From: Phormidesmis priestleyi
Lineage (GTDB): Bacteria; Cyanobacteriota; Cyanobacteriia; Phormidesmidales; Phormidesmidaceae
Length of the DNA stretch: 24,648 nucleotides
NCBI GenBank assembly: GCA_003242115.1
Contig: QBMP01000007.1
Location: 11,223 to 35,870, forward strand
Reading direction: 5' to 3'
In this document: piece after piece, positions 1 through 24,648 of the stretch
Layout of the letters: each line of letters opens with the position of its first letter
How positions within the stretch are numbered: position 1 is the first letter of the stretch
The notes under the pieces: generated by a model
What the model was told of the DNA's origin: nothing
Seen by the model: only the letters and a program-made list of their open reading frames with translations
Databases searched by the model: none
Position numbers and translations under genes: made by a program

Positions 1-76
1 TTGTTCGCAATGACAGGTTACTCCTTATTATGAGGAAGTAACGGTTGCCCGTGAGGGTTGCCACTCAGCTATAGCT

Positions 77-2155
77 ATGCGCATTTTGCTAGTAGATGAT
101 GATGAAGCTTTAATGGAGTCGCTGAGCCAGCGATTGATTCATCAGCGCTATGCGGTCGATATTGCGACGGATGGCGCTAGTGCCCGCAGCTATTTAGATC
201 TCTTTAACTATGACTTGATGGTACTGGATTTGATGCTGCCCGATGGCGATGGCATTAAGTTTTGTCGGCAGTTTCGCTCGGCGGGCTACCGTAGTCCGGT
301 GATGATCTTAACGGCTAAAGAGAGTACGGCTGAAAAGGTCGAGGCGTTGGATGCCGGAGCCGATGATTATATTGTTAAGCCGGTTTCATTTGATGAGCTT
401 TGTGCCAGGATTCGGGCATTGCTGCGCCGCGACTCTCAAGGGCTGCCGCCGATTTTGCATTGGGGGGCGCTGGCGCTAGATCCGAATACTTATGAGGTCA
501 GCTATCATCATCAGCCGCTGCGGCTGACGCCGAAAGAATTTGCGATGATGGAGCTGTTTTTGCGGCATCCGCACCGGGTGTATAGCTTGAGCAGCATTAT
601 GGATGATCTGTGGTCTTTTGAGGATCCGCCGGGAGAGGATGCGATTCGGACGCATGTCAAAGGGCTAAGGCGCAAGCTCAAGCTAGCGGGTGCACCGAAA
701 GATTTGGTGAAAACGGTGTATGGATTGGGCTACCGGCTGAACGAGAATCTGGCTGAGATGCTGACTGTTGAAGCGCCTGTTGCGGATGACTTAGCTCAAG
801 GTTTAGCGCCAGCAGCAGGTGCAGTAGCCGTAAAATCGGTGGCAATAGATCAAGAGACAAGTGATCCGTCAGAAACAATTGCCGAGTCGGCTGCGCCTTG
901 GAGTCGGTTATGGCCTGCGCCCCCGCCTGTCAAACCAGCGGCGGCAATACCGCTTGGGCAGGCGGAAACTCAGGCGATGATGGAGAGCAGACGTGACGCG
1001 ATTTCCCAAGCCTGTGAGCGCTATTTGATGGCTGCGAGTGCGCAAATTGAGACAGTTGAGGCGGCAGCGGCGGCACTGCTGTCCGGGGCTTTAGCCGCCG
1101 ATTTGCATTCTTGTAGCCAAATGAATGCGCATAAGCTAGCGGGATCGATGGGTTGCTTTGGGATTCCTGAGGGGTCAAACATTGCTCGGAAGATAGAAGC
1201 TCATTTGCGGGCGATCGCGGAGCCTTCCAAGAGAATCGCATCATCTGATCTCGAACCCAATCCTAAATCCAATCCCGAATCTAACCTCGCACCAGAAGCC
1301 TTTGTGCAACTGGTGAAGCAGCTTCGCGAAAGCATGGAACAGGCGACGGTGCAGACGGCGACTACTTTAATTTTTGCTTCAGTGCAGTCGGGGGCACCTT
1401 TACTGCTGATCGTCAGTGAAGATGAACGCTTGAGCCAGCAGCTTTCTCGGTCGGCAGTCGAATCGCATTTTCAGGCTCAGGTGGTGGCCGCTTCAGAGCT
1501 AGCAGAGGTACTGTCGCTATCAATGAGAACGCCAGATTTGGTTCTGCTCGATGTGCCGACGACTGCTGAGCCTTTTTTAGATCTGATTCGGCAAATCAAG
1601 CAGACCTATGGTTCGCCTGTCGTGGCGCTAGAGCATCAGATTTCGTTGAGCGATCGCCTGAATTTGGTGCAGCATGGGGTGGCTTTGGTGGGCGATCGCC
1701 AAGCTCACCCTGACCAAATTATGGCCGCTGCTGCCAGCATTCTAAAAGCCGGGACAAATCAGATTAAAGTCGCGATCGCCGATGACGATCCGCAACTGCT
1801 GAGCTTGCTCAAAACCAGCCTGGAGCCTTGGGGCTTTGATATTAGAACCTTTGAAACAGTGCGATCGCTCTGGCAATGGCTCTCAGATTTGCCTGCCGCC
1901 GAGTCATCTTTAGCCGACATCCTGGTTTTAGATATCGAAATGCCTGAAATGACCGGAATTGAGCTATGCCGGGTGCTCAGAGCCGACACTCGCTTTCAGA
2001 ATCTACCGATTTTATTTTTAACCGCGCATCAAGAAAACCATTTACGCCTAGAGGCTTTTCAAGCAGGGGCAGACGATTTTGTTAACAAAGCGATCGCTCC
2101 CGCCGAACTAGCCCTTCGCCTGCGCAATCAGCTAGTGCGGATCACTCAGGCTTAG
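77..2155 (+). CDS. Multidomain response regulator: REC-wHTH-HPT-REC-REC
   Basis: A 692-residue two-component regulator. Residues 1-115 form a canonical receiver: acidic pocket D7-D9, phospho-acceptor D51, T79 and K101. Residues about 125-225 are an OmpR/PhoB-type winged helix, so it should bind DNA. After a Pro/Ala-rich linker, residues about 300-430 resemble a histidine phosphotransfer domain with H352 in the motif HKLAGSMG. Residues about 445-560 are a degenerate receiver: an LLD acceptor remains, but the acidic pair and the lysine are lost. Residues about 565-690 are a second canonical receiver (ADDD, VLDIEMPEMTG, final lysine in VNKAI). The architecture suggests an internal phosphorelay feeding a transcription factor. 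The histidine kinase at 2681 is the nearest candidate partner (inference). No clear Shine-Dalgarno precedes the ATG. Domain calls are firm; the regulon is unknown. Confidence 0.93.
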   Translation: MRILLVDDDEALMESLSQRLIHQRYAVDIATDGASARSYLDLFNYDLMVLDLMLPDGDGIKFCRQFRSAGYRSPVMILTAKESTAEKVEALDAGADDYIVKPVSFDELCARIRALLRRDSQGLPPILHWGALALDPNTYEVSYHHQPLRLTPKEFAMMELFLRHPHRVYSLSSIMDDLWSFEDPPGEDAIRTHVKGLRRKLKLAGAPKDLVKTVYGLGYRLNENLAEMLTVEAPVADDLAQGLAPAAGAVAVKSVAIDQETSDPSETIAESAAPWSRLWPAPPPVKPAAAIPLGQAETQAMMESRRDAISQACERYLMAASAQIETVEAAAAALLSGALAADLHSCSQMNAHKLAGSMGCFGIPEGSNIARKIEAHLRAIAEPSKRIASSDLEPNPKSNPESNLAPEAFVQLVKQLRESMEQATVQTATTLIFASVQSGAPLLLIVSEDERLSQQLSRSAVESHFQAQVVAASELAEVLSLSMRTPDLVLLDVPTTAEPFLDLIRQIKQTYGSPVVALEHQISLSDRLNLVQHGVALVGDRQAHPDQIMAAAASILKAGTNQIKVAIADDDPQLLSLLKTSLEPWGFDIRTFETVRSLWQWLSDLPAAESSLADILVLDIEMPEMTGIELCRVLRADTRFQNLPILFLTAHQENHLRLEAFQAGADDFVNKAIAPAELALRLRNQLVRITQA

Positions 2156-2187
2156 TTGCTCAGATTTAATTACTCAGGCTTAGGTAC

Positions 2188-2577
2188 TCAGACCAAGCTA
2201 GGCGGACAATATCCTAGCCCGCGCACAAAAGTCACGCGAAAATCTTCAATATCGGCAGGGTTAAGGGCTCCGTGAGAAACCACCACCACATGATGTCGAT
2301 TCATCACCTCAGTGGCACACAAACCTTGGTCGAGCCCACATAGTGCCTGCGTGATAACAGTCGCTGGCGTGTACTCATAGCCATTTTCATTGAGAAATGA
2401 CTTAAAGTTGAGATGCTGCTTATGCGGCAAAAGTGTTTTGAGCTTAATGCGCATGACCCATCGATCAACGAGATAAATCACCGTAACCGACTCTAAATTA
2501 AAAGGCACCTGCTTTGCCAAATAGGTCAAAAGGCGTACAACTAAGCTCGTATTAGCGAAGTAATAGAGGTATTGCAT
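2188..2577 (-). CDS. Small protein of unknown function (129 aa)
   Basis: The frame stays open further upstream to 2784, but that part overlaps the start of the divergent histidine kinase and reads like noise. The ATG at 2575-2577 (MQYLYYFANTSLVVRLL) gives a compact protein with ordinary composition. It has an amphipathic start, a VTVIYLVDRWVMRIKLK stretch suggestive of beta strands, and a C-terminal half containing HHVVVVSHG and two cysteines. I recognise no family. It is transcribed away from the histidine kinase with about 103 bp between start codons and converges on the response regulator with a 32-bp gap. It may belong to this two-component locus, but nothing in the sequence proves it. 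Confidence 0.55.
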   Translation of the reverse strand: MQYLYYFANTSLVVRLLTYLAKQVPFNLESVTVIYLVDRWVMRIKLKTLLPHKQHLNFKSFLNENGYEYTPATVITQALCGLDQGLCATEVMNRHHVVVVSHGALNPADIEDFRVTFVRGLGYCPPSLV

Positions 2578-2680
2578 AGGTTTGCGTGTTTCTACGGTCC
2601 TTACAATAGCAACCAAATCTGAGTAAATTATGAAGATCCGTGCATTTTCGCAAAGGATACGATGACAAATAGACACCATC

Positions 2681-5014
2681 ATGAGCGACCTGTCTGAAAT
2701 GGGGCTTCCTAATTTAGAAACAGAAACCATTTTAGAACCAGAAGCCATTCTCGATACCGCAGGCACGCTGATTGTGGTTTTCAATCGTCAGGGTGAAATT
2801 CAGCGCTTCAACCGCACCTGCGAAACGATGACTGGCTACGCAGAGTCAGAAGTACGGGGGCATCGGGCCTGGGATTTTTTGCTGGCTCCGGAAGAGCGGC
2901 TGGCGATGCGAGGCATTTTTGACCGACTGGTAGGCGGGCAGACGAACACCTACTCGCGCACGACTTGGCTGGGCAAGGGCGGTGAAAAGCTGGTGATTGC
3001 TTGGTCTAATACAGTGCTAGCGAATGCTCAGGGCAGCGTAGAATTTGTGATTTCTTCAGGCATTGATGTCACAGAGCAGCATAAGAGTCAGCGGCAGTTG
3101 GAAGGGCAGTATCGCCAGAGCCATTTACTGGCTGAAATTACCCGCGAAGTTGCGCAAGCTTCAGACATAAAAGAGATTTTGCAAACGACGGTCAGTGAGG
3201 TGCAGGCGCTGTTAGGGTGCGATCGCGTCCTCATTTTGCAAGCCCTACCGCCCGATGCTCCTTTAGAATTTTTCTCCAATTTGCCCGCAGATGCCGTTCA
3301 GTGCTCGGCGAATGCTGCCGCCGAAGCGGTCACCGATCCAGCGCACAGTCTGTTTCCTCAGGCTCAATATGCTCAATACAATAGCGAGATCAGCGTCTCT
3401 AGCGCTTTACTACCCCCAGCTTTAACGCATCACCCATTGCTGAGCGCCACCTATATTGATCACTATCGACAGCAGTCTATTTCTGTCATTGATACGATGT
3501 CAGGACTGGGCATTTCTCCGGCAATTGTTGATATTCTCAATGACCTCGCCGTCAAATCAGAACTGGTGGTGCCGATTTTGACTCAGACAGCGGTTAAAGT
3601 TGACACCTGCCACAGCCGTCAAAAGACGCTTGCCAATCGCCATGCCGATAGCTTTTGGGGGCTGCTGATTGCTCATCAGTGCGACCAGTCTCGGCGCTGG
3701 AGCCCGCTCGAAATTGATCTCATGCAGCAGCTTGCCAGCCAGATTGGCGTTGCAATTAACCAGGCCGAACTGTTGGGTCATTTAGAAGAATTGGTAGAAG
3801 CGCGCACCGCCGAACTCACCGCGATTAACCAACAGCTTCGGCAAGAAATGCGAGAGCGCCAAAAAAGTGAACGCGCCATGCGCCGCAGCGAGAAACAGCT
3901 ACGGCTGATTACCAATGCTCTACCAGCGCTCGTGAGCTACATTGACACCTATCATCGCTATCGCTTTAACAACTACGCCTACGAAACTTGGTACGACATT
4001 CCCTACCAACAGATTAAAGGCAAACAGGTCACCGATATTGTGTCTCCGCAGGTGTATCAGCAGATGCTGCCTTATTTGGAGCAGGCACTAGCGGGCGAGA
4101 AGGTAACTTACGAAGCGGAAATGATGCTCAGCGGTGGGCAGCGGCTGTGGGCCAGCATTAGCTATATTCCGGACGTCCAGGAGAATCGGGTGCAGGGGCT
4201 GTTTAGCTTGATTAGTGATATTAGCACTAGCAAAGCCGCCGAACATCTCAAAGACGAGTTTGTTTCAGTGGTCAGTCACGAACTGCGCACCCCGCTAACG
4301 TCTATTCATGGCTCACTAAAGCTGCTTTCTACTGGCAGGCTCGGTCAGCTAGGAATGCAGGGCCAAAATCTTATTGACATTGCCCTCAACAACACAGAAA
4401 GGCTGACCCGACTGATCAATGACGTGCTGGATTTGGAGAAAATGAGCGCTGGCCGAGTGAACATAATACCCGTGCGATGTTCAGCCTTAGAGCTGATTAA
4501 AAATGCTACTCAGGCTATGCAGTCGATGGCTAGCGAGTATGGTATTACGCTGACTGTTGGCATCAGCTCATCAGATTCTCTGGCAGAGAAAACCTATCTT
4601 GATCCATCTACGCCTGATCCATCTACGCCTCAAAACCTAGAGGTCTGGGCTGACCCTGATCAAATTATGCAGGCGCTGACCAATCTATTGAGCAATGCCA
4701 TTAAATTTTCACCGCGAGGAGCGGCGGTATTGATAAAAGTTCGAGAAATGAAAGCGCGCAGCAACAAAGTCGAATTTTTGGTCAAAGACTATGGTCGAGG
4801 CATTCCTAGCGATAAGCTAGAGACTATTTTTGAGCGCTTTCAACAAGTTGATACTTCCGATGCACGCGAGCGCGGTGGCACTGGCTTAGGCTTGGCAATC
4901 TGTCGCGGCATTGTGCAACAGCATGAGGGCCGCATCTGGGTCAAAAGCGTCCACGGACAAGGTAGCTCATTTTACTTTACGCTGCCTAAGCCAAGCAATG
5001 CCCAAGCTCTGTAA
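2681..5014 (+). CDS. PAS-GAF-PAS sensor histidine kinase
   Basis: A 777-residue kinase without membrane segments, so probably cytoplasmic. Residues about 22-130 are a PAS domain (FNRTCETMTGY). About 150-360 are a GAF domain with a long internal insertion. A helical linker (about 362-398) leads to a second PAS (about 405-515). The DHp domain has the H box SHELRTPL with phospho-acceptor H533. The ATPase domain has the N box (LTNLLSNAIKFS), a G1 box (DYGRGIP), the F box (FERFQQVD) and a G2 box (GGTGLGLAI). The final residues FYFTLPKPS are the usual C-terminus. There is no receiver, so it must pass phosphate to a separate protein; the multidomain regulator at 77 is a plausible partner. A perfect 15-bp in-frame duplication sits in the loop between DHp and ATPase domains. 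The signal sensed is unknown. Confidence 0.93.
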   Translation: MSDLSEMGLPNLETETILEPEAILDTAGTLIVVFNRQGEIQRFNRTCETMTGYAESEVRGHRAWDFLLAPEERLAMRGIFDRLVGGQTNTYSRTTWLGKGGEKLVIAWSNTVLANAQGSVEFVISSGIDVTEQHKSQRQLEGQYRQSHLLAEITREVAQASDIKEILQTTVSEVQALLGCDRVLILQALPPDAPLEFFSNLPADAVQCSANAAAEAVTDPAHSLFPQAQYAQYNSEISVSSALLPPALTHHPLLSATYIDHYRQQSISVIDTMSGLGISPAIVDILNDLAVKSELVVPILTQTAVKVDTCHSRQKTLANRHADSFWGLLIAHQCDQSRRWSPLEIDLMQQLASQIGVAINQAELLGHLEELVEARTAELTAINQQLRQEMRERQKSERAMRRSEKQLRLITNALPALVSYIDTYHRYRFNNYAYETWYDIPYQQIKGKQVTDIVSPQVYQQMLPYLEQALAGEKVTYEAEMMLSGGQRLWASISYIPDVQENRVQGLFSLISDISTSKAAEHLKDEFVSVVSHELRTPLTSIHGSLKLLSTGRLGQLGMQGQNLIDIALNNTERLTRLINDVLDLEKMSAGRVNIIPVRCSALELIKNATQAMQSMASEYGITLTVGISSSDSLAEKTYLDPSTPDPSTPQNLEVWADPDQIMQALTNLLSNAIKFSPRGAAVLIKVREMKARSNKVEFLVKDYGRGIPSDKLETIFERFQQVDTSDARERGGTGLGLAICRGIVQQHEGRIWVKSVHGQGSSFYFTLPKPSNAQAL
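4601..4630 (+). repeat. 15-bp in-frame tandem duplication in kinase linker
   Basis: The 15-mer GATCCATCTACGCCT occurs twice back to back without mismatch and encodes DPSTPDPSTP. It lies just after the DHp domain, in a loop preceding the ATPase core, where five extra residues would be tolerated. Such exact duplication suggests recent slippage. Confidence 0.9.
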
Positions 5015-5064
5015 TCTCTTCTAAATCAGCCCTTGGCGCGGGACATCTGTGCAATCACACTTGC

Positions 5065-5088
5065 TTTATTGATCTTTCAATAAATTTT
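5065..5088. terminator. AT-rich hairpin between convergent genes, possible bidirectional terminator
   Basis: TTTATTG (5065-5071) and CAATAAA (5078-5084) form a perfect 7-bp stem around a 6-nt loop, followed by TTTT on the plus strand. It sits 51 bp after the histidine kinase stop and before the stop of the convergent methyltransferase. The stem contains only one G-C pair, so it would be weak as an intrinsic terminator. Placement supports a terminator role more than stability does. Confidence 0.35.
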
Positions 5089-5107
5089 CAGACAATAAAT
5101 TTTCAGA
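5078..5107. repeat. Two perfect 15-bp tandem repeats in intergenic DNA
   Basis: CAATAAATTTTCAGA occurs twice in direct succession (5078-5092 and 5093-5107). The first copy contributes the right arm of the hairpin at 5065-5084, so the duplication may have added a second possible pairing partner. It is one of several short tandem repeats in this window. Confidence 0.9.
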
Positions 5108-5160
5108 GGGCTTGCACCAAGGATGGCCAAATTCAATGAATAAAGGCCGGTTAGAAGCCT

Positions 5161-6126
5161 TCAGCGATGCCCTAAAGCGCTGGCCGCATCGCTAGCCCGC
5201 ACGGCTTTAAACATTCCAAACCGACAAAGGCCACTGCCAAACGCTAAGCGCATCAACAGCAGCGTCGGCACTTCTCGCACAGATTTAATGAAGCCAGAAA
5301 AGCCGAACTTGACCAATCCTTGCGGGCGAATGATGCCTTGCCAAATCGAATCTAACCAGGAAGGGAGGGTCTCTTGCGACCAGTCCGCTGTTTCTACTCG
5401 GCATCGGGTCATGCCAGTGGCTTCTAGCAGCTCAGAAAAGCCCTCAATACTAGAAAATTTTGGATGCGACCACTGATCGAGCAGTTGCTGCATGACCGGC
5501 TTTTCCCAAAAGTTCAGAGGCTGATAGCGATCATCGCGCTGGTTCCAATCCCCGACGACTAGCCGCCCTCCTGGCTTTAGCACCCGCAGTAATTCTCTGG
5601 CAAATACGGCTTTATCAGGCATATGCGGCCCTGCTTCTAGCGACCACACCACATCAAAACTTGCGTCTGGAAAGGACAGCGCCATCGCGTCATCGACCAT
5701 AAATTTGGCGCTCATGCCTGCTGGCGTAAGGGCACTGGCTCTAGCGACTTGCCCCGGGCTAATGGTCACAGCCGTTACTTCAAAGCCATAGTCTTTAGCC
5801 AGCACTCGGCTGCTGCCGCCAATCCCGCAACCGACATCGAGCAGCGTCGCCCCTGGAGGGCAGCGATCCAAGCCGCCCCATCGCACCATTTCATGCACAA
5901 AATCGTATTTCGCCTGCCGAAAGTCCTTTGGCCTAGCGGGCGATCCATAATGGCCCAGATGAATGTGCTCACCCCAATAAAATTCCAAAATACCGTCTTG
6001 TGTCCATTCATCGTATGAGGTGGCTACGGAGTTGGCTGAGTTGTAGCGGCGAGCAGTTATCAGGTAGGCCACTGCGCCAGCAACCAGCAGTGACAGCAAT
6101 AAACCAGGGATGATCAGCAAATTCAT
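5161..6126 (-). CDS. MPBQ/MSBQ methyltransferase (tocopherol/plastoquinone pathway)
   Basis: This protein closely resembles the cyanobacterial enzyme typified by Synechocystis Sll0418, which methylates 2-methyl-6-phytyl- and 2-methyl-6-solanyl-benzoquinone using S-adenosylmethionine, leading to tocopherol and plastoquinone. With the start at 6126 it has 321 residues: an N-terminal membrane anchor (about 3-24, IIPGLLLSLLVAG), then the family stretch YDEWTQDGILEFYWGEHIHL, SAM motif I LLDVGCGIGG (95-104), a VDDAMALSFPDASFD region and the C-terminal signature GFIKSVREVPTLLLMRLAFG. The frame is open to 6246, but the extra 40 residues run into a tandem repeat and have no counterpart in the family, so I reject them. 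It is divergent from the Nramp gene and convergent with the histidine kinase. Confidence 0.93.
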   Translation of the reverse strand: MNLLIIPGLLLSLLVAGAVAYLITARRYNSANSVATSYDEWTQDGILEFYWGEHIHLGHYGSPARPKDFRQAKYDFVHEMVRWGGLDRCPPGATLLDVGCGIGGSSRVLAKDYGFEVTAVTISPGQVARASALTPAGMSAKFMVDDAMALSFPDASFDVVWSLEAGPHMPDKAVFARELLRVLKPGGRLVVGDWNQRDDRYQPLNFWEKPVMQQLLDQWSHPKFSSIEGFSELLEATGMTRCRVETADWSQETLPSWLDSIWQGIIRPQGLVKFGFSGFIKSVREVPTLLLMRLAFGSGLCRFGMFKAVRASDAASALGHR

Positions 6127-6198
6127 GGGGGTAAAGGCGCTACAGTCTTTAAAGAATTTAACGTATTTCTCGGTATCAAAAATTATTGGCTTGGCTGT

Positions 6199-6238
6199 TT
6201 GGTGAATATATTTTGGTGAATATATTTTGGTGAATATA
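6199..6238. repeat. Three tandem copies of a 14-bp AT-rich unit at a divergent promoter
   Basis: TTGGTGAATATATT starts at 6199, 6213 and 6227; the third copy is cut after 12 bases. It fills the space between the methyltransferase and the Nramp gene. Each copy contains TTGGTG, and the third supplies the likely TTG or GTG start of the Nramp gene. The 14-bp unit is not a multiple of three, so copy-number change would alter spacing and the frame of the upstream start-like codons. Confidence 0.92.
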
Positions 6239-7552
6239 GAAGACAACTGGCAGCGGCCTTCGTGGGTGCGATCGCTCTCCCAACTCGGCCCTGGGCTCCT
6301 GATGGCGGGCGCGGCGGTTGGCGTCTCTCACCTGGTGCAAAGCACAAGGGCTGGGGCGCTATATGGCTGGGGCGCGTTGGTATTTGTGCTGCTTGCTAAC
6401 CTGATGAAGTACCCGTTTTATGAATACGGTCATCGGTACGCGGCGGTTTCGGGCCAGACTCTGATTCAGGCGTATCGGCAGCAGGGTAAGCGGTTTTTTA
6501 TGCCGTTTTTGGCTATTAGCCTAGTGAGCGCGGTGGGTAGCTTTGCGGTAGATGCGTTTGTCGCGGCGATGCTGGTGCAGTATCTGTGGCTGCCGCAGGT
6601 GCCGGTGACAGCGCTGGCAGTCGGGGTCTTGCTGCTGTGCTGGGCACTGATTGCAGTGGGGCGCTACCGATTGTTTGAGCAAATTACCAAGGTCTGTGTG
6701 ATTTTGCTGACGGTGGCGACGGTAGGCGCGGTGGTGATGGCTGTGTTGAGGACGGTGGGAACGGCCGTAATGATAGAAGGCGCGGTTGAGACCACTCAAT
6801 TGGTGACTGAATTGGCGACTGAATTGGCGATTGAACCTGTTCGCGGCTCTATTTTCACTTGGTCGGCGGTGCCGTTTGTGATTGCCTTTATGGGCTGGAT
6901 GCCCGGTGGATTAGAGCTTTCGGTGTGGCAGTCGCTGTGGGTGCAGGCCGCGAGTCAAGAAAAAGGTGAGGCCATCTCTTTGGCTGAGGCGAGATTTGAT
7001 TTTAATGTGGGCTATGGGCTGACGGTGATGCTGGCCTGTTTGTTTTTGATTTTGGGGACGCTGACGCTGCCAGATCAGGGGCTAGCAAATGAACCGGCGG
7101 CGTTTGCGGGGCAATTAGTGGGCATGTATACGAGCTATATTGGCGCTTGGGCAGAGCCGGTGATTGGGATTTGTGCGATCGCGGCCATTTTCTCAACTAC
7201 GTTCACAGTCGTCGATGCTTTCCCGCGCACCTTAGAAGCCGGTTTGCATGAGCTATTTCCCAGCACTCAAAACAGCCTTTTACCCATTCGACAGCTCATA
7301 GCACTGACGCTAATCGGCTTAGCGGCCATCCTTCTGAGCGCCTTCACCGCTGGCTTTGAACCCTTAATCGATACCATTACCATCATTGCTTTCACCTGCG
7401 CGCCTCTATACGCATGGCTCAACATGCGCAGCATCCGCACCCTCAACGAAGCCGATCAGCCGCCGCTGTGGCTTTCACGCTTGGCCATCGTGGGCTTTGC
7501 TTACCTGTTGGGCTTTAGCCTGTTGTTTGTTGTTTTGCAGATATATGGCTGA
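6227..7552 (+). CDS. Divergent Nramp-family metal transporter
   Basis: A 441-residue polytopic membrane protein with about eleven hydrophobic segments and the overall Nramp pattern: TM1 region GPGLLMAGAAVGVSH, then LVQSTRAGALYGWG, KYPFYEYGHRYA, and a TM6 region MGWMPGGLE. Nramp proteins move divalent metals with protons across the inner membrane. The canonical TM1 motif DPGN is GPGL here (residues 21-24), and the usual TM6 MPH is MPG, so two normally essential metal-site positions differ. This points to the non-canonical clade, and the substrate should not be assumed to be Mn or Fe. The start is TTG 6227 or GTG 6230, inside a tandem repeat. The stop abuts the stop of argS on the other strand with no spacer. 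A 12-bp in-frame duplication lies at 6806-6829. Confidence 0.85.
   Translation: MVNIEDNWQRPSWVRSLSQLGPGLLMAGAAVGVSHLVQSTRAGALYGWGALVFVLLANLMKYPFYEYGHRYAAVSGQTLIQAYRQQGKRFFMPFLAISLVSAVGSFAVDAFVAAMLVQYLWLPQVPVTALAVGVLLLCWALIAVGRYRLFEQITKVCVILLTVATVGAVVMAVLRTVGTAVMIEGAVETTQLVTELATELAIEPVRGSIFTWSAVPFVIAFMGWMPGGLELSVWQSLWVQAASQEKGEAISLAEARFDFNVGYGLTVMLACLFLILGTLTLPDQGLANEPAAFAGQLVGMYTSYIGAWAEPVIGICAIAAIFSTTFTVVDAFPRTLEAGLHELFPSTQNSLLPIRQLIALTLIGLAAILLSAFTAGFEPLIDTITIIAFTCAPLYAWLNMRSIRTLNEADQPPLWLSRLAIVGFAYLLGFSLLFVVLQIYG
6806..6829 (+). repeat. 12-bp in-frame tandem duplication in the Nramp gene
   Basis: ACTGAATTGGCG occurs twice in a row, with a degenerate copy just upstream, giving the peptide VTELATELAIEP. 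It lies in a loop before a hydrophobic segment, so the length change is probably tolerated. Confidence 0.85.
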
Positions 7553-9310
7553 TTACATGCGCTCTAGCACATCGATACCGAGCAAAAACAGGCCGAGCTT
7601 GAGCGATCGCGCCGTCAAATCACACATCACCAGCCGAGAAGTGCGAATGGGTTCTGGGGCTTGCAGCACCGGGCAGCGATCATAAAACTGATTGAACTTT
7701 TGACTCAGCTCAAATAAATACTGACAGAGCCGGTTTGGCAAAAGTTCTCTTTCAACGTCATCTAGCACCAAATCCATTTGCAGCAGGTGCTTTGCCAGGA
7801 TAAACTCACTCTCTTCCGTGAGCTTCATCTGCGCATCTAGCTGAGCAAAATCCACCTCGCCCTTGCGGCTAATGCCGCGCACCCGCACATAGGCATACAG
7901 CATATAAGGCGCAGTATTGCCTTTGAGATCCAGCATTCTATCGTAGCTGAAGGTGTAGTCGCTGACGCGGTTTTGACTCAAGTCGGCGTATTTGACTGCG
8001 CCAATGCCCACTTTTTCGGCAACGTTTTGAATAAATGCGTCAGATTCTGTTCTTTCTTCTGCGGTTAGACGGTTTTCAACATCGGTGCGGGTGCGGGCGA
8101 TCGCTTCATCCAACAGCTCCTTTAAAGGCACCGCCTCACCCGAACGAGACTTCAGCCGCTTGCCATCTTCACCCAGCACCAAGCCAAAAGGCGCATAGCT
8201 CAAATCCACGTTCTCCGGTACCCAGCTTGCCCTTCTTGCCACCTGAAAAATCTGCGCAAAGTGATTGGATTGCCCCGCGTCGGTACTGTAAATAATTCGA
8301 TCTGCCTGATCTTCATTAATCCGGTAGCGAAGCGCTGCCAAATCTGTCGTGGAATAGTTGTAGCCACCGTTGGACTTTTGCACAATCATTGGCAGCGCCT
8401 CGCCGTCTTTATTAGTAAAACCTTCTAAAAAAACACACTGCGCCCCGTTATCTTCTACCAACAGTCCAGTTTCTTTCAGGTCGGTAATCACCGCAGGCAA
8501 AAACGGATTATAAAAAGACTCTCCTCTATCTACAATATCTTGAGAAATACTCAACAGGTCGTAGATTTTTCGGTAAGAACGCTTCGAGAGCTGACACACC
8601 CGCTTCCAGGCTTCTAACACTTCAGTATCACCAGCCTGTAGTTTCACCACCGCCTGACGAGCATTCTCTTTAAAGACTTCATCTTCATCAAATCGTTTTT
8701 TGGCCTGTCGGTAAAAAGTTGCGAGTTCGCCTGAAGTCGAGGCTTCAGCCGCTGCTTGGGGATCAGGATAGGCTTCTTGCAGGTAGGCAATCAACATTCC
8801 GAACGGCGTTCCCCAGTCACCAATATGGCTGACTTTTTGCACATCGTGACCCAGAAACTCCACCACTCTGGCAAGGCACTCGCCAATGACGGCAGGACGC
8901 AAATGCCCAACATGCATTTCTTTGGCAATGTTGGGGCTAGGATAATCAACAATAATTTTTTGAGGCGGTTCGGCTGTGGCAATGCCGAGGCGGTCGCTGC
9001 TATGCATACTCTCTAGCTGCGCTTCTAAATACTCAGTTTTCAGCTTAAAGTTAATAAATCCTGGCCCCGCAATCGAAGGCGGTTCGCAAATATCAGAAAC
9101 CTTTAGATGCTCGGCGATTTGAGTCGCGATCGCTCTCGGATTACTTTTCAGCGGCTTAGCCAAAGACATCGCTACATTAGCCTGATAGTCACCAAACTTA
9201 GGATTATTTGTACTCACCAGCAGCGGATCGTGATCTCTATAGTCAGCGCCAAAAGCCCCTGCCAACGCAGCCTGCACCCGATTCTTTAAGTCATTTAGCG
9301 TGGATTTCAT
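7553..9310 (-). CDS. argS: Arginyl-tRNA synthetase
   Basis: A class I aminoacyl-tRNA synthetase that charges tRNA-Arg in the cytoplasm; the length (585 aa) is normal. Residues 1-90 form the Add1-type N-terminal tRNA-binding domain. The signature HVGH lies at 133-136 within [15 protein letters not shown]. The catalytic loop [17 protein letters not shown] replaces KMSKS, as usual in bacterial ArgS. The C-terminal helical DALR anticodon domain runs from [15 protein letters not shown] to the end ([17 protein letters not shown]). The ATG at 9310 begins [16 protein letters not shown], typical for the family. Its stop codon directly abuts the Nramp stop, so antisense read-through between them is likely unless a terminator lies inside a coding region. 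Confidence 0.97.
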
Positions 9311-9495
9311 AATGCGATTGCGCTGCCCTCGGCCCGAATAAGATAGTCATAAACACCCCCTCATCATAAATCCCCGTCTGCTGTAGAAACAGCCCCACCC
9401 AAGCACCTCTAAATAAATGTCCAAATAAATACTCAACCAGATACCCCACCAAATACCCTGTCATAATCAACCCATCAGCTAGTGCGATCGCCCCC

Positions 9496-10038
9496 ATGCC
9501 CAAAGGCCCCACCAAAGAACAGCTGGCCGCCGCCCACGGCCAAACCATGCCCGACATTATTGCCCCCAACCTCAAAGTGCTCTTTTGCGGCATCAATCCC
9601 AGCCTTTACAGCGTCGTTGTCGGTCACCACTTCGGCAGACCGGGCAACCGCTTTTGGAAAGCCATTCATCAGGCAGGCTTCACCCCTCGGCTATACCATC
9701 CCAGCGAAGATGGCTCACTGCCCGATCTCGGCTACGGCATCACGAACATGGCCCCTCGCGCTACTGCCCGCGCCGATGAACTGAGCAAAGCAGAAATTCA
9801 AGCCGGTCAAAAACTATTAGCCAACAAAATTCAAAAATATCAGCCCAAATGCCTCGCCTTTCTGGGCATCAGCGCCTATCGCATTGCCTTCACTCAGCCC
9901 AAGGCTAAAATTGGCCCTCAGCCACCCTGGCAAGGGACAGATATTTGGGCATTGCCCAACCCTAGCGGCCTCAACGCTCACTACCAAGTCAACGATCTGG
10001 CCGAAGTCTATAGCTGGCTACTAAACGCTGATTACTAA
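9496..10038 (+). CDS. mug: Mug-type G/U mismatch DNA glycosylase
   Basis: A monofunctional DNA glycosylase of the uracil-DNA glycosylase superfamily that removes uracil or thymine opposite guanine in base excision repair. The active-site motif GINPSLYS (32-39) carries the water-positioning N34, and the second family motif NPSGLNAHY lies at 155-163. GHHFGRPGNRFWKAI matches the family's conserved stretch after motif 1. The length of 180 aa is normal. The ATG at 9496 follows a HIP1 site; the N-terminal extension before MPDIIAPNLKVLF is seen in many relatives, so I keep this start, although M18 is an alternative. It is divergent from argS. Confidence 0.92.
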   Translation: MPKGPTKEQLAAAHGQTMPDIIAPNLKVLFCGINPSLYSVVVGHHFGRPGNRFWKAIHQAGFTPRLYHPSEDGSLPDLGYGITNMAPRATARADELSKAEIQAGQKLLANKIQKYQPKCLAFLGISAYRIAFTQPKAKIGPQPPWQGTDIWALPNPSGLNAHYQVNDLAEVYSWLLNADY

Positions 10039-10079
10039 AGTCCTATCTAAAGTTCTTCCCAAGACGGCTCACCTCAGCA

Positions 10080-11162
10080 ATGGTTTCTCCCTTACAAACC
10101 TGGCAACACCCTGAATCCAAACGCCTCTGGTTCATTTTAGGCGGACTTTCAGTGCTGGTTCATATCGGCTTGCTGGGACTCAGCTTACCCTACGTGCTCC
10201 GGCTGATGGAGCCTTCCACCGCCGCTGTATCAGCGGTGCCGATTGAGCTAGTGACGGTAGATCCAGTCAGTGGCAAACCAATTGAGAACGCCGACAGCGA
10301 TCGCCTTTCAGCAGCAGCAACCTCCACAGCCCAACCGGAGACTGATACCGATATCGATACCGCTACCAATCCGCCCGCTGTCCCCAATAGCGATCCGAGC
10401 CTACCTACCGACCCAAACTCATTCAGTACTCAAGCCCCTGCGAATAGCCCTGCACCCAATCGCAACACCGACCCTGCGACTTCCGACCCGGCAACTTCCG
10501 ACCCTACAACTTCTCCTGACCCAACACCTCCTTCAAATTCTGGACGCCCAACTAGACCAAGCCAACCCCCAACAGGAACAGAACCCAGTTCAGACAGCGG
10601 TTCAGGCAGCGGTTCAGGCACCAGTTCAAGCCGCGACTCAGGTGACGGATCATCTGACGCTTCAAATGACGCTTCAGATGATAGTTCAGGCGACGGCTCA
10701 GGCGACGCTCTTACCTCCCTTTCAGGCAGCGGGCCACTGCAACCACCCGGTTCTGAGGGCACATCCACTACGGTGCAAGTCGCTGCTTTGCGAGTCACTG
10801 GCACTCGCCTCGACGTAGTGCAAGATGTAAAAGATCAGCCGCCACAGTTGCTGAGTAGTATGGCCGCGATCGCTCTAGAACCTGAGCGAGTGGGGTGCGA
10901 TCGCGTTGATTTTTCGGCTGGGCCTTTGGGGCCACTGACCTATCGAGTCGCCATAGATACCGATAGCAGCATTCGGACACTGACCCTACAGACGCAAGGC
11001 GGTAGTTCGCTCAGCCTTGCCAATGAAGAAGCTATAGCCTGTCTGATTCGCTCAGCCGGATTTACCTTCTTGGCGGCTGTCTCCGACGGCACACCCATCT
11101 TAGATGACAGCCTGCTGCTCACCCTAGACGTCATCGAATCTCAACCCGACACAGCGCCATAA
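10080..11162 (+). CDS. TonB-like membrane-anchored protein with low-complexity linker
   Basis: A 360-residue protein with TonB-like layout: a short cytoplasmic start, one membrane helix (about 19-42, LWFILGGLSVLVHIGLLGLS), a long Pro/Ser/Asp/Gly/Thr-rich linker (about 85-220) that could span the periplasm, and a C-terminal globular domain (about 225-355) with LEPERVGCDRVDF and two cysteines that might pair. TonB-like proteins pass proton-motive energy to outer-membrane transporters; I see no definite TonB C-terminal motif, so this role is only suggested by layout. The linker is built from short tandem DNA repeats. The gene starts 41 bp after mug and is followed by tRNA-Gly. Confidence 0.65.
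   Translation: MVSPLQTWQHPESKRLWFILGGLSVLVHIGLLGLSLPYVLRLMEPSTAAVSAVPIELVTVDPVSGKPIENADSDRLSAAATSTAQPETDTDIDTATNPPAVPNSDPSLPTDPNSFSTQAPANSPAPNRNTDPATSDPATSDPTTSPDPTPPSNSGRPTRPSQPPTGTEPSSDSGSGSGSGTSSSRDSGDGSSDASNDASDDSSGDGSGDALTSLSGSGPLQPPGSEGTSTTVQVAALRVTGTRLDVVQDVKDQPPQLLSSMAAIALEPERVGCDRVDFSAGPLGPLTYRVAIDTDSSIRTLTLQTQGGSSLSLANEEAIACLIRSAGFTFLAAVSDGTPILDDSLLLTLDVIESQPDTAP
10483..10512 (+). repeat. 15-bp imperfect tandem repeat encoding ATSDP units
   Basis: A 15-bp unit around CGACTTCCGACCCGG recurs with small changes and encodes DPATSDPATSDPTTSPDP in the linker of the TonB-like protein. It is an in-frame expansion of a disordered segment. Confidence 0.7.
10587..10710 (+). repeat. Short tandem repeats (GGTTCAGGCAGC family) encoding Ser/Gly/Asp linker
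   Basis: Two near-perfect 12-bp copies (10599-10610, 10611-10622) are followed by degenerating TTCAGGC and GACGCTTCA units. They encode alternating Ser-Gly and then Ser-Asp residues. All are in frame, so slippage changes only linker length. Confidence 0.8.
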
Positions 11163-11257
11163 AAACCGCACATGCCTACATTTACCTGCATTGACCCATA
11201 TGCACTCAGCTCAAAACATGATAAGGTGTCTAAGCTATAGATTAACTAATAGCCTAT

Positions 11258-11328
11258 GCGGGTGTAGTTTAGTGGTAAAACCCTAGCCTTCCAAGCTAAT
11301 GATGGGGGTTCGATTCCCCCCACCCGCT
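11258..11328 (+). tRNA. tRNA-Gly (anticodon UCC)
   Basis: The 71-nt sequence folds as a cloverleaf: acceptor arms GCGGGTG and CACCCGC pair fully, the D stem is GTTT/AAAC, the anticodon loop CTTCCAA has TCC at 11290-11292, the T arm is GGGGG/CCCCC around TTCGATT, and the discriminator is T. The outermost anticodon-stem pair is C-A, leaving four good pairs. CCA is not encoded. It should read GGA and other glycine codons. No convincing -35/-10 pair with normal spacing is visible; TTGACC at 11191 is too far from TATAGA at 11236. The defence island begins just after it, and tRNA 3' ends are common integration sites. Confidence 0.96.
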
Positions 11329-11342
11329 TCGACTCTTGTACA

Positions 11343-11359
11343 GTGACACTTTATGTCAC
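11343..11359. promoter_or_regulatory. Perfect inverted repeat, possible operator upstream of defence operon
   Basis: GTGACA (11343-11348) and TGTCAC (11354-11359) flank 5 nt. The dyad lies 15 bp after the tRNA and 78 bp before the DUF499 start, where a repressor or activator site for the operon would be expected. No T-run follows, so it is unlikely to be the tRNA terminator. The function is inferred from position and symmetry alone. Confidence 0.35.
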
Positions 11360-11387
11360 AATTCCACGCTATGCGGTTCGGTTCCCC

Positions 11388-11425
11388 AGAGAATCCCCCG
11401 CTTTCAGCGGCGGGAGTATGTCAAA
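11388..11425 (-). mobile_element. Possible IS200/IS605-type element end (hairpin remnant)
   Basis: Read on the minus strand, this segment runs TTTGACATACTCCCGCCG, then CTGAAAGCGGGGGATTCT. A TTGACATnCTCCC box, a short GC-rich hairpin and a GGGGATTCT box are the layout I know from ends of IS200/IS605-type or TnpB-associated elements. No transposase or TnpB frame adjoins it, so it would be a solo end or relic. The hairpin (CCGC TTTCA GCGG on the plus strand) lies in the presumed 5' leader of DUF499 and might instead have a regulatory role. Confidence 0.4.
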
Positions 11426-11437
11426 GAGAAGCAATAT

Positions 11438-14400
11438 ATGTTGAAGACGGTCAAAGACGGCTGCAAAATTCACCCATCTACCTTGGATTATCAGGTGGCG
11501 GGCGGGGTTGAGAGTTTGGCTCAGATGATTGACTCTCAAGACGAGGGTCAGGCTTTTTTTGAGAAGAGCTATCTGACTAGAGGGATGGAGGAACTGCTGC
11601 GCGAGGGACTGCTGCGGCTGTCGGGGCAGACGGATCAGGCTCTATTTGAACTGGCCCAAGCGATGGGTGGCGGTAAAACTCACCTGATGTGCGCTTTGGG
11701 ACTGCTGGCTAAATATCCGTCTGCGCGATCGCACGTCTTACCTTCAGATGTCATTCAGCGACTAGATGACACGCAGGCCCAGATCGCCATATTCGACGGT
11801 CGAGACAGTCCAGACCATTACCTATGGGGTGAAATCGCTAAGCAGATCGGGGCGGAAGAGGCGATGCGCCCGTTCTGGCAGAATGGCCCCAAGGCACCCG
11901 GCAAAGAGCACTGGAAAGAAATGATTGGCGATCGCCCGACGCTGATTTTATTCGATGAGTTGCCCCCTTACTTCCTTGAAGCACGAACGATGCCAGTGGG
12001 TAAGGGCTCGATGGTAGATGTGCTCACCAGGGCACTGTCCAATTTATTCGTCGCTGCGCTGGAGCTGCCGCGCTGCTGTGTGGTGCTAGCCAACCTATCG
12101 GATAGCTACCGCGAGCAGGTTAAAGAAGTAAATAAGCTCGTGGCCGATGTGCAGCGAGAAGCCTCCCGGCAAGCCAAGAAGATTACGCCCGTTTCCTTAG
12201 AAGGCAGCGAAGTTTACTCCATTTTGCGCAAGCGCCTGTTTTCGTCAATGCCGACAGACGAGGAAATTGATGAGGTGGCTGAAGCCTATGCTGCGCAGGT
12301 GAAGCTGGCAGAAGATAGCGGCTATTTGACCGCTCGCAGTCTGGAGCAAATTGCCGATGAAATTCGGGCGACCTATCCGTTTCATCCGTCGTTTAAGCAC
12401 TTGGTGGCGCTGTTTAAGGACAACCCAGATTTTCGGGAGACGCGGGGGCTATTGCAGTTTGCGGCGCGGGTGGTGCGCTCGGTGTGGCAGCGAGATCATA
12501 ACGATGTCTTTTTAGTGGGTACTCAGCACCTGGATTTGAATGACGCTCAGGTGATGAATGAGGTCACTGATATCAACCGGGCGTTGCGACCGGCGATCAC
12601 GATGGATATTGCCGACAATGGCAATGCCCATGCTGAAGATATTGACGCCAATCTGAATAGTGATGCGGCTTCTCAGGTGGCGGCAATGATTCTTTCGGCG
12701 TCACTTTCCTTAGCTGTGAAGGGTCACATGGGGCTGCGTCGGGAGGAAGTAATTGAGTACCTTTCTGCGCCTAATCGGAAGCCGGAGGAGTTTGCCCAGG
12801 CGTTTGAGCGACTGCGTAAGAGCGCCTGGTATCTCCATGCTGAGGGTGAGCTTTTTTACTTTAAAGACACGGAGAACCTGACTAAACGGATTCAGCGCGA
12901 GGCGAAAGGGCTACCGGAGCCGAAGGTGTATAAAGCGCTGAGAAATCGGCTGGAGGGAGAGCTAGAGGCGCGATCGCGGCGGGCCTATCAGGAGGTGATG
13001 GTGATGCCAGAGATTGATGAAATCAAGCTGAGCGCTCATCGTATTTTGGTAGTGGTTCCGCCTGATAATCGGGTGCCGCCTGAGGATATTCAGCGGTTTT
13101 ATCAGTCTGTGTCGGAAAAGAATAATCTACTGCTGCTCTCCGGGAATGACACGCATATGGCAAGTCGGGTGGAGGAAGCCTTACGGGAGCTGTATGCCAT
13201 TGAGAATATCGCCAGGGGCTTGAATTCTAGCGATCCGCTGTATGCTCAGGCTCAAGATGCTAGAGAAGAAGCCGAAGGATCGTTTATTCAGGCGCTGCAA
13301 GGCACTTACAACCGGGTGTTTTATCCTTCTGAAGAGGGTCTGCAACCGGCCACTATTGAGACTGGTCTGAAGTTTGGGCAGACCAGCGCAGATAGCGTTG
13401 AAACCCAACTCGAAAACATGCTGGCTAGTATGCGCTGTGACGAAAAGCTGGCGGTAGATGCTGACGCCAACCCATTGAAGTATTTTGCGATGGCCGAAGA
13501 AGACCTTTGGCCGCAGAGCGATCGCCGGACGCCCTGGCGCGATGTGCTAATACGGGCAAAAAGCAATCCGGCTTGGCCCTGGCTACCCGGCATTAAAGGG
13601 CTAGAGTCGCTGAAGGTGAAGGCGATTTCTCAGGGGCGCTGGCGAGAAGGTAACGATGGCTGGATTGAAAAAGGCCCGTTCCCGAAAGAAAAAACTGCCG
13701 TCAACGTTTTGAGTCAAGAAGATACCCGTAGCGATGAATCGGTGCTGGCTATTACGCCGAGTCATGCTGGCCCAAGTCCGAAGGTGCATTACGCAACGAC
13801 GGCGGCGGTCAGTGATGCCGATCCGGTGGTGGATGACTTAGATGCCTTTCGCACGAAAGAGCCGACGCTTTATTTCCGAGCCTTTGACACGACGGGCAAT
13901 CATGCTTCTGGCGAGCCCAAGCGGTGGGTGGCTAAGCTCAAAGTGCGCTATCAGGTGCATGAGTATTCCGACCATCGTAAGGTTGAGCTGGCGGTCACGC
14001 CTGCTGCTGAGATTCGCTACACGACGGATGCGACGAATCCGCGTGAGGGCAGAGTTTACGACGAGCCGTTCACCATTTCAGATGAGCGTATCATGCTTCA
14101 GGTGTATGCCAGTGCGGGAGAGGCGAAAGCGACTGAAACCTTCACGATTGCTGAGAAGGGAACCAAACGCGCTGAGATCGACGACGCGAAGACTGCCAAG
14201 CTAAATCGAAAGTCCCGTTTTGATACGACAAATGCGGTCTTTGGCTTAATTGCGGCCTTCAAGGAGCGTCAGGGCGTTATTTTTAATGGCGTTACGCTCA
14301 ATGTGGGAGAAGGGGAGCAAGCGGTGCAGGTGCGGTTTAATGACCGCGCGGTGACGCCGACTATTCTTGAAAAAGTAATTGCTGCCCTACGGGAAAATCT

Positions 14401-14527
14401 CGATGAGCCGGATGCTTTGGTACAGTTAACTATCCGGGATGGTGCTGCTTTTGATACTGGGTTTGATCTCAAGGCCTTTGCTGAGCTGGCAGGGATTGAG
14501 CTAACGCCCGATACGGTGGAGCAGTGA
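11438..14527 (+). CDS. DUF499-family AAA+ ATPase, anti-phage array component
   Basis: With the start at ATG 11438 (preceded by AGAGAAG) the protein has 1029 residues; the frame is open from 11336, but the extra part is made of the inverted repeat and the IS-like hairpin. Walker A is AMGGGKTH (75-82), Walker B is LILFDELPP with D173 and E174, and VVLANLSDSY follows as a likely sensor region. These match the large ATPases of DUF499 (COG1483). Residues about 850-905 (AEIRYTTDATNPREGRVYDEP) look like a chitobiase/hexosaminidase C-terminal-type beta-sandwich. DUF499 proteins co-occur with DUF1156 methylases and helicases in defence loci and probably power DNA remodelling or recruitment (inference). 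It is first in the plus-strand array; the DUF3780 start follows its stop after one base. Confidence 0.9.
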   Translation: MLKTVKDGCKIHPSTLDYQVAGGVESLAQMIDSQDEGQAFFEKSYLTRGMEELLREGLLRLSGQTDQALFELAQAMGGGKTHLMCALGLLAKYPSARSHVLPSDVIQRLDDTQAQIAIFDGRDSPDHYLWGEIAKQIGAEEAMRPFWQNGPKAPGKEHWKEMIGDRPTLILFDELPPYFLEARTMPVGKGSMVDVLTRALSNLFVAALELPRCCVVLANLSDSYREQVKEVNKLVADVQREASRQAKKITPVSLEGSEVYSILRKRLFSSMPTDEEIDEVAEAYAAQVKLAEDSGYLTARSLEQIADEIRATYPFHPSFKHLVALFKDNPDFRETRGLLQFAARVVRSVWQRDHNDVFLVGTQHLDLNDAQVMNEVTDINRALRPAITMDIADNGNAHAEDIDANLNSDAASQVAAMILSASLSLAVKGHMGLRREEVIEYLSAPNRKPEEFAQAFERLRKSAWYLHAEGELFYFKDTENLTKRIQREAKGLPEPKVYKALRNRLEGELEARSRRAYQEVMVMPEIDEIKLSAHRILVVVPPDNRVPPEDIQRFYQSVSEKNNLLLLSGNDTHMASRVEEALRELYAIENIARGLNSSDPLYAQAQDAREEAEGSFIQALQGTYNRVFYPSEEGLQPATIETGLKFGQTSADSVETQLENMLASMRCDEKLAVDADANPLKYFAMAEEDLWPQSDRRTPWRDVLIRAKSNPAWPWLPGIKGLESLKVKAISQGRWREGNDGWIEKGPFPKEKTAVNVLSQEDTRSDESVLAITPSHAGPSPKVHYATTAAVSDADPVVDDLDAFRTKEPTLYFRAFDTTGNHASGEPKRWVAKLKVRYQVHEYSDHRKVELAVTPAAEIRYTTDATNPREGRVYDEPFTISDERIMLQVYASAGEAKATETFTIAEKGTKRAEIDDAKTAKLNRKSRFDTTNAVFGLIAAFKERQGVIFNGVTLNVGEGEQAVQVRFNDRAVTPTILEKVIAALRENLDEPDALVQLTIRDGAAFDTGFDLKAFAELAGIELTPDTVEQ

Positions 14528-14528
14528 G

Positions 14529-15179
14529 ATGGCGCTAGTACATGCTGATCCAATGACTATGGCCAAAGAGCTAAAAAAGACGAGCCCCCAAAAAACGAGT
14601 AAGCAGGCTGTTCAACTGGCTCATGCGACTCAGGGATTTGGCGTACCGCTGACGGCTGCACCGCATCATTTTTGGGTGGTGATTCCTCGGGGAACTCAGC
14701 AGCCGGTGCAGATCGTTGAAGATTTGGGGATGCACATTCACGGCGGTGAGAGTGAGCTGCTAGAGCGCGTGGTGCTGCCGCGTTCGGTTTGGACGGCGAT
14801 CGCTAACCCAGTTAAGCGGATGTTTAATGAGCGGCTGAAGGCGCATAAGCTGAAGGCGGGACAGTGGAAGGTGGGCAAGAACCGAGTGGATCGGCTGCTG
14901 GGTAAGGAGCTGTGTGTGCTGGCTTGGGCGATTGAAGAGCTAGAAGAGGAGAAGGTGGGGGCGGCTTTGCGGAACTGGCTGGCGTTGCGTCCAGAGGAGC
15001 GCTGGTGGCTGTTTGGGATGACGGCTTCTACGGTGGGGGCTCCGGAGGATAAAGGGCGAGGCTGGCGGATGGCGCTGAAGTATGCGCTGGGCGATTCGCC
15101 GCAGCCGGTGATTTTGGAGGCGCGGAAGGCACAGGTCAAGGACGACGAATACGAAACATTGCCTTTGTTTCAGACTTAG
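14529..15179 (+). CDS. DUF3780 protein, anti-phage array component
   Basis: A 216-residue protein matching in my reading the DUF3780 family, which is found beside DUF499 and DUF1156 genes. The core begins at about residue 36 with GFGVPLTAAPHHFWVVIPRG, continues with LPRSVWTAIANPVKRMFNERL and LCVLAWAIEELE, and ends with DEYETLPLFQT. No catalytic motif is visible, so a structural or DNA-recognition role is possible but unproven. The ATG one base after the DUF499 stop, with GGAG about 8 nt upstream, implies translational coupling; ATG 14553 and 14559 are alternatives. The Lys-rich start (about 12-26) may be disordered. Confidence 0.85.
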   Translation: MALVHADPMTMAKELKKTSPQKTSKQAVQLAHATQGFGVPLTAAPHHFWVVIPRGTQQPVQIVEDLGMHIHGGESELLERVVLPRSVWTAIANPVKRMFNERLKAHKLKAGQWKVGKNRVDRLLGKELCVLAWAIEELEEEKVGAALRNWLALRPEERWWLFGMTASTVGAPEDKGRGWRMALKYALGDSPQPVILEARKAQVKDDEYETLPLFQT

Positions 15180-15238
15180 ATTTAGCTTCTAAGCTGAGAA
15201 ATATGGAAACCTGTTAAATAAATGGAGGTGCTTGCACT

Positions 15239-15490
15239 ATGACCGTCCAAGAATTATTGAACGCTGCTCAAAAGTTGAGTTTGCCAGATCAGCTTCAACT
15301 GGCGAGTCAACTTATGCAGGTAGCTAGCCAAAAGCTTCAGACAGCTTCTGTGCCTGCTCCGACCTCATCGGATACAGAAGATCCTTTAGTGGGTCTTTTC
15401 TCAGGCTCTGTGGATTTAGCTACGCGCTCCAAAGAAATCTTGGAGCAGGAAATTAAGTCGAGTTCTGGATTTACATGGAAAGAGTCTTAG
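15239..15490 (+). CDS. VapB-like antitoxin
   Basis: An 83-residue protein starting MTVQELLNAAQKLSLPDQLQLASQLMQ, an amphipathic helical start typical of small cyanobacterial antitoxins encoded before PIN toxins. A Pro/Ser/Thr-rich middle leads to a C-terminal part (about 55-83) likely to bind the toxin. A strong GGAGG (15224-15228) precedes the ATG, unlike most genes here, which fits high antitoxin output. It overlaps the toxin gene by 16 bp. Identification rests mainly on size, order and the overlap. Confidence 0.75.
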   Translation: MTVQELLNAAQKLSLPDQLQLASQLMQVASQKLQTASVPAPTSSDTEDPLVGLFSGSVDLATRSKEILEQEIKSSSGFTWKES

Positions 15491-15891
15491 CCGATAGTGG
15501 CTTTGTTGTCGCTTTAATGAATCGTTCTGATCAAAGGCACGCCGATGTTTCCCCTATCTATAAGCAGTACGCGCAAATTTTGCTGCCCCAGATGGTGCTA
15601 GTCGAAGTCGCCTACTTAATCGGTCGTGATGCTGGGATTTCTACAGTGGTTGAATTTCTGAAGGGGCTACCGGCTAGTCGATTTGAAGTGATTGAAGCGT
15701 CAGCCCAAGACCTTGAGCGAACGGCTCAAATATTAGAGCAGTATGCTGATAGCAAAGTTGATTTTGTGGATGCGATTGTCATGGCGATCGCAGAACGACT
15801 TAATATCACAGCGATTTTGACTATCGATCAGCGTGATTTCAGGCTTTTTAGACCGTCACATTGCGAAAGTTTTACGTTGCGCCCCCAGTAA
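15475..15891 (+). CDS. VapC-like PIN-domain toxin
   Basis: A 138-residue PIN-domain protein, probably a Mg-dependent endoribonuclease toxin. The acidic active-site residues are visible: D7 (LADSGF), E44 (LVEVAYL), D96/D99 (VDFVDAIVMAIAE) and D118/D121 (TIDQRDF). The length is normal for VapC. The start overlaps the antitoxin's last 16 bp, so the two are translationally coupled. The pair sits between DUF3780 and the DUF1156 methylase, in the same direction. VapBC pairs are common in cyanobacteria, so the pair may be a passenger or may stabilise the array (see findings). Confidence 0.88.
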   Translation: MERVLADSGFVVALMNRSDQRHADVSPIYKQYAQILLPQMVLVEVAYLIGRDAGISTVVEFLKGLPASRFEVIEASAQDLERTAQILEQYADSKVDFVDAIVMAIAERLNITAILTIDQRDFRLFRPSHCESFTLRPQ

Positions 15892-15928
15892 TCACTCAGT
15901 AATCACTCAGTAATCACTCAGTAATCAC
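15887..15928. repeat. Tandem 11-bp repeat (AGTAATCACTC), about 3.8 copies
   Basis: Copies begin at 15887, 15898, 15909 and 15920, the last broken after 9 bases. The first contains the vapC stop codon. Each copy repeats TAA, and the 11-bp period places TAA in all three plus-strand frames. It fills most of the gap between the toxin stop and the DUF1156 start at 15947. Confidence 0.95.
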
Positions 15929-15946
15929 CTCATACATTATTTCCCT

Positions 15947-18900
15947 ATGCCGACTACGCCTTTAACGCCGCTTGCTCTCAAAGATGCTCCCTCGCTGATA
16001 GAGCGAGTGTTTCCGGCGCAGAAGGTGTCGGCGGAGGCGCAGAAGGAGCGTAAGGCAAATACAGGGCAAACGCTGACGGTGCTGGGGTCTTATTGGAAGG
16101 GGCGCAAGCCGCTGATTATGGTGCGGGCGATTGTGCTGGGCTGTTTGCTGCCGGTGACGGATGATCTGGAGGCGGATCTGCATATTTTTGAACTGTTGAT
16201 GGCGATGGATGATGCGGCCTTTGGGCGGCGGGAGCCAAAGCTGAAGGTGGGGGAGATTGCGGAGCGGATTACGTTGGCGAATCCCTGGGATTTTTTTGAC
16301 TACACGAATAAGTTTTACGATGCGGACGAGATTGAGGTGCTTGAATTTCCTTTGGATGGGGCTGCGTATCCGAAGCTGAAGCTGCGCTGGAAGCGGGGGC
16401 TGGCGGATGAGCAGAAGCAGCCGCTGCTGGCGCTAGCGCTGGCGGGGTTGCCCTATGCGGAGAAGGTGAGGCTGTGTCGCAGGCCAGAGGAGTTAGATCC
16501 GCAGGGGCTGTATGGCCCAATTTGGGATGAGGTGAATGGGCACCTGGCACGGTTTGGCGTGGAGGCGGATTCTCATGAGGAGCTGGTGGAGCAGCTAGGA
16601 ATGTTGCGCTATGGGCATCGGCCACGGGTGGGGGATACGTTTTGTGGGGGTGGCTCGATTCCGTTTGAGGCGGCGCGGTTGGGGTGTGATGTGTATGCGT
16701 CGGATTTGAATCCGGTGGCTTGTATGCTGACTTGGGGGGCACTGAATATTATTGGGGCGAGTGCGGAAAAGAGAGAAGAGATTGAGAAGGCTCAGAGAGA
16801 AGTTGCAGAAGCGGTGGATCGGGAGATTACTGAGCTGGGGATTGAGCACAATGAGCGAGGGGATCGGGCGAAGGCTTTTTTGTATTGTTTGGAAACGCGG
16901 TGCCCTGAGACGGGGTGGATGGTGCCGATGGCTCCGAGTTGGGTAGTTTCGAGTGATAACAGAGTTTGTGCAAAACTTATTCCCGACTACTATCATAAAA
17001 ATTTCATAATTCAAATTATTGAAGACGCCTCTAAACAAGAAATGAAAGCAGCTTCAAAAGGCACGATACAAAATGGTCATCTCGTCTACGAGCTAGACGG
17101 AAAGATATATAAAACGTCTGTAAAAACGATTCGAGAGGACTTTAAAAGTGAAGATGGTAATAGTCGAAATAAACTAAGAATATGGAGTAACGAAGACTTT
17201 AAGCCTGATCCTGAAGACATATTACAGGAGCGCCTATATTGTATTCAATGGATTACTAAGGAATCTTTTAAAGAGCGTCGGCAAGAAACTTTTTTTGCCT
17301 CTGTTTCTGAAATAGATTTAGAGAAAGAGAGGATGATTGAACGAGTACTCAAAGAAAATATAGAATCTTGGCAAGGAAAAGGAATAATTCCCCATATGCC
17401 AATCGAATCAGGATACAACACTGATCAACCTATTCGCGAACGTGGCTGGCAATACTGGCATCACCTATTTCATCCAAGACAACTGCTGAATTTAGCAACA
17501 TTGAAGAAACATTTGCAAAATAATTCAGAGCAAGCGGCATTGTTAGTTGCATTTGCTAAGACGCTGGATCGTTCAGCTAAGCTTTGTCAATGGAGCAGTA
17601 CTTCTGCTCAAGATATCCCACTACGTGTTTTCGTTAACCAAGCTTTAAATACTTTAATGAATTGGGGTGTCAGAGCTTCTACTTCGTTTGAAGGAGCCTT
17701 TTTATTTCGTGATTTTCGTTCGTCTGGTGGTGCTAATTTTGAATCAGAGAACATACAAGTTCACGCTATACCAGCTCACAACTTGTCTAATACCTGTGAT
17801 TTTTTTATCACAGATCCTCCGTATGCCGATGCCATTAACTACGAAGAAATAACAGAATTCTTCATCGCATGGCTCCGCAAAAATCCCCCCGCCCCCTTCG
17901 ACCAATGGACTTGGGATTCCCGCCGCGCCCTAGCCATCAAAGGCGACGGCGAAGCCTTCCGCCACGGCATGGTCGAAGCTTACCGCGCCATGACCCACCA
18001 CATGCCCGACAACGGCCTGCAATGCGTCATGTTCACCCACCAAGACACAGGCGTCTGGGCTGATATGGTTTCCATCTTCTGGGCCGCTGGCCTCCAAGTC
18101 GTCAGCGCCTGGTACATCGCCACCGAAACCACCTCCGAACTCAAACAAGGCGGCTACGTCCAGGGCACCGTCACTTTGTTGCTTCGTAAACGACTCGCCA
18201 CAGCATCCACCTTTAAGCAAAGATTGCTTCCCAAAATCCGCAAAGAAGTCACCGCCCAAATCGAAGCCATGATGAACCTGAACGACGACGCTCAGGCCCA
18301 CGGCGAATCGGTCTTCAACGACTCCGACCTGCAAATGGCAGGCTACGCCGCCGCCCTAAAAGTACTCACCCAATACACCGAAGTCGATGGCCGCGACATG
18401 ACCAGCCTCGCCCTCCAACCCCGACAAAAAGGCGACACCACCGTCGTAGACGACATCGTAGAATACGCCTCCGAAATCGCCAACAACCTGCTCATTCCCG
18501 AACGCCTCAAAGAACTCAACCCAGACACCTGGAGCGAAATAACCGGCGTCGAGCGCTTCTATCTGCGCATGGTCGCCATCGAGAAGACCGGAGCCGCCAA
18601 GCTCGATAACTACCAGAACTTCTCTAAAGCCTTTAATGTCGCCTATCAGCCCCTCATGGCCTCCCTAGAAGCCAACAAAGCCAGACTCAAAGGTGCAAAA
18701 GAATTCAAACCCCGCGAGCTGACCAGCGGCGATCTGGGCGGCACCCTCCTCAGCGAACTGCTGATGGCCATTCAGGAACTGCTGAACGATAAAGAGCCCA
18801 AGGTCGTACTCGGTCAAATTCGCTCTAGCCTAGATGCCACCTACTTTCAGAAGCGCAGCCATTTGATGGCAATGGCTCACTACCTGGCGGATATGTGGCG

Positions 18901-18970
18901 CGATCGCCGTCCTGAAGAAGCCCAAAAAGCGGAAATTGTGGGCGATCGCATTCGCAACGAGGGCATTTAA
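15947..18970 (+). CDS. DUF1156 adenine-type DNA methylase, anti-phage array component
   Basis: A 1007-residue methylase of the DUF1156 (COG1743) family. The N-terminal DUF1156 part has SLIERVFPAQKVSAEAQKER. SAM motif I is DTFCGGGSIPFEA (from D230), followed by CDVYASDLNPVAC. The catalytic motif DPPY is at 623-626 (TDPPYADAINYEEITEF), and a C-terminal part GGYVQGTVTLLLRKR continues the fold. Motif I before DPPY with about 380 residues between matches an alpha-type order with the target-recognition region in the middle. It presumably N6-methylates adenine to mark self DNA (family knowledge). The stretch encoding about residues 337-640 is far more AT-rich than either side. CPETGW near 320 may be a degenerate zinc-ribbon remnant. 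No HIP1 site occurs until the last 75 bp. Confidence 0.9.
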   Translation: MPTTPLTPLALKDAPSLIERVFPAQKVSAEAQKERKANTGQTLTVLGSYWKGRKPLIMVRAIVLGCLLPVTDDLEADLHIFELLMAMDDAAFGRREPKLKVGEIAERITLANPWDFFDYTNKFYDADEIEVLEFPLDGAAYPKLKLRWKRGLADEQKQPLLALALAGLPYAEKVRLCRRPEELDPQGLYGPIWDEVNGHLARFGVEADSHEELVEQLGMLRYGHRPRVGDTFCGGGSIPFEAARLGCDVYASDLNPVACMLTWGALNIIGASAEKREEIEKAQREVAEAVDREITELGIEHNERGDRAKAFLYCLETRCPETGWMVPMAPSWVVSSDNRVCAKLIPDYYHKNFIIQIIEDASKQEMKAASKGTIQNGHLVYELDGKIYKTSVKTIREDFKSEDGNSRNKLRIWSNEDFKPDPEDILQERLYCIQWITKESFKERRQETFFASVSEIDLEKERMIERVLKENIESWQGKGIIPHMPIESGYNTDQPIRERGWQYWHHLFHPRQLLNLATLKKHLQNNSEQAALLVAFAKTLDRSAKLCQWSSTSAQDIPLRVFVNQALNTLMNWGVRASTSFEGAFLFRDFRSSGGANFESENIQVHAIPAHNLSNTCDFFITDPPYADAINYEEITEFFIAWLRKNPPAPFDQWTWDSRRALAIKGDGEAFRHGMVEAYRAMTHHMPDNGLQCVMFTHQDTGVWADMVSIFWAAGLQVVSAWYIATETTSELKQGGYVQGTVTLLLRKRLATASTFKQRLLPKIRKEVTAQIEAMMNLNDDAQAHGESVFNDSDLQMAGYAAALKVLTQYTEVDGRDMTSLALQPRQKGDTTVVDDIVEYASEIANNLLIPERLKELNPDTWSEITGVERFYLRMVAIEKTGAAKLDNYQNFSKAFNVAYQPLMASLEANKARLKGAKEFKPRELTSGDLGGTLLSELLMAIQELLNDKEPKVVLGQIRSSLDATYFQKRSHLMAMAHYLADMWRDRRPEEAQKAEIVGDRIRNEGI

Positions 18971-18988
18971 AGAGGTCGAAATCAATCG

Positions 18989-19663
18989 CTAACCCGCATA
19001 CTCGTGCAGCAAATCACCCGTTTCTGCTCTTAGTGTCTCAATGTATCCAGCGATAGCCACGATAACGTTCTTTTCTGTAGCGCGATCGCCCGAACCAAAA
19101 ACAGCCCTGCAAGCCTTATCACAATCTCTCACGGGTACAATCTTGTCGCGCACAGCTTCAAACCCATACTCACAAATATCTCGTAATATAAGCTGTTCCA
19201 AGCACCAAAATCTGTTCTTAAATAACGCTTGTAGCTCTGGCAACGCTACTTCAGCCAAAGCTTTCAAATATCGCTTGTCGCCAGTCAGTATAAACGCCTC
19301 ACCGGCCTCGTCTTTTTGCAGCACCTGAGAAACATATGTCGTCAAAACAGCCTCGCCAGCATCTATGCCCTCAAAAGTGCAAAGCTGTTCTAACAACTCG
19401 CTATCTACCCTAGCTTGGTCAATTTGAGGCAACGTCTCAGCTAGCTCAATTGTTCTCTTGTAATTTACCAACTTGGCCTCGGGCTGTCGGAGCCTACCCT
19501 TCTCTAGCTTGGCCAAATCTCCTCGAAACTTATACTTTGCCGTAGCAAGCACTCTAATCTCAGTAGGAGCCGCCTCAAAGAGTTTTATCGTTTCCTCAAA
19601 TAGCTCAAAAGTCGCTAGCTTTTTGATAATGTCGTTGTCAATACAGTAAAGGCAGCCCGTCAA
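18989..19663 (-). CDS. PIN-like nuclease, partner of ImmA/IrrE protein
   Basis: A 224-residue protein with a PIN-like arrangement of acidic residues: D9/D11 (CIDNDIIKKLA), D101/E104 (GIDAGEAVL) and D129 (ILTGDKRYLKAL), each in the right kind of strand-turn context. The C-terminal 90 residues (LFKNRFWCLEQLILRDICEYGFEAV) are extra relative to VapC. The start is TTG 19661-19663, two bases after the stop of the ImmA/IrrE gene, with GGGAGA overlapping that gene's end. An RNA- or DNA-cleaving toxin role is inferred. It converges on the DUF1156 gene with an 18-bp gap. Confidence 0.75.
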   Translation of the reverse strand: MTGCLYCIDNDIIKKLATFELFEETIKLFEAAPTEIRVLATAKYKFRGDLAKLEKGRLRQPEAKLVNYKRTIELAETLPQIDQARVDSELLEQLCTFEGIDAGEAVLTTYVSQVLQKDEAGEAFILTGDKRYLKALAEVALPELQALFKNRFWCLEQLILRDICEYGFEAVRDKIVPVRDCDKACRAVFGSGDRATEKNVIVAIAGYIETLRAETGDLLHEYAG

Positions 19664-19665
19664 CT

Positions 19666-20787
19666 CTATTCTCCCAGGATGCGCTCAAGATGATCTATAG
19701 TGTCGTCGCCTAGACTTTCCCAATCCAAGTGATTTTCTAAAAAACGGCGGATGATCGCATCGCCAGACTCCTCACAGCCCAGCTCTTGTACTGCTTTCTT
19801 CGCCAGCCCAAACTTCTGAGAATCAGCCTTCTTAGCGTGCCAAGCGTAATTAAACGCCAAAACACAAGCATCCACTGTAGGGTCTGCTTTTAGCTTTTCT
19901 TCTATCTTCGCCCTTAGCTGTCCATTGTTATAAATAGATAAGCCTTGAAAGCAATTATCGTACTGGTTTACCAGCAGCTCAACCGCAAAACGATTCGCGG
20001 CTATTTCCTCTACATCATCAGATTCGTTAATTTCATCGTCGATCAAAATCCCCGTTTTTACATGGCCCAACGCCAAGTGACCTAGCTCATGCGCCAGATG
20101 AAAAGCTAACCAAGCCGGATGCGTAGACTTATGGCTAAGCAAAATTACTGGGCGATCGCCTTGCCACTGAATCATGCCAGTTATTTTACGAGTATCTTTC
20201 GGATAATCGTTAAAATACACAACTGCAATACCGCACTGCCAACAATAGCCCAACAAACTCTCAAGATCCACTTTAGAACCCTGAGCCACAACATCCTGAC
20301 GAACCTGCTTGACTGCTGTTGGAATAGGAATGAAAGGTCGTGGTTTTAGGCTAGAAGCGACTAGCTCGGCTATCCGCGAAGCTATTTGATAAGAAACGTA
20401 CGGAATATCTGAGGCTTGCTGATGATGATATTTGAACTTAGTTGGCAGTAATGGTTTGAACTCGGCTGCTAAATCGTTTTGTAGTAAGCTTCTCAAATCC
20501 AAATGCAGCCGCTGGGCGATATGTGCCGCGCCTTCTAGTACCGCAGCCGGGATTTCATTTAGCTCATCATCCCACCAGCTAGGCAAGCCCGCCCTACGCA
20601 CGTAGCTTGCGCTCAAGCCAACCGCCGAAAGCTTCTCAAGTAGGCTAACCATAGATAAAGATTGATTCAATGACTTTACCTCCCTTTCTTTTGCTTTCTT
20701 TTTCTCTTCAAGCAAATCGACCTCATTTATAGCTCTAAAACTTGGGAACGCTGTTACCCTCTTATCACTAGGTTTTATCGTATCCAT
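19666..20787 (-). CDS. ImmA/IrrE-family metallopeptidase
   Basis: A 373-residue protein with the zinc peptidase motif HELGH (233-237) in FHLAHELGHLALGH and a downstream glutamate pair (E260/E261) in VEEIAANRFAVELL, the M78/COG2856 pattern. In ImmA and IrrE this domain cleaves or inactivates a transcription repressor after a stress signal. The N-terminal half has a charged helix (27-40), then a helical region (LLEKLSAVGLSASYVRRAGLP), but I see no clear XRE helix-turn-helix. It is transcribed with the PIN-like gene (2-bp gap) and divergent from the helicase with only 33 bp between start codons. A regulator/antitoxin role towards the PIN-like partner is likely by analogy with other ImmA-type toxin-antitoxin pairs. 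Confidence 0.85.
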   Translation of the reverse strand: MDTIKPSDKRVTAFPSFRAINEVDLLEEKKKAKEREVKSLNQSLSMVSLLEKLSAVGLSASYVRRAGLPSWWDDELNEIPAAVLEGAAHIAQRLHLDLRSLLQNDLAAEFKPLLPTKFKYHHQQASDIPYVSYQIASRIAELVASSLKPRPFIPIPTAVKQVRQDVVAQGSKVDLESLLGYCWQCGIAVVYFNDYPKDTRKITGMIQWQGDRPVILLSHKSTHPAWLAFHLAHELGHLALGHVKTGILIDDEINESDDVEEIAANRFAVELLVNQYDNCFQGLSIYNNGQLRAKIEEKLKADPTVDACVLAFNYAWHAKKADSQKFGLAKKAVQELGCEESGDAIIRRFLENHLDWESLGDDTIDHLERILGE

Positions 20788-20820
20788 TCTATCAATATCT
20801 CAGACCTTGCGACCTCTGAT
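20788..20820. promoter_or_regulatory. 33-bp divergent control region with small dyad
   Basis: Only 33 bp separate the start codons of the ImmA/IrrE gene and the helicase. TCAGA (20800-20804) and TCTGA (20815-20819) form an inverted repeat with 10-nt spacing. The two promoters cannot both fit here without overlap, so either transcription starts lie inside the opposite coding region or one transcript is leaderless. A shared operator is possible but unproven. Confidence 0.3.
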
Positions 20821-22629
20821 ATGAATTCTCCCTTAATTCAGCGTTTTTCCTCCAGAACTCAGCGCCTAGATCACACCATTCTCACAAAGTACCTCAAGCA
20901 GGCCCGACGCTACCACCGGATTGCAGGCTACTTCACCTCATCGCTGTTTGAGATTGCCGGAGAATACATTAATAGCATCGAAGACGTTCGGATCGTTTGC
21001 AATTCCGATGTTCGTTCTGAAGATATTAAAGTCGCCAAGATTCAGGAATCTAAGCTACTAGGCCGCTTAAACGACCTGCCTGTAGAAGCAGAATCGCTGC
21101 TGAACAGACCCCGCTACAAATGGCTTTACGAATTTCTGGGCAATCATCCCAATGCGATCCGAGTCGCACCCGACGACTTCTGTGGCTTCGTTCACGGCAA
21201 AGCAGGCGTGATTGAACTGCATGACGGTCGCCGGATTGGTTTCATGGGCTCCATGAACGAAACTAGAGCCGGATGGCAAGCCCATTACGAAATCGTCTGG
21301 TCGGACGAAAGCCCCGAAGGCGTCGATTGGATACAGTCTGAATTTGACGCGCTGTGGGCAAAAGCCGTACCGCTGCCGAGAGCCGTCGTGCAGGAAGTAG
21401 GCCGTCGCGCTCATCGGATTGAAATTGAGCTAGGCGAGCAACCTGACGATGAGAGTCTAGCTCCCGCTGCGCTGGTCGAATCGCCTATGTACCGGGAGGG
21501 CCTTTCTCTATCGCCCTGGCAGCGAGCCTTTGTTTCGGAATGTATGAAGCACCTACGCTGGCATGGCGTGGTCAGACTGCTGATCGCCGATGAGGTGGGC
21601 CTTGGCAAAACCCTTTCTTTAGCGACGGCAGCCCTCACGCTCACACTCATCAACGAACAAGAAATTGCCCAGCGTGGTGCGCGATCGCGCCGCCGCCCTA
21701 TTGTCATCTTTGCCCCTTCTTCCCTCACCGAACAGTGGCAAACGGAACTGCTCGATAAGCTAGGGCTCCCCTGCGCCCGCTGGTCATCGCGGCAAAAGGT
21801 CTGGCTTGACTCTGAAGAGAGAGCCATCTCGCCTACTGGCCCCGAGAACGTCGTGAGGTGCCCGCTACGCATTGGCATTATTTCAACTGGCCTGATTGTC
21901 CAGCCCACTCGGGAGCGAGAGCTGCTGAGCCAGGTGAATTTTGAAATCCTGATCCAGGACGAGTCGCATAAATCGCGTACTAAGCAAGGAATGGGCAAGG
22001 ACGCTGGCCAACCTAACGCGCTGTTACAGTTTATGCTGGCCGCTGCTGGTCGCTCTAAGCATGTGCTGCTAGGCACCGCCACGCCGATGCAAACTCAAGT
22101 TGACGATCTGTGGGATCAGCTCAAAATTTTGCACCAGGGCGATGGTCGGTTTGTCTTGGGCAATGACTTTAGTCCCTGGCATTACCCAGAACAGGTAGTG
22201 CCAGTATTGACGGGAAAGGAGAAAATTGATGATATGGAAGTGGCTTGGCGGTATGTGCGATCGCCCTTGCCGCCATTAGAGTCCTCCAACGAAAGCGACT
22301 TCCGACGAGTCATTCACGAAGTTCGTGGAGAATTAGGGCTCAAACCCCGAGATTTTGATACGGCTGCTCCGGTTGTAGCGTTACCCCGCGCTGTCCGTGA
22401 CGACCTAGAAGATTTGATGGATAGCGAAAAATCAAATATGGGATTCTTTCAGCGCCATAACCCCATTGTCCGCCATGTCGTACTGCGTAAGCGAAAGGTA
22501 CTAGAAGACGCCGGAATCCTTGAGAAAGATAGGTGTAGACCTTCATCCAAACCCAGAAAAAAGCCGCGATCCGAATACCTTTGCCGTTCTGTTTCAGCAA
22601 CGCGCACTCAGAACCAGCGAAGCGTTTGA
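20821..22629 (+). CDS. PLD-SNF2 helicase/nuclease, N-terminal fragment (frameshifted)
   Basis: The first 569 residues are an intact N-terminal part; the last 33 (from about 22528) are out-of-frame sequence. Residues 1-185 are a phospholipase D-like domain: H125-G-K127 and GSMNET (143-148) make the HxK...GSxN half-motif of this nuclease class. Residues about 228-560 are the first SNF2/superfamily 2 motor lobe: ADEVGLGKT (256-264), APSSLTEQW, the DEAH-box variant DESH (380-383) and GTATPMQ (418-424). Such PLD-helicase proteins accompany DUF499 and DUF1156 genes in defence loci. The second lobe is encoded in the next frame. As read, the motor is split and should not hydrolyse ATP productively. 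Confidence 0.88.
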   Translation: MNSPLIQRFSSRTQRLDHTILTKYLKQARRYHRIAGYFTSSLFEIAGEYINSIEDVRIVCNSDVRSEDIKVAKIQESKLLGRLNDLPVEAESLLNRPRYKWLYEFLGNHPNAIRVAPDDFCGFVHGKAGVIELHDGRRIGFMGSMNETRAGWQAHYEIVWSDESPEGVDWIQSEFDALWAKAVPLPRAVVQEVGRRAHRIEIELGEQPDDESLAPAALVESPMYREGLSLSPWQRAFVSECMKHLRWHGVVRLLIADEVGLGKTLSLATAALTLTLINEQEIAQRGARSRRRPIVIFAPSSLTEQWQTELLDKLGLPCARWSSRQKVWLDSEERAISPTGPENVVRCPLRIGIISTGLIVQPTRERELLSQVNFEILIQDESHKSRTKQGMGKDAGQPNALLQFMLAAAGRSKHVLLGTATPMQTQVDDLWDQLKILHQGDGRFVLGNDFSPWHYPEQVVPVLTGKEKIDDMEVAWRYVRSPLPPLESSNESDFRRVIHEVRGELGLKPRDFDTAAPVVALPRAVRDDLEDLMDSEKSNMGFFQRHNPIVRHVVLRKRKVLEDAGILEKDRCRPSSKPRKKPRSEYLCRSVSATRTQNQRSV

Positions 22630-23587
22630 AAATGCCTATGAAGCTGCCCAAGCCTTTGGCCGCGCCTATGGCAGACGAGTCGGCGGCGGTGGGTTCATGA
22701 AAAATTTGGTGACTCAGCGCCTTTGCTCTAGCTGTGTAGCCGGGTTGAATACCGCTCAGAAGCTGCTAGAACGACAGGCGATTGAAGACGACAGTGAACA
22801 AGAGACAATGCAAGACATTGACCTGGCGATCGCTGAGCAAGAAGCGCTTCATGACCTGATCAATGCCCTGAAGGGAATGCAGGGAGAAGACCCAAAGCTA
22901 AAGGCCGTCAAACACTACCTTGCTCAGGAAAACTGGGTTCAGCACGGTTGCATCATCTTTAGTCAGTATTACGACACTGCCGCCTGGGTCGCAGAAAATC
23001 TAGCAACCCTTTTTCCCGATCAGCTTATTGGCCTCTACGCTGGCGCAGATAAAAGCGCCCTGTTTCGCGGGCCAGAAAACCCAAACAGAGCCAAACGAGA
23101 AACACTGAAGAAAATGGTAGAAGACCAAGCTATCCGTATTATGGTCGCAACCGATGCTGCCTGTGAGGGGCTCAACCTTCAGCGCCTTGGTACCCTCATC
23201 AATGTCGATTTACCTTGGAATCCAACTCGCCTGGAGCAGCGGATTGGCCGCATTAAACGCTTTGGCCAGACGCGCCCCACGGTAGACATGCTCAACTTGG
23301 TCTACCAAGGCACCGTTGATGAAAACATCTACGAACGCCTTTCAGCTCGTATGAAAGATCGCTTTGACCTCTTTGGCTCTCTGCCAGATACCATCGAAGA
23401 CTCCTGGATTGATAACGTTGAGACGCTTGACGAAAAGCTCGATGAGTACATCGACGCTCAAAAGCGAGTGAATGGCTTTGACATCCGATATAACGAGAAC
23501 CTTGACGCCGAGGAAGATGAATGGCGTAACTGCGCTAAAGTTCTTTCTCGAAGGAGCATTGATACGCTGATGAGGAATGGCTGGTAA
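22520..23587 (+). CDS. PLD-SNF2 helicase/nuclease, C-terminal fragment (frameshifted)
   Basis: This frame carries the second helicase lobe: CIIFSQYYDTAAWVAENLA, the motif V region VATDAACEGLNLQ, INVDLPWNPTRLEQ and motif VI QRIGRIKRFGQ, then a C-terminal tail VDENIYERLSARMKDRFDLFG. The continuation from the upstream fragment is natural at about 22529 (IGVDLHPNPEKSRDP). Joining residues 1-569 of the upstream frame with 352 residues here gives about 921 aa. The apparent TTG start at 22520 is simply where the frame opens; nothing suggests independent translation. CSSC (about residue 69) is the only close cysteine pair. It is the last gene of the array. Confidence 0.85.
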   Translation: MRKIGVDLHPNPEKSRDPNTFAVLFQQRALRTSEAFENAYEAAQAFGRAYGRRVGGGGFMKNLVTQRLCSSCVAGLNTAQKLLERQAIEDDSEQETMQDIDLAIAEQEALHDLINALKGMQGEDPKLKAVKHYLAQENWVQHGCIIFSQYYDTAAWVAENLATLFPDQLIGLYAGADKSALFRGPENPNRAKRETLKKMVEDQAIRIMVATDAACEGLNLQRLGTLINVDLPWNPTRLEQRIGRIKRFGQTRPTVDMLNLVYQGTVDENIYERLSARMKDRFDLFGSLPDTIEDSWIDNVETLDEKLDEYIDAQKRVNGFDIRYNENLDAEEDEWRNCAKVLSRRSIDTLMRNGW

Positions 23588-23880
23588 GCGCCCCAATTTT
23601 CTTGCATAGCCAAGTACGATGACTGGTATGGGATGTCTTCGAACTGCACCTCTTTCGCTATCTCTTGAGGCACAATATTCAAACTGCGGTACAGAAATGA
23701 AACCGCTGCGTCTCCTTCCGTTTCATATCTGCCCCAAAGCGTTGCTGTCGGGTACCGAGTCTCCACAGGAGCTGTCATTGAGATATCGTTGCTGCTAATG
23801 TGGCGAAACAGCGGGGAAAATCCTCTTGATGATGCACTCGCCAGATTACCCGTCAACGCTGTCTGTTCTGCTTTACTCAT
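23458..23880 (-). pseudogene. SOUL-type haem-binding protein, 3'-truncated
   Basis: Residues about 13-85 match the SOUL/HBP family: GFSPLFRHISSNDISMTAPVE corresponds to the family's FRYISGxN...MTAPV core, then AVSFLYRSLNIVP and VEDIP-like VQFEDIP. From about residue 86 the resemblance ends, and the rest of the frame from residue 98 is antisense to the last 130 bp of the helicase gene, with Ser-rich noise-like sequence. Family members continue for some 60-70 residues more, so the 3' third is missing. The start ATG overlaps the previous gene's stop (ATGAGTAA), so it was the second gene of a coupled pair. The break coincides with the right end of the defence array. Confidence 0.7.
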
Positions 23881-24352
23881 CTATTGAGCGATCCCAAGCC
23901 TGAAAGCGTCTTACCTTGCTGGCAAAGCCGGACGCTTTAAATTTTTCTAGCCGTAAAGGTGTGGGCTGCACCGAAGGCACCGAAATTCTAACTGCGAAGG
24001 GGCTTTCGCCGACGGGTACCGACTCAATGCCGCCTAGACGAAAGCGATTTTTCATGACCGGGTTATCTTCCGCGTCGTAAATTCGCCCAAAAATATCGGC
24101 ATCGACAATATCTCTGCCAGAATTATTGATGGCTGTGCCTTTAATCAAATAACAGGTCGCCTGCTGAGAAGATCCGCTCGTCGTCAAATTTTCGGCATAG
24201 GCCGCATCGGCGGGGCACTCTTCAGCCACCAAATCTTTTAGGGTAATTTGGGTAAGGGCATGGGCCGCAGGCACCCAGCTAAAAAAGCAAAGGCAGGCCG
24301 CTAGCAACACGGAAAGCGTCTTAACAGCAGAAAAACGGTTACGCAACTTCAT
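23873..24352 (-). CDS. Small secreted protein of unknown function
   Basis: With the start at 24352 the protein begins MKLRNRFSAVKTLSVLLAAC, a good signal peptide, with likely cleavage after VPAAHA (about residue 32). An upstream ATG at 24367 adds only MLLLT. The mature part (about 127 aa) has two cysteines (EECPADA, ATCYLIKG) that may form a disulfide, and a beta-rich stretch (TAINNSGRDIVDADIFGRIYDAEDNPV) that reads like an extracellular beta-sandwich of the kind with substituent-binding roles. I do not recognise the family. It overlaps the SOUL gene start by 8 bp, so the two were translationally coupled; periplasmic action is likely. Confidence 0.75.
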   Translation of the reverse strand: MKLRNRFSAVKTLSVLLAACLCFFSWVPAAHALTQITLKDLVAEECPADAAYAENLTTSGSSQQATCYLIKGTAINNSGRDIVDADIFGRIYDAEDNPVMKNRFRLGGIESVPVGESPFAVRISVPSVQPTPLRLEKFKASGFASKVRRFQAWDRSIDE

Positions 24353-24462
24353 AGTAAGCAGGAGCATTAAAGGGGGATATTGGGCGCTAGGCGTTCCTTT
24401 AGCTTACCGCTGTGCCAGATCATTCAGCTAGATAATTTAGGGCGAGTATTTAGGTAGATAAA

Positions 24463-24648
24463 TTAGCCCGATGATTTAGATAAATGGCTGAGCAATGCTT
24501 GACGCATAACAGCGACTGGCGCAGGCTGGCCTAGCCAAATTTCCAAGGCGGCTGCGCCCTGCTGCACGAGCATTTCTAGGCCGTCTATGGGCGTTAGTCC
24601 AAGCGCCGCCGCCTGCTGTAAAAACCGAGTTGGGCGCGGTGTGTAGAT
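24463..24648 (-). CDS. aroE: Shikimate dehydrogenase, C-terminal end (partial)
   Basis: The last 61 codons run in from beyond the window. The reading IYTPRPTRFLQQAAALG, then IDGLEMLVQQGAAALEIWLG, is the conserved C-terminal region of AroE, including the YxPxxTxxL element and the GLxMLxxQ motif that lines the shikimate site. AroE reduces 3-dehydroshikimate with NADPH in the chorismate pathway. The end (VAVMRQALLSHLSKSSG) is normal. 110 bp separate it from the secreted-protein gene on the same strand. Confidence 0.92.
   Translation of the reverse strand: MYTPRPTRFLQQAAALGLTPIDGLEMLVQQGAAALEIWLGQPAPVAVMRQALLSHLSKSSG

What the first reader, a model, noticed from the sequence alone, without database searches (positions are those of the whole stretch)
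16955..17865. AT-rich segment inside the DUF1156 methylase: likely exchanged target-recognition region
Composition changes abruptly within one intact frame. Hand counts of single 60-base lines give 39 GC at 16621, 18 GC at 17101 and 33 GC at 18421. The AT-rich part encodes about residues 337-640, between SAM motif I (230) and just past DPPY (623), where an alpha-type methylase holds its target-recognition region. The two flanks also differ in codon style (G-ending left, C-ending right). This looks like replacement of the specificity module by recombination, which would change the self-marking sequence while conserving the scaffold.
Basis: partly seen in the sequence, partly recalled or inferred. 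Interest (0 to 1): 0.75.

Follow-up and report, generated by a model that had tools for sequence, protein, structure and literature searches.

The report
Swapped specificity module in phage-defence methylase
A cyanobacterial phage-defence DNA methylase carries a replaced DNA-recognition segment between conserved halves, and in most cyanobacterial loci examined such segments sit at the centre of a mirror-image, strand-biased base composition for which no earlier description was found and which may mark or aid their exchange.

Summary
In detail: GC .575/.374/.568, change points 16943 and 17866. The gene is the DUF1156 adenine methylase of a Type-2 BREX-related system. Its four closest relatives match the flanks at 89-95% but the centre at 49-52%; flank and centre trees conflict. 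Among 262 proteins the nearly all-or-none unit is residues ~514-618; two Methylococcaceae assemblies are identical over 911 and 590 nt either side of a different centre. The specificity module was replaced.

That style is the larger finding. In cyanobacteria the strand running towards a specificity module is G-rich/C-poor on both sides, fading over several kb: DUF1156 methylases, 48 of 51 measurable HsdS loci, 40 of 40 MmeI-type TRDs. It follows position, not gene or coding strand, is rare around random ORFs (1 of 151 as strong as the HsdS mean) and absent on average outside cyanobacteria. Exceptions: L086, L064, two of 16 families; cas1 shows a weak version. Cause unproven.

The parts
15947..18970 (+). 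DUF1156 adenine DNA methylase of a Type-2 BREX-related system (1007 aa)
   Evidence: PADLOC DUF1156_MTase, NCBIfam NF042963 over cut-off, Pfam PF06634
15947..16906 (+). conserved left flank, residues 1-320 (DUF1156 domain, SAM motif I); G-rich silent sites
   Evidence: residues 1-332 are 89-94% identical to the four closest relatives; four-fold G .72 C .08
16628..16666 (+). SAM motif I (residues 228-240); motif name recalled
   Evidence: largely invariant block in the 145-protein alignment
16883..16918 (+). conserved block, residues 313-324, the last conserved stretch before the left breakpoint
   Evidence: column entropy; identity to relatives drops after about residue 330
16943..17866 (+). 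AT-rich segment (residues 333-640) by GC change points
16949..17476 (+). M1: first part of the target-recognition insert, beta-rich in the model, moderately variable (residues 335-510)
17486..17800 (+). M2: hypervariable, nearly all-or-none core of the specificity module (residues 514-618)
   Evidence: AU tests
17813..17824 (+). catalytic motif DPPY (residues 623-626), right border of the module
   Evidence: invariant; identity recovers here
17810..18967 (+). conserved right flank, residues 622-1007; C-rich silent sites on this strand
   Evidence: residues 641-1007 are 92-95% identical to the four closest relatives; four-fold C .71 G .09
11336..14527 (+). DUF499 AAA+ ATPase of the system; mildly G-rich silent sites
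   Evidence: NF042962, PADLOC DUF499; composition
14529..15179 (+). DUF3780 protein of the system; G-rich silent sites
   Evidence: NF042961, PF12635; composition
15475..15891 (+). PIN-domain accessory gene
   Evidence: PF01850; 91% identical in L021
18989..19663 (-). accessory gene without a family match; plus strand C over G at silent sites although coded on minus
19666..20787 (-). M78 peptidase accessory gene; plus strand C over G at silent sites although coded on minus
   Evidence: PF06114
20821..22629 (+). PLD/SNF2 helicase effector, N-terminal part (first frame)
   Evidence: PDLC02193, part of NF042964, PF13091
22520..23587 (+). PLD/SNF2 helicase effector, C-terminal part (another frame)
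   Evidence: PDLC02193, part of NF042964

Best explanation
The AT-rich block is the target-recognition insert of an alpha-type adenine methylase that marks self DNA for a Type-2 BREX-related defence system. In this lineage the insert was replaced by homologous recombination, with crossovers near residues 320-335 and 620-660, while both ends of the protein and the neighbouring genes stayed with their lineage (shown by comparison). The smallest, nearly all-or-none unit is residues ~514-618; the neighbouring 335-510 part moves with it or stays. A new insert should give a new methylated and restricted sequence on an unchanged scaffold (inferred). The AT-richness and the G-left/C-right codon style are not scars of this one event: in most cyanobacterial loci examined, DNA flanking such modules is G-rich/C-poor on the strand running towards the module from both sides (shown). 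That is what would be expected if strand invasion and repair synthesis repeatedly run from the flanks into the module, leaving a mutational footprint or favouring flanks that recombine well (inferred).
For: Flanks 89-95%, centre 49-52% to the four closest relatives, and 45-55% to all 59 proteins compared. In 110 pairs with both flanks .93-.995 identical (262 proteins; pairs not independent, many from one group) M2 median is .30. Twelve Thermostichus-type proteins with N>=.95, C>=.96, M1>=.90 carry 6 M2 alleles. M2 rejects the P0001-P0005 clade (p 1e-41); N and C reject the query's M2 group (p 1e-6, 1e-7). L015/L019: 911 and 590 identical nt around a different centre. Same-genus L021: neighbours 78-93%, M1 57%, M2 43% over 51 aligned residues. 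P0169 (Thermostichus) and L022 (Rhodanobacteraceae) share M2 at .88 with N .69, C .54. Mirror skew: 48 of 51 measurable of 54 hsdS loci positive, mean .248; null .005, sd .076, 1 of 151 ORFs at .248 or more; apex at the hsdS midpoint; hsdR .58 left.38 right, hsdM .62.37, opposite-strand genes agree; 40 of 40 MmeI-type TRDs, mean .231.
Against: No donor found: best M2 match .60 and best M1 match .60, from different proteins, so one event or two cannot be told. E. coli shows no exchange: 49 of 5426 genomes hold two alleles, 17 and 32 genomes. M1 does not reject P0001+P0002 (p .08), neither M1 nor M2 rejects L015+L019 (p .18.08), the query's M2 group has support 85 only, and the groups were named after trees had been seen. 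The skew is missing at L086 and L064 and in family codes f2 and f13, although L086's Thermostichus group shows the clearest M2 exchange. cas1, without such a module, shows a weak version.096 in 8 of 20 measurable.059 in 16 of 20 with wider flanks, above the null (p .004). hsdS AT-richness correlates with the skew (r -.52); AT-rich random ORFs reach .048 (n 9). No methylation data.
Confidence: 0.9

Rival explanations
1. The centre diverged in place under diversifying selection; no DNA was exchanged.
For: The centre keeps roughly its length and some conserved islands (about residues 421-430, 481-510, 561-570), as a fast-evolving domain would.
Against: Identical flanks of 911 and 590 nt around a centre whose 20-residue blocks are .35-.78 identical; near-identical M2 in distant backgrounds: P0169/L022 .88; P0014/P0017 .84 while N and C put P0014 with P0007.
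Confidence: 0.04
2. The chimaeric pattern is an artefact of metagenome assembly.
For: Many relatives, L015 and L019 among them, are metagenome-assembled.
Against: The pattern also holds between proteins that sources name after Synechococcus sp. JA-2-3B'a(2-13) (P0131) and Thermostichus sp. OS-CIW-30 (P0169), N .98 C .98 M2 .31, and two Nitrosococcus oceani entries (P0092/P0095), N .93 C .95 M2 .18 (names; identities).
Confidence: 0.03
3. The mirror skew is ordinary codon usage of particular genes (hsdM G-style, hsdR C-style) or of expression level.
For: hsdM is usually left and hsdR usually right of hsdS. GT-rich islands around E. coli Chi have been put down to codon usage (titles seen only in the reference list of PMC3763553).
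Against: hsdR keto fraction is .58 when left (n 9) and .38 when right (n 25); hsdM .62 (n 42) and .37 (n 5); on the plus strand, minus-strand genes follow the same trend (11 of 12 left above .5, 2 of 19 right); intergenic DNA leans the same way (+.137 left, -.033 right); in DUF1156 genes the flip lies inside one reading frame.
Confidence: 0.05
4. The skew is a mutational footprint of repeated gap or break repair at the module, not something selected.
For: G over C with slight T over A on the strand running to the module resembles the usual leading-strand bias (recalled), as if synthesis converged on the module; it fades with distance and reaches intergenic DNA and codon position 1.
Against: At four-fold sites G rises from .28 to .41-.45 while T stays flat, unlike simple C-to-T deamination; repair at one locus would have to be very frequent.
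Confidence: 0.4
5. The skew is selected because G/T-rich 3' tails make stabler RecA filaments and so ease module exchange.
For: The direction fits the 3' tails of a break in the module on both sides; RecA filaments are most stable on TGG repeats (PMC3763553, abstract and passages).
Against: The same paper saw no effect of Chi or TG-rich DNA on nucleation. Chi itself is not enriched in the flanks; the most enriched shared 6-mer is CGATCG, and only a few G-rich words such as GTTGGG are mildly enriched (7 loci, exploratory). No exchange-rate data.
Confidence: 0.3

Closest known systems
Type-2 BREX-related (BR) system, PMC12839542 (passages and section 29 seen)
   Same: DUF499 ATPase, DUF3780, DUF1156 N6-methylase with a recognition insert after core strand 2, HKD helicase
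   Different: The paper places the insert by fold and says in general that TRDs diverge fast; a search of its main text for recombination, shuffl, exchange and swap gave 0 hits each. Exchange in this family and the mirror skew are additions.
Target-recognition domain exchange in other restriction-modification enzymes (PMC3077401, PMC3983042; search listing and start of abstract only)
   Same: Conserved scaffold with interchangeable recognition domains
   Different: Another enzyme family; the module is internal to an alpha-type methylase; one M2 is shared across phyla; a flanking compositional signature
PglX of BREX (PMC11341690, passages only)
   Same: Site-specific adenine methylase and specificity factor of a related defence system
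   Different: PMC12839542 puts the TRD of canonical BREX methylases at the C-terminus, not in an insert; only 2 PglX loci were seen here
Replication-linked GC skew and GT-rich islands around Chi (PMC3763553 passages; otherwise recalled)
   Same: Strand-biased G over C; an oriented G/T-rich strand
   Different: Here local, mirror-symmetric and centred on specificity modules in cyanobacteria; mean -.031 in 12 non-cyanobacterial hsdS loci and .006 in 72 non-cyanobacterial DUF1156 loci

Membership tests
Type-2 BREX-related system | DUF499 AAA+ ATPase | tested here: met
   NF042962 over cut-off, PADLOC DUF499. One FnIII-like region at 876-936; the paper reports two tandem ones in 53% of taxa
Type-2 BREX-related system | stand-alone DUF3780 in the locus | tested here: met
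   NF042961 over cut-off, PF12635
Type-2 BREX-related system | DUF1156 N6-methylase with an insert between motif I and DPPY | tested here: met
   NF042963 over cut-off; motif I at 230, DPPY at 623; insert model pLDDT 89, pTM .87. The catalytic core of the full-length model is of low confidence
Type-2 BREX-related system | HKD/PLD-helicase fusion effector | tested here: inconclusive
   Both parts present but in two overlapping frames; one frame in L001 and L002
Type-2 BREX-related system | four-cysteine zinc finger in the insert | tested here: inconclusive
   Conserved above 90% at or near the insert are only C314 and C319; columns 432, 547, 617 are 58, 60 and 39% Cys
Type-2 BREX-related system | methylation and phage restriction activity | not testable with these tools
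   needs experiments
Exchange of a target-recognition domain | centre decoupled from flanks in identity and tree | tested here: met
Exchange of a target-recognition domain | sharp nucleotide breakpoints in near-identical flanks | tested here: met
   L015/L019; for the window itself only against L021, whose flanks are 88-92% identical in protein
Exchange of a target-recognition domain | same module in distant backgrounds | tested here: met
   P0169/L022 .88, support 98; for the query's own module the best match is .60
Exchange of a target-recognition domain | changed recognition sequence | not testable with these tools
   needs methylomes
Known TRD folds in the PDB | structural match of the insert | tested here: inconclusive

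The most novel reading that the evidence does not exclude
In cyanobacteria, exchangeable DNA-specificity modules of unrelated enzymes (DUF1156 methylases, HsdS, MmeI-type TRDs) are embedded in a mirror-image strand bias, G-rich/C-poor towards the module from both sides and fading over several kb, that is produced or maintained by recurrent homologous module exchange: a built-in exchange platform whose skew apex alone can point to hot spots of self/non-self diversification in a genome.
Probability: 0.45. Interest if true: 0.92.

Novelty: new variant of a known kind. Interest (0 to 1): 0.84.

Why it matters
Exchange of recognition modules is how bacteria change the sequence that tells self from foreign DNA; here it is shown by sequence for a recently named defence family (BREX-related systems), with a module of about 105 residues that crosses phyla. 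The larger point is the mirror-image strand bias centred on specificity modules of unrelated enzymes across cyanobacteria. If it is a footprint of recombination, it makes an old question, how and how often specificity modules are exchanged and by which repair route, testable from base composition alone and in transformable laboratory cyanobacteria. If it is selected, it would be a sequence design that favours evolvability of immunity. Either way it warns that intragenic jumps in GC and codon style are not by themselves evidence of recent import.

Tried and rejected
Taken as evidence at first and dropped: the AT-rich centre as a sign of one foreign import (shared by relatives) and the codon flip as a sign of mosaic flanks (conserved).

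Rows dropped before counts: proteins under 920 aa and exact duplicates (271 to 262); 87 matching locus ORFs to 82 by identical composition; of 20 hsdM-centred regions 14 had a Pfam-confirmed HsdS, 3 tested candidates were something else and 3 had no candidate; 3 of 54 hsdS loci too short to measure; hsdR 35 to 34 and hsdM 51 to 47 by length; 2 of 20 DUF1156 loci without a motif pair; one plasmid locus without annotated HsdS (L307) and one with a broken HsdS (L318) not used, and L319 (.09) reported outside the tally; 12 of 20, then 4 of 20 cas1 loci not measurable. Rows 'Hel1' were read off frame and are void. Two AU tests on the C segment did not finish. The MmeI-type prediction was made before the loci were fetched but not written down in the notebook; the 40 loci are 20 from the top and 20 from the divergent part of the match list, not a random draw, and all 40 were counted.

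Full report
What was checked. The three hand counts of GC are exact and a three-segment fit puts the AT-rich block at 16943-17866, residues 333-640, GC .575/.374/.568 and GC3 .65/.29/.70; synonymous permutation excludes amino-acid content as the cause. Within 20 stretches (216,865 bases) of the same genome the gene has the largest skew flip and the largest central dip of four-fold GC among 54 ORFs of 400 aa or more, itself included.

What the gene is. The 1007-aa protein is the DUF1156 adenine methylase; neighbours are DUF499 ATPase, DUF3780 protein and a PLD/SNF2 helicase, all to PADLOC and NCBIfam models named anti-phage (the helicase parts are each below the full-length cut-off because the gene is read in two frames). 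PMC12839542 (passages and one section seen) calls this set a Type-2 BREX-related system and places the recognition insert after core strand 2. Motif I (residue 230) comes before and DPPY (623) after the insert, the order of alpha-type methylases (recalled). A model of the insert alone is confident (pLDDT 89, pTM .87): a beta-rich first part and a helical second part, without a PDB match.

Replacement of the module. To the four closest proteins the flanks are 89-95% and the centre 49-52% identical; over 59 proteins the centre stays at 45-55% whatever the flanks do. Among 262 aligned proteins, 110 pairs with both flanks .93-.995 have a median M2 (residues 514-618) identity of .30 against a background near .27, with a top decile at .99 or more: nearly all-or-none; M1 (335-510) averages .91 in the same pairs. 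These pairs are not independent; many come from a Thermostichus-type set of 12 proteins that carries 6 M2 alleles at N>=.95, C>=.96, M1>=.90. In the query both M1 and M2 are out of line with the flanks; the best matches are .60 each and come from different proteins, so the donor is unknown and one event cannot be told from two.

Trees. N and C trees agree on the query's cyanobacterial neighbours (C clade support 99; N clade of five only 56). M2 rejects that clade (p 1e-41) and M1 does too (p .002); N and C reject the query's M2 group, which includes a Candidatus Contendobacter protein (p 1e-6, 1e-7); that group has support 85 in M2. M1 does not reject query+P0002 (p .08), and neither M1 nor M2 rejects L015+L019 (p .18.08). 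Groups were named after trees had been seen, so the p-values are indicative; two tests on C did not finish.

Breakpoints. Two metagenome-assembled Methylococcaceae (L015, L019) are identical over 911 nt up to codon 327 and over 590 nt from codon 654, with 20-residue blocks of .35-.78 between about residues 321 and 620 and .85-.87 to 660; the 3.6 kb upstream are 98.2% identical. The borders agree with those of the AT-rich block of the window. In the same-genus locus L021 the neighbours are 78-93% identical in protein, M1 57%, M2 43% over 51 aligned residues. The centre crosses phyla: P0169, named Thermostichus, and L022, Rhodanobacteraceae, share M2 at .88 with N .69 and C .54. In E. coli, 49 of 5426 genomes hold two alleles (17 and 32 genomes) and no exchange is seen.

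Composition is not the evidence. Of 82 loci, the window's included, M1 is GC3-poorer than the flanks in 78 and M2 in 72; the four closest loci have centres of GC .39-.40. The codon flip has its eight strongest cases among cyanobacterial loci (by it is clear in about ten cyanobacterial homologues, and weak or absent in L064/L114, L112, L113, L118, L086; L090 and L116 show it on the right only).

The mirror skew. Silent sites on the left favour G (and T over C in two-fold codons), on the right C (and A over G): own-genome averages are G .29 C .31, T .60, G .45; the window's left has G .70, T .86, G .84 and its right C .71, T .28, G .24. Other cyanobacterial DUF1156 subfamilies, about 30% identical, show it too: L092-L095 and L097-L100 clearly, the own-genome paralogue L141 on the left and weakly on the right, and 18 of 18 measurable loci of 20 fetched from a Pfam search have more keto bases on the left (mean difference .26). 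HsdM genes, mostly upstream of hsdS, become more keto-rich towards their 3' end in 23 of 29 (without the two PglX loci), which suggested the next test.

Type I loci. In 54 cyanobacterial hsdS loci (14 of 20 hsdM-centred regions plus 40 from a PF01420 search) the keto fraction of silent sites on the strand running to hsdS is .67 next to it and .51 at 5-6.5 kb on the left, and .39 and .46 on the right. The left-minus-right difference over 2.5 kb averages .248 and is positive in 48 of 51 measurable loci. Null: 58 ORFs of the own genome, mean -.029; 151 ORFs in 20 cyanobacterial genomes, mean .005, sd .076, one at .248 or more, rank test p 3e-19. Fourteen of 16 family codes have means above .1; f2 and f13 do not. 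The apex lies at the hsdS midpoint, within 1.5 kb in 45 of 53 loci.

Position, not gene. hsdR is .58 when left of hsdS (n 9) and .38 when right (n 25); hsdM .62 (n 42) and .37 (n 5). Other genes within 2.5 kb, on the plus strand: left .62 if coded on plus (42 of 44 above .5) and .60 on minus (11 of 12); right .41 (7 of 48) and .44 (2 of 19). Intergenic skew is +.137 and -.033; codon position 1 moves the same way, position 2 slightly. At four-fold sites G is .41-.45 and C .17-.19 on the left, C .41-.44 and G .18 on the right, T and A nearly flat; background .28 each.

Third family and controls. For MmeI-type TRDs the same sign was predicted before the loci were fetched: 40 of 40 positive, mean .231, apex at the TRD. 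Non-cyanobacterial hsdS: 11 plasmid loci and E. coli K-12, mean -.031; a cyanobacterial plasmid locus (L319) .09. Non-cyanobacterial DUF1156: 72 loci, mean .006, sd .047, one above .15; cyanobacterial, 10 distinct loci.52 (window).42.40.31.23.17.14.13, -.02, -.06. cas1.096 in 8 of 20.059 in 16 of 20 with wider flanks (13 positive), above the null (p .004) and below hsdS at the same setting (.192, 53 loci; p 3e-5). So the signal is strongest at specificity modules but perhaps not unique to them.

How it may work. Shown: module replacement by sequence, and the mirror bias. Inferred: a break or gap in the heterologous module, or uptake of foreign DNA, leads to invasion by 3' tails from both flanks; synthesis then runs into the module, copying a new one. 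Either such synthesis leaves a leading-strand-like bias, or flanks that pair well are favoured; RecA filaments are most stable on TGG repeats, but nucleation is not helped by Chi (PMC3763553, abstract and passages). Four-fold identity between the window and L002 is .62 and .54 for the two flanks against chance .54 and .45, and .36 against .25 for DUF499, so silent sites are near saturation and the bias must be kept up rather than inherited. Why Thermostichus-type genomes, with the clearest M2 exchange, lack the skew is unexplained.

Novelty. TRD exchange is a known kind; its occurrence in this family was not found in print (searches; PMC12839542 term search). No description of the mirror skew was found (searches; listings only).

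Noticed in passing
window 20821-22629 and 22520-23587: The PLD/SNF2 helicase is read in two overlapping frames here but in one frame in L001 and L002; the system may be impaired in this genome, or it is a sequence error. Not mended.
   Followed up: partly
window 15475-15891, 18989-19663, 19666-20787: A PIN gene, an unknown gene and an M78 peptidase gene lie within the locus; of the loci compared, L021 shares all three and L001, L002, L003 gave no match to any. Possibly a toxin-antitoxin-like accessory set.
   Followed up: no
L141 (own genome, second contig): A second, about 30% identical DUF1156 methylase in the same genome with the AT-rich centre and G-rich left part.
   Followed up: partly
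L085 and L119 (G064): The methylase gene of another cyanobacterium is interrupted: residues 2-290 (with one stop) and 286-1007 lie about 1.3 kb apart.
   Followed up: no
L022 and protein P0169: A Rhodanobacteraceae assembly and a Thermostichus protein share the M2 module at .88 while the rest is distant.
   Followed up: partly
L322-L341: cas1 loci of cyanobacteria show a weak mirror skew, L341 .33; cause unknown.
   Followed up: partly
L300 around 7800 and L292 around 7800: The two strongest mirror peaks in random cyanobacterial stretches lie near an AAA_21/kinase gene pair and near a methyltransferase/AcrB pair.
   Followed up: partly
flanks of cyanobacterial methylase genes: CGATCG, the core of the cyanobacterial HIP1 word (name recalled), is the most enriched 6-mer shared by left flank and reversed right flank.
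   Followed up: no
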